DNA of 64,000 nt from Polycladomyces zharkentensis (GTDB lineage: Bacteria; Bacillota; Bacilli; Thermoactinomycetales; JIR-001): contig NZ_JAFHAP010000006.1 in NCBI RefSeq assembly GCF_016938855.1, positions 62,001-126,000 on the forward strand, read 5' to 3'. Position 1 is the stretch's first letter, and every line of letters starts with the position of its first letter. A program made the position numbers and the translations under genes. This document shows positions 1 to 64,000 of the stretch, piece by piece. Under the pieces are notes generated by a model, which saw nothing but the letters and a program-made list of their open reading frames with translations, was not told where the DNA came from and ran no database searches.

Positions 1-691
1 GCGGTTGATCGGGACTGAGGTGACCGGAGTGGGGCGCAGGGGCAAGTTTCTGCGCATCTTTTTCGGTGATTGGGTGCTCGTCTCCCACTTGCGCATGGAA
101 GGCAGGTATTCGCTCGCACAACATGATGAGCCGGTGGAAAAGCACACGCATGTGATTTTCCGTTTTACCGACAAAACGGAGTTGCGGTACCGCGACGTGC
201 GGCAGTTCGGTACGATGCATCTTTATCCGGCGGGGGAGGAGGAACAATACCCCCCGCTCAACAAACTGGGTCCGGAACCGCTGTCGGACGACTTTACGCT
301 GGACGTGTTCCGCGCGCGGCTGGCCGGACGCAAAACCAAACTGAAAGCGCTCCTGCTCAACCAAGAGTTTCTGGTTGGTTTGGGCAACATCTATGTCGAT
401 GAAGCGCTTTTTTCCGCAGGACTGCATCCCGAGCGACCGGCAGATGCGTTGACCGAAGCGGAACAGAAGCGGTTGTACAAAAGCATCCGCTCCACCTTGG
501 CCGAGGCGGTGCGGTTGGGCGGCTCGTCCGTTCGATCGTATGTCAACGGCAAGGGAGAGATGGGGATGTTTCAATTGCAAATTCAGGTATATGGACGCAA
601 GGGCGAGCCCTGTATGCGCTGCGGGGAACCGATCACGCGGCTGGTCGTCGCCGGTCGGGGTACGCACGTTTGCTTAAAGTGCCAGCGGTGA
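1..691 (+). CDS. mutM: Formamidopyrimidine-DNA glycosylase, 5'-truncated by window edge
   Basis: Bifunctional base-excision repair glycosylase/AP lyase for oxidised purines such as 8-oxoguanine. The reading frame is open to the left edge, so the N-terminal proline nucleophile (usual MPELPE start) is outside the window. Visible: the RRGKFL beta-hairpin lysine region, the helix-two-turn-helix segment around VGLGNIYVDEALF, and the C-terminal zinc finger with CMRC and CLKC pairs ending in the family-typical QR. About 230 of the usual 270-290 residues are present. It is followed 75 bases later by ytaF in the same direction, as in B. subtilis polA-mutM-ytaF-coaE. Confidence 0.95.
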   Translation, partial: RLIGTEVTGVGRRGKFLRIFFGDWVLVSHLRMEGRYSLAQHDEPVEKHTHVIFRFTDKTELRYRDVRQFGTMHLYPAGEEEQYPPLNKLGPEPLSDDFTLDVFRARLAGRKTKLKALLLNQEFLVGLGNIYVDEALFSAGLHPERPADALTEAEQKRLYKSIRSTLAEAVRLGGSSVRSYVNGKGEMGMFQLQIQVYGRKGEPCMRCGEPITRLVVAGRGTHVCLKCQR

Positions 692-766
692 CGACGGGAT
701 AAGCACTTCCCATTCCCCTTTCCAATATGATAGGTTGGAATACCTGACGAGAAAGGGGAGAGCGAA

Positions 767-1414
767 GTGTGGTCAACTTTATCGATGTGGTTGCTGGCCT
801 GTGCAGTCAGCTTTGACGGATTCGTGGCCGGCTTGACCTATGGTATGCGGAGAGTGAAGATTCCTGTTGTATCGGTCGGTGTCATAGCAGGGTTCTCCGG
901 TGGATTGATGTTTCTCTCCCTGCATGCGGGACATTGGATCGCACATGGTTTCTCTCCGTTTTGGAGTCGATTGTCAGGTGCACTCATTTTGATCGGGATC
1001 GGCGTATGGACGTTGTTCAACAAAGGACAACGGGAGGAGGAACCGGTTCTGCGGCAGGCGGAGACGGGCAAGACCGTACTGTCCTTTGAAATCCGGATGC
1101 TCGGGCTGGTCGTACAGATTTTGAAAACACCGATGGCGGCAGATGTGGACCGGTCCGGTGTGATTTCTCCCATGGAAGCCGTATGGCTGGGATTGGCGCT
1201 CTCCTTGGACGCTTTCGGGGCCGGTTTGGGAGCGGCGATGGTGGGGTATCCGCCGTTCCCTCTCGCATTGGCGATCGCCGGAACCAGTGCCCTGTTTCTG
1301 TTGACCGGCATTCGGACAGGATGGAAAGTGTCGGGACGACGATGGGTGTCTTCGGTGGAGTACCTGCCCGGTTTGCTGATGATCGCCATCGGACTCTTTC
1401 GTCTGATTGACTAG
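767..1414 (+). CDS. ytaF: Sporulation membrane protein YtaF
   Basis: Multi-pass membrane protein of the YtaF/MntP-like fold, linked to sporulation in Bacillus. GTG start chosen because GAAAGGGGAG lies just upstream and the product begins with a transmembrane helix (MWSTLSMWLLACAVSFDGFVAG). The paired motifs SFDGFVAG (about residue 16) and SLDAFGAG (about residue 146) show the two-fold internal repeat of this family. About 215 residues, normal length. The stop codon TAG is formed where repeat A begins: the T is flanking and AG is the first two bases of the repeat. Transport substrate unknown. Confidence 0.88.
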   Translation: MWSTLSMWLLACAVSFDGFVAGLTYGMRRVKIPVVSVGVIAGFSGGLMFLSLHAGHWIAHGFSPFWSRLSGALILIGIGVWTLFNKGQREEEPVLRQAETGKTVLSFEIRMLGLVVQILKTPMAADVDRSGVISPMEAVWLGLALSLDAFGAGLGAAMVGYPPFPLALAIAGTSALFLLTGIRTGWKVSGRRWVSSVEYLPGLLMIAIGLFRLID

Positions 1415-1651
1415 GGCGTGTTTGTTCATTCCGTAAGGGAGCAATGTTTTCCCGGACGAGCGACTGACCAAGCCCTGACTGAACGAAGACTCGGGAAGCG
1501 CAGGATGGAAATCGCGGTCAATTTCCTCCAAGCGAAGCGTACTTTGCCCGCGACCTGGGCTGACCGGGTCGGAGCGGTAATCATCTGCATTCCTGCAGGG
1601 CGCAGGTGGAGCGAGCCGGGAAAGCACTGTGGACAACACCAGACACACTCT
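1413..1651 (+). repeat. Repeat A copy 1, MITE-like inverted-repeat element
   Basis: A 239-base element with imperfect terminal inverted repeats: left edge AGGGCGTGTTTG, right edge CAGACACACTCT. The similarity extends about 40 bases inward (GCAATGTTTTCCCGG against CAGTGCTTTCCCGG). It matches 42505-42743 in the same orientation almost base for base and, inverted, 25075-25309. No plausible reading frame. Its right edge lies only 16 bases before the coaE start. Confidence 0.85.
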
Positions 1652-1667
1652 GGAAGGAGGGAAGCAT

Positions 1668-2282
1668 GTGATTGTCGGATTGACCGGCGGGATTGCAACG
1701 GGGAAAAGTACGGTTTCCCGGATGTTGGCTGAACGGGGGGCACATATCATTGATGCCGACCAGGTGGCGCGGGAGGTGGTGGAACCGCACACCGAAGGAT
1801 GGCATCGGATTCGTGTCCGGTTCGGCGAAGAGGTGTTCCACCCCGACGGGACATTGAATCGGCAGGCGCTGGGAGCGCGGGTGTTTCGTGATACCGCGGC
1901 ACGGGAAGAGCTGAACCGGTTGTTGCATCCCCTGATCGTGGAACGGATGCAAATACTGACGGAGCAGTGCCGGGCGCGCGATCCCGACGGCATCGTTGTT
2001 TGGGACACCCCGCTGTTGATAGAAGGAAATTTGACGAAATCGGTCGAAAAAGTTATCGTGGTATATATCCCGGAATGGTTGCAATTGCAAAGGCTGATTG
2101 CCAGGGATGGTTTGAGCGAAGAGGAGGCTAGGCGACGGATTGCCAGTCAGCTGCCCATTGAAGAAAAAAAACGCTTTGCCGATATTTTGATTGACAATTC
2201 AGGAAGCTTGGCAGAAACGGAAAGACAGGTTGATCAACTATGGAAATCGCTAAACTCAAAAAATGGTTACGACCGGCGCTAG
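1668..2282 (+). CDS. coaE: Dephospho-CoA kinase
   Basis: Final step of CoA biosynthesis: ATP-dependent phosphorylation of dephospho-CoA. GTG start at 1668 fits the AAGGAGGG site 6-7 bases upstream and gives the family N-terminus MIVGLTGGIATGKST with the P-loop at residues 7-15. The DADQVAREVV and VWDTPLLIE motifs of CoaE follow. 204 residues, usual size. The longer open frame to 1629 would start inside repeat A and is rejected. The 3' end overlaps the next gene by 43 bases. Confidence 0.95.
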   Translation: MIVGLTGGIATGKSTVSRMLAERGAHIIDADQVAREVVEPHTEGWHRIRVRFGEEVFHPDGTLNRQALGARVFRDTAAREELNRLLHPLIVERMQILTEQCRARDPDGIVVWDTPLLIEGNLTKSVEKVIVVYIPEWLQLQRLIARDGLSEEEARRRIASQLPIEEKKRFADILIDNSGSLAETERQVDQLWKSLNSKNGYDRR

Positions 2283-2851
2283 TTGCCCTGCCTCGCAAGC
2301 GGACGATGCTGATCGCGTTTCTGACAGTGGCAGCGGTCTTGTTGGTGGCACTTCCCTTGTTTGTACGTTGGATGTACCCGTTGAAATATGAGGAGCAGAT
2401 TTTTTACAGCTCTGAGGTGAACGGTGCCGATCCCTTTTTGGTGATGGCCATTATTCGGGTGGAAAGCAAATTTGACCCTGACAAACGATCCGTCAAAGGA
2501 GCCGAAGGATTGATGCAGTTGATGCCCAGTACAGTGGATTGGGCCATTCAACACGGCAAATTTCCGTCGACGTTTCGGGAGAACGTGAAAGATCCGGCGA
2601 TCAACATACATATCGGCACTTGGTGGATCGCCGGTTTGACCCGGGAATTCAAGGGTAACAAGGTGGCTGCGGTTGCCGCGTACAATGCAGGGCCGGGCAA
2701 CGTGCAAAAATGGCTGAAGCAGGGGAGATGGGACGGAACCAAAGCGAACATCCGAAAGATTCCCTACGGTGAAACCCGACATTACATCCAACGGGTGATG
2801 TTTTTCTACGAAAAATACAAGACGATTTACGGACCGCTGGCACCCGAATAA
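2240..2851 (+). CDS. Membrane-anchored lytic transglycosylase (SLT family)
   Basis: Peptidoglycan-cleaving muramidase of the Slt70-like family, probably facing the cell wall. One N-terminal transmembrane anchor (about residues 22-42) is followed by the SLT domain: catalytic Glu about 75 in IIRVESKFDP, GAEGLMQLMPST (about 87-98) and AAYNAGPGNV near 150. 203 residues. The ATG start overlaps coaE by 43 bases; a later ATG at 2307 lacks a clear ribosome site, so the long form is preferred with some doubt. Position after coaE resembles Geobacillus-type synteny. Likely housekeeping wall remodelling. Confidence 0.85.
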   Translation: MEIAKLKKWLRPALVALPRKRTMLIAFLTVAAVLLVALPLFVRWMYPLKYEEQIFYSSEVNGADPFLVMAIIRVESKFDPDKRSVKGAEGLMQLMPSTVDWAIQHGKFPSTFRENVKDPAINIHIGTWWIAGLTREFKGNKVAAVAAYNAGPGNVQKWLKQGRWDGTKANIRKIPYGETRHYIQRVMFFYEKYKTIYGPLAPE

Positions 2852-2884
2852 ATCGCTCAATCTCCAAATGGTATGACACAATCA

Positions 2885-2935
2885 GAGGGCGCGCTTGGAT
2901 CCATCCATTTCGATCCGGGCGCGCCTTTCCTTTTG
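2885..2935 (+). terminator. Rho-independent terminator after the lytic transglycosylase
   Basis: GGGCGCGC ... GCGCGCC inverted repeat with a run of T/C-rich bases (ctttccttttg) on the right. Confidence 0.65.
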
Positions 2936-3006
2936 CACCCGGACTTCGTATCCCCGGCTCATGGCGGGGCATGTCGGGGATCGATCGCGTGTGTCAACCG
3001 ACTCAT

Positions 3007-3073
3007 CCCGCCAAAATCAGGGCGGGGTTTTCTCTCTTTTCTGCGTTGCAAAATGTGACATACTGATTATAAT
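3007..3073 (+). promoter_or_regulatory. gapB promoter region
   Basis: TTGCAA (3046-3051), 16-base spacer, TATAAT (3068-3073) upstream of gapB. A CCCGCC/GGCGGG hairpin followed by gttttctctctttt precedes it (3007-3040) and may be a second terminator. B. subtilis gapB is repressed by CcpN; I did not identify a CcpN site here. Confidence 0.6.
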
Positions 3074-3099
3074 ATATAGGGGAATGGTATGTTATATAA

Positions 3100-4161
<1,062 letters not shown>

Positions 4162-4191
4162 TAATGAGTTCCCCGCCAATCTCACCATGTT

Positions 4192-4250
4192 GACCGGCAA
4201 GTGGGAGGCACGGACGCCTCTCACAGCCGGTTTTTCTTTTTTTCCCACGT
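4192..4250 (+). terminator. Terminator after gapB
   Basis: ACCGGC ... GCCGGT outer arms and GTGGGAGGC/GCCTCTCAC inner arms, followed by TTTTTCTTTTTTT. Confidence 0.8.
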
Positions 4251-4361
4251 TGATTTCCTGTTGCAAATTTCCTGTAAGATGGAATACTATCAAAGCGACG
4301 GACTGGGCAAAGCGCGTTACATACGAAACAGTCAACGGTCCAATACGGGGAGGAATGTTGC

Positions 4362-4826
4362 ATGCGGTGCCCTTTTTGCGGGAGCATGGGAAGCCGGGTT
4401 TTGGACTCCCGTCCGGCCAACGAGGGAAAATCGATCCGTCGGCGTCGCGAGTGCGAGGCGTGCGGCAGGCGGTTTACCACCTTTGAAACCGTGGAGGAAA
4501 AACCACTGATGGTGATCAAGAAGGACGGGGGCCGGGAAGTATTCAGCAGGGAAAAAATCCTGCGGGGCTTGTTCCGCGCGTGTGAAAAGCGTGAGGTGCC
4601 GCTGGAACGGCTGGAAGCGCTCGTGGATGAGATTGAACGCACCTTGCGTGAGCGGGGGGAAACGGAAGTTCCCACCAAAGTGATCGGAGAAATGATCATG
4701 GAGCGACTGGTGGATGTGGACGAGGTGGCATATGTGCGGTTTGCATCCGTCTACCGACAATTTCAGGATATCGATGCATTTGTGCGGGAATTGGAGGATT
4801 TGTTGAACAGGACGGGAAAATCCTGA
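4362..4826 (+). CDS. nrdR: Transcriptional repressor NrdR
   Basis: Nucleotide-sensing repressor of ribonucleotide reductase operons. N-terminal zinc ribbon with Cys3, Cys6, Cys31 and Cys34, basic RRRREC segment, then the ATP-cone domain (about residues 47-137: [19 protein letters not shown] ... [11 protein letters not shown]). 154 residues, the standard length. ATG start preceded by GGGGAGGAATGTTGC. It precedes dnaB as in B. subtilis (ytcG-dnaB-dnaI). No NrdR box was recognised in the window, so its targets are presumably elsewhere. Confidence 0.95.
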
Positions 4827-4928
4827 TCTTGTCCCATCCGGTGTGTTTCAGTGGCGGTTGTGTCGCTTTCTTTTTCTTATGATAAAATAAGAGGATGATT
4901 TTGGACGAAGCGACGGGGGGCTTGGTGG

Positions 4929-6413
4929 ATGTCAATGTTATGGAATCAGTGCACACCGCGCGACGAATGGATCTGCCGAACCCGCCGCCCCATTCATCTG
5001 GCGGATATTATCGGATTGTTGCATTTGTATCAGCCAATCGTCGGTTCGACCGCCATCGCCCTGTATCTTACCCTGGCGTATCAGGCACCGCCGGATCGGG
5101 CTGGTCGATCGGATGCCCATCCTCATTTGTATCTGATGAATCTGTTGTCCGTTTCTTGGCAGGATTTGTTGGAAAGCCGATTTTTACTGGAAGGTGTGGG
5201 TCTGCTCAACACGTATGAGGTTCGCGAAAACACGACCCATCGGATTGAATACGAGCTGGTGCCGCCATTGGTTCCGGAGCGTTTTTTCCAGAGTGATGTA
5301 CTCAGTATCACGTTGTATCATCGTTTGGGCAAAGATTCCTATCTGGCACTCCGCCGGCAGTTGCTGAACAGAGAAGAAGCTGCGGGGGAGCCGGATGAGC
5401 GAGTAAATGTCACCAAATCGTTTCAGGAAGTATTCGGATGTTTGTCTCCCTCGGAAGTGGCGGCTGCACAGTCGGATACCCCATCGTTATTGCCGATGGA
5501 AGGGGAGCCGACGGGGGTGACGGATGGACAAGCCCCGCCGTTTCACTGGGATGAGGCTTCGTTTGACATGATCCGGTCCCGTTTGAAAACGGTGATCCCG
5601 GATGAGGCGTGGACGGATGAGGTGAAGCGGCAAATTCAGGAGATCCGCTTCCTGTACGGACTGAGTGATCCGGACTTGCTTCGGGCGCTGCAAAATCCGT
5701 ATATCACCAGGGGCGGTGAGATCGACATCGAGCGATTGCGCCGGTTTGTCAAAAAGGAATACCGGTTGCAGTACGGCGAACCGCCGATGATCAAAAAGAA
5801 AGCGTTGGTGTCGGAGGAAGGGAAAAAGGCGCCCTTACCCGAACCGGAGAAATCGCCGGAGGAAATGACGGACGAAGAGAAACATATCCGGGAACTGGAG
5901 CAACTGTCACCCTTGGAATTATTGTCGTATTTTCAAGATGGTATGCGCATTCCGGATGCCGATGTCGAGCTGGTCGCCCGTCTGATGCACGAATACGGAT
6001 TGCCGCATGGGGTGATCAACGTCCTGCTGGAATACGTGTTGTATACGCATGACTACAAACTGCCAAAAGCCTTGGTGGAAAAAATCGCCGGGCATTGGAA
6101 GCGGCGAAAAGTACAAACTGCTCGGGAAGCGATGGAAATCGCCCGTCAAGAGTTGAATTGGGAGTGGAAAAAACAGCAGGGCAACAGACACCTTACCTCA
6201 AGGGGAACCCGGACCAAATCGATTCGGGAAGAGAAGCTCCCCCACGCAGTGGCCATGCAGATGGAACGTGCCCAACAACAGGCTTCCCAGCCACGGGAAA
6301 ATGCCCGGGACGTCGAAAAAAACTCGGAAAGTCTGGCTGAAAAACGGGCCCGGATCCAAGCGAAACTCATCCAGATGCGCAAACGCCTCGGTGAAAAGGG
6401 GAATCGTCAGTGA
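4929..6413 (+). CDS. dnaB: Replication initiation and membrane attachment protein DnaB (Firmicute type)
   Basis: Firmicute primosomal DnaB, unrelated to the replicative helicase of that name; helps load helicase at oriC and restart sites with DnaD and DnaI. 494 residues against about 470 in B. subtilis. N-terminal winged-helix DDBH1-like region (LADIIGLLHLYQPIVGSTAIALYLTLAYQ), central DnaD-like helical region (about 300-390: LSPLELLSYFQDGMRIPDADVELVARLMHEYGL), charged C-terminus. The gene ends in GTGA, so dnaI starts within its stop codon, indicating translational coupling. An ATG with a GGGGGCTTGGTGG site was chosen. Confidence 0.93.
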   Translation: MSMLWNQCTPRDEWICRTRRPIHLADIIGLLHLYQPIVGSTAIALYLTLAYQAPPDRAGRSDAHPHLYLMNLLSVSWQDLLESRFLLEGVGLLNTYEVRENTTHRIEYELVPPLVPERFFQSDVLSITLYHRLGKDSYLALRRQLLNREEAAGEPDERVNVTKSFQEVFGCLSPSEVAAAQSDTPSLLPMEGEPTGVTDGQAPPFHWDEASFDMIRSRLKTVIPDEAWTDEVKRQIQEIRFLYGLSDPDLLRALQNPYITRGGEIDIERLRRFVKKEYRLQYGEPPMIKKKALVSEEGKKAPLPEPEKSPEEMTDEEKHIRELEQLSPLELLSYFQDGMRIPDADVELVARLMHEYGLPHGVINVLLEYVLYTHDYKLPKALVEKIAGHWKRRKVQTAREAMEIARQELNWEWKKQQGNRHLTSRGTRTKSIREEKLPHAVAMQMERAQQQASQPRENARDVEKNSESLAEKRARIQAKLIQMRKRLGEKGNRQ

Positions 6414-7357
6414 ATTCGATTGACAAATACGTCAGTCAATGGAAAAAACGGCTGAAAACCGATCCGGAACGACAGTTGCGGACCTTGTTGTCACACCCTT
6501 CTCTACAAGTATTTGTCCAGCGTCATCCGGATATACCGATGGAAGTGTACCGCCGTTCTTTGTCCCGTTTGCACCAGTACGTGCAGGAGCAGGAACATTG
6601 TTCCCGTTGTCCGGGATTGAACAGATGCCCCAACCTGGTGCAGGGACACCGGTCGGAGCTGTCTGTTTATGCGGGATATCTTGATTTCCGGATGACGCAT
6701 TGTGAGAAGTGGGAGGCTCATCAAGAACAGCAAAGACGCAGCCGTTTGATCCGCAGTCACCATATCCCGCAAGACGTGTTGTCAGCCACGTTTGAGTTGA
6801 TCGAACAGGATGAGCATCGAGCCGACGTCATTGAAGCGGCGATCGATTTTTGCAGTCAGTTTTCTTCTCATGGCAAGCCTCGCCGCGGATTATATCTGTA
6901 TGGACCGCTGGGTGTGGGCAAAAGCCGGATCGCGGGTGCGATCGCACAGGAATTGGTCAATTACAATGTGGATTCCCTGATGGTCTATGTGCCCGAATTT
7001 GTGCGTGAGTTACGCGAAGCCATCAACGAGGGGTCCGTAGCGGACAAATTGGATGCACTCAAAAAAGTGACCGTGCTGGTACTGGACGATATCGGTGCGG
7101 AAACACTGACGCCGTGGATTCGCGATGAGGTGCTGGGGGCGATATTGCAATATCGCGTAGCCGAGGGGCTGCCTGTCATTTACACCTCCAACCTGTCGTT
7201 GGACGAGCTGGAAGATCATTTGGCCCATTCCAACAAAGGCGGTGTGGAGCGGATGAAAGCCAAACGGATCATGGAGCGGATTCGTCATTATGTCGACGTG
7301 TATTTCGTGGACGGCCCCAACCGGAGAGAAACCCAACGATCATCCGATTGTCCGTGA
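6410..7357 (+). CDS. dnaI: Primosomal helicase loader DnaI
   Basis: AAA+ ATPase that loads the replicative helicase. N-terminal zinc-binding helicase-contact domain with Cys64, Cys67, Cys73 and Cys98 (CSRCPGLNRC ... MTHC). Walker A GPLGVGKS at 165-172 and Walker B VLVLDDIGAE at about 223-231, then sensor STSN-like YTSNLSLDEL. 315 residues. The GTG start overlaps the dnaB stop by four bases. In B. subtilis ytxB and ytxC follow; here a tRNA cluster and about 13 kb of accessory genes intervene before ytxC. Confidence 0.93.
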   Translation: MNSIDKYVSQWKKRLKTDPERQLRTLLSHPSLQVFVQRHPDIPMEVYRRSLSRLHQYVQEQEHCSRCPGLNRCPNLVQGHRSELSVYAGYLDFRMTHCEKWEAHQEQQRRSRLIRSHHIPQDVLSATFELIEQDEHRADVIEAAIDFCSQFSSHGKPRRGLYLYGPLGVGKSRIAGAIAQELVNYNVDSLMVYVPEFVRELREAINEGSVADKLDALKKVTVLVLDDIGAETLTPWIRDEVLGAILQYRVAEGLPVIYTSNLSLDELEDHLAHSNKGGVERMKAKRIMERIRHYVDVYFVDGPNRRETQRSSDCP

Positions 7358-7380
7358 CCCTGTTTTTTTGAAAAAGGGTA

Positions 7381-7409
7381 TTGATTTCTATGGACGGGCG
7401 TGATAAAAT
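7381..7409 (+). promoter_or_regulatory. tRNA operon promoter
   Basis: TTGATT (7381-7386), 17-base spacer, TAAAAT (7404-7409), about 35 bases before tRNA-Phe. Confidence 0.65.
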
Positions 7410-7443
7410 AATCATCGTCAGTCGAATGAAATTGGATGACAGT

Positions 7444-7519
<76 letters not shown>

Positions 7520-7528
7520 TCTCAATGA

Positions 7529-7603
7529 GCGGAAGTGGCTCAGGGGTAGAGCACCGCCTTGCCAAGGCGGGGGTCGCGGGTTCGAATCCCGTCTTCCGCT
7601 CCA
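7529..7603 (+). tRNA. tRNA-Gly (anticodon GCC)
   Basis: Acceptor GCGGAAG/CTTCCGC, anticodon loop TTGCCAA (GCC), T-loop GGTTCGAATCC, encoded CCA. Nine bases after tRNA-Phe. Confidence 0.97.
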
Positions 7604-7617
7604 TTTTTTTATCCTTT

Positions 7618-7706
7618 GCCGGGGTGGCGGAATTGGCAGACGCACAGGACTTAAAATCCTGGGGTGGGTTTCCACCGTGTCGGTTCGAGTCCGACCCTCG
7701 GCACCA
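7618..7706 (+). tRNA. tRNA-Leu (anticodon TAA)
   Basis: Class II tRNA with a long variable arm (GGGGTGGGTTTCCACCG), anticodon loop CTTAAAA (TAA), T-loop GGTTCGAGTCC, encoded CCA. Last of the three-tRNA cluster. Confidence 0.97.
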
Positions 7707-7756
7707 AACCGTCATGCCGAGGTATATGACAAGATCTTGCGGGATCACAATCAAAG

Positions 7757-7795
7757 CCTTCTTTCCAACGGGAAGAGGGCTTTTATTTTTGGAAC
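7757..7795 (+). terminator. Terminator of the tRNA cluster
   Basis: AAGCCTTCTTTCC/GGGAAGAGGGCTT arms followed by TTATTTTT. Confidence 0.85.
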
Positions 7796-7856
7796 AGGCA
7801 TTTTGATCGAAAATGGTATACAATCAAGGGTAAAAGGGTTGAAGGAGGGGATTCGG

Positions 7857-8447
7857 TTGGATATTTGGACAGCAATCCGTACACGTCGAAGCATCGGCGT
7901 GATGAAACCGGACCCGGTGCCGCGGAAGATGATTGAGCAATTGCTGGAGGCGGCGGTGTGGGCGCCTTGTCATCATATGACAGAGCCTTGGCGGTTTTTC
8001 GTGTTGACCGATGAGGGGCGCCGTCCATTGGCGCGTACGCTGGTGGAAATTGCCCGGGAAAAGATGACGGACCCCGATACGGACGAAAACCGGGCCAAAT
8101 TGGCAAAAGAAGAGCAAAAGCCGTTTCGTGCTCCGGTGGTGATCGCGGTAGCGGTGTCCCCGTCCGACGATCCCAAAGTGGAAATGGTGGAGGAACTGGC
8201 GGCCGTTCACGCGGCTGTGCAAAACATGTTGCTGGCCGCCCGTGCAATGGGATTGGGGGCGATCTGGCGCACCGGTATGCCGTGTTATCATCCGAAAATG
8301 AAGGAATTGTTCGGTCTGGGTGAAAAAGAACAATTGGTCGGCTTTGTATACGTCGGCTATCCCGCCATCGACGCTCCCGTCAAAAAGCGGACTCCTGCCA
8401 GTGAAAAAACGCGGTGGATCGATAAGGATGGACCTTATCATAAATGA
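7857..8447 (+). CDS. Nitroreductase family protein
   Basis: FMN-dependent NAD(P)H oxidoreductase of the nitroreductase superfamily; substrate not predictable. The N-terminal RTRRSIG and the WAPCHHMTEPWRFFVL segments bind FMN phosphate and ring; AVHAAVQNMLLAARAMGLGAIWRTG is the conserved second half. 196 residues. TTG start at 7857 chosen because AAGGAGGGG lies 7 bases upstream and homologues begin close to (D)IWTAIRTRRSIG; the frame open from 7677 runs through tRNA-Leu and is rejected. A single gene following the tRNA terminator. Confidence 0.87.
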   Translation: MDIWTAIRTRRSIGVMKPDPVPRKMIEQLLEAAVWAPCHHMTEPWRFFVLTDEGRRPLARTLVEIAREKMTDPDTDENRAKLAKEEQKPFRAPVVIAVAVSPSDDPKVEMVEELAAVHAAVQNMLLAARAMGLGAIWRTGMPCYHPKMKELFGLGEKEQLVGFVYVGYPAIDAPVKKRTPASEKTRWIDKDGPYHK

Positions 8448-8465
8448 CAGCCTGCATGGGAAATA

Positions 8466-8550
8466 CGGGGCTCCGATTTCCCGTCTCCGCTCCGTAGCGA
8501 CAGCGAGAGTTGCTCGGCGGGAAATTCGGACCCGCTCCTCTCAATAAGGG
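8466..8550 (+). repeat. Repeat C copy 1
   Basis: CTCCGATTTCCCGTC at the left and GCGGGAAATTCGGACCCGCTCC at the right form an internal inverted repeat. The same two blocks recur at 31655-31717. The rest of 8448-8622 contains no gene I can support. Confidence 0.5.
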
Positions 8551-8622
8551 TGGCTGTTTTCCCGAGCTTGCCGTAAGAGGAGCGAGAGGGAAAAGCTCAA
8601 CCGACATGTGATGGTAGACCAA

Positions 8623-8893
8623 TAAAGAGCGATCGGGAAAACCGAGCCCTTTTAGGGTTGGGATGAAAGCGGGCGTCGGACGCGGGAGGGCTTCCGCTCT
8701 CGCAAGTCCGACAGAATTGGTACAATCAAGTCGGGAAATGCGAAAACACCGAAAACGACGATGCGAGCAAAGACTCGTGAAACCAGAAATCACCCGGGCG
8801 TGGACGAAGCCATCGTAGATGGATGTGGTAGCCACGCCCGGATGAAGCGAGAAGGCCTCTGGTGCTTTATCCGTGCGGAACAAGTCAGGTCAG
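8623..8893 (+). mobile_element. Repeat B copy 1, tnpB-less IS200/IS605-like element
   Basis: Begins ATAAAGAGCG, then a CCTTTTAGGGTTGGGATGAAAGCG hairpin of the type seen at IS605-family ends. A GGTACAATC promoter-like box, a GCGAGCAAAGACTCG block and an end hairpin finishing GCGGAACAAGTCA follow. About 270 bases aligning to the complement of 12972-13264. A short frame contains DEAIVDGCG ... MKREG, resembling a TnpB C-terminus, but no transposase domain is present. Confidence 0.6.
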
Positions 8894-8897
8894 CAGC

Positions 8898-8927
8898 CAG
8901 CCCGCAACACGCGGGCTGTTTGTTTGG
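8898..8927 (+). terminator. Hairpin with T-tract after repeat B
   Basis: CAGCCCGC/GCGGGCTG arms then TTTGTTT. The T-tract is on the + strand, so it would stop transcripts leaving repeat B rather than the convergent NHL gene. Confidence 0.55.
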
Positions 8928-8930
8928 CCG

Positions 8931-10406
8931 CTATTCCGCCAATTCCAGCGTGTCCAACTTCCGCGCGGTCAAATCGAACACGCGGAGCAAGTGGTTGTTG
9001 GTGTCGGTAATATACAGTTTGTCTTCATGAAACAGCACGTCGTTGGGTTCGTTCAACGGTAACTCGTTGCAGGCTTCGTCACCGATCCGGCAGGTTGTGG
9101 CATCGCTTCTCGCGATCAGCGTTTCGATTCGCTGCGTGGTCAGATGGGCGACACGGATGGCGTGGTTATAGGTGTCGGCGATATACACCCGGTCTCCCGC
9201 GACGTCCACGCCCAATGGATGCTGAAGCAGGGCGGAATCGAAATGGCCGTCCTTCATACCGAAGACAAACAGTCCCCGACCGATCAGGGTATGCACTTCT
9301 CCGGTTTGCAAATCGCACGTGCGCAGGGCAGAGACTTCGCTGTCGGCAAAATAGAGACGTTCACCGTCGTGCGAAATCCCGCTGGGTTGGGCCAGTTGCG
9401 CCCGTTCGGCGGAGCCGTCGACGATGTTTTCCCAGCCGCTGCCCGCAAACACTTCCACCTGTCGGGTGGTCAAATCCAGTTTCCACAATTGGTGCGGTCC
9501 GGCCATGGCAATGAATAATTGATCACCGACCAGGGTGCAATCCCAGGGTGAATTGAGCGGAGTGTCGGGACCGTATCCGCCCGTTGCGCCCCAACGGGCC
9601 TGTTCCCCTGTGCCGGCCAATGTTTCAACTGTGCGGGAGGCAAGATCCAGTCTGCGGATCATATGGTTTTCCGTATCGCAAACATAGAGGAATCGGTCGG
9701 TGACGGCCAATCCCTGCGGGCGGTAAAAGGTGGCGGTGTCAAAGTCCCCGTCCTTTGCCCCGATTTGGCCGGAACCGATCGTTTGCACGATTCGGGCGCG
9801 GTTACCGTTCACCTTCAGCTCCAAAATCCGGTTGTGGTTGGAATCGGTGACGAACAGATGCCCCGATGACGGATGTAGAGCCAGTTTGCCGGGAAACGAC
9901 AGCGGATGTTCCGGGATAGGCGGGCGTCGGATGTCCATTTTCCGTTCTGCCAAGATCCCTCGATTCCGCGCTTCTGCGAGCGCTTGTCCGATATGGCGGT
10001 CCAGCGCATCTCGCAGTCCTTCTCCCGACCCCTTGGCCACCACGCGTCCATCGGCACCGATCAGAATGAATGTGGGCCAGGCGTTTACTGTGTAGGCATC
10101 CCACACCCGGTGATCCGAATCGACATACACCGGGTGTTCGATTTCGTATCGGGCAATGGCATTTCGTATGTTATCCGGGTCCCGCTCGTTGTGGAACTTG
10201 GCCGAATGTACGCCGATTACCACGAACGGTTCCGCTTCGTATTTTTTCTCCAAATAGGCCAAGTCCGGTATCACATGAATGCAGTTGATGCAACAGTAAG
10301 TCCAGAAATCCAACAGGACCACGTGTCCACGCAATGCCTCCAGGGAGAGCGGACGGTCCGTGTTGAGCCATATACCGTCTCTGGGGAATTCAGGTGCCCG
10401 AACCAT
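8931..10406 (-). CDS. Thioredoxin-like / NHL beta-propeller protein
   Basis: Two-domain protein resembling the NHLRC2 group. An N-terminal TlpA/AhpC-like thioredoxin domain (about 1-145) carries WTYCCINC with redox pair Cys39 and Cys42 and the cis-Pro segment NAWPTFILI. From about 160 to the end are NHL repeats (FVTDSNHNRILEL, YVCDTENHMIRRLDL, YIADTYNHAIRVA, YITDTNNHLLRVF). 491 residues, no signal peptide, so probably cytosolic. ATG at 10406 is preferred over TTG 10412 because AAGGGGG lies 7 bases before it. Lies between repeat B copy 1 and a repeat A-like copy. Function unknown; redox role inferred. Confidence 0.85.
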   Translation of the reverse strand: MVRAPEFPRDGIWLNTDRPLSLEALRGHVVLLDFWTYCCINCIHVIPDLAYLEKKYEAEPFVVIGVHSAKFHNERDPDNIRNAIARYEIEHPVYVDSDHRVWDAYTVNAWPTFILIGADGRVVAKGSGEGLRDALDRHIGQALAEARNRGILAERKMDIRRPPIPEHPLSFPGKLALHPSSGHLFVTDSNHNRILELKVNGNRARIVQTIGSGQIGAKDGDFDTATFYRPQGLAVTDRFLYVCDTENHMIRRLDLASRTVETLAGTGEQARWGATGGYGPDTPLNSPWDCTLVGDQLFIAMAGPHQLWKLDLTTRQVEVFAGSGWENIVDGSAERAQLAQPSGISHDGERLYFADSEVSALRTCDLQTGEVHTLIGRGLFVFGMKDGHFDSALLQHPLGVDVAGDRVYIADTYNHAIRVAHLTTQRIETLIARSDATTCRIGDEACNELPLNEPNDVLFHEDKLYITDTNNHLLRVFDLTARKLDTLELAE

Positions 10407-10468
10407 AGACAAGCCCCCTTCGGGATGGTTTTGATTGTAGCATACACCATCGGCCGAAAAAAACGAAA

Positions 10469-10488
10469 CACGGGTAGTATCACCCGTG
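10469..10488 (-). repeat. Hairpin, left member of a 17-base direct repeat
   Basis: CACGGGT-agtatc-ACCCGTG stem-loop. The 17 bases at 10472-10488 recur at 10797-10813, bracketing a decayed repeat A copy. They could be a target duplication, or a terminator copied with it. Confidence 0.55.
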
Positions 10489-10514
10489 TCAAGACTGCTG
10501 ACAAGTGTTCATGT

Positions 10515-10755
10515 CGTTTCGGATGAGTCAGTCCGCCTTCGTTTTCCCTGATCGCTCCATCTGTGCCCTGCAAGGAAGCCGGTCTTGGCCGCTCTGAACC
10601 GCGGAGCGCGCAGGATACGGGCAAAGTACGCTTCGCTTTAAAGAAATTGCCCGCGAATGAATTCCTGCGCTTACCGGTTCTCCGCTCGGCAGGGCTTGAT
10701 AAGTCGCTTTCCTGGAAAACGTTGCGTCCTGATGGAATTACCGGGACAAAGAGAC
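10515..10755 (-). repeat. Repeat A, decayed copy
   Basis: Shares with the other copies the blocks CTGTGCCCTGCA, GGGCAAAGTACGCTTCGCTT, TTGCCCGCGAAT, CAGGGCTTGATAAGTCGC and CCTGGAAAACGTTGC, in the orientation opposite to copy 1. Edges are eroded. The bases 10489-10514 and 10756-10796 outside it show a weak second inverted repeat (TGCTGACAA against GGTTGACAA). Confidence 0.65.
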
Positions 10756-10796
10756 GGAAAAATCGGTTCCCACGGACTTTGTCAACCATCTGACAG

Positions 10797-10813
10797 GGGT
10801 AGTATCACCCGTG
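10797..10813 (-). repeat. Right member of the 17-base direct repeat
   Basis: GGGTAGTATCACCCGTG, identical to 10472-10488. It sits 15 bases after the queC stop and is itself a hairpin, so it may serve as the queDEC terminator. Confidence 0.55.
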
Positions 10814-10827
10814 GTCAGTTCACCATG

Positions 10828-11514
10828 TCATGACGGTTGACGCGTCACGTACGGAATCGGGTCTTCCACACCCGCTTCGGCAAACCCTTTCAGCCGCAGT
10901 CGGCAACTGTCACAAACGCCGCAAGCCGGACTTTGTCCCTGGTAACAGGAAGTGGTCAAGTGATACGGTACACCCAGTCGGGTGCCCAGCCGGATCGTAT
11001 CCGCCTTGGACAAATGAACGAGCGGCGCTTCGATCACGATGGGTCGTTCCTGTTGCGACGTTTTGGTGACGCGGCGGATCGTTTCGTTCATCGATGCGAT
11101 GAATTCCGGACGGCAATCCGGATACCCGCTGTAATCGACGGCGCTGACGCCGATGAAAATGGTGCGGGCTCCGACCACTTCAGCATAAGAGGTGGCCAGT
11201 GATAAAAAGATCAGATTGCGGCCAGGCACATAGGTGACGGGAATGTCGTCCGTGACTCCTTCGGTTGGCACCTCCATCTCCGGGTCGGTCAAAGCACTGC
11301 CGCCGATCTGGCGCAGGAAATCCAGCTTCACGATCCGATGCTGTTTGACGCCGTAAAATTGGGCCACGCGTTTGGCGTGTTCCACTTCGTGCCGGTGGCG
11401 TTGGCCGTAATCGAAGGTGAGGGCGTATATTTCATACCCTTTGTCGGCGGCGATGCCCATGCAGGTAGTGCTGTCCAATCCGCCGCTCAAAATGACGACC
11501 GCCTTTTCGTTCAT
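10828..11514 (-). CDS. queC: 7-cyano-7-deazaguanine (preQ0) synthase QueC
   Basis: ATP-dependent conversion of 7-carboxy-7-deazaguanine to preQ0 in queuosine synthesis. PP-loop SGGLDST at residues 10-16; zinc-binding cysteines in CYQGQSPACGVCDSC near 191-205. 228 residues, normal length. Last gene of queD-queE-queC on the minus strand, about 20 bases after queE. No queF in this window. Likely controlled by the candidate preQ1 riboswitch before queD. Confidence 0.95.
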   Translation of the reverse strand: MNEKAVVILSGGLDSTTCMGIAADKGYEIYALTFDYGQRHRHEVEHAKRVAQFYGVKQHRIVKLDFLRQIGGSALTDPEMEVPTEGVTDDIPVTYVPGRNLIFLSLATSYAEVVGARTIFIGVSAVDYSGYPDCRPEFIASMNETIRRVTKTSQQERPIVIEAPLVHLSKADTIRLGTRLGVPYHLTTSCYQGQSPACGVCDSCRLRLKGFAEAGVEDPIPYVTRQPS

Positions 11515-11535
11515 GTTTTTCCTCCTTCCTTTCCG

Positions 11536-12252
11536 TCACACGCCCCGTTTGTCAGGGTCCCAGATGTATTTGTGCGTTTGCAGGTTCAGTTTGATCCGTT
11601 TGTTTTCACCGGCCAAGATCCATTCCACCAGCTGACTCGGGGGGAGCGTCTCCCACACCGGACTGAAAAGAATGTTCCCCTTCCGCACACAACGGCGGAC
11701 CACTTCCATCGCCTCATCGAACTCTTCCCGGTTGGCGATGACGAACTTGATTTCATCCCGTTCATCCAACAGATGAAAATTGCTCTCGATCATCTTTTCC
11801 CGCTCACCGGAAGACGTCAGTTTGTAATCCATCACAAACCGCACTTTTCTTCCTTCCGGAACGCTTTTTCGCCATGTATCGAAACGGTCGAGGCGGATGG
11901 CGCCGTTGGTTTCGATATGAATGTCTTCCACCGATGGGAGAGCAGCCAACTCCTGAATCAACGCCAGTGCTTTCTCTTCATACAAAAGCGGTTCCCCGCC
12001 GGTCAGGCAAATGCAGGGATTGCCGTAGCGCTCTGCCTGTTCCACGATTTCACCGATGGTGGCGGTAAATTCGGGTGGGTATGGCGCGTAACTGTACTTG
12101 GTGTCGCACCAGGTACAACGAAGATTGCAGTTGTACAAGCGGATAAAGGTGGTGGGATAGCCCGCCTTCAATCCTTCACCCTCCACAGTCTGAAAGATTT
12201 CCACCATCGGAAGGGTGAGGGTTTTTGCATCCTGATCCTGTGTCTGCATCAT
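11536..12252 (-). CDS. queE: 7-carboxy-7-deazaguanine synthase QueE
   Basis: Radical SAM enzyme converting 6-carboxytetrahydropterin to 7-carboxy-7-deazaguanine. Fe-S motif Cys42-x3-Cys46-x2-Cys49 in CNLRCTWCD, substrate/Mg segment YPTTFIRLYNC, CLTGGEPLL SAM-binding motif. About 238 residues from the ATG at 12252, which overlaps the queD stop in ATGA. The longer open frame to 12381 lies inside queD and is rejected. Acts after QueD and before QueC. Confidence 0.95.
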   Translation of the reverse strand: MMQTQDQDAKTLTLPMVEIFQTVEGEGLKAGYPTTFIRLYNCNLRCTWCDTKYSYAPYPPEFTATIGEIVEQAERYGNPCICLTGGEPLLYEEKALALIQELAALPSVEDIHIETNGAIRLDRFDTWRKSVPEGRKVRFVMDYKLTSSGEREKMIESNFHLLDERDEIKFVIANREEFDEAMEVVRRCVRKGNILFSPVWETLPPSQLVEWILAGENKRIKLNLQTHKYIWDPDKRGV

Positions 12253-12782
12253 GCTTCCACCATCCATTCGCGCTTGAGAAAAGCGGAGCTGGTGGGTGTC
12301 TCGTACAGACGCAACCATTCGAGACGCAATTCCTGCTCCGGCTTGCCCATGTCCGCCAACCCTTCCTCCAACTGTTCCCACATCCAGACGATCATGTTTT
12401 CCGCGCTGGTGTTCATGGGCGGCAGCACTTCATTCAGATATTGATGGTCCAAAGGTTTCATGATTCGTTCCTTGACCAATTGTTTCAGATCCTTGAAATC
12501 GACCACAATGCCGATTTCATTGACATATCCGCTCACTTGCAACACCAACCGGTACGTGTGGCCATGCAGGCTTTTGCATTTGCCGTCGTACAGATGGAGA
12601 TGGTGTGCCGCGTCGAAGGTGAACGATTTTTCCACAGCCACGCGACGGTGGTGGTATTTCAACTGTTCTTTTTGAATATCCCGACCGAATACTTGCAGTT
12701 TTGGCGGAAAACGGTACATACCCGGCGCGGGGGATTCCCCTGCCGTCCCGGTTCCGTTGTCCCGCAGACGTTTTTCACTCAT
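12249..12782 (-). CDS. queD: 6-carboxytetrahydropterin synthase QueD
   Basis: Converts dihydroneopterin triphosphate to 6-carboxy-tetrahydropterin, the first committed queuosine step. The conserved core starts at VEKSFTFDAAHHLHLYDGKCKSLHGHTY: zinc His near 60 and His73/His75, catalytic Cys69. The ASP/GLU-containing PLDHQYLN and MNTSAENMIVW motifs follow. 177 residues: about 45 residues of N-terminal extension (MSEKRLRDNGTGTAG...) precede the core and have no family counterpart I recognise. ATG start with TAGGGAGCG upstream, part of the riboswitch expression platform. Confidence 0.93.
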   Translation of the reverse strand: MSEKRLRDNGTGTAGESPAPGMYRFPPKLQVFGRDIQKEQLKYHHRRVAVEKSFTFDAAHHLHLYDGKCKSLHGHTYRLVLQVSGYVNEIGIVVDFKDLKQLVKERIMKPLDHQYLNEVLPPMNTSAENMIVWMWEQLEEGLADMGKPEQELRLEWLRLYETPTSSAFLKREWMVEA

Positions 12783-12791
12783 GTTAATCGC

Positions 12792-12833
12792 TCCCTAGTG
12801 TTGTTTTAAGAGTGGTGGGTTCTCGACACTCTT
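12792..12833 (-). promoter_or_regulatory. Candidate preQ1 class I riboswitch before queDEC
   Basis: Read on the minus strand: stem AAGAGTG/CACTCTT with loop TCGAGAACCCAC, then an A-rich tail AAAACAACACTAGGGAG. This matches the small H-type pseudoknot layout of preQ1-I aptamers. The tail contains the queD ribosome site, suggesting translational repression. Location before queDEC supports the call; the loop is not a perfect consensus. Confidence 0.55.
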
Positions 12834-12867
12834 GGATAGACAAAGGGATTTCGCGGTTCAATCGCCA

Positions 12868-12955
12868 CGAAAAAGGCCCGTTTGCAAACAAATATGCAAA
12901 CCACGGGCCGGAAAAGCTTTTCTCGTGGTAAGTGTAACATATTTTCACGGCTTTT
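12868..12955 (-). terminator. Terminator or attenuator upstream of queD
   Basis: Minus strand: GGCCCGTGGTTTGCA ... TGCAAACGGGCC followed by TTTTT. An upstream CCACGAGAAAAG can pair with either CGTGG or CTTTTTCGTGG, so two alternative folds exist. Could simply end transcripts from repeat B copy 2. Confidence 0.6.
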
Positions 12956-12971
12956 GTGCTGCACTTTTTGG

Positions 12972-13264
12972 CAAGTGACTTGCTCCGCACGGCTAAAGCA
13001 CCAGAGGTACTCTCTTCGGTCGCCGTGGGCTTCTCGCTTCATCTGGCGTGGCAACCCACATCCATCCACGATGGCTTCGTCCAAGCCTGGGTGTTTTTAG
13101 GTTTAACGAGTCTTTGCTCGCATAGTAGTTTTAAGTGTTTTCGCACTTCTTGACTTGATTATACCAAAATTCGTCGGACTTGCGAGAGCTGAGGCCCTCC
13201 CGCGTCCGACGCTCGCTTTCATCCCAACCCTAAAGGGCTGGGTTTTCCCGCTCGCTCTTTATAA
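12972..13264 (-). mobile_element. Repeat B copy 2, tnpB-less IS200/IS605-like element
   Basis: Complement aligns to 8623-8893. Sharper than copy 1: ATAAAGAGCGAGCGGG, the hairpin CAGCCCTTTAGGGTTGGG, an extended -10 promoter TTGGTATAATC, GCGAGCAAAGACTCG, and the end hairpin GAAGCCCACGGC ... GCCGTGCGGAGCAAGTCAC. A short frame reads DEAIVDGCGLPRQMKREAHGD, like a TnpB C-terminal tail. A stop upstream prevents any longer protein. Confidence 0.65.
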
Positions 13265-13511
13265 AAAACGGGAAGTGATTTCATCCCTGATCGATCCGAT
13301 TGCCAGTGTGTAGGGTGTTTTCCACTTTGACCGTATTCACCAAAATTCACGAGTTCAATTAAACGATCATTTCAAATCAATGATAACTCATAGGGATATT
13401 GAATAAAATATTAAATTAATGTTCATAAATCCTTGTTCATTTTTTTGATATCATACATCATAAAATCGGTCAAACCGGTAAGAGAAGAGGTACATCAGGA
13501 GGATGTCAACG
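13265..13511 (+). other. AT-rich intergenic region before the nuclease gene
   Basis: No reading frame or RNA recognised. Strikingly AT-richer than the surroundings (runs such as AATAAAATATTAAATTAATG). It presumably holds the promoter of the nuclease gene, but no convincing -35/-10 pair could be fixed. Confidence 0.5.
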
Positions 13512-14210
13512 GTGACGAGGAGGTTGTATCTTTCACTCTTCCTTTCTTTTCTCAGTCTTTTTTTGATGCTGTCCGGATGCAGTGAAGGGAAGCATGAAGT
13601 GAAGCGTGTAGCAATTCCGGTTGATTCTGTCACTGTGATTGATGGAGATACGATCAAAGTGAAAATGAATGGAAAAGAGGATACGGTTCGCCTGTTATTG
13701 GTGGATACCCCGGAAACCCATCATCCTCGTCTTGGAAAACAACCGTTCGGAGAGGAAGCCAAGCGATTTACGGAAAGGATGATTGAAAACGCCAAAACAA
13801 TCGAACTGGAAAAGGATGTTTCTGAACGAGACAAATTTGGGCGATTCCTTGCCTATGTATATGTGGACGGAAAATCATTGCAGGAAGAATTGCTGAAAAA
13901 CGGCTTGGCGCGTGTCGCTTATGTGTATCAACCCAATGTCAAGTACGTTGATGAGTACGAAAAAATTCAGAAAGAAGCCCAAAAGAAAGGGGTCGGCATT
14001 TGGCAGTGGGAAAACTACGTTCAAAAAGATGGATTTCATAGAGAAGCAGTTGGGTTTGTGGCCAGTAAAAACAGTGATGTGTATCATCCGGCTGATTGTG
14101 ATGTGGTGAATGAAATCAAACCGGAAAATCGTATCTACTTCATGACCGAACAAGAAGCCCAAGCCAGTGGACGACATCGGAGCCAGGTTGAAAAATGTTG
14201 GGTAAATTGA
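13512..14210 (+). CDS. Thermonuclease (SNase) family lipoprotein
   Basis: Secreted, membrane-tethered staphylococcal-nuclease-like protein. Signal peptide with lipobox LSGC (Cys23), SNase fold from about 38 to 165 (VIDGDTIKV, RLLLVDTPET, GRFLAYVYVDG: catalytic Arg/Asp/Glu positions present). A C-terminal module contains HPADCDVV and AQASGRHRSQVEKC, resembling the Ada-like metal-binding tail common to secreted nucleases. GTG at 13512 has AGGAGG nine bases upstream; the ATG at 13503 abuts that site and is less likely. 232 residues. Base composition is AT-richer than neighbours, suggesting transfer. Confidence 0.85.
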   Translation: MTRRLYLSLFLSFLSLFLMLSGCSEGKHEVKRVAIPVDSVTVIDGDTIKVKMNGKEDTVRLLLVDTPETHHPRLGKQPFGEEAKRFTERMIENAKTIELEKDVSERDKFGRFLAYVYVDGKSLQEELLKNGLARVAYVYQPNVKYVDEYEKIQKEAQKKGVGIWQWENYVQKDGFHREAVGFVASKNSDVYHPADCDVVNEIKPENRIYFMTEQEAQASGRHRSQVEKCWVN

Positions 14211-14263
14211 TTGCGATTGTCGATAGGACAGATTACATCATACAGGGAGGAGATCCATAAGAT

Positions 14264-15184
14264 ATGTTGAAGAATTTGATGGCTCGACTCGGTCACGGAG
14301 CTGCCAAAGTGGATTTGGTGTTAAACCGAAATCAGTTTGCTTTGGGAGAATTTGTAGAAGGAACGTTGGTCATTCAGGGAGGAACGGTTCAACAATCCAT
14401 CAACAAAATTGATGTTCGTCTGATGGTGATCGTGCGTTCACATGAAAGTGAAGCGACTCATCTGGTTACCTCCATCCCGTTTCATCAATCTTTCACGATT
14501 CATCCCGGGGAAAGAAAAGAGTTTCCGTTTCAATACCAATTGCCGAATGACCTTCTGCTTTCGGGGAATTATGTGACATACTTCTTTCAAACGGAACTGG
14601 ATATTGCAGGTGGAGTGGATCAAACGGATCGGGATTATATCGAAATTCTCCCCCCGCAATCGTTGCAGCAAATCCTGTTGGCGCTGGAGCAATTGGGATT
14701 TCGTGAAAAACATGATTCCAGAATGTTCAACGGGTACGTCCAGGAATTTGCGTTTTTCCCCACCTCATATTTGAATGGTCAGGTTCAGGAGTTGGAATTT
14801 GCGGCCACTCTCCTCCCTGAAGGGGTTCGTTTGCAATTGGAGCTGGATTTGTATTCGCACGGGCGTGAACAAGAGGTGAAACGCGAGGTATTCATCTACA
14901 ATGACCAGCTTCAATCCGTTTCAGAATTAACCTCGTTTATTCAAGAAATTTTGGATGAGATGGTCCAACACCCTCATTCCGCTTATCATATGGAACACCA
15001 TTATGGATACCATGAACACCATGGATCTGGAATGGGAGAAGCAATCGGAGGCTTTATAGCTGGAGCTGTTGGTGGAATGGCGGTTTCGGAGTTGCTCGAT
15101 GATGATGACAAGGACGATGATAAAGAAGAAAATGAGGATGATGAAGGCTTTTTGGAAGATTTATTTGAAGAGGACGATGATTGA
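14264..15184 (+). CDS. Spo0M-like sporulation-control protein
   Basis: Arrestin-fold protein of the Spo0M family that modulates sporulation onset and membrane-linked processes. The first about 225 residues carry the family sequence (KVDLVLNRNQFALGEFVEGTLVIQGG ... HPGERKEFPFQYQLP). The C-terminus has a His-rich patch (HHYGYHEHHG) and glycine-rich helix (GEAIGGFIAGAVGGMAVSELL). It ends in a long Asp/Glu tail (DDDDKDDDKEENEDDEG). 306 residues. ATG start, GGGAGGAG upstream. AT-richer like the nuclease before it, with which it may have arrived. Confidence 0.88.
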   Translation: MLKNLMARLGHGAAKVDLVLNRNQFALGEFVEGTLVIQGGTVQQSINKIDVRLMVIVRSHESEATHLVTSIPFHQSFTIHPGERKEFPFQYQLPNDLLLSGNYVTYFFQTELDIAGGVDQTDRDYIEILPPQSLQQILLALEQLGFREKHDSRMFNGYVQEFAFFPTSYLNGQVQELEFAATLLPEGVRLQLELDLYSHGREQEVKREVFIYNDQLQSVSELTSFIQEILDEMVQHPHSAYHMEHHYGYHEHHGSGMGEAIGGFIAGAVGGMAVSELLDDDDKDDDKEENEDDEGFLEDLFEEDDD

Positions 15185-15217
15185 TGTTATTGTCGGGATG
15201 GAGTCATAATAGCTCCG

Positions 15218-15313
15218 ATGAAGGAAAAAGGCATGGAAATCGAGTTTGAAGACGGTGAGCTGGAAATCGAGATTGGCGGATTGAAAATCGAAATCGGTGA
15301 TGACGCGAAATAA
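15218..15313 (+). CDS. Possible 31-residue acidic peptide
   Basis: ATG frame of 31 codons with alternating charged/hydrophobic residues: the units MEIEFEDG, ELEIEIGG and LKIEIGDD look like a short beta repeat. It lies 34 bases after the spo0M-like stop and ends just before a terminator. Only a weak ribosome site (GGATGGAG, 14 bases away) and a GGAG/CTCC hairpin precede it. May be a true small protein or chance; no homologue known to me. Confidence 0.35.
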   Translation: MKEKGMEIEFEDGELEIEIGGLKIEIGDDAK

Positions 15314-15333
15314 AGCGGGATGACTGATATTGA

Positions 15334-15377
15334 TCCGATTCACAAAACAGCTGCCCCTGGGGCAGCTGTTTTGTGAT
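15334..15377. terminator. Bidirectional terminator
   Basis: CACAAAACAGCTGCCCC/GGGGCAGCTGTTTTGTG, a near-perfect long hairpin between convergent genes, with A/T runs built into both arms. Confidence 0.9.
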
Positions 15378-15382
15378 TGGTT

Positions 15383-16699
15383 TTACGATATGCTCTCGAT
15401 TTCTTGTTTCACATCGGGATCGGGTATGACCGACAAACGGGTAACCCGTCTTTGCTCCACATCTTTTACAACAAAAATCCAACCGTCGTATACGACTCGA
15501 TCTCCCTTCATGGGGATCTTATCCAGTTGGGAAAATACCCAACCTCCGATTGTATCGTTATCGGGATCTTCGATCGCAATCCCGAAATGATCGTTCACTT
15601 CGTCAATCAGCAATCGCGAGTCGATGATCGTTTCGTCTCCGATTTGTTGTATGGCAGGTTGTTCGTTATCAAACTCATCCTGGATTTCCCCGAAGATTTC
15701 CTCCACAATATCTTCCGTTGTTACCAGACCGGAAGTTCCGCCAAATTCATCGACGACGATGGCCATTTCGGAGCGTTTTTTCTGTAAAGTTCGGAGAATA
15801 TCTTTCAACTCCATCGTTTCGGGAACCAAAATGGCCGGACGGACCAATTTTTCCAGAGCGGGTTTTTGGTTGTTCAGCATTTGCTCATATACGTCCCGGA
15901 TATGGATAATCCCGATGATGTCATCTTTATCCGCCCCGCATAAAGGAAAACGGGTATGGTGAGATTGACGGATGATTTCCCAATTTTCCTCAAACGTGTT
16001 GTCGCGGTACAGCACCTTCATGTTGACTCTGGGAACCATGATCTCCCGCGCACGGCGATCGGAAAACTCAAAGACATTATCAAAAAGATCCAGTTCCGTT
16101 TCGTCTATGATGCCGCTTTTATGGCTCTGGGAAATCAATAAGCGGATTTCTTCCTCCGTATGGGCCTGTTGATGATCTGACAATTCAATTCCCATCCATT
16201 TGAGAATTCGGTTGGCCGTACCGTTGAGGATCACAATAAACGGCTGAAACACGTAGTAAAAGGCGTATAATGGGCTTGCCGTCCACAAGGTGGTTTCCTT
16301 CGCCCGCCGGATGGCGAGGGATTTGGGTGCCATTTCACCCAATACGATATGGAGAAAAGTAATGATCGTAAAAGCAATGGCAAATGAGATCGTATGGATG
16401 AGCCAGGAAGGCATCCCGAGGTAGGAGAGGGCCGGCTCGATCATCTCTGCGATGGCGGGTTCTCCGATCCATCCAAGTCCCAACGAAGCCAGCGTAATTC
16501 CCAATTGAGTTGCGGACAGATAGGGGTCCAAATTCGACAGGACTTTCTTGGCGATTTTTGCGCGCCTGTCTTGTAATTGGGCAATTTGTGTGGAGCGAAC
16601 CTTTACAATCGCGAATTCGGCCGCTACAAAAAATCCGTTCAACAGTACCAGAAAAACCACCAGAAACAGTTTGAACGTGGTACCTAGAACACCGTCCAA
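15383..16699 (-). CDS. CorC/HlyC-type membrane protein (DUF21 + CBS pair)
   Basis: Integral membrane protein of the CNNM/CorC family, relatives of which export Mg2+ (MpfA in Staphylococcus); ion specificity not provable here. DUF21 membrane domain with three to four helices (about 1-190), CBS pair (about 205-330: REIMVPRVNMKVL ... GTSGLVTTEDIVEEI), C-terminal CorC_HlyC domain (about 345-430). 438 residues. TTG start at 16699 chosen because AGGAGG lies 10 bases upstream; the nearby ATG is out of frame. Convergent with the spo0M-like gene across a shared terminator. Confidence 0.88.
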   Translation of the reverse strand: MDGVLGTTFKLFLVVFLVLLNGFFVAAEFAIVKVRSTQIAQLQDRRAKIAKKVLSNLDPYLSATQLGITLASLGLGWIGEPAIAEMIEPALSYLGMPSWLIHTISFAIAFTIITFLHIVLGEMAPKSLAIRRAKETTLWTASPLYAFYYVFQPFIVILNGTANRILKWMGIELSDHQQAHTEEEIRLLISQSHKSGIIDETELDLFDNVFEFSDRRAREIMVPRVNMKVLYRDNTFEENWEIIRQSHHTRFPLCGADKDDIIGIIHIRDVYEQMLNNQKPALEKLVRPAILVPETMELKDILRTLQKKRSEMAIVVDEFGGTSGLVTTEDIVEEIFGEIQDEFDNEQPAIQQIGDETIIDSRLLIDEVNDHFGIAIEDPDNDTIGGWVFSQLDKIPMKGDRVVYDGWIFVVKDVEQRRVTRLSVIPDPDVKQEIESIS

Positions 16700-16814
16700 A
16701 AGAACATAACCTCCTGAAAACAGCTGAAATCCAAATGGTATTGATCATCCCTTACTGTTAATCATACACAAATGAATACGGAAATAAAGGAAAAAAGATG
16801 ACAGAAAATGAAAC

Positions 16815-16838
16815 AGGCCGGTGTATAACCGGCCTATG
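16815..16838 (-). terminator. Terminator of the merR remnant
   Basis: AGGCCGGT/ACCGGCCT arms; on the minus strand followed by GTTTCATTTTC. Confidence 0.7.
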
Positions 16839-16887
16839 GTTGACCAACGCTCATCCGGGGGAAAGTGACAGATACCGGAGTGCGATG

Positions 16888-17210
16888 TCACCGAGGGGGC
16901 TGGGTGCCGTTTCCGTCTTGGTCTGCGGCCATGGCTTTGCCGATATACGCAAAGATCTCCTGATCCAGCCCCATCTGCGCCCCGAAATCCGGATTTTCTT
17001 CATACATGCGTTGCAGGGACTGCCGGATGCCGGGATCGCCACCGGTGAACATCTCGACCAGCTCTTTCCACCGACGGGCCAACTTTTGCACGTTTTCATC
17101 GTGTGGCGGGACGGTTTTAACAGTCCGATCTGATCGTAGTAATGCAAGGTTCGGACGGTAAGACCGGACGCTTGGGCCAGCTCCCCGATTTTCCACTGGC
17201 GCTTTTCCAC
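16888..17210 (-). pseudogene. MerR-family regulator, internally deleted
   Basis: The first 36 codons encode a normal MerR helix-turn-helix (WKIGELAQASGLTVRTLHYYDQIGLLKPS). In the frame shifted by one base the DNA continues as DENVQKLARRWKELVEMFTGG ... GLDQEIFAYIGKAMAA, the C-terminal effector-domain tail of TipA-like MerR proteins. The HTH frame itself runs on as nonsense to 16851. Compared with full-length relatives roughly 100 or more internal residues are missing at the junction KPS/DENV, so the gene has suffered a deletion with frameshift. Its promoter still looks intact. Confidence 0.8.
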
Positions 17211-17236
17211 AGTGGCTCCCTCCTTTCTTCGGTTTC

Positions 17237-17267
17237 AGCATACAACCTGACGTCGCGTCAGGTTCAA
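17237..17267 (-). promoter_or_regulatory. MerR-type promoter with 19-base spacer and palindromic operator
   Basis: Minus strand: TTGAAC (17262-17267), 19-base spacer, TATGCT (17237-17242). The spacer is filled by the palindrome AACCTGAC-GTCGC-GTCAGGTT at 17244-17264. Over-long spacers with a central dyad are the hallmark of MerR-activated promoters. Confidence 0.75.
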
Positions 17268-17366
17268 GCCTTTTTTCATTGTCAAGACAAATCGGCGTGG
17301 TTTGTGGTAGGATGAATGTGGAAGGTATGTACGGTCCGAGATCCTGAACAGTTGGAGGATGATCGT

Positions 17367-18476
17367 ATGGCCAAAATAGACGCGCTGCTTGAGCGCGCAT
17401 TGAACGGGGAACGGCTCGGCTTGGAAGAGGGAATCGCCCTCTGGGAATCTGACGAGATCGAAAAACTGGGTTGGGCGGCCAATAAACTGATGGAACGCCG
17501 TCACCCGGAACCGATTACCACGTTTGTGATCGGACGCAACATCAACTACACCAATGTGTGTGACACCTATTGTCGGTTCTGTGCATTTTACCGGGCGCCG
17601 GGATCGGATGAAGGATATGTGCTGTCCAATGAGGAGATTTTTCGCAAGATCCAGGAGACGATCGACGTGGGCGGCACGGAAATTTTGATGCAGGGTGGGA
17701 CCAATCCCAACTTGCCGTTCTCGTATTATACCCAATTGCTGAGGGAGATCAAAAATCGGTTCGACATTCATATGCATTCGTTCTCCCCGGCGGAGATTTT
17801 GAAGATGAAAGAAGTTTCGGGTCTGCCTCTGGAAGAGGTGATCCGTCAATTGAAAGAGGCCGGGTTGGACTCCATTCCCGGTGGCGGAGCGGAAATCCTG
17901 GACGACCGAACCCGTCGGAAGATCAGCCGGTTGAAAGGATCATGGCGCGACTGGATGGACGTGATGCAGACGGCGCACCGCCTGGGTATGCACACCACGG
18001 CCACCATGGTGATCGGTTTCGGCGAATCGTTGGAGGAACGGGTACTGCACCTGTTGCGCATCCGCGAAGCACAGGATGAGACAGGCGGATTCCTCGCTTT
18101 CATCGTATGGACTTTCCAGCCGGAAAACACCTATCTCCAACGGGAAAAGCTCCCGCCGGAAGAGTATCTGAAAGCGGTGGCCATCTCCCGAATCATGCTG
18201 GACAACATTCCCAACTTGCAATCGTCCTGGGTGACGATGGGACCGGAGATCGGGAAATTGTCACTCTCATACGGATGTAATGATTTCGGCAGTACCATGA
18301 TCGAGGAAAACGTCGTCTCCGCCGCTGGCACGACGCACAAGGTGAACACCAACATGATCCTTCGTTTGATTCGCGAAGCGGGCAAGATTCCCGCCCAACG
18401 CAACACCAAATATGAGATTTTGCGGATTTTCAGGGAAGATGAATCGGTGGAAAAGGACTTTGTGATGCAAAACTGA
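17367..18476 (+). CDS. mqnC: Cyclic dehypoxanthine futalosine synthase MqnC
   Basis: Radical SAM enzyme of the futalosine menaquinone pathway, converting dehypoxanthine futalosine to its cyclic form. CxxxCxxC cluster at Cys65, Cys69 and Cys72 (CDTYCRFC). Family motifs GGTEILMQGGTNP, MHSFSPAEI, GLDSIPGGGAEIL and SWVTMGPEIGK. 369 residues. ATG at 17367 preceded by TTGGAGGATG; the in-frame extension to 17316 is not conserved. No other mqn gene is in the window. Use of this route instead of the classical men pathway is a lineage marker. Confidence 0.93.
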   Translation: MAKIDALLERALNGERLGLEEGIALWESDEIEKLGWAANKLMERRHPEPITTFVIGRNINYTNVCDTYCRFCAFYRAPGSDEGYVLSNEEIFRKIQETIDVGGTEILMQGGTNPNLPFSYYTQLLREIKNRFDIHMHSFSPAEILKMKEVSGLPLEEVIRQLKEAGLDSIPGGGAEILDDRTRRKISRLKGSWRDWMDVMQTAHRLGMHTTATMVIGFGESLEERVLHLLRIREAQDETGGFLAFIVWTFQPENTYLQREKLPPEEYLKAVAISRIMLDNIPNLQSSWVTMGPEIGKLSLSYGCNDFGSTMIEENVVSAAGTTHKVNTNMILRLIREAGKIPAQRNTKYEILRIFREDESVEKDFVMQN

Positions 18477-18503
18477 GGCAATCAACGGGTGAGTGGATTC
18501 ACG

Positions 18504-18540
18504 AGCGCCGGAGCGGACCGACCGCGCCCGGTGCTTTTTC
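18504..18540 (+). terminator. Terminator after mqnC
   Basis: AGCGCCGGAGCGG/CCGCGCCCGGTGCT arms followed by TTTTTCC. Confidence 0.85.
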
Positions 18541-18593
18541 CTCCCTTCAAAACCAAACATATGTTTCCATAACTGTAAATGGAGGGAAGTAAA

Positions 18594-19265
18594 GTGACCG
18601 GAAAAACCCATCTGGCGGTCGGGATCGCAACCGGAACAATTGTGGCCGGTGTGACAGGGGTTTCCGACGAATTGATCCCGACGGTGACGACCATTGCCGT
18701 CGCCGGCTTTGCGTCTTTGTTGCCGGATATCGACGAAGACGGCAGTATGCTGAATAAGTGGCTGTTCCGATTCGTCCCCAAAACCTGTCAACTTCGCTCC
18801 ATTTTGCTGGCGCTTCTGGGAGCGGTGGTCTTATTCCTTTCCTACTTGTATAAATGGCCTGATTGGGCATGGGCTTGCGGGATTTGGGCGATGGTAGTCG
18901 CCTTCGTTCCGCATCGGACGATTACACATTCGATAGTTGGCACGGCTATTTTGGCGTGGGTGATGCAGCAGGCATGGCCCCAATATGCTTTGGCAGCGGT
19001 GGCCGGCTACGGTTCCCACTTGCTGACGGACGCCATGACGCCGAAAGGGATTCCGCTTTTTTGGCCGTGGAAATTGAAAGTCGGCTTCAAGGCGTTGGGG
19101 ATTCGCGTGAAAACCGGTGGCGGCTTGGACAAGGTGTTGGGAATCATCGCTTTGTGGTGTGCTTGTCTGTTGATGGTATGGTTTGTATTCTCTTTTTTTT
19201 ATCAAGAAGCGGTGGCCGCGGGACTGTTTTCGCTTCCCCAACCAGGTGAGTTGCGTTGTCGTTGA
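18594..19265 (+). CDS. YdjM/DUF457-type membrane-bound metal-dependent hydrolase
   Basis: Member of the LexA-binding inner-membrane hydrolase-like family (YdjM). Conserved metal-ligand motifs: THLAVG (His5), LLPDIDEDGS, HRTITHS (His-x3-His) and GYGSHLLTDAMTPKGIPLFWP. Four or five transmembrane helices. GTG at 18594 gives the family start MTGKTHLAVG with GGAGGG eight bases upstream; the ATG at 18579 covers that site. 223 residues. Stands alone between two terminators; physiological substrate unknown. Confidence 0.87.
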   Translation: MTGKTHLAVGIATGTIVAGVTGVSDELIPTVTTIAVAGFASLLPDIDEDGSMLNKWLFRFVPKTCQLRSILLALLGAVVLFLSYLYKWPDWAWACGIWAMVVAFVPHRTITHSIVGTAILAWVMQQAWPQYALAAVAGYGSHLLTDAMTPKGIPLFWPWKLKVGFKALGIRVKTGGGLDKVLGIIALWCACLLMVWFVFSFFYQEAVAAGLFSLPQPGELRCR

Positions 19266-19285
19266 CTGAGGCACAATGCCGTCAT

Positions 19286-19337
19286 GAAGTGCTGTTTTTC
19301 GGGAAAACATTCCGGGAAACAGCTCTTTTTTTTGGGA
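19286..19337 (+). terminator. Terminator after the YdjM-like gene
   Basis: GCTGTTTTTCGGGAA ... CCGGGAAACAGC followed by TCTTTTTTTT. Confidence 0.8.
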
Positions 19338-19350
19338 TGATTCCCCGAAA

Positions 19351-19664
19351 CGGATTGGTTCCGTCAGCAAAATTGGGGCAACAAAGGAAATCGGCCAGGC
19401 AGAAACCGTGATGGTGATTCTGGACTCGGATCACAGCCGGGAAAACGTGAAAAAAGAATTGGAGCTGTACAGCCGGATCGTAACGGTGGGCAGCTATTTG
19501 ATCGTGGAGGATACCACATCCCGTTTATCCGGAGCTTGGACCGGGGCCGATGGAAGCGGTGGGCGATTTTTTGGCCGGTCACCATGACCGTTTTGTCGGA
19601 CAGCATGCGGGCAAAGTATTTCATCACCACCAATCCCAACGGCTTTTTGCGGCGAATTCGGTGA
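19351..19664 (+). pseudogene. Cephalosporin hydroxylase (CmcI)-like fragment with frameshifts
   Basis: Three consecutive frames reconstruct the C-terminal half of a CmcI/rhamnosyl-O-methyltransferase-like protein. Frame 1: GQAETVMVILDSDHSRENVK, then ELELYSRIVTVGSYLIVEDT. Frame 2: PELGPGPMEAVGDFLAGHHDRF. Frame 3: RAKYFITTNPNGFLRRIR followed by a stop at 19662-19664. The N-terminal SAM-binding part is absent upstream, where a terminator sits. At least two frameshifts plus 5' loss make it nonfunctional. Confidence 0.8.
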
Positions 19665-19789
19665 GTACAACGGAGTTCCGGTAAGCGACTTTTCAGATGG
19701 GGAAACAGGAGCAAACAAGAAAAAGGGCCCACCCGATGTCACGAGGATACGGAGCGGAGCCTGGATACTGCTTATCAGGTATGACATCT

Positions 19790-19820
19790 GCGGATCAGCT
19801 GACCAAGATCCGCTTTTTTT
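19790..19820 (+). terminator. Terminator-like hairpin at the end of the PH-domain gene
   Basis: GCGGATC/GATCCGC with TTTTTTTG on the + strand. It overlaps the last codons of the minus-strand gene, and would stop + strand readthrough from the pseudogene region. Confidence 0.6.
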
Positions 19821-20319
19821 GTTCCAACAGTTCTTCGTTGGTGATCACTCCCTGCTCTTTTAACTTGGCCAGCCGTTCCAATTTGATCAGGATGTCATCA
19901 TCCAGAGGCCCGTTTTCTGCCGATTTGGCCGATTGCACAATACGTTGACGTATAGTGGCGACGAGTGGTTGGATGCGCGTTTTGTCGATGCCGTTGATGC
20001 GGAGATGATTGCCGGAAACATGGATCTCCAATGAGCCGAACAAAATACCGGTGGAAAAGCCGACAGCGGCGATTTTGTGATAATCGAACGTCTCGACGTG
20101 CAGGGAGAACAGCCGTTTCTCCAGAAAGATCAACCGTTGGTCCGTGGCCACCAAAATGCCGTGACGATACTGGTACCGACCATACACCAGGAATTCGATG
20201 TTTTCTCCTTCCAAAAGCACTTGCGGCAACTGCTTGATTTCCCGCAAAACCATCCATGAACGAACTCGATTGAATCCCAACCGCTTGATTTGTGCACGTA
20301 CTTCCTGCGGGGTCGGCAT
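19795..20319 (-). CDS. PH-domain protein with C-terminal SHOCT segment
   Basis: Bacterial PH-like domain (about 35-130: YRHGILVATDQRLIFLEKRLFSLHVETFDYHKIAAVGFSTG), then a short C-terminal oligomerisation motif of SHOCT type (LIKLERLAKLKEQGVITNEELLEQKKRIL). 174 residues, no membrane segment or signal peptide. ATG start with GGAGG upstream. Function not established for this architecture; SHOCT tails often mediate assembly. Single-gene unit facing ytxC divergently. Confidence 0.82.
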   Translation of the reverse strand: MPTPQEVRAQIKRLGFNRVRSWMVLREIKQLPQVLLEGENIEFLVYGRYQYRHGILVATDQRLIFLEKRLFSLHVETFDYHKIAAVGFSTGILFGSLEIHVSGNHLRINGIDKTRIQPLVATIRQRIVQSAKSAENGPLDDDILIKLERLAKLKEQGVITNEELLEQKKRILVS

Positions 20320-20425
20320 CGCTTATACCTCCTTTTTCACAAGGGGGGAGATGACTTCATCTTAAAAGATAAACCGATTTCAGTCTATTGCCAAAAGGTA
20401 TTAATTTTCCTTTCGTCAGCCGTAT

Positions 20426-20456
20426 GATTGATTCATGTATACCTCCGCCATCGCGT
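20426..20456 (+). promoter_or_regulatory. Possible mother-cell sigma-E promoter of ytxC
   Basis: CATGTATA and CATATACT separated by 16 bases, loosely matching sigma-E -35 and -10 boxes, 45 bases before the ytxC start. Tentative. Confidence 0.35.
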
Positions 20457-20501
20457 CCATATACTAGGAATAACACTTGTAGGACAAAGGAGCGGACGGG
20501 G

Positions 20502-21392
20502 ATGGCGGCGTATCTGATCACATTGCCCAATCAAGCGAGGAATGAAGTGGATCAGCTCAGGCGCTGCCTGAACCGCAGGCAGGAACACCTTACTGCTGCC
20601 GGGTGGGACTGCCGGTTGCAGGAATGGGAAACGCCGGATCGCGTCGTGTTTCGGTTTTCCTGTCTCAAACGAGGTACAGAGGCGGAAAAAACCGTATGTC
20701 GGGAACTGGGGAAAGGGATTGCCCACTTTATCTTGTCATGTCGGGAACCGGCCATGATCCGGAGCTTGATCCGGCGCGGTTATCAGGCACATCAGCCGGG
20801 TGAAATCGCCCGGATTGAAGCGTATGCGGACCGGATCGCCAATGAGAAAAACAAGTCGTCTCGCCTGCGTTTGCAGAGAAAGGAAAAAATCGCCCGTCAC
20901 CTGGAACGTTTTCTTCATACGAGCTCCATGCTATCTGTCGATGGGTTTATCACTTTCCGCTTAAAGTCGTATCTGCGGGCGTTGCGCAAACTGGTGAATC
21001 ACGCCATTGATGAATATCTCCTGGACCAGGAATACAAGGAATTTATTCAACTCTTGCGCTACTTCGTATCCATGCAAAAACCAAAAGTCCAGTTGGTCCA
21101 TGTATTGCATGAAGGGGATCGATGTTTTCAACTCCTGCAATCGGATGGGAAACCACTCATCGTTCAGGAAGCGGACAGTACGATTGATGAGTTGATGGAA
21201 CAAGCGTTTTCGCACGAAGACCTGATCGTCAGCACGCTGCTTACTGTCGCACCCGAACAAGTGATTTTGCACACCCGTCACGAAGAGGCCAATGTTGTCC
21301 GTACGCTGAAGCAGGTGTTTGAAGGCCGGATCCATATGTGCCGGGGGTGCGCACGCTGCGGGGAGGAAGCCCATTCGCATTCGGATGCTTGA
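20502..21392 (+). CDS. ytxC: YtxC-like sporulation protein
   Basis: Member of the YtxC family found only in endospore formers; precise role unknown. Core motifs include DGFITFRLKSYLRALRKLVNHAIDEYLLDQEYKEFIQLLRYFV and a C-terminal cysteine cluster CRGCARCGEE. 296 residues from ATG 20502, which has AAAGGAGCGG upstream; the open frame back to 20388 is not conserved. Its position immediately before thrS matches B. subtilis (dnaI-ytxB-ytxC-thrS). ytxB was not found. Confidence 0.87.
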   Translation: MAAYLITLPNQARNEVDQLRRCLNRRQEHLTAAGWDCRLQEWETPDRVVFRFSCLKRGTEAEKTVCRELGKGIAHFILSCREPAMIRSLIRRGYQAHQPGEIARIEAYADRIANEKNKSSRLRLQRKEKIARHLERFLHTSSMLSVDGFITFRLKSYLRALRKLVNHAIDEYLLDQEYKEFIQLLRYFVSMQKPKVQLVHVLHEGDRCFQLLQSDGKPLIVQEADSTIDELMEQAFSHEDLIVSTLLTVAPEQVILHTRHEEANVVRTLKQVFEGRIHMCRGCARCGEEAHSHSDA

Positions 21393-21417
21393 CTGGGGTT
21401 TCCTCCTGTCTTATAAT
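21389..21417 (+). promoter_or_regulatory. thrS promoter
   Basis: TTGACT (21389-21394), 17-base spacer, TATAAT (21412-21417). The -35 box overlaps the ytxC stop codon. Confidence 0.85.
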
Positions 21418-21434
21418 ACATACAAATTTCACGT

Positions 21435-21722
21435 ACAAATCCATTGAGGACAGGCCATGACGAGGACATGAAACGGTCACGCATGGTTGCCAGAGAACGG
21501 GGGCCATCGGCTGGAAGCCCTCGAACCCGCTGGTGATCGTTTTACCACCTCCGATGCTGCAACCGGGAACGTTCGTTTGGGGACGAATCAGTATCGGTTG
21601 CCGGGTTCACGCCGTTATCCGTGACGAGAGGGGCATGCCCGAGTCGGGCTTGTCCGAAAAAGGGTGGAACCACGACAACCACGCTCGTCCCTTTGGGCCG
21701 GGCGTTTTTTATTTGTCGAAAA
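21435..21722 (+). promoter_or_regulatory. T-box leader of thrS
   Basis: Long structured leader ending in the T-box sequence GGGTGGAACCACGACAACC (about 21662-21680). A terminator CTCGTCCCTTTGGGCCGGGCG plus TTTTTT follows. Uncharged tRNA-Thr would favour the antiterminator. The specifier codon was not assigned with certainty. Confidence 0.9.
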
Positions 21723-21734
21723 GGAGGAAGAAGC

Positions 21735-23663
21735 ATGAGCGTAGCGGTCAAATTGCCTGACGGTTCGGTTCGCGAGTATGATCGGCCGGTTACGGTGGAA
21801 GATGTCGCCGCTTCGATCAGCAAAGGATTGCACAAAAAAGCGGTCGCCGGGATGATCGACGGCAAGCCGGTCGATCTTTCCGCCGAGGTGCCGGATCAGG
21901 CGGAGGTGAAGATACTCACCCTGGACGATCCGGAAGGGTTGGAAGTGTATCGTCACAGCACCGCACACCTGATGGCTCAGGCGATCAAACGGCTGTATCC
22001 CGATGTGAAACTGGGGATCGGCCCGGTGATTGAGGATGGGTTTTATTACGACATCGATCTGCCGGTTCGCCTCACCCCGGAAGATCTGCCCAAAATCGAG
22101 GCGGAAATGGAGAAGATCGTCAAAGAAAATCTCCCCATCAAGCGCAAAGTCGTCTCGCGTGAGGAGGCGATCCGGATTTACGAGGAAATCGGCGATCATC
22201 TGAAACTGGAGATCATCCGTGATTTGCCGGAAGATGCAACCATCACCATCTATGAGCAGGGAGAATTTTTTGACCTGTGCAGAGGGCCGCATCTGCCGTC
22301 GACCGGGAAGATCAAAGCATTCAAACTGCTCAGCATCGCAGGCGCATATTGGCGGGGAGACGCCAACAACCAGATGTTGCAACGCATCTACGGCACCGCA
22401 TGGCCGAAGAAATCGCAACTGGACGAGTATCTGCAACGGTTGGAAGAAGCCAAACAGCGGGATCACCGCAAGCTGGGCAAAGAGCTGAAAATTTTCACCC
22501 TGTCGCCTGAAGTGGGGCAGGGATTGCCGCTGTGGTTGCCCAATGGCGCGACCATTCGCCGCGTGATTGAGCGCTACATTGTCGATCTGGAGGAACGGCT
22601 GGGGTATCACCACGTGTACACGCCCCATCTGGCCAATGTGGAGCTGTACAAAATCTCCGGTCACTGGGATCATTATCATGAGGACATGTATCCTCCGATG
22701 AAGATGGACAATGAAGAATTGGTACTTCGCCCGATGAACTGTCCGCATCATATGATGATTTACAAAAGCGAACTGCGGAGTTACCGCAATCTGCCGGTGC
22801 GGATCGCTGAGCTGGGCACGATGCACCGTTACGAGATGTCCGGTGCCCTGGCCGGTCTGCAACGGGTTCGTTCCATGACGCTCAACGATGCCCACATTTT
22901 CTGCCGACCGGATCAGATCCAGTCCGAATTCACCAAAGTGGTACGGCTGATCCGGCAGGTATACGAGGATTTCGGCATCAAGGATTTCTGGTACCGTTTG
23001 TCGTTCCGAGATCCGGCAGACAAGGAGAAATACGTGCAAAACGACGAGATGTGGGACATGGCGCAACAGATGTTGAAAAATGCCATGGACGATCTCGGAT
23101 TGGAATACGTTGTGGCTGAAGGGGAAGCGGCTTTCTACGGACCCAAGCTGGATGTGCAGGTGCAAACCGCATTGGGCAAAGACGAAACGCTGTCAACGGT
23201 TCAATTGGATTTCCATCTGCCCAACCGGTTTGAACTGGAATACATCGGCGAAGACGGTCAGCCGCATCGTCCCGTGGTCATCCATCGTGGCATCGTCGGG
23301 ACGATGGAACGGTTTGTTGCCTTCCTGCTGGAATATTACAAAGGAGCCCTGCCGGTCTGGTTGTCTCCCATTCAGGCGCGTGTATTGACCATCTCTGAGT
23401 CGTTCAACGAATACGGCCAGCAGGTGGTTGATCGCCTGAAAGAAGCGGGCATCCGCGCCGAGCTGGACAACCGCAACGAGAAAATCGGATACAAGATTCG
23501 TCAGGCTCAGCTTCAAAAAATCCCGTATATGCTCGTCGTCGGCGAAAAAGAGCAATCCGCCGGCACGGTGGCCGTCCGTCACCGGTCCGAAGGAGATCAG
23601 GGTGCCCGGCCGGTGGATGATGTGATCGATCGGATTCGTCGGGAAATCGAAGCGAAGAAGTGA
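21735..23663 (+). CDS. thrS: Threonyl-tRNA synthetase
   Basis: Class II synthetase, 642 residues. N-terminal TGS domain (about 1-62), editing domain with [10 protein letters not shown] and [11 protein letters not shown], catalytic core with NCPHHM and [17 protein letters not shown] (motif 2 region), C-terminal anticodon-binding domain from about 540. ATG at 21735 with AAGGAGGAAG upstream; the longer open frame runs through the T-box terminator. Regulated by the T-box leader. Confidence 0.97.
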
Positions 23664-23683
23664 TCATTGCGAAAGGTTGACGC

Positions 23684-23712
23684 TTGACAAATAAAACCGC
23701 CCATGATATGAT
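23684..23712 (+). promoter_or_regulatory. infC-rpmI-rplT promoter
   Basis: TTGACA (23684-23689), 17-base spacer, TATGAT (23707-23712): near-consensus sigma-A promoter. Confidence 0.9.
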
Positions 23713-23717
23713 TGAGC

Positions 23718-23840
23718 GGTGATCAAGCAGAAGCGCCCCGCTTCTCACCTTTCGACGCATATTTGCGCAGTTGGAAGGTTGTCATCGTCGATGATTCGGA
23801 AGCAAAGTGTGGGCGTGTGCCCGCACTTTTTTTCTTATCC
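23718..23840 (+). promoter_or_regulatory. L20-type ribosomal leader (attenuator) of infC-rpmI-rplT
   Basis: Leader with the GAAGCGCCCCGCTTC hairpin and a terminator AGTGTGGGC-gtgt-GCCCGCACTT followed by TTTTTTC. In B. subtilis the equivalent leader is bound by L20 to cause termination. Arrangement and terminator sequence match that model. Confidence 0.8.
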
Positions 23841-23870
23841 AGCCCAAATACCCCTCGGAGGTGGCAGGTT

Positions 23871-24383
23871 ATCAGCAGGGAACATCAGGTCAATGAAGCG
23901 ATTCGTGCCCGTGAGGTCCGATTGATCGGCCCCAACGGAGATCAGATCGGGGTCGTACCGCTTAGGGAAGCGCTCCGCATGGCGCAGGAGGCCAACTTGG
24001 ATCTGGTCAACGTTGCGCCGCAAGCGAAGCCGCCGGTGTGTCGGATCATGGATTACGGCAAATTCCGCTATGAACAGAGCAAACGGGAAAAAGAAGCGCG
24101 CAAGAAGCAAAAAACCATCCAGGTCAAAGAAGTTCGGCTCAGTCCGTCCATCGAGGAGCACGATTTGCAGACCAAACTGCGCAATGTGAAGAAGTTCTTG
24201 CAAAGCGGGGACAAAGTGAAGCTGACCATCCGCTTTCGCGGACGGGAGATCACGCACCAAGAGATCGGCCTGGGCATCCTGAACCGGATGGCCAAGGAAG
24301 TGGAAGATCTCGGTCAAGTGGAGCGCCAGCCCAAATTGGAAGGGCGCCAGATGATCATGATCTTGAGTCCGAAACAGCAGTGA
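23871..24383 (+). CDS. infC: Translation initiation factor IF-3
   Basis: Binds the 30S subunit and enforces start-codon fidelity. About 170 residues: N-domain ([22 protein letters not shown]), linker rich in Lys/Glu, C-domain ([23 protein letters not shown]). The only start agreeing with homologues is ATC at 23871, nine bases after GGAGG. No ATG, GTG or TTG lies near this position, and the frame upstream enters the leader terminator. Rare AUU/AUC starts in infC are a known autoregulatory device because IF-3 rejects them. First gene of infC-rpmI-rplT. Confidence 0.95.
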
Positions 24384-24395
24384 GGAGGAGCTTGC

Positions 24396-24593
24396 ATGCC
24401 GAAAATGAAGACTCGCCGCGCTGCGGCCAAACGCTTCAACAAAACGGGAACTGGAAAAGTAAAACGCAATCATGCGTTTAAAAGTCATTTGCTGGAAGGA
24501 AAGGCCATGAAACGTAAACGGAGACTGCGCAAAAGTGCCATCATGGCCAAAGGTGATGTGAAACGGATCAAGCAACTGATTGCCTACAAATGA
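24396..24593 (+). CDS. rpmI: 50S ribosomal protein L35
   Basis: 65-residue basic ribosomal protein with the family start [24 protein letters not shown] and [19 protein letters not shown] with GAGGAGG upstream, 12 bases after infC. Cotranscribed with infC and rplT. Confidence 0.97.
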
Positions 24594-24634
24594 GGTTTCA
24601 CAATTTGTTGGATTGATTTCGGGAGGGATTGTTT

Positions 24635-24994
24635 GTGGCACGTGTAAAAGGCGGGGTAGTGACGCGCCGTCGTCGGAAAAAAGTGTTGAAACTGGCCAAA
24701 GGTTACTTTGGTTCCAAACATACATTGTTCCGCACTGCGAAACAACAAGTGATGAAGTCGCTGATGTATGCGTATCGCGACCGTCGTCAGCGCAAACGCG
24801 ATTTCCGCAAATTGTGGATCACCCGGATCAACGCCGCGGCACGGATGAACGGTTTGTCCTATAACCGGTTGATGTACGGCTTGAAACAAGCGGGTGTGGA
24901 AATTAACCGCAAAATGTTGGCCGACTTGGCGGTGAACGACCAAAAAGCGTTTGCCGAATTGGCCAACCTGGCGAAAGAAAAACTGAACGCTTGA
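24635..24994 (+). CDS. rplT: 50S ribosomal protein L20
   Basis: 119-residue ribosomal protein ([42 protein letters not shown]). GTG at 24635 gives the universal MARVKGG start and has GGGAGGG upstream; the TTG two codons earlier is rejected. It assembles 23S rRNA and, by homology, represses its own operon through the leader. Confidence 0.97.
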
Positions 24995-25006
24995 TGAATG
25001 CGATCA

Positions 25007-25037
25007 CCCCCTCGTCCTATGGGCGAGGGGGTTTTGA
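25007..25037 (+). terminator. Terminator of infC-rpmI-rplT
   Basis: CCCCCTCG/CGAGGGGG arms followed by TTTTGATTG. Confidence 0.9.
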
Positions 25038-25074
25038 TTGGAGGATCAACGTCCACATGAAGGGGACATATCCC

Positions 25075-25309
25075 AGAGTGTGTCTGGTGTTGGCCACAGT
25101 GCTTTCCCGGCTCGCTTCACCTGCGCCCTGCAGGGATGCAGATGATGACCGCTCCGACCCGGTCAGCGCAAGTGGGCAAAGCACGCTTCGCTTTGAGAAA
25201 TTTGCCCGCGATTTTAAATCCTGCGCTTCCCGTGTCTTCGCTCAGTCAGGGCTTGGTCAGTCGCTCGTCCGGGAAAACATTGCTCCCGCGGAATGACCGG
25301 ACACGCCCT
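25075..25309 (-). repeat. Repeat A copy, inverted orientation
   Basis: 235 bases, complement of the copy 1 arrangement: AGAGTGTGTCTGG at the left edge, CCGGACACGCCCT at the right. Contains GGGCAAAGCACGCTTCGCTT and TTTGCCCGCG. The base after its right edge completes the stop codon of the downstream-facing transporter gene. Confidence 0.85.
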
Positions 25310-26612
25310 AGAAGTGCATCAAATAGCGGAGGTACAGATACACTTGCGCGATCGCCAAAGACAGAAGCGTGATGGGGGCGCCCACTTTCAGGTATTCCAC
25401 GTAGCTGAAACCCTTGCCTTCCCGGGCCGCGATGTTGGCCACAATCACGTTGGCGGAAGCGCCGATGATGGTGCCGTTTCCACCCAGGCAAGCGCCCAAC
25501 GCCAACGACCACCACAGTGCATTCGTTTCCGGAGAGTTGACGGGAAGTCCGAGAGTGGCTGTCATATCCTGAATCAGCGGGATCATCGTGGCCACGAACG
25601 GAATGTTGTCAATGACACCCGAAGCGATCCCGGAGACCCACAAGATCAGCGTAGCGGCCAATGGGATGTTCCCTTTCGTGAAATCCAACAGTTGAACGGC
25701 CAAATGCTTGATGACACCCACTTCCTGCAATCCGCCCACGAGTGTAAACAATGCGGCGAAAAAGAAAATGGTTTCCCACTCCACATAATCAAATGCCTCT
25801 TCGATTTTCTTTTTGTCCAAGCCGATGAGCATCAGCACCGTCGCTCCGGTGATGGCGATGACGGAGGCTTCCACATGGATGACGGAATGCAATACAAAAC
25901 CGAGGATGGTCAACCCAAGAACGAACAATGATTTTTTGGCCAATTTCCGATCCTGAATATAGGATTCTTCGTCCATCTCCATCAATCGGGAGACATGTTC
26001 CTCATCGGTGACCAATTGTTTTCGATAGATCCAGTACAACAGCAACAAGCTGACAGCGAGAATCACCAACACCACAGGTCCCAGATGGATCAGGAAGGCA
26101 TTGAACGTCAGGTGTTCATTGGCCGATCCGATCATGATATTGGGCGGGTCGCCGATCAAGGTGGCGGTTCCCCCGATGTTCGAAGCGATGATTTCCGAGA
26201 TGAAAAAGGGAACCGGACTTACTTTCAATATTTGGGTGACTGCCAGTGTGATGGGAACCACCAACAGTACGGTGGTCACATTGTCGAGAAAAGCAGATGC
26301 CACCGCTGTCAGCAGTGAAAACACGATCAGGATGCGGATCGGGTTTCCCTTGGCCGCTTTGGCGGATTTGATGGCCACATATTGAAAGACGCCCGTTTTG
26401 TTGAGAATGCCCACCAGGATCATCATGCCGATCAGCAACGTAATCGTATTCCATTCGATGTAGTATTCAAACACCCGGTGAATGTCCAGCACTCCCGCGA
26501 GAACCAGCAATGATGCACCCAACAGTGAAATCACGGCTCGATTGATTTTTTCCGTGACGATCACGGCATAGGTGATCAGAAAAATCGTGATTGCAATGAT
26601 GGTTTGCCCCAT
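25308..26612 (-). CDS. ArsB/NhaD-type ion transporter
   Basis: Ion-transporter superfamily (SLC13/ArsB/NhaD-like) membrane protein, 434 residues with about 11-12 helices in two inverted halves. Signature segments: FLDNVTTVLLVVPITLAV and NIGGTATLIGDPPNIMIGS in half one; GVIDNIPFVATMIPLI and GACLGGNGTIIGASANVIVANIA in half two. Na+/H+ exchange or anion export are both possible; no ars gene is nearby. ATG with AGGAGGAGG upstream. The TAG stop is composed of one flanking base plus the repeat A edge. A structured leader precedes it. Confidence 0.88.
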   Translation of the reverse strand: MGQTIIAITIFLITYAVIVTEKINRAVISLLGASLLVLAGVLDIHRVFEYYIEWNTITLLIGMMILVGILNKTGVFQYVAIKSAKAAKGNPIRILIVFSLLTAVASAFLDNVTTVLLVVPITLAVTQILKVSPVPFFISEIIASNIGGTATLIGDPPNIMIGSANEHLTFNAFLIHLGPVVLVILAVSLLLLYWIYRKQLVTDEEHVSRLMEMDEESYIQDRKLAKKSLFVLGLTILGFVLHSVIHVEASVIAITGATVLMLIGLDKKKIEEAFDYVEWETIFFFAALFTLVGGLQEVGVIKHLAVQLLDFTKGNIPLAATLILWVSGIASGVIDNIPFVATMIPLIQDMTATLGLPVNSPETNALWWSLALGACLGGNGTIIGASANVIVANIAAREGKGFSYVEYLKVGAPITLLSLAIAQVYLYLRYLMHF

Positions 26613-26624
26613 GTTTAACCTCCT

Positions 26625-26745
26625 CCTGCAAATGGGGAGCTCCTGTCATAAGGGCCCCAAAAAAGCAAAAAGGAGCCCTTGGGTGACAGGCTCCTCCGAT
26701 AGTCAAAAAGTTATTCATTTCTTTCACCAGTATAGCGAGAGACGG
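26625..26745 (-). promoter_or_regulatory. Structured two-state leader of the ArsB/NhaD-type gene
   Basis: Minus strand: promoter-like TTACTT-17-TATACT just upstream, then GGAGCC ... GGCTCC followed by TTTTT (a terminator). A second fold is possible in which GGAGCCTGTCA pairs with TGACAGGAGCTCC and AAGGGC with GCCCTT. The two are mutually exclusive. Resembles a riboswitch or attenuator; class not recognised. Confidence 0.6.
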
Positions 26746-26795
26746 GCCGGGAAGTAAATGAAGAAATGGTGAACGTTTGGATTTAACCGCAGATT

Positions 26796-27884
26796 TTATT
26801 GATTGGATGCAGCTTTCGTCGGGGTACTGTCCTGGGTAGCGGACCAGTTGCCACCGTCGGGTTTGCGGTACCAGGACGCATCATAGGCGGTGGAGGAATA
26901 AGTATATTGGTCGACGATCGTTCCTGAAGGACTTTTCAATGTGACATCATCACCGGTATTGTTGAAATAGTTGCTGGTTTCCCATACCCAGTATCCATGG
27001 GCGGGGATGGTGGTGCCTGACGGGATCGTGTAGGGAGCGGAACCGCCGCCGACGATGTCATCGATGATATAGCCGCCGATATTGACCGGGTTGTCGGACG
27101 GATTGTACAATTCCACGAATTCCTTGGTATATGCCGTTTGGGGGGCCGGCAGAACCTCATTGATCAAGACCGGGCCGGTGTTTCCCCCGTTGTCGCGCGT
27201 GTAGCCGGCTGATTGCGCATCGGCTTCCGTCCAGAAAAAGACGCGGTTTTCAACCGGAATTTGTTTGTAGTTGGCCGGGTCTACGTAGGTTTTGGTGTAA
27301 TAATCACCTACGTATTTGTCCGGTTGGCGGCCACCGATGCGCAAGCGAAATTCAAACGGCAGTTCCGTCAGCGGGTCGGCCGGATTCCAGATTCCCCGTC
27401 CCGCCTGTTTCGCTTCGAGCATTGCGGCGCGGTATTCCTCGTAATACTTCATGTTGGGATAGATGTAATACGTCACGGCATGGCCTTGGCGCAAGATCTC
27501 CTTGTTGACGTCGAGATTGCCTTTCCATACATGACCCAGTACGCGGCCGTAGCTGTCCTTTTCTTCCACGTCGGTCTCGATGGTGACTGGCGTTCCCGGA
27601 GGCAACAGCTGTTTGAGATAGTTGGATGCATCGTAGGCGTGGTGTCCCTGATTCTGCCCGTTGTAATTGGTTTCCGGGGTATCGACGGACACCAGACGAA
27701 CAGTAGTGGACCCCAGTACCGGTGTTTGCAAATGAATGGTGTCACCATCCACCACATCCGATACGACGGATGTGTAAGTGGCGGCCTCTGCCCGATGGGC
27801 AGGGAACAGGAACGGCATCATCCCGAAGACCGCCAACAATAGGACCAGCCCAACAATCGTCCGCTTCCAACCAAGATGATTCAC
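26796..27884 (-). CDS. Secreted thermonuclease with lamin-tail domain
   Basis: 362-residue exported protein. Signal peptide about 1-35 ending AHRAEA-A, SNase domain about 37-165 (VVDGDTIHL, RLVSVDTPET, EEKDSYGRVLGHVW: catalytic Arg/Glu/Arg positions present). A linker with FFWTEADAQSAGY is followed by a lamin-tail (LTD) domain about 245-355 (VLINEVLPAP, EFVELYNPSDNPVNIGGYIIDD). No lipobox, so released or wall-associated. GTG start, AAAGGAGG upstream. Second SNase of the window, clearly different from the lipoprotein at 13.5 kb. LTD role unknown, possibly substrate or surface binding. Confidence 0.87.
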   Translation of the reverse strand: MNHLGWKRTIVGLVLLLAVFGMMPFLFPAHRAEAATYTSVVSDVVDGDTIHLQTPVLGSTTVRLVSVDTPETNYNGQNQGHHAYDASNYLKQLLPPGTPVTIETDVEEKDSYGRVLGHVWKGNLDVNKEILRQGHAVTYYIYPNMKYYEEYRAAMLEAKQAGRGIWNPADPLTELPFEFRLRIGGRQPDKYVGDYYTKTYVDPANYKQIPVENRVFFWTEADAQSAGYTRDNGGNTGPVLINEVLPAPQTAYTKEFVELYNPSDNPVNIGGYIIDDIVGGGSAPYTIPSGTTIPAHGYWVWETSNYFNNTGDDVTLKSPSGTIVDQYTYSSTAYDASWYRKPDGGNWSATQDSTPTKAASNQ

Positions 27885-27985
27885 GAAACATCCTCCTTTG
27901 GTCTTGGGACTTTCGTCTCTCTCTCTCTTTTTATCATCACTTTTCGATTTTTTCGTAAAGTCCTTTTGTTTTTTTCATAAAAAAA

Positions 27986-28010
27986 CACCTGCCCTGATGG
28001 ACAGGTGAGA
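27986..28010 (-). terminator. Terminator of the MFS gene
   Basis: CACCTG/CAGGTG stem (with CCCTG/GG inner pairs); on the minus strand followed by TTTTTTTATG. Confidence 0.8.
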
Positions 28011-28018
28011 GGGTCGGG

Positions 28019-29647
28019 TTACGGACTGGCCTGCTCCTGAACAACATGACTCGCTGATTTTTCTCTTGGTGGCGTGTCGCCCCCTTGATTGGAGGTGCGC
28101 AGTGGAATCTCTTTCAGCCACAAGGTGAAGATCAGTGCGGCGAACAGCACGATCGCTCCTGCAAAAAATACGCTGTCCAGTGCATGAGCCAGTGTCGTCC
28201 TCAACATTTGGAGAATATGGTCAAACATCCCCGCCATGGATTCCGGAAGGCTGTTCCGAATTTGCGCCAATCGGTCCGGGTTCAACAGGATTTGTGGGTT
28301 GTTCAGGTCACTCAGTTTCTGCGCCAACACAGGGGACGGGGCCGGTTGTGCAGGATGTTGTGCCGTCAACCGTGACATTTCGTCTTTCATGTGGCCGGAC
28401 AGAATCGTTCCCATCACGGCTACGCCAACGGTGCCTCCCATTTGCCGGAACAGTTGGCTGGAAGAAGTGGCCACACCAAGATGGCGGTGTTCCACAGCGT
28501 TTTGCACCGTCAGCGTGAAAATGGGAAAAGCGATTCCCAATCCCGTCCCGATGATGATCATATAGAGGACGACCGCGCCGTTTGTGGCATCGGTATCCAA
28601 TAATGACATCAGATACATGCCGACCGCCATGAGCAAAATGCCGAACAGGGCCAGTCCTTTGTACTTCCCTGTGCGTGAGACGATTTGACCGCCGATGATA
28701 CTGGCGACGACCATGCTCAAGGTAAGCGGAATGGTCACGAAACTGGATCGGGTGGCAGAAGTGCCGATCACGCCCTGGATGAAGAACGGGGTATAGATGA
28801 TCGCCCCGAACATGCCGACTCCCAATGTGAAATTCACCAGGTTGGACAGGGTAAACATGGGGTTACCGAACAGATGCAGGGGTAGGACCGGATTTTTCGC
28901 TTTTCGCTCCACCCAGACGAACAAAATCAACGCCAGTATCGAACCGCCGAACAGGCCGATGATGGTGGGAGAGGACCAGGCATATTTACTCCCTGCCCAA
29001 GAGAAGGCCAGCAACAGCGGTGTGATGGTCAACGCAAGGAAAACCGACCCCGCTATGTCGATCGGTTCGTTCTCTTTGCGGCTGACCGACGGGAACAGCC
29101 ACCAGATCAACAGAAAGGCCACCAGACCGACGGGAAGAAAGATCCAGAAGATCCAGTGCCATTCCCAATGATCCACGATATACCCGCCCAATGTGGGTCC
29201 CAGCACGCTGGCCACTCCAAACGCGGCACTCAGGGCACCCTGCCAACGTCCCCGTTCGCGGGGCGGAAACAAATCCCCGACGGAGGTGAACGCCGTGGAC
29301 ATGATCATCCCTCCGCCCAATCCCTGAAACCCGCGATACAAAATGAGTTGGAAAATATCAGTAGCAGTGCCGCACAAAAGGGACCCCGTCACGAAAAGTC
29401 CGATCCCGATCAGCAAAAACGGCTTCCGGCCGTAGATATCAGAGAGTTTGCCGACCAAGATGGCCGTGATGCTGGACGTCAGCATGTAGATGGTGAACAC
29501 CCAGTTGAAATAGGACATGCCCCCCAGCTTGGAAACGATACGGGGCAACGCGTTGCCGATGATGGTCTGATTCAATGCGGCGAACAACATGGACGCCATG
29601 ATTGCCACCATAATCGTCAGTTTGCGTTTCGTATCCAAATGCTCCAT
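28019..29647 (-). CDS. MFS multidrug exporter, DHA2 (14-TMS) family
   Basis: Proton-driven drug exporter of the EmrB/QacA/LmrB type, 542 residues with 14 predicted helices. Motif A GKLSDIYGRKPFLLIG, motif C GPTLGGYIVDHWEWHWIFW, motif LNQTIIGNALPRI in helix 1. C-terminal soluble loop (LTAQHPAQPAPSPVLAQKL) before the last helix. ATG with GGAGGGGAATGG upstream. Transcribed after the MarR gene, 75 bases downstream, suggesting repression by that regulator and induction by its ligand. Confidence 0.9.
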   Translation of the reverse strand: MEHLDTKRKLTIMVAIMASMLFAALNQTIIGNALPRIVSKLGGMSYFNWVFTIYMLTSSITAILVGKLSDIYGRKPFLLIGIGLFVTGSLLCGTATDIFQLILYRGFQGLGGGMIMSTAFTSVGDLFPPRERGRWQGALSAAFGVASVLGPTLGGYIVDHWEWHWIFWIFLPVGLVAFLLIWWLFPSVSRKENEPIDIAGSVFLALTITPLLLAFSWAGSKYAWSSPTIIGLFGGSILALILFVWVERKAKNPVLPLHLFGNPMFTLSNLVNFTLGVGMFGAIIYTPFFIQGVIGTSATRSSFVTIPLTLSMVVASIIGGQIVSRTGKYKGLALFGILLMAVGMYLMSLLDTDATNGAVVLYMIIIGTGLGIAFPIFTLTVQNAVEHRHLGVATSSSQLFRQMGGTVGVAVMGTILSGHMKDEMSRLTAQHPAQPAPSPVLAQKLSDLNNPQILLNPDRLAQIRNSLPESMAGMFDHILQMLRTTLAHALDSVFFAGAIVLFAALIFTLWLKEIPLRTSNQGGDTPPREKSASHVVQEQASP

Positions 29648-29713
29648 CCATTCCCCTCCTTCTATTCATTAGACCACAGAAAAATTGATTAAGTGAAATA
29701 ATCGCCAAACGAA

Positions 29714-29749
29714 ACGCGTCTGTCAGATTAATTTCCGAAACAGACGCGT
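29714..29749 (-). terminator. Hairpin across the marR stop codon
   Basis: ACGCGTCTGT/ACAGACGCGT stem spans the last codons of the regulator; weak T-tract (TTTCGTTT) on the minus strand. May attenuate readthrough into the exporter gene. Confidence 0.5.
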
Positions 29750-30139
29750 CATCGTTTCGATTTCTTCCGTCGTCAAACCATCGAACCGACGTTGGAAATA
29801 AGCCCGTTTCTTCTCTTCCAGCTCCCGGATGGTCGTTTCCCCTTCGTTTGTGATCCGCAGTTCCACCACTCGTTTGTCGCGACGGGAGCGTTGGCGCTCC
29901 ACCCAACCTTTGTTCACCAAACGATCGGTCACATTGGTGATGTGGCTGGCGGATACCTCCAATTCCTGGGCCAGTTCCGACACGGTTTGCGGTCCCTTCT
30001 CCCTGAGCTGTTTGAGGACGAAGAAATCGCCGCTGGAGATGGTTTCACCCAAGACGACCTGCATTTCCTTCCGCAGTTTGCGAATCAAAGTTCTGAGGGA
30101 AATCTCCAATTCATTCAGCAGTTCCTGCCTGGTACTCAC
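29723..30139 (-). CDS. MarR-family transcriptional regulator
   Basis: Winged-helix repressor, 138 residues. HTH VSELAQELEVSASHITNVTDRLVNKGWVER (about 54-83) and wing SRRDKRVVELRITNEG. GTG start read as MSTRQELLNEL; a TGCAGT-spaced GGAG precedes it. Sits directly upstream of the DHA2 exporter in the same direction. A palindrome between its promoter and start codon is the probable operator, implying autoregulation. Confidence 0.88.
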   Translation of the reverse strand: MSTRQELLNELEISLRTLIRKLRKEMQVVLGETISSGDFFVLKQLREKGPQTVSELAQELEVSASHITNVTDRLVNKGWVERQRSRRDKRVVELRITNEGETTIRELEEKKRAYFQRRFDGLTTEEIETMTRLFRKLI

Positions 30140-30167
30140 ACTGCACTCCTTTCCGACGAATGAAATG

Positions 30168-30208
30168 TTAACTTAGTTAATTATATAAAAAGAAGGGGAA
30201 AAGAGCAA
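30168..30208 (-). promoter_or_regulatory. marR promoter and palindromic operator
   Basis: Minus strand: TTGCTC (30203-30208), 17-base spacer, TATAAT (30180-30185), then palindrome TTAAC-TTA-GTTAA at 30168-30180 directly downstream, about 30 bases before the start. Confidence 0.75.
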
Positions 30209-30258
30209 TTTTCGATCGGTCGGTTTCACGCTCTGATGGCCGTTTCTTCAAACTACTC

Positions 30259-30287
30259 TTGATCTTGGATCGGATTTTCTATAAAAT
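30259..30287 (+). promoter_or_regulatory. Promoter of the aldo/keto reductase gene
   Basis: TTGATC (30259-30264), 17-base spacer, TAAAAT (30282-30287). A small GGGG/CCCC hairpin lies in the leader. Confidence 0.65.
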
Positions 30288-30378
30288 AAGAAAAGTAACT
30301 TCCTAATATTTAGTTTGTGCAAAGGGGATCAATCTCTCAGGGGAAAGCCCCAACTCAAATAGCGGGAGGAATACATAA

Positions 30379-31209
30379 ATGGCGAAACATATCGCGGATA
30401 CGACTGTTTTGGCTAACGGCGTAAAATTTCCATGGCTCGGCTTGGGCGTTTGGAAAGCAAAAGAAGGGAGCGAAGTGGAAAATGCGGTAAAAGCGGCGAT
30501 CCAAATCGGCTATCGCAGTGTGGACACGGCGGCGGTTTACCAAAACGAAGAGGGTGTCGGCAGAGCGATCAAGGAATGCGGGGTACCGCGCGAGGAATTG
30601 TTTATCACGACGAAAGTGTGGAATGCTGATCAAGGGTATGAGTCCACCTTAAAGGCATTTGAAACCAGCCGCAAGAAATTGGGTCTGGAATATGTGGATC
30701 TGTACTTGGTACACTGGCCGGTGAAAGGAAAATACAAAGAAACGTGGAAAGCGCTCGAGAAACTGTATAAAGAGGGATGGGTGCGGGCAATCGGTGTGAG
30801 CAACTTCCAGGTGCACCATCTCAAGGATGTGATGGAAGACTGCGAAGTGAAACCGATGGTGAACCAAGTGGAGTTTCACCCTTACCTGACGCAAAAGGAA
30901 CTGCTCGCCTTCTGCAAAGAGCAAAACATCCAGCTTGAAGCCTGGAGCCCGCTCATGCAAGGGGAAGTGGTCAACGTTCCGGAGATTCAGGAGCTGGCAA
31001 AAAAATACGGCAAAACGCCGGCGCAAATCGTGTTGCGTTGGGATCTCCAGCATGGTGTGGTCACCATTCCCAAATCCGTGAAAGAACATCGCATCAAAGA
31101 AAATGCGGATATCTTTGATTTTGAACTGACGGCGGAAGACATGGCGAAACTGGATGCGTTGAACAAAAACCACCGCTTTGGCCCCGACCCGGACAACTTT
31201 GATTTCTGA
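30379..31209 (+). CDS. Aldo/keto reductase, YtbE/YvgN type
   Basis: NADPH-dependent reductase for aldehydes such as methylglyoxal (substrate inferred from the family). (beta/alpha)8 barrel, 276 residues. Catalytic tetrad Asp49, Tyr54 ([14 protein letters not shown]), Lys79 (ITTKVWN) and His112 (LVHWP). Cofactor motif [13 protein letters not shown] near 230. ATG with GGGAGGA upstream; own promoter and terminator, so monocistronic. Confidence 0.9.
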
Positions 31210-31303
31210 CGTGAAAAATCATCTAAACCAACGGAATGGTTACTTTTCAGATATGGTGAACTTGTTGAGCCGTTGCGGTACTTCAGGAACGCTCAAACAC
31301 ACG

Positions 31304-31335
31304 AAAGCTACCCCTTTCCGGGGTAGCTTTTCCCA
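31304..31335 (+). terminator. Terminator of the aldo/keto reductase gene
   Basis: AAAGCTACCCC/GGGGTAGCTTTT perfect arms followed by CCC; T-run is inside the stem. Confidence 0.85.
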
Positions 31336-31379
31336 TTTATCAGGCAGACAGCACCTTCATTCACAATTGGCGAGCCGTT

Positions 31380-31610
31380 TCAGAGATCGCGATTTTCCTG
31401 GATTCCCGTTTCTGGCGTATTTGTCCTGAGCACACAATCATCCCGAAAACAAACCGGGATGGTTGGATCAACAAGCTGACCAGAAACAAAGCAAGAGACC
31501 AAGAAGTGACTGAACACGATTGAAAACAGGGATGGACAGTCATCAGCGTTTGGGAACACAGTTTGAAGCAGCCAACACAGAAAAGCTACCCTTATTCTGC
31601 TCTTGGTTAG
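31380..31610 (+). pseudogene. Vsr-type mismatch endonuclease remnant
   Basis: One frame reads EIAIFLDSRFWRICPEH, then TIIPKTNRDGWINKLTRNK, then ARDQEVTEHD, an in-frame TGA at 31521-31523, and KQGWTVISVWEHSLK. This is the C-terminal two thirds of very-short-patch repair endonucleases (E. coli Vsr: IFTHGCFWHH ... WLEKIGKNVERDRR ... GWRVLIVWE). Besides the stop, the catalytic GCFWH motif is SRFWR and the N-terminus is missing. A second AAAGCTA/TAGCTTTT hairpin (31581-31616) ends it. Confidence 0.82.
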
Positions 31611-31654
31611 CTTTTCCTGTTTTTTGAATGTTAGAAGAGCGAAAAACGAATCAG

Positions 31655-31717
31655 GACTCCGATTTCCCGTCCGAAGTTCAGCACTCGACGGGAAATTCAA
31701 ACCCGCTCCAGAAAGCG
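31655..31717 (+). repeat. Repeat C copy 2
   Basis: ACTCCGATTTCCCGTC ... GACGGGAAATTCAAACCCGCTCC, matching 8466-8550 in both blocks with a shorter centre. The surrounding 31611-31789 has no gene. Confidence 0.5.
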
Positions 31718-31789
31718 CGAGTGTTCAACCGTTTTTTCAACAGAGATGAAGGATCGGAAAGGTTGGCACCTGAATAACGTGCGATGAAT

Positions 31790-32458
31790 TTACCGATGAC
31801 GTTTTCGGTAGACAATGAGCGAATAAACGGCCGGAATCATAGCCGTAAGAATGATTGCCGCAACCAACATCCCCACTGACATCCAGCCGGGCAGAAAAGC
31901 GGAGATGAGCATCAACCCGCCGGCAATCATCCAGAGAGGAGCCGCCAAGCGGTGGGTGCGTCGCCATACCTCTTCGTCCGCCAGTGTCCAAGGGGTCCTG
32001 ATCCCAAAGAAATAGTTGAACCGGACCTGACCCAGGAAATTTCCGATCACCATCCAGATCAATCCGACCATCAGCAATACGGCCATCTGCATATGGATGC
32101 GGTATCCCAGGTTGAAAGCCAGGATCAAGCCGAACATCACGGCCAGAAACGTGGTGATCGTCAAGCGGAAGATCTCATAAAAACGGCGAAATTTGGCGTA
32201 GTTTTCCCGTTTTGGGTCCAGGACGGGCAGATATTTGGTCAGCAGGGGAATGGCCGGCAATAACAATGACTGACTGATCAGAAAGATGCTTTTGGGCTGG
32301 TATCCGTCAGGTTGACCGGAGAACCCGAAATGGACGGCCATCTTGGGCGGCAGGGCGGGATACAACGTCCATGCAATCAGGAGCGGGAGGATTGCCACCG
32401 CCAGTGACGCCCAGTCACACCAACGCCAATGCCGATCATTTCCAATCATGCTCATCAT
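31790..32458 (-). CDS. SdpI-family membrane protein
   Basis: Six- or seven-helix membrane protein of the SdpI family. In B. subtilis SdpI is both immunity protein and signal sensor for the SdpC cannibalism toxin. Motifs PPKMAVHFGFSGQPDGYQPK and a C-terminal SdpI domain with GNFLGQVRFNYFFGIRTPWTLADEEVWRRTHRLAA. 222 residues. ATG overlaps the sdpR stop (ATGA). No sdpA, sdpB or sdpC is present, so this may be orphan immunity or a general family member. Confidence 0.85.
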   Translation of the reverse strand: MMSMIGNDRHWRWCDWASLAVAILPLLIAWTLYPALPPKMAVHFGFSGQPDGYQPKSIFLISQSLLLPAIPLLTKYLPVLDPKRENYAKFRRFYEIFRLTITTFLAVMFGLILAFNLGYRIHMQMAVLLMVGLIWMVIGNFLGQVRFNYFFGIRTPWTLADEEVWRRTHRLAAPLWMIAGGLMLISAFLPGWMSVGMLVAAIILTAMIPAVYSLIVYRKRHR

Positions 32459-32727
32459 TCCTTCCGATTGGGAGTGTCACTGATCTCCATCAGCCAACGC
32501 AAAACCTCTTGGACAACGGTGGTGTTGAGCGAGTAGACGATATACTGGCCTTTTCGCTCGCTCAATACCAGGCGTGCCTGCTTCAGCAGGTTGAGATGAT
32601 GGGAGATGCTGGGTTTGGTCATGTTGAAATGTCCGGCAATTTCCCCGGCGGTCAAATCCCCCTTTCGCAACAGACGGAGAATTTGCCGGCGCGTGGGATC
32701 AGCCAATGCTTTAAACGTGTCGTTCAG
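32455..32727 (-). CDS. ArsR/SdpR-type repressor
   Basis: Winged-helix ArsR-family protein with TFKALADPTRRQILRLLRKGDLTAGEIAGHFNMTKPSISHHLNLLKQARLV. It aligns with SdpR, which begins MNNVFKALSDPTRR. That register places the start at CTG 32727 (NDTFKALADP), with AGAGGTG six bases upstream. GTG 32736 is the alternative but has no ribosome site. About 90 residues. Coupled by four bases to the SdpI-like gene, the B. subtilis sdpRI order. Confidence 0.82.
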   Translation of the reverse strand: MNDTFKALADPTRRQILRLLRKGDLTAGEIAGHFNMTKPSISHHLNLLKQARLVLSERKGQYIVYSLNTTVVQEVLRWLMEISDTPNRKE

Positions 32728-32747
32728 GAATATCACCTCTAAGATGA

Positions 32748-32796
32748 TTAGATAAATATCTAAATACAGTATATGCCGGTTCGTGTATTTTGTCAC
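32748..32796 (-). promoter_or_regulatory. sdpRI promoter and operator
   Basis: Minus strand: GTGACA (32791-32796), 17-base spacer, TATACT (32768-32773), then the inverted repeat TTAGATA-AA-TATCTAA at 32748-32763. The palindrome sits at the start of transcription, as expected for SdpR autorepression. Confidence 0.75.
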
Positions 32797-32892
32797 GATT
32801 GCAAAAAAATCAGATCCCCCCCTGTGGACAGATTGGTGATTTTATACTAAGATTGTCAACAATATTTCTTTTATTGAGAAGGGGGCGAACTG

Positions 32893-34563
32893 ATGCGAAG
32901 CGACAAAATCAAAAAGGGTTTTGACCGGGCGCCGCACAGGAGTTTGCTCAAGGCGACGGGACTGAAAGATGAGGATTTTGACAAGCCGTTTATCGGAATT
33001 TGCAACTCATTTGTGGAAATCATCCCAGGGCACAAACATCTGGACGAATTTGCCCGCGTGGTGAAGGAAGCCGTTTGGGAAGCGGGCGGTGTGCCCTTTG
33101 AATTCAACGTGATCGGTGTGGACGATGGGATCGCGATGGGTCACATCGGCATGCGTTACTCTCTGCCCAGCCGGGAGCTGATTGCGGATTCCCTGGAGAC
33201 CGTGGCCAATGCGCACTGGTTTGACGGTCTGATCTGTATCCCCAACTGTGACAAAATTACACCGGGAATGATGATGGGGGCGATGCGGGTCAACATCCCG
33301 ACCATCTTCATCAGCGGCGGGCCGATGGCTGCCGGGCGGTTGCCGGACGGACGCACCGTCGACCTGGCTTCCGTCTTTGAGGGAGTGGGTGCCTATAAGG
33401 CCGGGCGCATCGATGAGCAGGAGTTGAAACTGCTGGAGGATCACGGCTGTCCGAGCTGCGGCTCGTGTTCGGGGATGTTTACCGCCAACTCGATGAACTG
33501 TCTGGCCGAAGCGCTCGGGATCGCCCTGCCGGGTAACGGCAGCATCCTGGCAACCACGCCGGAGCGGAAAGAGCTGGCCCGACGCGCGGCACGGCAGATT
33601 CTGAAGCTGATCGAGGCGGATTTGAAGCCGCGCGACATCGTGACACTCGAATCGCTTGACAACGCGTTTGCGCTGGATATGGCGATGGGTGGTTCCACCA
33701 ACACGGTGCTGCACACATTGGCCATCGCGCATGAAGCGGGCGTGGAATATCCTTTGTCCCGGTTGAACGAATTGTCGGAACGGGTGCCCAATCTGTGCAA
33801 GGTAAGTCCCGCCGGGCAATGGCACATGGAGGATATCGATCGTGCCGGAGGGATTTCGGCGATTCTGAAAGAGCTGAGTAAAATTGACGGTTTGCTCCAC
33901 CTTGACCGACCGACGGTCACCTTGAAAACGCTGGGTGAAAATATCGCCGATGCCGAAATTCGGGATGAAGAAGTGATCCGTCCGCTGGAAAAAGCACATA
34001 GCAAGACGGGTGGATTGGCCATCCTGTATGGCAACCTGGCGCCGAACGGTGCGGTGATCAAAACGGGTGCAGTCGATCCCTCGATTCAGAAGTTCCGCGG
34101 TCCGGCGGTCGTGTTTGAGTCGCAGGAAGATGCGTTGGCCGGGATTATGCTTGGCAAGGTGAAATCCGGCGATGTCGTCGTGATCCGCTACGAAGGTCCC
34201 AAAGGCGGTCCCGGTATGCCGGAGATGCTGGCGCCCACGTCGGCGATTGCAGGCATGGGACTGGGCAAGGAAGTGGCATTGATCACGGACGGACGTTTTT
34301 CCGGCGCGACGCGTGGCATCAGTATCGGTCATATTTCTCCCGAGGCGGCGGAAGGTGGTGTGATCGCCGTAGTGGAGCCGGGCGATATCATCGAGATCGA
34401 CCTGCCCAACCGGCGCATCCATCTGGATGTTCCCGACGAAGTGATCCAGGAGCGTCTCGCCAAATGGCAGGAACCGGAACCCAAAGTGAAAGGCGGCTAT
34501 TTGCGGCGTTATGCGCGGTTGGTCACCTCCGCGAGCACGGGAGCTGTGCTGCGGGAAATCTGA
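32893..34563 (+). CDS. ilvD: Dihydroxy-acid dehydratase
   Basis: Fe-S dehydratase for the third step of valine and isoleucine synthesis. 556 residues. Cluster-ligand cysteines in [21 protein letters not shown] and [19 protein letters not shown]; substrate motif [19 protein letters not shown]-terminal swivelling domain with [12 protein letters not shown] and [25 protein letters not shown] with AGAAGGGGG upstream. It precedes the ilvB operon but is separated from it by a terminator-containing 720-base leader, so it is a separate unit. Confidence 0.96.
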
Positions 34564-34666
34564 TTTGATCCATTGTCACAAAAAGTTTGAAATCTGGATT
34601 CACCTCACCCCAAGCTGATGGAATCGCTTTCACAAAATTTTTAGACAAAAAGAGTAATTGAACCGG

Positions 34667-34696
34667 TTGACATCCGCAAACCGAGGTGACTATAAT
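34667..34696 (+). promoter_or_regulatory. ilvB-operon promoter
   Basis: Consensus TTGACA (34667-34672), 18-base spacer, TATAAT (34691-34696), starting the riboswitch/T-box leader. Confidence 0.88.
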
Positions 34697-34744
34697 AACA
34701 CCTAAATAATCGAAATGGTTCAGTAAATCGGACAACGAGCAGTT

Positions 34745-34936
34745 CTGGTTGGGAGGGTGTCTAGGGTTCCGCCCGCGAGGGGACTGTGACCGAGCGACAC
34801 CAGCACTCGCCGGACGGCGGGTGTACACCGTGAGGATAAAAGCCTCTGCGGCAGGTTCTGACCAGACTCGGTACCTGTGTGTATTTTGTGCTGGGGATCG
34901 AGTCGTCCACCTGTTGGAAGAGGCTTGTTTTTATTG
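34745..34936 (+). promoter_or_regulatory. ykkC-class riboswitch, probably ppGpp type, with terminator
   Basis: Conserved ykkC core: GGTGTCTAGGGTTCCG, GGACTGTGACCGAGCGACACC, ACACCGTGAGGATAAAAGCC. The 3' strand AAGCCTCT (34840-34847), paired to GAGG in the aptamer, is complementary to AGAGGCTT (34919-34926), which is followed by GTTTTTATT. Ligand binding would therefore block a terminator: an ON switch. The ilv context favours the ppGpp subclass over guanidine or PRPP subclasses. Confidence 0.8.
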
Positions 34937-34939
34937 ACG

Positions 34940-35270
34940 AAAAAAACTGATGAGTCCAAAGGCTGTGAAAAGGACGGGAGCCGGATGGCGTGTCACAGAA
35001 AGTCCCGGGTTGATGAGACGGGATCACGCGCCGGTTGTCCCTCTCACCTTGGAGCCGACCATCGAAACGGGATGTAACGGTGCATCCCCGAGTAGGTGTT
35101 CTCCGGTTGTCGCCGTTATCGACGCGGTGTGCTCGCCGAGAGTGCACCGGTGGAGGCCGTTCGCCGCGAGGCGGCGGTGAAGTTGGGTGGTACCGCGAAC
35201 CTTTCGCCCCAATCTAGACGACAGGTGTGTTCGCTGTTGTCAACGGGTGAAAGGTTTTCATTTTTTCAAA
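34940..35270 (+). promoter_or_regulatory. T-box leader of ilvB operon
   Basis: Second regulatory RNA in series. Long stem I region, then the T-box sequence GGGTGGTACCGCGAACC (about 35186-35202). A terminator follows with arms CCTTTCGCCC and GGGTGAAAGG and the tail TTTTCATTTTTTC. By analogy with B. subtilis ilv-leu it should read tRNA-Leu; a CTC occurs in the likely specifier region but I could not fold it with certainty. Confidence 0.88.
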
Positions 35271-35283
35271 GGGGGTTCCAGAA

Positions 35284-37017
35284 TTGTCCACGACAGCAAC
35301 GATGACGACGGATCAGAAACAAGCGTCGACTGATCGTGAGCTGACCGGTTCCGAGATTTTGCTTCGTTGTCTGATTGAAGAGAAAGTGGAATTTATTTTC
35401 GGTTATCCGGGTGGAGCGGTGCTTCCGATTTACGATTCACTGTATTACGGGAGCATCAAGCACATTTTGTACCGCCACGAACAAGGGGCGATACACGCCG
35501 CGGACGGATACGCAAGGGCAACGGGCAAGCCGGGTGTGGTGATTGCCACGTCCGGACCGGGGGCGACCAACTTGGTGACGGGGATTGCCACCGCACAGAT
35601 GGATTCAATCCCGTTGGTGTGTATCACCGGCAACGTCCCGCAAAATCTGATCGGTACGGATGCGTTCCAGGAAGCGGACATCACGGGCATTACCATGCCG
35701 ATCACCAAGCACAGTTATTTGGTGCAGGATGTCAGAGACCTGCCGCGGGTGGTGAAAGAAGCGTTTCATATCGCCACCACCGGCAGACCGGGTCCGGTGC
35801 TGATCGACATCCCCAAGGATGTCTCCAATGCCAAGGCGCCTTTTTCCTATCCGGAGACGGTATCCATCCGTGGGTATCAGCCCACGACAAACCCGCATCC
35901 GCTGCAGATCGAGAAATTGCAACAGGCGATCGCCGAGTCGAAACGACCGCTGATTTTGGCCGGTGGAGGAGTGGTCACCTCCGGAGCCGATCAGCAATTG
36001 ATCGCGTTCGCGGAACGGGCGCAAATTCCGGTGACGACCACATTGATGGGAATCGGTGGCTTCCCCGGCACGCACCCGTTGTGGTTGGGGATGCCTGGGA
36101 TGCACGGGACGGTGGCGGCCAACCGCGCGTTGCTGGAATGCGATTTGCTGATCGGAATCGGCGCCCGGTTTGATGATCGGGTGACCATGGGGCGGATCGA
36201 CAAATTCGCCACGGGGGCCAAGATCGTTCACATCGATATCGACCCCGCAGAAATCGGCAAAAATGTCGACACCTACATTCCGATCGTCGGTGATGTGAAG
36301 CGGGTGTTGGAAACGGCCCTTAAGGACCCGCCGGTCAGTCAGTCCCAAGCTTGGTTGGAAAAACTGAAGGGGCTGAAACAGCAGTATCCGCTCACCTATA
36401 AACAAAGTGACAACATGCTGAAACCGCAATGGGTCATCCAACACCTGTATGAAACGACGGGTGGGGATGCGATCGTCACCACTGATGTGGGTCAGCATCA
36501 GATGTGGGTGGCGCAATATTTCCGCTTCTCCCGGCCGCGTTCGCTGATCAGCTCGGGTGGCCTGGGCACGATGGGCTTCGGGTTCCCCGCCGCGATCGGT
36601 GCGCAGTTGGCCTATCCCGACCGGACGGTGATCTCCGTGACGGGAGATGGTGGTTTCCAGATGACCGCCCAGGAACTGGCCGTGGTGGCGCTGGCCAACA
36701 TTCCCGTCAAAGTGGCCATCATCAACAACCAATGTTTGGGCATGGTCCGGCAATGGCAGGAAGTGTTCTATCAACGCCGCTACAGTGAAGTGGACTTGTC
36801 CGGCAGCCCGGATTTCGTCAAGCTGGCGGAAGCTTACGGCGTCAAAGGTTTGCGGGCACGTACGGTGGATGAAGCACGTCAGGCTTGGCGGGAGGCCCTG
36901 GATCATCCCGGCCCGGTCGTAATCGACTTCCAGGTGGACCCGGAGGAAAACGTCTATCCGATGGTGGCGCCGGGAGCAGGACTGGATGAGATGATGCTGG
37001 GGGATGAAAAAGCATGA
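35284..37017 (+). CDS. ilvB: Acetolactate synthase large subunit
   Basis: ThDP-dependent enzyme making 2-acetolactate and 2-aceto-2-hydroxybutyrate. 577 residues. Catalytic Glu in [22 protein letters not shown]/oxidase-like middle domain, ThDP motif [32 protein letters not shown] start at 35284 with AAAGGGGG eight bases upstream; ATG 35302 is a weaker alternative. Overlaps ilvN by four bases (ATGA). First gene of ilvB-ilvN-ilvC-leuA-leuB. Confidence 0.96.
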
Positions 37018-37520
37018 GACACATCATTTCGATTCTGGTCAACAACCAGCCGCGCGTGCTGGCACGGGTGGCCAGCCTGTTCGGCAGACGCAATTTCAAT
37101 ATCGAGAGCATCAGTGTCGGTGAGTCCGAAGAACCCGGTCTGTCGCGGATCGTGATCGTGACTCACGGAGATGCCCGGACGATGGAACAGGTTTCCAAGC
37201 ATTTGCACAAATTGATCGATGTGATCAAGGTGCAGGATTTGAGCATCCAACAGTCGGTGGCCCGGGAGCTGCTGCTGGTGAAGGTGGGGGCCACTGCCTC
37301 CAATCGGGCGGAGATCCAGGGGATCATTGAACCGTTCCGGGCGTCGGTCGTCGATGTCGGCATCAACAGCTTGATGATCCAGGCAACCGGTGACCGCGAA
37401 AAACTGGATGCGCTCATCGAACTGCTGCGTCCGTACGGCATCAAGGAACTGGCACGGACAGGGATTACCGCCCTGCCGCGCAGCATGCAGATTCAACCCA
37501 AAGCGCAAATGCATGCGTAA
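37014..37520 (+). CDS. ilvN: Acetolactate synthase small (regulatory) subunit
   Basis: Regulatory subunit (ilvH/ilvN) giving valine feedback control to IlvB. ACT domain at the N-terminus ([34 protein letters not shown]) and C-terminal ALS_ss domain ([26 protein letters not shown]). 168 residues. Starts within the ilvB stop codon, ensuring matched stoichiometry. Confidence 0.96.
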
Positions 37521-37578
37521 GGACTTCATCAAAGCGGATCCGTTCACATCACATACATTTTACGGGGAGGAATGCAAC

Positions 37579-38592
37579 ATGGTGAAAATGTACTATGAAC
37601 AAGATGCACAACTGGACGCATTGAAAGGGAAAACCGTCGCAGTGATCGGGTATGGCAGCCAAGGTCACGCCCAAGCGCAAAACCTTAGGGACAGCGGCGT
37701 TCACGTCATTATCGGCCTTCGTCCGGGGCGCTCTTGGGAACAGGCGGAACAAGACGGGTTTGAAGTGTTTGAGGTGGACGAGGCCGTTCGCCGCGCGGAC
37801 GTCGTGCAACTTCTGCTGCCGGATGAAGTGCAGGCCAAGGTGTATCAGGAACAGGTAGCCCCTCATTTGAAATCGGGATCGGCCCTGTTCTTCTCCCACG
37901 GGTTCAACATTCATTTCGGTCAGATCCGGCCGGCAAGCGACGTGGACGTGGTGCTGATCGCGCCAAAGGGACCGGGTCACCTGGTACGTCGCGTCTACGT
38001 AGAAGGTTTCGGTGTTCCGGCATTGATCGCGGTACATCAGGACGCCAGCGGTCAGGCCAAGGAGCTGGGATTGGCTTATGCCAAAGGCATCGGTGCCACC
38101 CGGGCCGGCGTGATCGAAACCACCTTCAAAGAGGAGACGGAAACGGACTTGTTCGGCGAGCAAGCCGTGTTGTGCGGTGGTGTGAGCGAGCTGGTCAAAG
38201 CCGGGTTCGAAACGCTGGTGGAAGCGGGTTATCAGCCGGAAATCGCCTATTTTGAGTGTTTGCACGAATTGAAATTGATCGTCGACCTGATGTATGAGGG
38301 CGGTTTGGCCAACATGCGGTATTCGGTCAGCGACACGGCTGAGTACGGTGACTATTCCAGCGGCAAACGCGTCGTGGGAGAAGCTTCGCGTCAAGCGATG
38401 AAAGAAGTGTTGAAGGAAATTCAGGACGGCACCTTCGCCCGCAACTGGATCGACGAAAACCGGCAAGGGCGCCCCAACTTCCAACGTTTGCGGGAAGAGG
38501 AGAGAAACCATCAACTGGAACGGGTGGGAGCGGAATTGCGCCGTATGATGGCCTGGCTGGACGATAAGAAAAAAGAACCGGTACAGTCTTGA
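37579..38592 (+). CDS. ilvC: Ketol-acid reductoisomerase
   Basis: NADP(H)- and Mg-dependent isomeroreductase acting on acetolactate. Class I short form, 337 residues. Rossmann motif GYGSQGHAQ (24-32), phosphate-binding loop [10 protein letters not shown], catalytic segments [31 protein letters not shown] and [22 protein letters not shown] 37579 preceded by ACGGGGAGGAATGC; the longer frame from 37390 overlaps ilvN and is rejected. Confidence 0.96.
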
Positions 38593-38611
38593 GGACGAAG
38601 GGGGGATGGCC

Positions 38612-40162
38612 ATGCGAACGGTTCAGATCTTTGACACCACTTTGAGGGACGGCGAACAATCGCCCGGCGTCAATCTGAGCACGGAGGAAAAGGTAGAAAT
38701 CGCTCTGCAGCTGGAACGGTTGGGTGTAAATGTGATCGAGGCGGGGTTCGCCGCCTCTTCCCCCGGCGATCATGCGGCTGTCCGCGAGGTGGCGCGGGTG
38801 GTGACCGATGCTTCCGTGGCCAGTCTGTCGCGGGCGGTACAGCGGGATATCGACGCGGCGTGGGAGGCGTTGAAAGAAGCGAAGCAGCCCGCCATTCACA
38901 TCTTTCTCGCCACCTCGCCCATTCACCGTAAATACAAGCTGAGAAAAACGAAAGAGCAAGTGTTGGAGCAGGCGGCAGAGGCGGTGCGGTATGCCAAACG
39001 GTTTTTTCCCGTCGTGGAGTTTTCTCCGGAAGACGCGGGGCGCACGGAGCTCGACTTTCTCTGCGAGGTGGCGGACGTCGTCATCCGGGCCGGTGCCGAC
39101 GTGCTCAACATCCCGGATACGGTGGGATACCTGACACCGGATGAATACGCCAACATCTTTGTGCAACTGCGAGAGCGGGTACCGGCTGTGGAGCGGGTGA
39201 AACTGAGCGCACACTGTCACGATGACCTCGGATTGGCTGTGGCCAACAGTTTGGCCGCTGTCCGGGCCGGAGTGGATCAAGTGGAGGGAGCCATCAACGG
39301 GATCGGAGAACGCGCAGGCAACGCGGCATTGGAAGAAGTCGTGATGGCATTGTATACGCGTCAATCCTATTATCAAGTTACGACTACGATTCGACCGGCT
39401 GAAATTGCACGGACCAGCCGGTTGGTCAGCAAACTGACGGGGATGCCTGTGCCTGCCAACAAGGCAATCGTCGGTGCCAACGCCTTTGCTCACGAATCGG
39501 GCATTCATCAGGATGGCATGTTGAAACACCAGGAAACATACGAGATCATCCGGCCGGAGACTGTCGGATTTTCTCAGACCAAGCTGGTCCTGGGCAAACA
39601 CTCGGGGCGGCACGCATTTCGTGAACGGTTGGAGGCTTTGGGTTATTCGTTATCCGATGAACGGATCAATGCCCTGTTTGTCCGTTTCAAGGAATTGGCG
39701 GACCGTAAAAAGACACTTACCGATGAGGACTTGGTCGCGCTGGCGGAGGAAAAGCAAGGCGAGGTTGCGGAGATTTTCGAACTGGAATCGATCCAGCTCT
39801 CCTATGGCAACCATGCATTGCCGACGGCATCGCTTCGTTTGCGAAACCGTCAAACAGGAGACCAAGTGGAAGAAGCGGCATGCGGCAACGGCTCGATCGA
39901 TGCGATCTTCAAAGCGATCGATCGGGCGACGGGCGAAGAAGTGGAATTGCTCGACTACAAAGTGGCTTCAAACACACAGGGTACGGATGCACTGGGTGAA
40001 GGGTACGTCCAACTGCGTCAAGGTGAGATGACCGTGCAGGGTCGGGGGGTAAGTACCGACGTACTGGAAGCGAGCGCACGGGCGTATATCGATGCAATCA
40101 ACCGTCTGCTGACGCGGAAGCAGGCGAAAAAGGATGCTGCGCTGAATGCGGTGTTGGGATGA
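38612..40162 (+). CDS. leuA: 2-isopropylmalate synthase
   Basis: First committed step of leucine synthesis. DRE-TIM barrel with [13 protein letters not shown] at residues 7-19, metal ligands in [37 protein letters not shown], then a C-terminal leucine-feedback LeuA dimer domain (about 390-510). 516 residues. The second ATG (38612) is preferred because AAGGGGGG sits six bases before it and abuts the first ATG (38606); it also matches B. subtilis LeuA. Confidence 0.95.
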
Positions 40163-40186
40163 AGGCAAACGGAGGGAGAGAAGCAT

Positions 40187-41305
40187 ATGGGAACGGTGAA
40201 AAAAATCGCAGTGCTTCCCGGTGACGGAATCGGTCCGGAAATCATGGAGGAAGCGCTGAAAGTATTGCGAAAGGTGGAAGACCAATTCGGTCATTCGTTT
40301 CAGTTTACCTTCGGGATGGCGGGAGGAGGGGCGGTTGACCGCGTCGGCAACCCGCTTCCCGAAGAGACGCTTTCGCTCTGTCAACAGTCGGATGCCGTGT
40401 TGCTGGCGGCGGTCGGCGGTCCCAAATGGGACAACAACCCGCCGGAGTTGCGCCCTGAGCAGGCATTGCTGGGATTGCGCAAGTCGCTGAACTTGTATGC
40501 CAACCTGCGGCCGGCCGTTCTGTTTGAGGGATTGGAGAATGCCTCCACCCTCAAGCCGGAAGTGGTGAAGGGTGTCGATCTGCTCGTGGTGCGCGAGTTG
40601 ACCGGCGGCATCTACTTCGGTGAAAAGAAACGGGAGCGGTTGGAAGACGGCGAACAGGCAACGGATACGCTGGTGTACCACGAGCGCGAAGTGGAGCGGA
40701 TCGTGCGGCGGGCTTTTGAGATTGCGCGCGGTCGCCGGAAAAAGCTGACCTCCGTAGACAAGGCCAATATTTTGGAAAGCTCCCGCCTGTGGCGGTCGGT
40801 GGTGGACCGCGTGGCACGAGATTATCCGGATGTGCAGGTGGAGCATGTGTTGGTGGACAACTGCGCCATGCAGTTGATCCGCCGTCCGGCCGACTTCGAC
40901 GTGATCGTCACCGAGAACATGTTCGGCGATATTTTGAGTGATGAAACCGCCATGCTGACGGGTTCCATCGGATTGTTGCCGTCGGCCAGCCTGGGTGAGG
41001 GCACGACGGGACTGTACGAACCCGTTCACGGTTCCGCGCCGGACATCGCCGGTCAAAGTGTGGCCAATCCGGCTGCCATGATCCTGTCAGCGGCGATGAT
41101 GCTGCGCCATTCTTTCGGATACGAGGAAGCGGCGACAGCAGTGGAGCAGGCGGTACGCAAGGTGCTGGCCGACGGGCATCGTACCGCCGACCTCGCCGGA
41201 CCGGGTGCGTTGGCGGTCAGCACGGAAGAATTCGGCGATCTCGTCGTGGAAGCGATGAACGCCTATGAACCGGACCCGAAAGTGCCGATGGAAGCCGTCA
41301 TGTAA
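40187..41305 (+). CDS. leuB: 3-isopropylmalate dehydrogenase
   Basis: NAD-dependent oxidative decarboxylase of leucine synthesis. 372 residues. [11 protein letters not shown] start, [10 protein letters not shown], the NAD/metal motif [31 protein letters not shown] and [17 protein letters not shown] with GGAGGGAG upstream. The operon ends here with a terminator; leuC and leuD, which follow in B. subtilis, are not in the window. Confidence 0.96.
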
Positions 41306-41349
41306 TGATATGGAAATCAAATGGTTCCCTCTGGTTCTGAGGAGAATGA

Positions 41350-41384
41350 CACCCGGCGGAAAAACCGCTGGGTTGTTTTGTTTT
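41350..41384 (+). terminator. Terminator of the ilv-leu operon
   Basis: ACCCGGCGG/CCGCTGGGT arms followed by TGTTTTGTTTTG. Confidence 0.88.
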
Positions 41385-41461
41385 GGGCCGATATTTTTGA
41401 CAAAAAAACATCATTTTCAGAAACAATAAAAATCGAACGTTATTGGAAAGGGAGCTGCGAT

Positions 41462-42283
41462 ATGAGTCAACAGAAGAACATGTTGTTTGGGGAAGTCACC
41501 CTGACGCGCGACAGTATCGCTGAGGATCTCCGTCGCCTCGGTTTGCAACCGGGAGCGACCGTCATCGTACACAGTTCGCTTCGGTCGTTGGGATTCGTCT
41601 GTGGCGGACCGGTGGCACTGGTGCAGGCATTGATGGATGTGGTGAGGGAAGAGGGAACCATCGTCATGCCCACATTCACCGGTGATGTTTCCGATCCTGC
41701 GACGTGGGAGAATCCGCCCGTGCCGCAGGCGTGGTGGCCGATCATCCGTGAAACGATGCCCGCTTTTGATCCGCGCATCACTCCTGCTTGGGGAATGGGA
41801 AAAACGGTGGAAGTCTTTCGCACTTGGCCCGGCGTGCTGCGCAGTGCGCATCCCGCATTTTCGTTTGCGGCATGGGGGAAGGAAGCGGAGGCAATCACCC
41901 GGTCGCATTCACTCGATTACGGTTTGGGTGAATCATCCCCGTTGGCACGGATTTATGAGCGGGATGGTCAGGTTTTGTTACTGGGGGTCGGTTTTGATAA
42001 CAACACCTCGTTTCATCTGGCCGAATACCGCGTGAGAGGGGCAAAAACGACGATCGCCGGCGCCCCCGTTTGGAAAGAGGGTGGGCGCAAATGGGTCACC
42101 TATCAAGAGATTCAACACGAAACGGAGCGGTTCCTCGAATTGGGCGAAGCATTTGAGCGGGAGACGGGATGCGTCATCAAAGGCAGGGTGGGGTTGTCGG
42201 AGGCAAAACTGTTTTCACAGCGTGCGGCGGTCGACTTTGCCAAGGAGTGGTTGGAACGACAGCGGCAGAAAGAAACATATTGA
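41462..42283 (+). CDS. Aminoglycoside N(3)-acetyltransferase (YokD-like)
   Basis: AAC(3)-family acetyl-CoA-dependent N-acetyltransferase; whether it acts on aminoglycosides in this host is unknown, since chromosomal YokD-like members can have other substrates. Motifs VIVHSSLRSLGFVCGGP, GTIVMPTFTGD, SAHPAFSFAAWG, SPLARIYERDGQVLLLGVGFDNNTSFHLAEYR. 273 residues. ATG 41462 has AAAGGGAG upstream; the earlier frame runs through the leuB terminator. Followed immediately by a possible IS605-type end. Confidence 0.88.
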   Translation: MSQQKNMLFGEVTLTRDSIAEDLRRLGLQPGATVIVHSSLRSLGFVCGGPVALVQALMDVVREEGTIVMPTFTGDVSDPATWENPPVPQAWWPIIRETMPAFDPRITPAWGMGKTVEVFRTWPGVLRSAHPAFSFAAWGKEAEAITRSHSLDYGLGESSPLARIYERDGQVLLLGVGFDNNTSFHLAEYRVRGAKTTIAGAPVWKEGGRKWVTYQEIQHETERFLELGEAFERETGCVIKGRVGLSEAKLFSQRAAVDFAKEWLERQRQKETY

Positions 42284-42345
42284 CCTCCACACGGCTGAAG
42301 CCACCAGAGGCGCATCTTCCGGTCTCGGTGAGATTCCGGGGTGGT
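42281..42345 (-). mobile_element. Possible solo right end of an IS200/IS605-type element
   Basis: Minus strand: GGAATCTCACCGAG, CCTCTGGTGGCTTCAGCCGTGTGGAGGTCAA. The block CCTCTGGTG-GCTT-AGCCGTG-GGAG matches the end of repeat B, and GGAGGTCAA is the typical terminus of tnpB elements. The rest of 42346-42504 shows no gene. Confidence 0.5.
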
Positions 42346-42504
42346 TCATGCCTCAAGTCAAATAACGCGTCATCCACTCTCCCCTATGATTTTTTCGTGC
42401 CTGTTACCGTACGCCGGTTGGTTTTCCCTTACGCTCATGGCAAAAGGATCACCGTATCATCGGATGATCGATTACGTTTGAAACCCGATACAACCCTTCG
42501 TTTT

Positions 42505-42743
42505 AGGGCGTGTCCGGTCATTTGGTAAGGGAGCAATGTTTTCCCGGACGAGCGACTGACCAAGCCCTGACTGAGCGAAGACTCGGGAAGCGCGGGATTG
42601 AAATCGCGGGCAATTTCCTCAAAGCGAAGCGTACTTTGCCCGCGATCTGCGCTGACCGGGTCGGAGCGGTCATCATCTGCATCCCTGCAGGGCGCAGGTG
42701 GAGTGAGCCGGGAAAGTATTGTGGACAACGCCAGACACACTCG
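42505..42743 (+). repeat. Repeat A copy, direct orientation
   Basis: 239 bases, same length and orientation as copy 1, nearly identical through AAGGGAGCAATGTTTTCCCG, GACTGACCAAGCCCTGACTG and CTGCAGGGCGCAGGTGGAG. It contains an 11-base perfect stem ATCGCGGGCAA/TTGCCCGCGAT. Confidence 0.88.
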
Positions 42744-42775
42744 AAGCGGACGGAGGGGGTGTATCGGGCGAATCG

Positions 42776-43207
42776 TCAGAAAACACGGAGAATATTTTCC
42801 CATAAAGGTAGTCTGCGCACGTCTTTTTTTCGTCTCTGTTCTTTACCCAATTCACGGGCGGGCTGGATGAACCGATGCAAGGACGGTGCCCACTCTTTCA
42901 AAAGTCGAATTGCCAGTTTTCTTTGTTCCGTGGTTTTGCATGGTACGACAACACCGCGCACCATCAATTTAACGGGTGTGCCCATCGGCGTGACGGTCGT
43001 TTGCGTTTCCACTTGTTCTCCATTGTAATGAGTGACCATGATCCTGCGACCGTTTTCTGAGTTCCACGCTTGGATGACGAGGGAATCACTTCGGTTTGCG
43101 GACGAGATACGAACCCGGAAATTGTCGGCATGCTCAAAATCTCGATATTCTCCCACTTTCTTGACGATCATCTTGACAGTATCAAGAAAATCCATAATGT
43201 TCAACAC
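42776..43207 (-). CDS. Hypothetical protein
   Basis: 143-residue protein I do not recognise. No signal peptide, transmembrane helix or cysteine motif; alternating strand/helix pattern (NFRVRISSANRSDSLVIQAWNSENGRRIMVTHYNGEQVETQTTVTPMGTPVKLMVRG) and a basic C-terminus (KEQRRKKDVRRLP). GTG at 43207 has AAAGG five bases upstream; an internal ATG at 43195 lacks one. Codon use looks real but its neighbours are repeat A and an empty stretch, so it may be an orphan accessory gene. Confidence 0.6.
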   Translation of the reverse strand: MLNIMDFLDTVKMIVKKVGEYRDFEHADNFRVRISSANRSDSLVIQAWNSENGRRIMVTHYNGEQVETQTTVTPMGTPVKLMVRGVVVPCKTTEQRKLAIRLLKEWAPSLHRFIQPARELGKEQRRKKDVRRLPLWENILRVF

Positions 43208-43400
43208 GCCATCCTTTCAGCGTTATGGTGCGTACCTGTCTGTTCACCCCTATTGACGATCTGGCCTGGCCGATTGTTGCACGGTTTGGGAAAAAATCAG
43301 GGGAAAATCTTTTGATGGAAGGAAAAATTGGGGAGCTTTCAGAAATGATTATACATATAAATAAGAAAGAGATGCTGGCCGCATCGAAGGAGGGAAAGCC

Positions 43401-43541
43401 ATGTCTGCCATAGGGATTCTGATTTTTCTGACCGCAGTGGGCGTGGCGTTGTTGGTGGGATATATCGTGAATGATTTCGTCGGAAGGTGGAAAGCAGGCG
43501 AGCATGAGCCGGCAAGAGGAAAGGACGACCGGGGAAGATAA
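43401..43541 (+). CDS. 46-residue single-helix membrane protein
   Basis: Begins MSAIGILIFLTAVGVALLVG, one transmembrane helix (about residues 3-24), then a charged tail (RWKAGEHEPARGKDDRGR). ATG has AAGGAGGG seven bases upstream, and a strong terminator follows 12 bases after the stop. These signals support a real gene despite its size. No family recognised. Confidence 0.6.
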   Translation: MSAIGILIFLTAVGVALLVGYIVNDFVGRWKAGEHEPARGKDDRGR

Positions 43542-43553
43542 CATGGGAAACCG

Positions 43554-43585
43554 ACAGGCGGGGAACATTCCCCGCCTGTGATTTT
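43554..43585. terminator. Bidirectional terminator
   Basis: ACAGGCGGGGAA/TTCCCCGCCTGT perfect arms between convergent genes, followed by GATTTTG. Confidence 0.88.
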
Positions 43586-43600
43586 GTGCCATTGTGACGT

Positions 43601-44638
43601 TCAGCGTGCCGCCACGGGTGTCGGCTTGTTTTTGCTGTTGGAAAAGGGTTGTTTCAGTTGTTCCTTCAAGCCGCCTTCCCACAGCTCTTCGATCTTCTTC
43701 ATTTCTTCCTCGGACAGCGGTGTTTTCTCCGGCGCTTGTGCAAATTCGCGCAGGTTCTCTTCGCTCGTGATGTTGGGCAATACCGACTTGATCGCCGGAC
43801 TGGCCAACGAGTAGAGGATCGCCGCTTGTCCAATGGTCCGGTCAGTACCTTCGTACAGGAATTTCATCTGACGCACCGCATCCAGACCGGCTTGCATCCA
43901 CTTGATCGGACGGTGCGAACGATGGTCGTGTTTGTCGAAGTGCTTGTCCGGATCGTACGTACCGTCCAACAGGCCGGACGCATGAGGAACGCGGGCGATC
44001 AAGGCTTTGTTTCGTTTTTCCGCCTCCTTGATCAGTTCGCGGGCGGGGTCCTGCTCCAGCAGGTTGTTGATGATTTGGGCCATGTCGTACCGTTCCTCTT
44101 CCAGCGTGGCCAGTCCTTCATCCCGCCAACCGATGTCCGGTCCCAGCGCGACGCCGTATGTGCGAATCTTTCCTTCTTCCTTCAACCGTTCCAGCGTCTC
44201 CAGCACTTCCTCGCTTTGGATGGCTTCCATCCGTGCGTTGTGCAATTGATAAATGTCGATTACATCGGTTTTCAGCCGGCGCAGGCTCTCTTCGCAGGAT
44301 TTGCGGATCGAGGCGGCATCCCACCGCTGGGGCAATTCGGAGTGTCCGCCGTGTCGGTCGCCCCGCTTCGCGTAGATGTCGTACCCGAACTTGGTGGCAA
44401 TCACCACCTTGTCGCGAAGTCCTTCCAGCGCTTCGGCCAAGAGGGTTTCCCCCTTGCCCTGACCGTAGACGTCGGCAGTGTCAAAGAAAGTGATTCCGTA
44501 CTCTTCGTATGCCATGCGCAACAAGCGTTTGCCGAACGCATCATCTTTGACCCCCCACCAAGGGGTGGCGACGGACCAAACGCCGAAGCCCACTTCGGAT
44601 ACCGGTGTGTCAATGCCGGGTAGATTGCGGTATTTCAT
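43601..44638 (-). CDS. Aldo/keto reductase
   Basis: 345-residue AKR barrel of the YghZ/general-stress-like group. Catalytic tetrad Asp53, Tyr58 ([11 protein letters not shown]), Lys83 (ATKFGYD), His133 (YQLHNAR). C-terminal cofactor segment [22 protein letters not shown]. Substrate unknown. ATG with GGAGG upstream. Monocistronic, convergent with the small membrane-protein gene. Confidence 0.88.
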
Positions 44639-44755
44639 CGGGAAACCTCCTTCTCATATCTCAACATCGCACGGAGGCGATCGGGTGAACCCACCTGTTT
44701 TCGTCGTCAGTACCTATTGTACCATTATTGCCGCGACGGAAACGAACGGGAGGTA

Positions 44756-45409
44756 TTACATTTTTGTGGAGCCGACCGCCTGCGCCAATGCTTCGGCTGC
44801 CCGCCTGGGGTTTTCCGCTTTGGCGATGGCGGAGATCACGGCGACGCCGTCCGCACCGGCAGCCATTACTTTATGCGCATTGGATGCGGTGATTCCCCCG
44901 ATGCCCACGATGGGGAAAGGTTCCTCCAATTGCTCGCGAATCGCCTGAAGCGCCTCCGGATAGATGGGAAACCCGGCATCCGCTTTGGAAGACGTCAAAA
45001 ACATGGGTCCCACCCCGATGTAGTCCGCTCCGTCCTCGATGGCTTGCCGCGCTTCCGCGACATTTTCAGCCGACACCCCGAGGATTTTGTCGGGTCCGAT
45101 CAGGCGACGAACTTCCCGGGCGGGCAAATCTTCCTGTCCCACGTGTACACCGTCGGCATCCAGGATGAGCGCCAAATCGGCCCGGTCGTTCACAATGAAC
45201 GGGATGTTGTGTTGGCGGCAAATCTCACGCAGGTGACGTCCCAAAGCGACGGTTTCGCTCAGCGTAAGGTCGGAATTTTTTTCGCGAAACTGGAACATCG
45301 TGATACCGCCTGCGATCGCTTGTTCGAGCACGTCGATCGGGTCTTGGTCGGGGCAGTCCTGACTGCCCATGATAAAGTACAGGCGCAATTGGGATGAAGT
45401 GAAGGACAT
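44756..45409 (-). CDS. thiE: Thiamine-phosphate synthase
   Basis: Joins HMP-pyrophosphate and thiazole phosphate to thiamine phosphate. TIM barrel of 217 residues with MFQFREKNSDL, FIVNDRADLALILDADGVHVGQEDLP, DYIGVGPMFLTSSKADAG and VGIGGITASN. 16 bases downstream of thiD in the same direction, so cotranscribed. No TPP riboswitch was seen in the leader. Confidence 0.95.
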   Translation of the reverse strand: MSFTSSQLRLYFIMGSQDCPDQDPIDVLEQAIAGGITMFQFREKNSDLTLSETVALGRHLREICRQHNIPFIVNDRADLALILDADGVHVGQEDLPAREVRRLIGPDKILGVSAENVAEARQAIEDGADYIGVGPMFLTSSKADAGFPIYPEALQAIREQLEEPFPIVGIGGITASNAHKVMAAGADGVAVISAIAKAENPRRAAEALAQAVGSTKM

Positions 45410-45425
45410 CCATCAACCCACCTTT

Positions 45426-46223
45426 CTATTTGAATTGCCGGTAAGCCCAATGGTTGGTGGGACCATGTCCCTGCCCGAGGTCAAGGGGGTGGCGAATCGC
45501 CTCCGTAATAAAGGCTTTGGCCGTTTTCACCGCCTCCCACAATGATTCGCCTTTGGCCAACTCGGCTGTGATGGCCGCGGAAAACGTACAACCCGTACCG
45601 TGGGTGTGGCGCGTATGAAAACGGGGCGCCGACAGAGTGCGGAATTCCCGTCCGTCATAAAACAGATCGACGGCTTCCTCGTCGTCGGTGTGCCCCCCCT
45701 TGATCACGACGGCATGTACCCCCATATCCAACAACCGTTTGGCCGCCTCCTTGCGTTGTTCCATGGTGGAAAGCGACATGCCCGTCAACACTTCCGCTTC
45801 CGGGAGATTGGGTGTGATCACGGTTGCCAGGGGAATCAACAGGCGTTTCAACGCATCCCGTGCGTCCTCTTTCAACAGTGCATGTCCACTTTTGGCGATC
45901 ATCACCGGATCAATCACCAATCGGTGGATGCGATGTTCTCTGACTTTTTCCGCAATCACTTCCATAATCTCAATATTGGCGATCATGCCGGTTTTGGCCG
46001 CATCCACTCCCAGATCCGTGGCCACGGCGTCAATTTGGCGCGCGACTGCTTCCGGGGGGAGTTCGTAAATGCCTGTCACGCCCAATGTGTTTTGCGCAGT
46101 AACCGCCGTGATCGCGCTCATACCAAACACGTGCAATTCCTGAAATGTTTTCAGGTCTGCTTGGATGCCGGCGCCTCCGCCACTGTCCGAACCGGCGATG
46201 GTGAGTGCCCGAGCGATGGTCAT
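45426..46223 (-). CDS. thiD: Hydroxymethylpyrimidine/phosphomethylpyrimidine kinase
   Basis: Ribokinase-fold kinase phosphorylating HMP and HMP-P. 265 residues: LTIAGSDSGGGAGIQADLKTF at the N-terminus, DPVMIAKSGHALL, TPNLPEAEVLTG, and anion-hole motif HTHGTGCTFSAAITAELAKG. ATG 46223 has AAAGGAGG upstream; the extension to 46322 runs into repeat A and is rejected. The element edge lies about 20 bases before the start, so the original promoter must be in or beyond the repeat. Confidence 0.95.
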   Translation of the reverse strand: MTIARALTIAGSDSGGGAGIQADLKTFQELHVFGMSAITAVTAQNTLGVTGIYELPPEAVARQIDAVATDLGVDAAKTGMIANIEIMEVIAEKVREHRIHRLVIDPVMIAKSGHALLKEDARDALKRLLIPLATVITPNLPEAEVLTGMSLSTMEQRKEAAKRLLDMGVHAVVIKGGHTDDEEAVDLFYDGREFRTLSAPRFHTRHTHGTGCTFSAAITAELAKGESLWEAVKTAKAFITEAIRHPLDLGQGHGPTNHWAYRQFK

Positions 46224-46242
46224 GTGCGTCCTCCTTTCACTC

Positions 46243-46477
46243 TGTGGCGTGTCTGGTGAATACTGTCCCATTGTTTTCCGGGTTGCTCCGCCTGCGTCCC
46301 GCAAGGAAGCGGATAGGGCCACTTCAGAGCTGGAGTACAGGACGCGGGCTAAGTATGCGTCACTCAGCGGAAATGGCCCGCGATTTCATTCCTGTGCTAT
46401 ACGGGTTTCGCTCGGCCGGGCTTGGTCAGTCGCCCGCCTGAGAGAACATGGATCGTTTCAATGACCAGACACATCCT
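46243..46477 (-). repeat. Repeat A copy, divergent, inverted orientation
   Basis: GGCGTGTCTGG at the left edge, CCAGACACATCC at the right; internal blocks GGGCTTGGTCAGTCGC and AATGGCCCGCGATTTCATTCCTG match the other copies with many substitutions. About 235 bases. Upstream of thiD. The remaining 46478-46706 contains no supported gene. Confidence 0.75.
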
Positions 46478-46706
46478 ATCTTCTATATCGTCAGCAAACA
46501 TCATTTTCCCGATCCATATTTCCGCATCGGGGGATTCTGTTCCATCGTGAAAGGCCTCATCTCATCATAGACATACCGGAAAGAGGGTGTCAACGGAGCT
46601 CCGCCCGACGAAGATTCCGCTGAATAACGGGTCATCTGTCTATACGAACCGGAATGGACGGACATATGTTGTTGAAGACTCCAACTTGTGGAAAGGAGGT
46701 TGCGGT

Positions 46707-46856
46707 GTGAGTCAGGGGGCGAAAACCAGTAGCTTTTTCGGCCTGTTCGGTTTTAAATGGGTGATCGTGGTCATCGTGATCCTGATCATCCTCGGCGTTT
46801 TATTCTTTTCGTTGTTTGGAGGCTTCGGGTTCACGCCGTTCTTCGGCGGTTTTTAA
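46707..46856 (+). CDS. YjcZ-like small membrane protein
   Basis: 49 residues: short hydrophilic start, one transmembrane helix (FKWVIVVIVILIILGVLFFSLF), aromatic Gly/Phe-rich end (GGFGFTPFFGGF). Resembles the tiny YjcZ sporulation membrane proteins; assignment by composition only. GTG 46707 has GAAAGGAGGT six bases upstream; the same frame is open to 46587, but no ribosome site supports that longer form. Confidence 0.6.
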   Translation: MSQGAKTSSFFGLFGFKWVIVVIVILIILGVLFFSLFGGFGFTPFFGGF

Positions 46857-46872
46857 ACAAAATGCACATACG

Positions 46873-46897
46873 CCTCCGGCAACGGAGGTTTTTTTAA
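46873..46897 (+). terminator. Terminator after the YjcZ-like gene
   Basis: CCTCCG-gcaa-CGGAGG followed by TTTTTTTAA. Confidence 0.9.
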
Positions 46898-46922
46898 TTG
46901 ATGTTTGGGGTGAAAAGGGGCG

Positions 46923-47378
46923 ATGATGATGCCTTTTGAGCCTTTGCCGTTTCGCCGTTTCTCTTCGTTTGTCTGGCGCGATTGGAGAGCGATGTTTCGG
47001 GAGATGGAGAAATGGATGGACGATTTTCCGGGGTTTGGCCGCGTGGTGAGCCGGATCACTCCGACTGCTCACGGTATGGTGATCCAGACCCGGATTGGTG
47101 TGGTCGAAGAAGATGATGTGATCGATGTGCGGATGGAGGGACCGTTTTTGGTGATCCGCATCAATTCCCATGTCGTGCAGGATTCAGACCCGGTGAACCA
47201 GCGGCGAATTGACCGGCAACGCATGTTCACCCAAAGTTTTCGCATCCCGTTCCCTGTCGATGAATCGCGAATCCGGACCACGTGGCGGGATCGAATACTG
47301 ACAGTGTTCGTTCCCAAACGGAAACCGGATAGCCCGTCCCACAAACCATCAACCCGGTGGCCCGACCGGACATCGTGA
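46923..47378 (+). CDS. Hsp20/alpha-crystallin-like small heat-shock protein
   Basis: 151 residues. N-terminal aromatic/basic segment (LPFRRFSSFVWRDWRAMFREMEKWMDD) and an alpha-crystallin-like beta sandwich (about 45-135: VIDVRMEGPFLVIRI ... FTQSFRIPFPVDESRIRTTWRDRILTVFVPKR). The usual A-x-x-x-n-G-v-L motif appears as TTWRDRILTV, a divergent form like spore-coat CotM/CotP-type proteins. ATG start at the first of three ATGs. Chaperone or coat role inferred. Confidence 0.75.
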   Translation: MMMPFEPLPFRRFSSFVWRDWRAMFREMEKWMDDFPGFGRVVSRITPTAHGMVIQTRIGVVEEDDVIDVRMEGPFLVIRINSHVVQDSDPVNQRRIDRQRMFTQSFRIPFPVDESRIRTTWRDRILTVFVPKRKPDSPSHKPSTRWPDRTS

Positions 47379-47394
47379 TCCCTTTTTTGCGCGC

Positions 47395-47543
47395 AGGGCA
47401 GTTTTCAGTGTTTGGGCACTTCCCGACTTGATTGTTTCCAAATGCTGTTGGACTTACCGGAGGGACAAGGATCTCCCGCGTCCGGCGCTCGCTTTCAACC
47501 CAACCCTGAAGGAAGGGGTTTTTCCGCTCGCTTTTTCATAACC
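47395..47543 (-). mobile_element. Repeat B copy 3, truncated and decayed
   Basis: Complement reads CCTTCAGGGTTGGGTTGAAAGCGAGCG, GGACGCGGGAG, AACAATCAAGTCGGGAAGTG, CAAACACTGAAAAC, following the first half of copies 1 and 2. The end hairpin half is missing. Confidence 0.6.
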
Positions 47544-47732
47544 ACTGCGAGAGCCGCCCGATAAGCGAAGAATTCGTTTTCTTCGCTTTTTTTCTGTTGA
47601 ACGGAAAGGAAATGACTCCGTTTTTCCTTTTCCGCTTGCGGTGTGGTAAGATAGGACTCACAGCGGTGGTGATGAGGGTACGTTTGGATGAATCCATTCC
47701 GCACAAACGGGAGACAAGGGGGAAGCAAAAGG

Positions 47733-48812
47733 GTGACGGATGAGCTGCGTTCGATGTTGGCGGAGCTGACAAATGCGGGCGGTCCACCCGGACATGAGGG
47801 AAACGTTCGTGAAGTGATGCGGCGCTGGACCACACCCGTGGCCGATGAAGTGACGACCGACCGGCTGGGCGGTTTGATCGCCTGGAAAAGGGGAACGGAG
47901 GATGCACCGCGTGTCATGGTGGCGGGACATCTGGACGAGGTCGGCTTCATGGTGACGCGGGTAACGGACGACGGATATCTGCGGTTCCAGCCGTTGGGCG
48001 GTTGGTGGAGTCAGGTGTTGCCGGCCCAGCGTGTGGAGGTACATACGAAACAGGGAATCGTCATCGGTGTGATCGGTTCCAAGCCACCGCATCTGATGCC
48101 GCCGGAACAGCGAAACAAGCCGGTCAAAACGGAAGATCTGTTCATCGATGTGGGGGCTTCCAGTCGGGAAGAAGCGGAATCGTTCGGCATCCGGCCGGGA
48201 GATCCGGTGATCCCGCATTCTCCGTTTACGGTTTTGAAGAACGAAAAACTGTGGTTGGCCAAAGCGATGGACAACCGGGTCGGATGTGCGGTAGCTGTTG
48301 AGGTGTTGCGTCGGTTGCGGCATGCTGAACATCCGAATGCCGTGGCGGCTGTGGGTACAGTGATGGAGGAGGTAGGCCGGAGGGGAGCCTTTACAGCATC
48401 CGCCGCCGTCAAGCCGGATGTGGCGTTCGCCGTGGATGTCGGCATTGCGGGGGACACGCCGGGTGTCAGCAAGGACGAAGCCGCTTCCCGGTTGGGGGAG
48501 GGTCCGACCGTGGTGTTGGCCGACGGAGGACATCTCGCTCACCGCGGATTGTTGGCACTGGTGCAAAAGACGGCAGAGGAAAAGGGAATCCCGCTTCAGC
48601 CCGATACGCTCCCGCGGGGAGCCACGGATGCCAGTCATATTCACCTCCACGGCCGCGGGGTCCCGGCGTTGACCTTGGGTATTCCCGCCCGGTACATTCA
48701 CAGCCATGCTTCCATTATCCACCGGGATGACTTGGAGAACCTGATCCGGCTGCTGGTCGAAGTGATCCGGAAATTGGACCGTTCGACGGTAAATCGCTTG
48801 TGTCATGGATAA
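47733..48812 (+). CDS. M42-family metallo-aminopeptidase (YsdC-like)
   Basis: Cytosolic dinuclear-metal aminopeptidase, 359 residues, usually a dodecameric shell. Metal ligands His66 and Asp68 (GHLDEVGF), Asp in KAMDNRVG, Glu pair in GTVMEEVGRRGA, Asp in AVDVGIAGDTPG, His in YIHSHASI. The residue before the catalytic Glu pair is Met where Gln is usual (GTVQEEVG). GTG 47733 aligns with B. subtilis YsdC; ATG 47688 would add 15 residues and is an alternative. Synteny (after rplT, before sspI) also fits ysdC. Confidence 0.88.
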   Translation: MTDELRSMLAELTNAGGPPGHEGNVREVMRRWTTPVADEVTTDRLGGLIAWKRGTEDAPRVMVAGHLDEVGFMVTRVTDDGYLRFQPLGGWWSQVLPAQRVEVHTKQGIVIGVIGSKPPHLMPPEQRNKPVKTEDLFIDVGASSREEAESFGIRPGDPVIPHSPFTVLKNEKLWLAKAMDNRVGCAVAVEVLRRLRHAEHPNAVAAVGTVMEEVGRRGAFTASAAVKPDVAFAVDVGIAGDTPGVSKDEAASRLGEGPTVVLADGGHLAHRGLLALVQKTAEEKGIPLQPDTLPRGATDASHIHLHGRGVPALTLGIPARYIHSHASIIHRDDLENLIRLLVEVIRKLDRSTVNRLCHG

Positions 48813-48894
48813 AATAATGGGGAGAACGGGAGCCGGCCCGCGTGCAGGGAGAAACGGCTCCCTCCCTTCGCCGGGGCCGGAAGAAGAAACGGTT

Positions 48895-49128
48895 TTACGG
48901 CCGGGGTGGAATGGCCGTTTCATTGGGCAGGGCGCTGTGCAAGGTTTGAATCATGTGTTCTTGCTCATCCGGTTGGCTGTTTTTCCAAATCACTTCAAAA
49001 ACGACCCCCAGTCCGGGCAAGAGTTTTTCTTCTCTTCGCTGGATCGAGTCAACCACCATCTCTTTCAATTCTTGCGGGTTCATCTCTTGAATATTGTGGA
49101 TGACGGCTCCACGGATATCGATGTTCAC
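48895..49128 (-). CDS. sspI: Small acid-soluble spore protein SspI
   Basis: Minor SASP of the forespore. The product begins MNIDIRGAVIHNIQEMNPQE and continues through LPGLGVVFEVIWKNSQPDEQ, matching SspI (MNLNLRNAVIHNV ... VLPGLGVLFEVIWKN). 77 residues. GTG at 49128 is nine bases after AGGAGG; TTG 49137 abuts that site and is rejected. Location beside the SpoU methyltransferase and pheS matches B. subtilis. Confidence 0.92.
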   Translation of the reverse strand: MNIDIRGAVIHNIQEMNPQELKEMVVDSIQRREEKLLPGLGVVFEVIWKNSQPDEQEHMIQTLHSALPNETAIPPRP

Positions 49129-49226
49129 TGACAACAACCTCCTTTTGTTTCTATTGTGAGCCGTCCGTCATCGAGTTATCCCTGGATGAGGCAGCAAATC
49201 CAACACAGATAGGTGGGTGAACAGAG

Positions 49227-49883
49227 GTGAGTAAGCAGTTTGCCGTAATCGGATTGGGACGCTTCGGCGGCAGTGTGGCCAATACCTTGAGCGAAATGGG
49301 ATATGAGGTGTTGGCGATCGATCAGGACCCCCAGCGGGTGCAGGATTTTTCCCAAGTCGTCACGCATGCGGTCGAGGCCGATTCCACCGATGAGAATGCA
49401 CTGAAGGCATTGGGTATCCGCAACTTTGACGTGGTAGTGGTGTCCATCGGTGAAGATATTCAGGCCAGTATCATGACCACGTTGATTTTGAAAGAGCTGG
49501 GCGTAAAAAAGATCGTTGTCAAAGCCCGCAATGATCTGCATGGAAAGGTGTTGTACAAAATCGGCGCAGACAAGGTGGTTTATCCGGAACGCGATATGGG
49601 CGTCCGGGTGGTGCACCATTTGATTTCTCCCAACATCCTGGACTACATCGAATTGGCGGAGGGGTACAGCATCGTGGAAATCAGCGCCGGCGACTTTTTT
49701 GCCGGCAAAACGTTGCAGGAGTTGGACATTCGGGCCCGCTACGGTTGCAATGTGATGGCGATCAAATCGCGAGACGGCAAAATCAATATCGCTCCGGCGG
49801 CAGGGGATGTCATCCACAAAGGAGATGTGCTGGTGGTGATCGGTAGCAATGACAATCTGAAACAATTGGAGGAGCATGCATAA
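49227..49883 (+). CDS. Ktr potassium-uptake regulatory subunit (KtrA/KtrC)
   Basis: Cytosolic RCK ring subunit gating a Ktr K+ channel. RCK_N Rossmann domain (GLGRFGGSVANTL at 9-21, Asp in AIDQDP) and RCK_C domain (about 135-218), the site that binds c-di-AMP in relatives. 218 residues. GTG with ACAGAGGTG upstream. The membrane partner KtrB/D is not in the window. Overlaps the next gene by eight bases. Confidence 0.9.
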   Translation: MSKQFAVIGLGRFGGSVANTLSEMGYEVLAIDQDPQRVQDFSQVVTHAVEADSTDENALKALGIRNFDVVVVSIGEDIQASIMTTLILKELGVKKIVVKARNDLHGKVLYKIGADKVVYPERDMGVRVVHHLISPNILDYIELAEGYSIVEISAGDFFAGKTLQELDIRARYGCNVMAIKSRDGKINIAPAAGDVIHKGDVLVVIGSNDNLKQLEEHA

Positions 49884-50682
49884 TTTGAAACCGATCATTG
49901 TCACGTCGCAGCACAACGACCAGGTCAAACGCTGGAGGAAACTTCAGTCGCGCAAAGGTCGCCAGTCACTGGGTACTTTGTGGATCGAAGGGGAACATTT
50001 GCTGGAGGAATCCGTCAAGGCCGGATGGCGAGTGAGGGCATTGATTGTCGATCAGAGTCGGGAAGCCGAGCATCGACCGTGGTGGGAAAAGCGGAACAAA
50101 AACGCGCCGGTGTACTTCCTTCCGTCCCGGTTATATCGCACTTTGGCGGATACGGAAACACCGCAGGGAATCGCCGCGGAAGTGGAAATCCCCAAAGGTG
50201 AGGCGGATCGGGCGATTCCCGCCGAAGGCGTGTTGTTACTGTTGGATGGCGTGCAGGACCCCGGCAATGTGGGAACCATGTTGCGAACCGCCCGGGCGGT
50301 GGGTGCGGCTGGCGTATGGTTGGGGAAAGGAACCGTCGATCCTTATAACCCGAAAGTGGTCCGGGCCGCCATGGGTGCGCTGTTCCATGTGCCCATTCGT
50401 ATGATCGATTTACATGAGGAACTTCCGCGACTGCGATCCGCCGGTTACTGTGTGGTGGGAACCCATCCCCGGGGGGAGCACGTCCACTTTGATGTATCGT
50501 ATCCGGGTCGTACGGCCTATTTGCTGGGCAACGAAGGAAGGGGTGTGGATCCCGCGCTGATGCGGTGGGTAAACAGCGAAGTCTCCATTCCGATGCCGGG
50601 AGGAGCCGAATCGCTCAATGTTTCCATCACTGCATCGTTGCTGTTGTATGAGTACCTGCGCCAACATCGCGGGGGGCACTAA
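49876..50682 (+). CDS. SpoU/TrmH-family RNA 2'-O-methyltransferase (YsgA-like)
   Basis: SPOUT methyltransferase, 268 residues. N-terminal L30e-like substrate-binding domain (about 1-105), catalytic domain with the three SpoU motifs: LLDGVQDPGNVGTMLRTARAVGA, LLGNEGRGVDP and IPMPGGAESLNVSITASLLLYE. RNA target unknown (23S rRNA likely). Located before pheS as ysgA is in B. subtilis. Confidence 0.9.
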   Translation: MHNLKPIIVTSQHNDQVKRWRKLQSRKGRQSLGTLWIEGEHLLEESVKAGWRVRALIVDQSREAEHRPWWEKRNKNAPVYFLPSRLYRTLADTETPQGIAAEVEIPKGEADRAIPAEGVLLLLDGVQDPGNVGTMLRTARAVGAAGVWLGKGTVDPYNPKVVRAAMGALFHVPIRMIDLHEELPRLRSAGYCVVGTHPRGEHVHFDVSYPGRTAYLLGNEGRGVDPALMRWVNSEVSIPMPGGAESLNVSITASLLLYEYLRQHRGGH

Positions 50683-50686
50683 ACTG

Positions 50687-50715
50687 TTGAAACGAAACAA
50701 GGTTTTCGTTATACT
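50687..50715 (+). promoter_or_regulatory. pheST promoter
   Basis: TTGAAA (50687-50692), 17-base spacer, TATACT (50710-50715). Confidence 0.8.
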
Positions 50716-50747
50716 GAAAAAGAAATTTTCTTCATAATTTTAATCGG

Positions 50748-51040
50748 CTGTGAAGGAGAGGAGTAGGCAGTGCGCCCTTGACAGGGAGGAGGTGCCGCGA
50801 CTGAAAGCACCTCCAGGAAGCGGCTCGCCGAAATTCGCTCCGGAGCTGTCCCCTGAACCTGCAGTAGGGGGTACCGGCGGTGCTCGTTATCGCACGAAAA
50901 GCGGGATGACGAAGACTGGGCGTATCCTGATTCATCGGCCCGAGAGAAGGGGCCGGTTTCATGTTAAGACTTTCGTCGTCCAAAAAGGGTGGTACCGCGA
51001 ATCTCTCGTCCCTTTGGGCGCAGAGATTTTTTTATTACAT
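50748..51040 (+). promoter_or_regulatory. T-box leader of pheST
   Basis: GGTGGTACCGCGAATCTC T-box sequence at about 50987-51004, followed by a terminator AATCTCTCGTCCC ... GGGCGCAGAGATT with TTTTTTA. An ATTC in the upstream stem I region could present a UUC (Phe) specifier but was not proven. Confidence 0.9.
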
Positions 51041-51064
51041 AGGCATAAGAAGGGAGTGTCCGTG

Positions 51065-52099
51065 ATGCGTGAGCGGTTGGAAGCCTTGAAAGCGGAAGCG
51101 GAGCAAGCGATTCAGGGCGCAAAGGATCTGGAAGCGTTAAAGCAATTGCGTGTCAAATACTTGGGCAAAAAAGGGGAACTGACCGCCGTTCTGCGCGGAA
51201 TGGGCGAGTTGTCTGAAAAAGAGCGTCCCGTGATCGGGAAGTTGGCCAACGATATTCGTCAAACGCTGGAGCGGAAATTGGATGAAAAAGAGTCTGCGCT
51301 GGAAGCGGCGGCCATGGAAGCGCGACTGAAAGAGGAAACAATCGATGTCACCCTTCCGGGCGTGCCCCGGCCGTTGGGGGCGATTCACCCGTTGACCGCA
51401 GTGATCCAGCAGGTGGAAAACATCTTTATCGGCATGGGGTTTGAGGTGGCCGAAGGACCGGAAGTGGAAAAGGATTGGTACAATTTCGAAGCGCTCAACA
51501 TGCCCAAAGATCATCCGGCCCGGGATACGCAGGATTCTTTTTACATCACGCGGGAGATTCTGCTCCGGACGCAAACTTCGCCGGTGCAGGTGCGCACGTT
51601 GCAGGCCAAAGAGGGCAAAGTGCCGGTACGCATGATTTGTCCGGGAAAAGTGTATCGGCGGGATGATGACGACGCTACCCATTCGCACCAATTTATGCAA
51701 ATCGAGGGATTGGTCGTCGATCGCGGCGTATCCATGAGTGAGTTGAAAGGGACGTTGCTGGCGTTTGCGAAACAGATGTTCGGCGAGGATCATGAATTCC
51801 GGTTCCGTCCCAGCTATTTCCCGTTTACCGAACCGAGTCTGGAAATGGACATGTCGTGCATGGCGTGCGGTGGCGAAGGATGCCGCATTTGCAAGGAAAC
51901 CGGATGGATCGAAATTTTGGGGGCGGGGATGGTGCACCCCAACGTGTTGGAAAAATCGGGTTACAATGCCGAGCGATATACCGGTTTTGCGTTCGGAATG
52001 GGCGTGGAGCGCATCGCGATGCTCAAATACGGGATCGATGATATCCGTCATTTCTACACCAACGACCTGCGCGTCTTGCGGCAATTCCAATCGGTTTGA
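51065..52099 (+). CDS. pheS: Phenylalanyl-tRNA synthetase alpha subunit
   Basis: Catalytic subunit of the (alpha-beta)2 enzyme. 344 residues. N-terminal coiled coil (about 1-85), class II motifs: [67 protein letters not shown] and [21 protein letters not shown] 51065 chosen as homologues start just before ERLEAL; the open frame through the T-box is rejected. Confidence 0.97.
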
Positions 52100-52114
52100 G
52101 GGAGGAGACGTGGC

Positions 52115-54538
52115 ATGCTGGTATCTTATGAATGGCTGAATGAATATGTGGATCTGGAAGGGCTGTCACCGGAAGATGTCGCCCACGCTTTGACGCAGAG
52201 CGGTGTGGCCGTGGACGTGATTTACACACGGGACACGGGGATTCGCAATGTGGTCGTGGGGAAAGTGTTGGCGACCGAGTCCCATCCGCAGGCGGACCGG
52301 TTGAAAGTATGCCAAGTGGATGTCGGTAAGGATCAGCCGTTGACCATCGTTTGCGGCGCGGCCAACGTGGCTGAGGGACAACTGGTTCCCGTCGCTTTGG
52401 AAGGGGCGTCCCTGCCGGGCGGGGTCACCATCAAGCGGACCAAACTCCGCGGCGTGGAGTCGCAGGGGATGATTTGCTCCGCGCAGGAGTTGGGATTCCC
52501 GGAAAAAGTGTTGTCCAAACAACAGCGGGAGGGCATTATGGTATTGCCCGACGAGGCTGAAATCGGTACCGATGTGCGCACCGTGTTGGGCATGCACGAT
52601 CAGGTGTTGGAGCTGGACCTGACGCCCAACCGTTCCGACTGTCTCAGCATGATCGGCGTGGCTTATGAAGTGGCTGCCGTGTTGGATCGCGAAGTACGTC
52701 TGCCGGAGCCGGAAGCGCTGGAACCGACGGGGGACGGAATTGGCGTGGACATCACGGTGGAATCGGATGAAGATTGTCCGCTCTATGCCGCGCAGGTGGT
52801 CGATAACCTGAAAGTGGGTCCATCTCCGCAGTGGATGCAAAACCGGCTGATTTCCGCCGGGATTCGTCCGATCAACAATATTGTGGACATCACCAACTAT
52901 GTGATGATTGAGTACGGTCAACCCCTGCACGCATTTGACTTTGATAAACTGTCCAACGGCGGGCGCATCGTCGTACGTCGGGCACAGAACGGTGAGACGA
53001 TTGAAACGCTGGACGGCGTCACCCGGGCGTGCGACGAGGAGACATTGCTCATCACCGACGGCAGCCGTCCGATCGGCATTGCAGGGGTGATGGGAGGCGC
53101 CAACTCCGAGGTGTCCGAGGGAACGACGCGTGTCCTGCTGGAAGCAGCCTTTTTCTCCCCGCCTGTCATTCGACGGACCTCGCGCAAGTTGGGGCTGCGC
53201 TCGGAAGCGAGCACCCGCTTCGAAAAATCTGTCGATCCGGAACGCATCATTCCCGCTCTGCAACGTGCGGCGGAATTGCTCGTTCTTTACGCCGGCGGGC
53301 GGGTTGTATCCAAGGTGGCAACAGAGCGCGTCGGGGATGTCGACGAGCTGACCGTGAAGCTGCGTCATGATCGGTTGACGCACGTGTTGGGCGTGAAATT
53401 GAAAGAAAAGCAAGTGCTGGATATTTTCCGTCGGCTGCGTTTTCCGGTAGAGGTGACAGATGGTGTCTACCGTGTACAGGTGCCGACGCGTCGGCCGGAT
53501 ATTGCCATCGAAGTCGATCTGATCGAAGAAGTGGCTCGACTCTATGGATACGACAACATTCCAGCCACATTGCCGTGGGGACAGCAATCGCCCGGCGGGT
53601 TGACCCGCGAACAACAGCTTGTCCGTGTCATTCGTCACACCCTGCGGACGTTGGGCATGCATGAGGTGATCACCTACAGTTTGACTTCCCCCGGACTGGG
53701 AAGCGAAATCGCCTCGATCAACCAAGAGGGGCAACCGATTCGGGTAGCCATGCCGATGAGCGAAGAGCGGAGCGTATTGCGGACAAGCCTGGTACCGCAT
53801 CTGATCGAGACGGCCGAATACAACCTGAAACGGCAACAAGAACGCGTCGCCATCTTTGAAATCGGGAAAACCTACCATACAAACGAGAAGAAGTTGACCG
53901 ATTTGCCGGAAGAACGATGGGAATTGGCCGGTCTGCTTGCCGGAAAATCGCTGCCGACCAACTGGCGTCAACCCTCGTCGCCCAATGATTTTTATACGGC
54001 CAAGGGCGTGCTGGAAGCCCTGTTGAACCGTTTGGGCATCCACAATGTGGAATACCGTGCGGTCCAACCGGTCGGTTTTCATCCCGGACGCACCGCGGAA
54101 GTCGTGGTGGACGGTCAGGTCATCGGCATTTTGGGGCAACTGCATCCGCAAGTGGCCCAACAATACGATCTCGGCCCCACGATGGTGTGTCAGTTGGATC
54201 TGTCGGCTGTCTTTGCTGCGGCACAAACGGATGTCCATTTCGAAGCGCCGAGCCGTCATCCCGCAGTAACCCGCGATTTGGCGTTGGTTGTGGATCGGGA
54301 TCTTTTGGTTGGCAAAGTCGAGCAAGAGATTAAAAAAGCGGCGGGTGAATGGCTGGAATCGGTCACGTTGTTTGACGTGTTTACAGGAGAACAGATCGGG
54401 GAAGGAAAGAAAAGCGTAGCCTATTCATTGGTGTACCGTACGAAGGATCGTACGCTGACCGACGAAGAGGTCAACCGGGTACATCAGGCGGTGATCGATC
54501 ATCTTGCAGCGACATGTGGTGCGCAGTTGCGCCAGTAA
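52115..54538 (+). CDS. pheT: Phenylalanyl-tRNA synthetase beta subunit
   Basis: 807 residues, normal for Firmicutes. Domains in order: tRNA-binding OB fold (about 40-150), B3/4 editing domain (about 210-380), B5 (about 405-480), catalytic-like core, C-terminal ferredoxin-fold anticodon-binding domain (about 715-805: SRHPAVTRDLALVVDRDL). ATG with GAGGGAGGAG upstream, 15 bases after pheS; same T-box control. Confidence 0.97.
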   Translation: MLVSYEWLNEYVDLEGLSPEDVAHALTQSGVAVDVIYTRDTGIRNVVVGKVLATESHPQADRLKVCQVDVGKDQPLTIVCGAANVAEGQLVPVALEGASLPGGVTIKRTKLRGVESQGMICSAQELGFPEKVLSKQQREGIMVLPDEAEIGTDVRTVLGMHDQVLELDLTPNRSDCLSMIGVAYEVAAVLDREVRLPEPEALEPTGDGIGVDITVESDEDCPLYAAQVVDNLKVGPSPQWMQNRLISAGIRPINNIVDITNYVMIEYGQPLHAFDFDKLSNGGRIVVRRAQNGETIETLDGVTRACDEETLLITDGSRPIGIAGVMGGANSEVSEGTTRVLLEAAFFSPPVIRRTSRKLGLRSEASTRFEKSVDPERIIPALQRAAELLVLYAGGRVVSKVATERVGDVDELTVKLRHDRLTHVLGVKLKEKQVLDIFRRLRFPVEVTDGVYRVQVPTRRPDIAIEVDLIEEVARLYGYDNIPATLPWGQQSPGGLTREQQLVRVIRHTLRTLGMHEVITYSLTSPGLGSEIASINQEGQPIRVAMPMSEERSVLRTSLVPHLIETAEYNLKRQQERVAIFEIGKTYHTNEKKLTDLPEERWELAGLLAGKSLPTNWRQPSSPNDFYTAKGVLEALLNRLGIHNVEYRAVQPVGFHPGRTAEVVVDGQVIGILGQLHPQVAQQYDLGPTMVCQLDLSAVFAAAQTDVHFEAPSRHPAVTRDLALVVDRDLLVGKVEQEIKKAAGEWLESVTLFDVFTGEQIGEGKKSVAYSLVYRTKDRTLTDEEVNRVHQAVIDHLAATCGAQLRQ

Positions 54539-54575
54539 GGCTGTGTTCGCCAATTTCTTTTGGACGTAAGGGGAG

Positions 54576-54617
54576 GGTGTGCCTTTTCCCATATGCGAAA
54601 GGGGGAAAAGGCACACC
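54576..54617. other. Perfect 15-base inverted repeat
   Basis: GGTGTGCCTTTTCCC/GGGAAAAGGCACACC with a 12-base loop between pheT and zapA. No T-tract follows on either strand, so it is not a classical terminator; it could stabilise the pheT 3' end or be a processing site. Confidence 0.6.
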
Positions 54618-54750
54618 TGAATGAAAGCAACCGACACACCCGGTCATTTCAAATCGAATTCTCAGGAACAACAGGGAAAACGGACCCCTTGTGTCGAAAT
54701 GGATGTTGTCAGGCAGTCTCACCTTCACTTGGTGAAGGAGGTTGCAATCG

Positions 54751-55002
54751 ATGACCAAAAACAAATTGAGCGTGGAGATTTTTGGACAACAGTACAATAT
54801 CACCGGAAAAGCCAGTCCCAGCTACATGCGGGAAGTAGCCAACCATGTTGACGAAACGATGCGGATGATCTCGCAGGCCAATCCCCGGTTGGATACCACG
54901 CGTCTGGCGGTGCTTTCGGCCGTCAATATCGCGGATGCCTACATGAAACTGAAACGGGAACATGACGAGATCCTGCATCTGATCGAAGACGATCAACCGT
55001 GA
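54751..55002 (+). CDS. zapA: Cell-division protein ZapA
   Basis: FtsZ-bundling protein, 83 residues: an N-terminal ZapA strand region (LSVEIFGQQYNITGKASPSYMREVANHVDETMRMI) and a C-terminal coiled coil. ATG 54751 with GGAGG nine bases upstream. The ribosome site is partly inside the hairpin CCTTCAC-ttg-GTGAAGG (54722-54738), suggesting reduced or regulated initiation. rnhC, which precedes zapA in B. subtilis, is missing. Confidence 0.9.
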   Translation: MTKNKLSVEIFGQQYNITGKASPSYMREVANHVDETMRMISQANPRLDTTRLAVLSAVNIADAYMKLKREHDEILHLIEDDQP

Positions 55003-55009
55003 GGAGCGG

Positions 55010-55561
55010 ATGAGCATGCATATACTGGACGGGATCATCCTGCTCTTGTTTGTCGGGGGATTGTTGCGGGGATATCGGCGCGGCTTGATTATGCAGGCCG
55101 CGTCGTTGGCCGGTTTGATTTTGGCGTGGGTGGTGGCCTTTTACTTCACCGACGAAGTAACACCGGTTCTGCAGAAAAATGTCCCCTTGCCCGAATCGGT
55201 AACCGGAGACGGGTTGATGCGCCTGTTGCCGTTGGAACGCGCTCTGTATACGGTGATGGCGTTTCTGCTGTTGTTCTTCGGAACCAAACTGGTGATCTCG
55301 ATTTTGTCCAGGTTACTCAATCAGTTGGCCCAGCTACCCGTATTATCGGTATTGAACCGAATCGGCGGCTTGGTTTTGGGCGCTTTGCAAGCTGTTTTGC
55401 TGGTATGGATCATGGTTAACTTGCTGCATTTCCTGCCATGGGAGAAAGGACAAGAAGCCGTGCAACAATCCGGCATCGCCCAAAACCTGTTGGAAGTAAC
55501 CCCCCAATGGACAGCCGAGCTGAAACAGCTGCTGCATGACGCAATGCGGCAGAACTCATGA
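55010..55561 (+). CDS. CvpA-family membrane protein (YshB)
   Basis: 183-residue membrane protein with four helices, CvpA fold (LDGIILLLFVGGLLRGYRRGLIMQAASLAGLILAW ... LNRIGGLVLGALQAVLLVWIMVNLL). Homologues are tied to colicin V secretion or envelope/redox stress; role here unknown. Starts eight bases after zapA, with GAGGAGCGG upstream, so cotranscribed. Confidence 0.88.
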   Translation: MSMHILDGIILLLFVGGLLRGYRRGLIMQAASLAGLILAWVVAFYFTDEVTPVLQKNVPLPESVTGDGLMRLLPLERALYTVMAFLLLFFGTKLVISILSRLLNQLAQLPVLSVLNRIGGLVLGALQAVLLVWIMVNLLHFLPWEKGQEAVQQSGIAQNLLEVTPQWTAELKQLLHDAMRQNS

Positions 55562-55620
55562 GGGGCGTACCTGGTGGGAACGGACGAACAGCTACATGAC
55601 TGTGTTTCCGGAGCTCTGAT

Positions 55621-55653
55621 ATGCCTGACATGGTTGCTGTCAGGCATTTTTTT
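55621..55653 (+). terminator. Terminator of zapA-cvpA
   Basis: ATGCCTGACA/TGTCAGGCAT perfect arms followed by TTTTTTT. Confidence 0.93.
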
Positions 55654-56031
55654 AACTGCGCTGCCCATCTGGATGTGCCATTTAAGTGAAGGGAACTTCC
55701 ATGATAATGCCATTTTCCCATATATTTTCTGCAGTCATTTTGTTCATTCTACCGTTTTTCCTGATTCACAACGGGTTATATGATAGATTGGACGATGATC
55801 TGCAAATCCCTCAGTTGACTCATTTCGTTCAAGTCATCCTCATATTGTTTGTCAAGGTGGCGAAGTTGGACGGGGTCAGCCGGCTGCAAATTTTGTTCCA
55901 GGGGAGATGGCCATGTAAACGTCTTTTTCGCAAAAGTTGAAGGTGCCCGCTCATTCGCTTGGTTCTCCCAGAAGTTTCAACAGGGAATGCAATTTCATCT
56001 GAAATCGACATGGCATAAGGAGGATGAAACA
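55654..56031. other. Intergenic region before the DUF1861/GH130 pair
   Basis: About 380 bases, AT-richer than average. An 84-codon + frame (55686-55940) has a hydrophobic start (FSAVILFILPFFLI) but no good ribosome site or homology. The minus strand reads short broken frames. It probably holds the glycoside operon promoter; none was pinned down. Confidence 0.4.
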
Positions 56032-56991
56032 TTGCTTACCCTGAAAAAGAGCGGTGTCCAACCCTCTTCCGTGTTACTGGAGAAGTATGCGAAAAATGAA
56101 CAAAAACCGTTCAACCCAACCAAAATGAATTTCATCGGAGTCGGGGAAAAGGATGTGTACAATATTACGGCACCTTTTCAAGATGGCGAAGAAACCGTGA
56201 TCGCCGGCCGCGTGGAACCCCGTGACAGTGAGCATTCGGAAGTGATTTTCTTCGTTCGGCGCGGGGAGCAATGGATTCCCAAAGAAGACGCCCCGATCTT
56301 TTCGTTGCAGGACCCCTTTTTTACCCGCATCGGCGGGGAGTTGGTTTTCGGCGGTGTGGAGGTATTTCCGCATCCCGCCGATGAACGGGCGTTGAGTTGG
56401 CGCACGGTATTTTACAAGGGAGCCAACATTCATCGCCTGGAAAAGATGTTTACCGGCCCGGATGGCATGAAAGACCTTCGTCTGATCGAATTGCCGGATG
56501 GTTCCATCGGGGTGTTGACGCGACCCCAAGGGGAAAAAGGGGGAAGAGGAAAGATCGGTTTCGTGCGAATCCCTTCACTGGAACATTTGACGCTCGAAGT
56601 GATTCACGAAGCCCCCATCTTAGACCAATTCATGGAGGAAGAATGGGGCGGAGCAAACGAAGCCCATCTTCTGTCAAACGGGTTGATCGGGGTGCTGGGG
56701 CATATCGCCCGTATTGATGAAGAAGGAAAACGGCATTATTATCCAATGGTGTTTGCGCTTGATCCTATGACCGGTGAACATTCGGATATCCAGCTCATTG
56801 CGGCGCGTTCCGACTTTTTGGAAGGACCCGCCAAACGTCCGGATTTGTCCGATGTCGTATTTGGCGGCGGGTTGGTTCGCAAGAAGGATGGAACAGCAGA
56901 CCTGTATGCCGGTGTGGGTGATGCTGAAGCACAGCGAATCACCATGCGTGATCCATTCCTCGCATTTGAAAAAATAAGGTGGGGAAAATAG
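56032..56991 (+). CDS. DUF1861 family protein (putative five-bladed glycosidase-like)
   Basis: 319 residues of the DUF1861 family, related in fold to five-bladed glycoside hydrolases and phosphorylases; activity unknown. Motifs DVYNITAPFQDGEETVIAGRVEPRDSEHSEVIFFVR, FTRIGGELVFGGVEVFP, LDQFMEEEWGGANEAHLLSNGLIGVLGH. TTG at 56032 chosen: AAGGAGG lies eight bases upstream and the longer frame (to 55849) is not conserved. It directly abuts the GH130 gene, so the two are likely one functional unit. Confidence 0.8.
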   Translation: MLTLKKSGVQPSSVLLEKYAKNEQKPFNPTKMNFIGVGEKDVYNITAPFQDGEETVIAGRVEPRDSEHSEVIFFVRRGEQWIPKEDAPIFSLQDPFFTRIGGELVFGGVEVFPHPADERALSWRTVFYKGANIHRLEKMFTGPDGMKDLRLIELPDGSIGVLTRPQGEKGGRGKIGFVRIPSLEHLTLEVIHEAPILDQFMEEEWGGANEAHLLSNGLIGVLGHIARIDEEGKRHYYPMVFALDPMTGEHSDIQLIAARSDFLEGPAKRPDLSDVVFGGGLVRKKDGTADLYAGVGDAEAQRITMRDPFLAFEKIRWGK

Positions 56992-58056
56992 ATGGTCAAC
57001 GTGTACCGGTATGAAGAAAATCCATTGATTACCCCGGCAGATATCAACCCATATCATGATGGATTTGAAGTGATCGGCGCTTTCAATGCCGGAATTGCGA
57101 AATACAAGGATGAAATATTGATGCTGCTCCGCGTTGCTGAACGCCCGATCAGTCATGATCCCAAGATCGTGAAAGCGCCGGTTTGTCATCCGGATACGAA
57201 TGAATTGGAAATCATCGAATTTCACCGGGATGATGAGCGATATGATTTTTCGGACCCGCGAATGATTCGAAAGTCATCCAATCTCCAGGAAATTGAATAC
57301 TTGACTTCCCTGTCCTATATTCGCATCGCACGCAGTAAAGACGGACGGAACTTTACCATAGACGAAAAGCCGTTTCTTTATCCATCCAACAAACTGGAAT
57401 CATTCGGCATTGAAGATCCGCGCGTCACGCCAATCGGAGATACCTATTATATCTGTTTCACGGCCATGTCCCCGCTCGGCATTGGGGGGGCGATGGTATC
57501 GACCAAGGATTTTGTCACCATCCAACATCATGGCATGATTTTTCCCCCGGAAAACAAGGATATCGTGATTTTTCCGGAAAAAGTGAACGGAAAATACTAT
57601 GCACTCCATCGCCCCGGACTCAAAAGCATTGGAAAACCGGAAATCTGGATCGCGGAATCCGACAATTTGCTTCATTGGGGAAACCATCAACACCTGATCG
57701 GTCTGAGAGACGGGATGTGGGACAGCGGACGCATTGGCGGCGGTGCTGTCCCCATCAAAACGGAAAGGGGCTGGTTGGTGCTCTATCATGGCGCGACGCC
57801 GGAGAATCGATATTGTATGGGCGGGTTGCTTCTTGACCTCAACAATCCTGCCGTCGTGATAGCCCGTTCCGACCAACCGATTCTGGAACCGGAAACGGAT
57901 TATGAAAAGGAAGGGTTTTTTGGCAATGTCGTATTCTCGTGCGGGGCAATCGTGGAAGGCGACACGGTGAAAATGTATTACGGTGCCGCGGATACCTCGA
58001 TGGCCTGTGCGGAATTGAGCTTGGAAGAGATTCTGGACTCCCTGACATATGGTTGA
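56992..58056 (+). CDS. GH130-family glycoside phosphorylase/hydrolase
   Basis: Five-bladed propeller enzyme, 354 residues; the family phosphorolyses beta-mannosides. Conserved segments: NPLITPADI, GAFNAGIAKYKDEILMLLRVAER, GIEDPRVTPIGDTYYICFTAMSP (acidic catalytic Asp), ALHRPGLKSIGKPEIWIAES, WDSGRIGGGAVPIKTERGWLVLYHG and YYGAADTSMACAELS. ATG begins one base after the DUF1861 stop. No sugar transporter or mannose genes are adjacent. The pair replaces polX in the B. subtilis order cvpA-polX-mutS2. Confidence 0.9.
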   Translation: MVNVYRYEENPLITPADINPYHDGFEVIGAFNAGIAKYKDEILMLLRVAERPISHDPKIVKAPVCHPDTNELEIIEFHRDDERYDFSDPRMIRKSSNLQEIEYLTSLSYIRIARSKDGRNFTIDEKPFLYPSNKLESFGIEDPRVTPIGDTYYICFTAMSPLGIGGAMVSTKDFVTIQHHGMIFPPENKDIVIFPEKVNGKYYALHRPGLKSIGKPEIWIAESDNLLHWGNHQHLIGLRDGMWDSGRIGGGAVPIKTERGWLVLYHGATPENRYCMGGLLLDLNNPAVVIARSDQPILEPETDYEKEGFFGNVVFSCGAIVEGDTVKMYYGAADTSMACAELSLEEILDSLTYG

Positions 58057-58357
58057 AAATGACAGGATGGGCATCACGTCGATGAACACGGGCGTTGGGG
58101 CAACGGACGACGTGATTGTGACAGAGGACAAGGCGCCTTACACGGGTCTGAAGGCGGCGCGTCGTCGCGTCCGCGATGACGCTCTGATCCGGTGTGGGCG
58201 GGCGCTGCCCTGCATGAGTTCGACCGCTTCCCGGGAAGTCAACGTGCAGAACGTTGGATGAACGGACGGATTGGTTGCAGCGTATGGGGGAATAGAATCT
58301 CATTCACACGGCATAATAACAGGAGAATTCCAACCTGAAAGAGGGTTGAACCGTGTG
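58057..58357. other. Intergenic stretch with a short unassigned frame
   Basis: A 70-codon frame at 58049-58261 (TDDVIVTEDKAPYTGLKAARRRVRDDALIR...) overlaps the GH130 stop and has no clear ribosome site. I do not recognise it. No terminator hairpin stands out. Confidence 0.35.
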
Positions 58358-59200
58358 ATGAGGCGGAAATGGCTTCTCTGTTGTGCTTTGATGTTGACCT
58401 TCTCCGTGATGGGAGAAGCGCTTGTTTCCGTGGTCAATAGCGATGCCCCCCGGTTGTTGTTTTCCGTTGTTCCCAACGGCGGACACGCTGTTTCCGTGCA
58501 ATCGACGGCGAAAGCCAATGTGGAATCGCAGCACGTTGCCAAACGGGTTTCGCTGCCGGTTCCTCGTGCCAGAGTGTACAAGCCCGGCGACCGTGGAGGA
58601 TATGTGTGGGAATTGCAGAGAAGGCTCCGGTTTTTGGGTTTCTACACCGGCAAGATCAACGGGATTTACACATGGCGGACTTACCGGGCGGTTCGGTTGT
58701 TCCAGTATTCGTTCGGATTGCGGGTGACGGGCCTGACCGATGCCAAAACCCGGGCAAAATTGTGGAAAGCGACGAGAAGATGGCGACCGGGTGGTGTGAG
58801 GACGGTTCAGGCGAGACGTGTATACCGGAAAACGGCTAGGCAATTGTCCTGGAATGATATCAAACTGATGGCCCATGCCGTTCACGCCGAGGCGCGCGGG
58901 GAACCGTACATCGGAAAAGTGGCCGTCGCGGCGGTGATATTGAACCGTCTCAAAAGCGATCGTTTTCCCAATACGACCGCCGGCATCATTTTTCAACCCA
59001 TGGCGTTTGAGGCCGTGGCAGACGGACAAATTTGGATGCAACCGGACCGTGACTCATTCAAAGCGGTACGGGACGCGCTGAATGGGTGGGACCCCACCAA
59101 CGGAGCGTTGTTTTACTTCAATCCTGCCCGGGCCAAATCGAAATGGATCTGGAGCCGACCCCAGATCAAACGGATCGGGAAACATATTTTCACCAGATGA
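58358..59200 (+). CDS. Cell-wall hydrolase with peptidoglycan-binding domain (SleB-like)
   Basis: Exported spore-cortex-type lytic enzyme, about 281 residues. Signal peptide (LLCCALMLTFSVMGEALVS), PG_binding_1 domain (about 85-140: GGYVWELQRRLRFLGFYTGKINGIYTWRTYRAVRLFQ), Hydrolase_2 domain (about 170-280: DIKLMAHAVHAEARGEPYIGKVAVAAVILNRL ... GALFYFNPARAKS) with the Glu of HAEARGE. GTG 58355 or ATG 58358 are equally possible; AGAGGG lies upstream. Germination or mother-cell wall role inferred. Confidence 0.87.
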   Translation: MRRKWLLCCALMLTFSVMGEALVSVVNSDAPRLLFSVVPNGGHAVSVQSTAKANVESQHVAKRVSLPVPRARVYKPGDRGGYVWELQRRLRFLGFYTGKINGIYTWRTYRAVRLFQYSFGLRVTGLTDAKTRAKLWKATRRWRPGGVRTVQARRVYRKTARQLSWNDIKLMAHAVHAEARGEPYIGKVAVAAVILNRLKSDRFPNTTAGIIFQPMAFEAVADGQIWMQPDRDSFKAVRDALNGWDPTNGALFYFNPARAKSKWIWSRPQIKRIGKHIFTR

Positions 59201-59205
59201 AAACA

Positions 59206-59236
59206 GGGACCCACGTTTCAATGGGTCCCTTCAATC
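59206..59236. terminator. Terminator between convergent genes
   Basis: GGGACCC/GGGTCCC stem followed by TTCAATCTGCTTCTT. Confidence 0.7.
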
Positions 59237-59242
59237 TGCTTC

Positions 59243-59605
59243 TTACTTGGCCACAATCGTTCCTTTCATCTTACCGTGGCCCGTTCCGCAGGGAATATTG
59301 CAGAAGAATGGGTAGGTTCCCGGCTTGGCGCGGACCACGGCGGTTTGACCATCTTCCTGCAGGTTGACATCAAGACCGGGTGCTTCCAAGCTGTGTATGC
59401 CGTTTGCTACTTTCAATTTCAGGGTGACATCTTTATTGGCAGGAATCTCAATTTTGTTTGGTTGGAATTGAAAGTTGGAAGCGGAAATTTCAATCACTTG
59501 ACCAGAGGTTTTCCCGGCTTGCTGGGACTGATTGCCGCCGGCGCAACCGACCAACCCCAGCATCAGGGGCATGGCGATGGCCAGCGTGATCATTCCTTTC
59601 CTCAT
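59243..59605 (-). CDS. CuA-type cupredoxin lipoprotein
   Basis: 120-residue lipoprotein: signal peptide with lipobox LVGC (Cys21), short linker, one cupredoxin domain. Ligand set His71 (NGIHSLEAPGLD) and Cys102-x3-Cys106-x3-His110-x2-Met113 (FFCNIPCGTGHGKM) is the binuclear CuA signature of cytochrome c oxidase subunit II, without the subunit II membrane hairpin. ATG with GGAGGGAG upstream. No oxidase genes nearby. Could donate electrons to an oxidase or nitrous-oxide-type enzyme, or carry copper. Confidence 0.88.
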   Translation of the reverse strand: MRKGMITLAIAMPLMLGLVGCAGGNQSQQAGKTSGQVIEISASNFQFQPNKIEIPANKDVTLKLKVANGIHSLEAPGLDVNLQEDGQTAVVRAKPGTYPFFCNIPCGTGHGKMKGTIVAK

Positions 59606-59691
59606 CGTGGACTCCCTCCTCCATTTTCATGGTAACAAAAAGTTTGCGAAAGCGGGAGTGCATCCATGAACAGTCGATGAACAAAGAAAAA

Positions 59692-59710
59692 CCGCACATA
59701 GTGTGCGGTG
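59692..59710 (-). terminator. Terminator of the holin-like gene
   Basis: CCGCACA/TGTGCGG; minus strand continues GGTTTTTCTTTG. Confidence 0.75.
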
Positions 59711-59741
59711 AGAAGCGGGTGACATCCACCCTTCTTTCCGT

Positions 59742-60095
59742 TTATTTTTCCGGTTGGCTCGTGATACGCGCCTTGGTCGGCACGAACAGATCGATGATCC
59801 CGATCACAAGCGCGCCCAACAAGGCTCCCAGTAACGTGACACGCACGCCAGGTACGAAGAATTGCGTCATGTAGATCACGATCGCGCTGACGACGAACCC
59901 GACAACTCCCCTTGCATACGGAGACATGTCACGTCCGAACAGCGCTTCGATGATCCAGCCGATCACGGCGATTACCACGGCGGCGAGGAGTGCGCTCCAA
60001 AAACCTTGTACCTGAAAACCGGGGACCAGTGCTCCCACGATCATGAGCACGATGGCCGCCACAATAAATCGAATCAGATGACGCACGATGGTCAT
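59742..60095 (-). CDS. Phage-holin-4 family membrane protein (YvlD-like)
   Basis: 117-residue protein with four transmembrane helices (RFIVAAIVLMIVGALVPGF, ALLAAVVIAVIGWIIEALF, GVVGFVVSAIVIYMTQFFV, LLGALLGALVIGIIDLFV). Matches the YvlD group annotated as phage holin family, but these are chromosomal envelope-stress proteins rather than lysis genes; no phage context here. ATG with GGAGGG upstream. Confidence 0.82.
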   Translation of the reverse strand: MTIVRHLIRFIVAAIVLMIVGALVPGFQVQGFWSALLAAVVIAVIGWIIEALFGRDMSPYARGVVGFVVSAIVIYMTQFFVPGVRVTLLGALLGALVIGIIDLFVPTKARITSQPEK

Positions 60096-60154
60096 GATAC
60101 AAATTCCCTCCTTTTGCTCTTAGTGTGTCATTTATCCGTCAAGTTATTACATCA

Positions 60155-60163
60155 TGATATAAT
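60155..60163 (+). promoter_or_regulatory. mutS2 promoter (extended -10)
   Basis: TGATATAAT, a full extended -10 element, about 42 bases before the GTG start. The -35 region is weak. Confidence 0.6.
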
Positions 60164-60204
60164 ATGGTGGAAAAAACTCCTCGGAGGGAGAGGAGAGGAA
60201 ACAA

Positions 60205-62562
60205 GTGGACCGTTTTATGCTCAATGTGTTGGAATATCCACGAATCAGGGAACAAGTGGCTGAAGAAGCCTCTTCCTCGCTGGGAAAAGAGCGGATCGCA
60301 GCACTGGAACCCACTGCCGATGCGGAGGAAGTATCGCATCGTCTGGCGGCAACGGCGGAGGGAATGGATCTGCTCAGGCTCCAAGGGGATGTGTCACTGG
60401 GAGGCGTTCGTGACATTCGTCCCTCACTGCGCCGTGCCGAAGTGGGAGGATTGCTGAATACAGGTGAATTGTTGGATATCGCCGGCACGGTGAACGCCGG
60501 CCGTAAATTAAAAAATCAGGTATTGCAGGTTGACGAAGAACATCCGCTTCCCATCATTCGCGGATGGGTGGAACGCATCGAAGGATTGCGTCCGCTGGAA
60601 GAAGAGATCACCCGACGGATTGACGAACAGGGAGAGGTATCCGACCACGCCAGCCCGAACCTGCGCCAGATTCGTCATCATATTCGGCAAGTACAGCGCG
60701 AGATCCGAACGACGTTGGAGGGCATCCTGCGGAATCCGGGTTACCAAAAAATGTTGCAGGAATCATTGATCACCCTGCGCAACGATCGGTATGTCATCCC
60801 GGTCAAGCAGGAATACCGTTCGGCATTCGGTGGCATCGTGCATGACCAGTCGGCTTCCGGCGCCACGCTGTTTATTGAACCGGCATCCGTGGTTGCGTTG
60901 AATAACCGTTTGCGTCAATGGGAGCTGGAGGAGCAGCGGGAAGTGGAACGCATTCTGCGTGAGTTGACGGCACAAGTGGCGGCCCATGTCGATGCACTCC
61001 GGCAAAATGTTGAAGCGTTGGCCGAGTTGGATCTCATTTTGGCCAAGGCCCGGTACGCCCGCCGCATTCGAGGGATTTGTCCACGGGTGGAGACGGAGCG
61101 CGTCATTCGGTTGAAACAGGCCCGCCATCCATTGATCCCGATGGAAAAGGCAGTGCCCATCGACATCACGCTGGGTGATCCATATCAGGGGATCATCATC
61201 ACCGGTCCCAACACGGGTGGGAAGACCGTTTGCCTGAAAACGGTGGGGTTGCTGGCGCTGATGGCGCAAGCGGGTCTCCCCATTCCCGCGGAGGAAGGCA
61301 GCGCGTTCCCCGTATTCAGCGGGATTTTTGCGGACATCGGCGATGAGCAGAGCATTGAGCAGAGCTTGAGTACGTTCTCCAGCCATATGACACAGATCAT
61401 CCGCATTTTGAAACAAGCGGACGATCACAGCTTGGTACTGCTGGATGAATTGGGTGCGGGCACGGACCCGACCGAGGGGGCGGCGTTGGCCATCGCCATC
61501 CTGCAAGATCTCCTGGATGAAGGTTGTCTGGTGGTGGCCACCACCCACTACAGCGAGCTGAAACAATTCGCCCATGCCCATCCGGGAGTGACCAACGCCA
61601 GTGTGGAATTTGACGTGCGGACACTGCGTCCCACCTATCGTCTGTTGATCGGCGTACCCGGCAAGAGCAATGCGTTTGCCATCGCCGAGCGGTTGGGACT
61701 GTCGCCATCCATCATTGAAAAAGCCAAAGCGCAGTTGTCCACGGAGGAACATCGACTGGAGGAAATGATCGCCGCGTTGTCCCGCGACAGGTCCATTGCG
61801 GAAGAAGAGCGCAAACGTGCGGAAGCGCTTCGCCAGGAAGCGGAATCCTTGCAACGGGATTTGAGGGAAAAACTGTCCCGTTGGGAGGAAGAGAAAGAAC
61901 GGATGCGCGAATCGGCCCGACGGGAAGCGCAAACCATCGTCTCGCGTGCGCGTCGGGAAGCGGAAGACGTGTTGCGCCAGTTGCGTGAATGGGCCAAGCA
62001 GCGGCCGGACGAGTTGAAGGAACATCAGTTGATCGAAGCGAAGAAACGGTTGGATGACGCGGTTCCCGATGCACGACCCGTTGCCGCCGCATCCGTGGCC
62101 CAACAACGGAATGAACGGATTGAGCCGGGAGACGAGGTGATGGTGCTCACCGTCAAACAACGCGGCCGAGTGCTGGAGGACCTCGGCGCTGGGGAATATC
62201 AGGTTCAGGTGGGCATTTTGAAAATGAAAGTGCACCGCCGTTATCTGGAAAAGGTGAAGGCAAAGAAGAACGAGTCCGAATCCGGCGTTTCCACTTCGTA
62301 TCGAAGCGCTTCAAACCATGTGCGTCCGGAATTGGATTTACGCGGTAAGATGGTGGAGGACGCTCTGGCGGAAATCGATAAGTATCTGGATTCCGCCGTC
62401 GTCGCCGGTTATCAGCGGGTTTCGCTCATCCATGGAAAAGGGACGGGTGCCTTGCGTACGGGTGTCCAGCAATTTTTGCGCCGGCATCCGCACGTCAAGG
62501 GATTCCGTTTGGGCGGACCGGGAGAAGGAGGCTCCGGCGTGACGGTGGTCGAACTGGCCTAA
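60205..62562 (+). CDS. mutS2: Endonuclease MutS2
   Basis: MutS-like ATPase with a nuclease tail, acting on branched DNA and in ribosome rescue in Bacillus. 785 residues: core/clamp helices (1-280), Walker A GPNTGGKTVCLKT (about 333-345), Walker B VLLDELGAGTDP (about 412-423), long coiled coil (about 510-620), KOW-like segment, C-terminal Smr domain with LDLRGKMVEDAL and IHGKGTGALRTGV. GTG start with GGAGGGAGAGGAGAGG upstream. Synteny with zapA-cvpA-(polX)-mutS2. Confidence 0.95.
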   Translation: MDRFMLNVLEYPRIREQVAEEASSSLGKERIAALEPTADAEEVSHRLAATAEGMDLLRLQGDVSLGGVRDIRPSLRRAEVGGLLNTGELLDIAGTVNAGRKLKNQVLQVDEEHPLPIIRGWVERIEGLRPLEEEITRRIDEQGEVSDHASPNLRQIRHHIRQVQREIRTTLEGILRNPGYQKMLQESLITLRNDRYVIPVKQEYRSAFGGIVHDQSASGATLFIEPASVVALNNRLRQWELEEQREVERILRELTAQVAAHVDALRQNVEALAELDLILAKARYARRIRGICPRVETERVIRLKQARHPLIPMEKAVPIDITLGDPYQGIIITGPNTGGKTVCLKTVGLLALMAQAGLPIPAEEGSAFPVFSGIFADIGDEQSIEQSLSTFSSHMTQIIRILKQADDHSLVLLDELGAGTDPTEGAALAIAILQDLLDEGCLVVATTHYSELKQFAHAHPGVTNASVEFDVRTLRPTYRLLIGVPGKSNAFAIAERLGLSPSIIEKAKAQLSTEEHRLEEMIAALSRDRSIAEEERKRAEALRQEAESLQRDLREKLSRWEEEKERMRESARREAQTIVSRARREAEDVLRQLREWAKQRPDELKEHQLIEAKKRLDDAVPDARPVAAASVAQQRNERIEPGDEVMVLTVKQRGRVLEDLGAGEYQVQVGILKMKVHRRYLEKVKAKKNESESGVSTSYRSASNHVRPELDLRGKMVEDALAEIDKYLDSAVVAGYQRVSLIHGKGTGALRTGVQQFLRRHPHVKGFRLGGPGEGGSGVTVVELA

Positions 62563-62579
62563 GATGTGAAAAGCGCTTC

Positions 62580-62715
62580 TCTCAGCAAAGCGTAACCTTG
62601 CCCATGTTCCGGCGATCCCCGGTTCCCCGGGCGGCCTTGTTTCACTTCTTTGCAGGGCACAGGCGGGTGGGCCGGGAAAAGCGATGCATGCGATATTCGC
62701 CAGAAAGGCCCCGGA
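62580..62715 (+). repeat. Repeat A, partial decayed copy
   Basis: TTGCAGGGCACAGGCGGGTG, GCCGGGAAAAGCGATG and ATTCGCCAGA follow the right half of repeat A (CTGCAGGGCGCAGGTGGAG, GCCGGGAAAGCACTG, ACACCAGACA) in direct orientation. The left half is barely recognisable. Confidence 0.55.
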
Positions 62716-62754
62716 GGACGGCTTTTATCATCGGGGACAACGGGAGGTTGGTCT

Positions 62755-62838
62755 ATGGAGCATCTGCCGAAGATTCTCGGTTCGATCGCCTTGGTGTTTT
62801 TTGCTGTCGGTTTGATCTGGTTCATGTTACACGCTTAA
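62755..62838 (+). CDS. 27-residue single-helix membrane peptide
   Basis: The product (MEHLPKILGSIALVFF then AVGLIWFMLHA) is almost entirely one transmembrane helix. ATG has GGGAGG nine bases upstream, and the stop lies 16 bases before the NfeD-like gene, so it is probably cotranscribed and may be a small partner subunit. No family known to me. Confidence 0.55.
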   Translation: MEHLPKILGSIALVFFAVGLIWFMLHA

Positions 62839-62854
62839 AAGGGAGTTGGGATGT

Positions 62855-63517
62855 GTGATGGGAGCCGGTTCCGCTTTGCTGGTCTTTTTCAGCGCGTTTT
62901 TGTTGGCCGCTGAAATGCTCGCCAAGGCTCGGGGTTTGGCCGGGGTGGCGGGGTTGTTGTTGATGGGATGGTATGTGAGCGGACATTGGGGAACGACACC
63001 CGGTTGGTGGTTGGCCGCTGTGCTTGTCGGGATGGGACTGGTGATTCTGGATGGAAAACTGTTGCAGGACGGTACCCTGGCTACCATCGGTGTGATCCTG
63101 GTTTTGGTCGGGTTGGTGATTCCGACGGGGAACTGGCTGACGGGGACACTGGTCGCATTTGCATGGATCACGGGACTCGCTTTGAGTCCGCTGTCGTTGA
63201 AAGTGTTGCCCAAACGCGATTGGCTGGAAAAGATCGTCTTGAAGTTCGCCATGTCCAAAGAGACGGGTTACAGCTCGCTCAACCGCAACTATCGGGAACT
63301 GGTCGGACGCGAGGGGACGGCATTGACCGACATGCGCCCGTCGGGCACCATCCGCATCGGGGATGGTCGCTACAGTGCGGTCACCAACGGTCATTGGGTC
63401 CAAAAGGGAGCACGGGTGCGCGTATTGTCTGTGGATGGTGTCAAAATCCTGGTGGAAACAGTAGAGGAACCCTCTGATCCATCCACCGAAGATAACAGCG
63501 ACACCATACCCGGTTGA
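62855..63517 (+). CDS. NfeD-family membrane protein
   Basis: About 220 residues: four or five transmembrane helices (about 5-120), a cytosolic linker, then an NfeD OB-fold domain (GREGTALTDMRPSGTIRIGDGRYSAVTNGHWVQKGARVRVLSVDGVKILVE). NfeD proteins organise membrane microdomains with flotillin or SPFH partners; none is in the window. GTG 62855 or ATG 62858; GGGAG lies nine bases before the former. Likely an operon with the 27-residue peptide. Confidence 0.83.
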   Translation: MMGAGSALLVFFSAFLLAAEMLAKARGLAGVAGLLLMGWYVSGHWGTTPGWWLAAVLVGMGLVILDGKLLQDGTLATIGVILVLVGLVIPTGNWLTGTLVAFAWITGLALSPLSLKVLPKRDWLEKIVLKFAMSKETGYSSLNRNYRELVGREGTALTDMRPSGTIRIGDGRYSAVTNGHWVQKGARVRVLSVDGVKILVETVEEPSDPSTEDNSDTIPG

Positions 63518-63583
63518 CTTGGAATACACGAATGAAAATTTCGTTGACCCGGATTCGAAAGCAGGAAAGTCCAGGCAGGATTA

Positions 63584-63616
63584 AGGCAGGAGCCATACAG
63601 CTCCTGCCTTGTATTT
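63584..63616. terminator. Terminator between the NfeD gene and the subtilase
   Basis: AGGCAGGAGC-cataca-GCTCCTGCCT followed by TGTATTTTTA on the + strand. Confidence 0.85.
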
Positions 63617-63625
63617 TTACTGATG

Positions 63626-64000
<375 letters not shown>

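Follow-up and report, generated by a model that had tools for sequence, protein, structure and literature searches.

A ppGpp riboswitch followed by a leucine T-box, a predicted two-input attenuator, precedes ilvBNC-leuAB in Polycladomyces zharkentensis

Results and Discussion

The leader between ilvD and the ilvBNC-leuAB genes of P. zharkentensis is very probably a two-stage attenuator, in which a ppGpp riboswitch is followed by a leucine T-box and the two are predicted to act as an AND gate on the operon. It lies at positions 34667-35283 of the window, the 64-kb stretch of contig C6 analysed here (genome size 3.3 Mb), exactly where the initial annotation had placed it. A promoter is followed by an aptamer of the ykkC fold with a competing terminator and then by a T-box with its own terminator; the parts of the leader and the operon genes are on the + strand. 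The anatomy of the leader, the subclass of its aptamer by sequence, its conservation, the exclusive pairings, the match to a tRNA and the lack of a detectable internal promoter were all observed, and are described in turn.

Operon structure and promoter

The genes are arranged in the order ilvD, ilvB, ilvN, ilvC, leuA and leuB (NCBIfam annotation). The interval from the end of ilvD (34563) to the start of ilvB (35284) contains RNA elements and no convincing gene. The first regulated gene is ilvB, encoding the large subunit of acetolactate synthase (35284-37017; TIGR00118, 849 bits), and ilvN, ilvC, leuA and leuB follow at 37014-41305. There is also an ORF of the AAC(3) acetyltransferase family 3' of leuB on the same strand (41321-42283), which scores 193 bits against a curated cut-off of 270.

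One sigma-A type promoter, TTGACA-18-TATAAT, was detected at 34667-34696. It matches the consensus at 12 of 12 positions and is the sole one found between 34500 and 35350, in agreement with the single consensus promoter proposed ahead of both modules; shuffles of the region gave 0.4 promoter-like sites expected by chance. Eighteen leaders were compared (the window, 16 from the same order and one from outside it), and every one carries a perfect 12/12 promoter at the matching place upstream of the aptamer. The promoter spacer is unusually uniform, being 18 nt long in 16 of the 18 tandem leaders. No internal promoter was found between the two RNA modules in the leader region of the window, and among the 18 leaders the only promoter-like sites in this interval are weak (9/12) and occur in two. 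Between ilvD and the promoter a terminator-like site was not found, so read-through from ilvD would also meet both gates.

Identity of the first element

The aptamer at 34745-34865 was assigned to the ppGpp type (ykkC subtype 2a) by a match to a ppGpp-type model (34742-34874, 92.5 bits), by covariation and by its fold. It has the ykkC core fold and the conserved GCGGCAGGUUCUGA 3' end, and fold and covariation delimit the helices P0 (34745-34754/34856-34865), P1 (34756-34761/34796-34801) and P3 (34832-34835/34843-34846). Membership of the ykkC class, already recognized in the initial annotation, was corroborated by RF00442, which matches 34750-34852 with 48.6 bits (E 1.5e-7). The gathering score of guanidine-I is 63, and a lower value such as this is what a variant subclass should give. 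When the whole window is scanned with Rfam in the standard way, neither this RNA nor the T-box of the leader is reported, because both matches, though highly significant, are below the gathering scores of their families.

According to published rules for ykkC RNAs, a pyrimidine in place of A49 indicates that the ligand is not guanidine, G96 indicates PRPP and its absence ppGpp (PMC6031431). The window aptamer has a C (34795) at the equivalent of C49 of the PRPP structure, where guanidine-I RNAs have A and subtype 2 RNAs a pyrimidine under the same rules, and in our own alignment, whose register against the crystal numbering is approximate, a U (34847) where the PRPP type has its specific G96. 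Because of this approximate register, the base rules were supplemented with covariance models built from three sets defined by gene context. The guanidine-I set has 15 strong matches; the PRPP-type set has 6 purine-pathway loci, 3 of them next to a guanine aptamer that exceeds the gathering score; and the ppGpp-type set has 25 loci that precede ilvE or an ABC transporter, of which nearly all belong to the same order, with the leaders that precede ilvB left out. The ppGpp-type set is putative in its ligand and takes its name from the literature context (branched-chain genes, natA; PMC5912903). The class-wide RF00442 search mostly lists guanidine aptamers, and the search was repeated with the ppGpp-type model.

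The window aptamer scored 92.5 bits with the ppGpp-type model, a value raised somewhat by training on mostly same-order sequences, against 46.7 with the PRPP and 31.9 with the guanidine-I model. As controls, a guanidine aptamer of the same order (L004) scored 52.6 with the ppGpp-type model and the PRPP loci 53-54, and ppGpp-type loci of other orders scored 98.1 (L077) and 83.6 (L085). From P0 to P3, 20 pairs changed on both sides within the ppGpp-type set, with 98.6% of the cells paired versus 34-46% when slid.

A PRPP riboswitch (ykkC 2b) at this place would link nucleotide precursor supply to branched-chain synthesis, and the 2a and 2b aptamers are so much alike that a single base can switch specificity (PMC6031431). 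It is nevertheless a very improbable identity, since the PRPP-type model is 46 bits worse than the ppGpp-type model and the region of position 96 reads CCUCUGCGG in the window, versus CCCAGGCGG or CCCAGGC-GG, that is CCCAGGC(G)GG, in all 6 PRPP-type loci. Furthermore, a guanine aptamer was not found in the window, the operon is without a purine gene, and 2a RNAs are the ones that typically occur with branched-chain genes (PMC5912903). A guanidine-I riboswitch seems more remote still. RF00442 is the sole Rfam riboswitch family that matched, and no separate ppGpp family was returned; however, the match falls short of the gathering score, position 49 is C and not A, the guanidine model is 61 bits worse than the ppGpp-type model, and no gene for guanidine transport or degradation is present in the operon. 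Model scores and discriminating bases, among them the lack of G96 in the PRPP case, led to the rejection of both candidates. The ppGpp subclass named in the initial annotation has thus stood up to a check set beforehand, in which a covariance preference for PRPP or guanidine was looked for and the ppGpp-type model came out best, with discriminating bases that also fit. The reading of the first element as a ppGpp riboswitch (ykkC 2a), with ppGpp as its predicted ligand, is well supported at the sequence level. Within this class, a preference for pppGpp over ppGpp is seen in some aptamers (PMC12373219). The genome encodes a protein of the RelA/SpoT family.

Other RNAs of these kinds were noticed. 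A second ppGpp-type aptamer of this genome (G000:C10:61640-61748; L033) lies before the branched-chain aminotransferase gene ilvE and is without a T-box; it scores 133 bits with the ppGpp-type model, which was trained partly on it. In a more distant genome (L218), a c-di-AMP riboswitch (357-490) is followed by a terminator-like stretch and, about 520 nt downstream of the riboswitch, by a ppGpp-type aptamer (1009-1114) that precedes ilvE. Two ykkC RNAs on the minus strand (L048:3501-3604 and L089:3501-3614) have a G at the equivalent of position 49, together with the motif CACCUAUUGGCA; their sequences fit neither the guanidine, the ppGpp nor the PRPP type and perhaps represent another subclass. 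Subtype-2-like ykkC RNAs were also seen before membrane-transporter-like ORFs (L224-L228, L231). Around position 96 these RNAs carry CCCAGATGG or CCCAGAAGG, which differ from the CCCAGGCGG of the PRPP type. A ribosomal protein L20 leader is present in the window at 23719-23838 (64.3 bits).

Switching strand and first terminator

Sequence, conservation and fold define a switching strand at 34840-34847, which can serve as the 3' strand of aptamer P3 or as the 5' arm of a terminator, and a terminator 3' arm with a U-rich tract at 34919-34935. The complementarity between 34840-34847 (AAGCCUCU) and 34919-34926 (AGAGGCUU) had been claimed before and is exact over 8 nt, and GUUUUUAUU follows. The switching strand, AAAGCCUCUG, is identical in 18/18 leaders, and the 3' arm varies among them (AAGAGGCUUG, CAGAGGCUUU, CAGGGGUUUG, CGGAGGCUUU, UAGGGGCUUU and others). 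Nearly all of these changes convert G-C to G-U or A-U to G-U; what remains is a single interior mismatch, in the leader from outside the order, together with changes at the arm's ends. Each related leader keeps 8-10 of 10 arm pairs, with a mean of 9.3 over the 18 leaders versus 7.35 for the best shuffled match, so that the pairing, whose conservation had been set as a check, is kept in all 17 relatives. A consensus fold of the entire first terminator from the aligned leaders yields the basal stem only, because the terminator loop is not alignable.

Stepwise lengthening of the RNA in predicted folds indicates that until nt 34922 the aptamer either has the lowest energy or lies no more than 0.9 kcal/mol above the lowest state. 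Up to this point the CCUC of P3 (34843-34846) is predicted to be paired within the aptamer; at 34929 its partner would be the terminator arm, with the terminator state favored over the aptamer state by 6.5 kcal/mol. The folding model thus has the P3 and terminator helices as mutually exclusive. As the aptamer would fold before the terminator arm emerges, binding of a ligand to the folded aptamer can prevent termination.

The leucine T-box

The second module is a T-box leader with stem I, stems II/III and the T-box/antiterminator (34956-35214). RF00230 matches it with 67.4 bits (E 2.2e-14), below the gathering score of 93, and its T-box sequence, GGGUGGUACCGCG, is complete. By its sequence it is to be regarded as a diverged yet complete member of the family, the gathering score being a scoring convention and not a biological feature. 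Its own predicted terminator, a hairpin (35197-35257) with a U tract, occupies 35195-35265; the hairpin has a predicted energy of -31.6 kcal/mol versus -9.8 for the antiterminator segment. These features bear out the full T-box with its own terminator that had been annotated. Comparison of the leaders identified the specifier codon as CUC (35043-35045), present in 18/18 leaders, which confirms the earlier choice of leucine. A tRNA-Leu(GAG) that fits this codon is present in the genome, and its A-CCA end is complementary to the UGGU of the T-box bulge (35188-35191). The window contains another T-box (50741-51016, 102 bits), whose specifier is UUC (Phe), upstream of a pheS-like ORF at about 51065, and a tRNA-Phe(GAA) was found at 7444-7519.

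Distribution of the tandem

The tandem was found before ilvB in 17 of the 42 genomes of the order, this one included, and is conserved in part of the order, across several families. Outside the order it occurs in two genomes (L086; L205) and probably in a third (L217). Other genomes, L077 and L085 among them, have a ppGpp-type aptamer before ilv genes with no T-box found nearby, which shows that the two elements are separable.

Predicted regulatory logic

The ligand, the ON polarity and the AND output are predicted here from the behavior of the two families. Polymerase would start at the single promoter and meet the ppGpp riboswitch first, whose aptamer would fold before the rest of the leader. 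Bound ppGpp or pppGpp would hold P0/P3 and keep 34840-34847 away from 34919-34926, and the polymerase would pass; with the ligand absent, the first terminator would form. At the next gate, uncharged tRNA-Leu(GAG) would read the CUC specifier and the UGGU bulge and stabilize the antiterminator, and charged tRNA would leave the second terminator to form. Full transcription of ilvBNC-leuAB would then need both the stringent-response alarmone and a shortage of leucine. AND logic is the best reading of the leader because there is one promoter ahead of two conserved switches with separate terminators, and the search for an internal promoter gave none.

In the stringent response, uncharged tRNA activates RelA and ppGpp rises. 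The two inputs may therefore be correlated, with uncharged tRNA-Leu itself activating RelA and raising ppGpp, and the leader could be a graded two-step attenuator with no strict AND, in which the first terminator is leaky or the inputs are redundant. The long, imperfect hairpin of the ppGpp terminator is consistent with such behavior, as is the only approximately Boolean output that RNA gates of this kind give at the population level (PMC5912903). We consider a graded device the less likely design, given that separate terminators are conserved in 18/18 leaders, suggesting that both matter. A doubtful extension of the AND gate would add CodY as a third input, through putative sites just upstream of the promoter, to the ppGpp and uncharged tRNA-Leu read by the leader. 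Two CodY-family proteins are encoded in the genome (G000:C11:234037-234567 and C8:32897-33424), and CodY-like sites are present at 34625 and 34636 (34625-34650), though they are weak, with 4 mismatches to the consensus. If CodY did act there, initiation would also respond to GTP and branched-chain amino acids.

Comparison with known systems

The ilv-leu operon of Bacillus is under T-box control. It likewise has a leucine T-box before ilvB, and it differs in that it is not known to have a ppGpp riboswitch in series. The singlet ppGpp riboswitch of Desulfitobacterium hafniense ilvE, which has been used as a (p)ppGpp reporter (PMC12373219), resembles the leader in combining a ykkC 2a aptamer with a terminator on a branched-chain gene, but has no T-box in series. 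The guanine-PRPP tandem, an IMPLY gate, also places a ykkC-fold aptamer in a two-input leader; its ligands are different, its expression platform is shared and its genes are purine genes (PMC5912903).

The closest systems are tandems of T-box and ppGpp riboswitches, which have been described in either order as AND gates (PMC5912903 Fig. 6C, eLife 2018; PMC6031431) with separate expression platforms (PMC6031431). A survey of 2022 in RNA Biol counted 15 cases of ppGpp followed by T-box-Leu and 16 of the reversed order (PMC9481103 Table 2). In these works the AND logic is presented as predicted (PMC9481103) and as needing in vivo confirmation (PMC6031431). The published ppGpp-T box(Leu) tandem shares with our leader the elements, their order, the separate platforms, the Leu specifier, the branched-chain genes and the predicted AND, and no difference in kind was found between the two. 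In the window the first terminator is longer, with its 3' arm 80 nt from the switching strand versus 55-64 nt in the leaders of other genera. The tandem and its AND logic, whose earlier publication the initial annotation had overlooked, have been in the literature since 2018, and the P. zharkentensis leader, which leaves the state of knowledge unchanged, is a further example of this known arrangement. As a natural RNA logic gate it would couple a general alarm signal to the shortage of one particular amino acid. The arrangement is well conserved, being present in several families of one order with the leucine specifier and a perfect promoter each time, and this lineage supplies many natural variants of the published tandem for an in vivo test of the predicted AND output.
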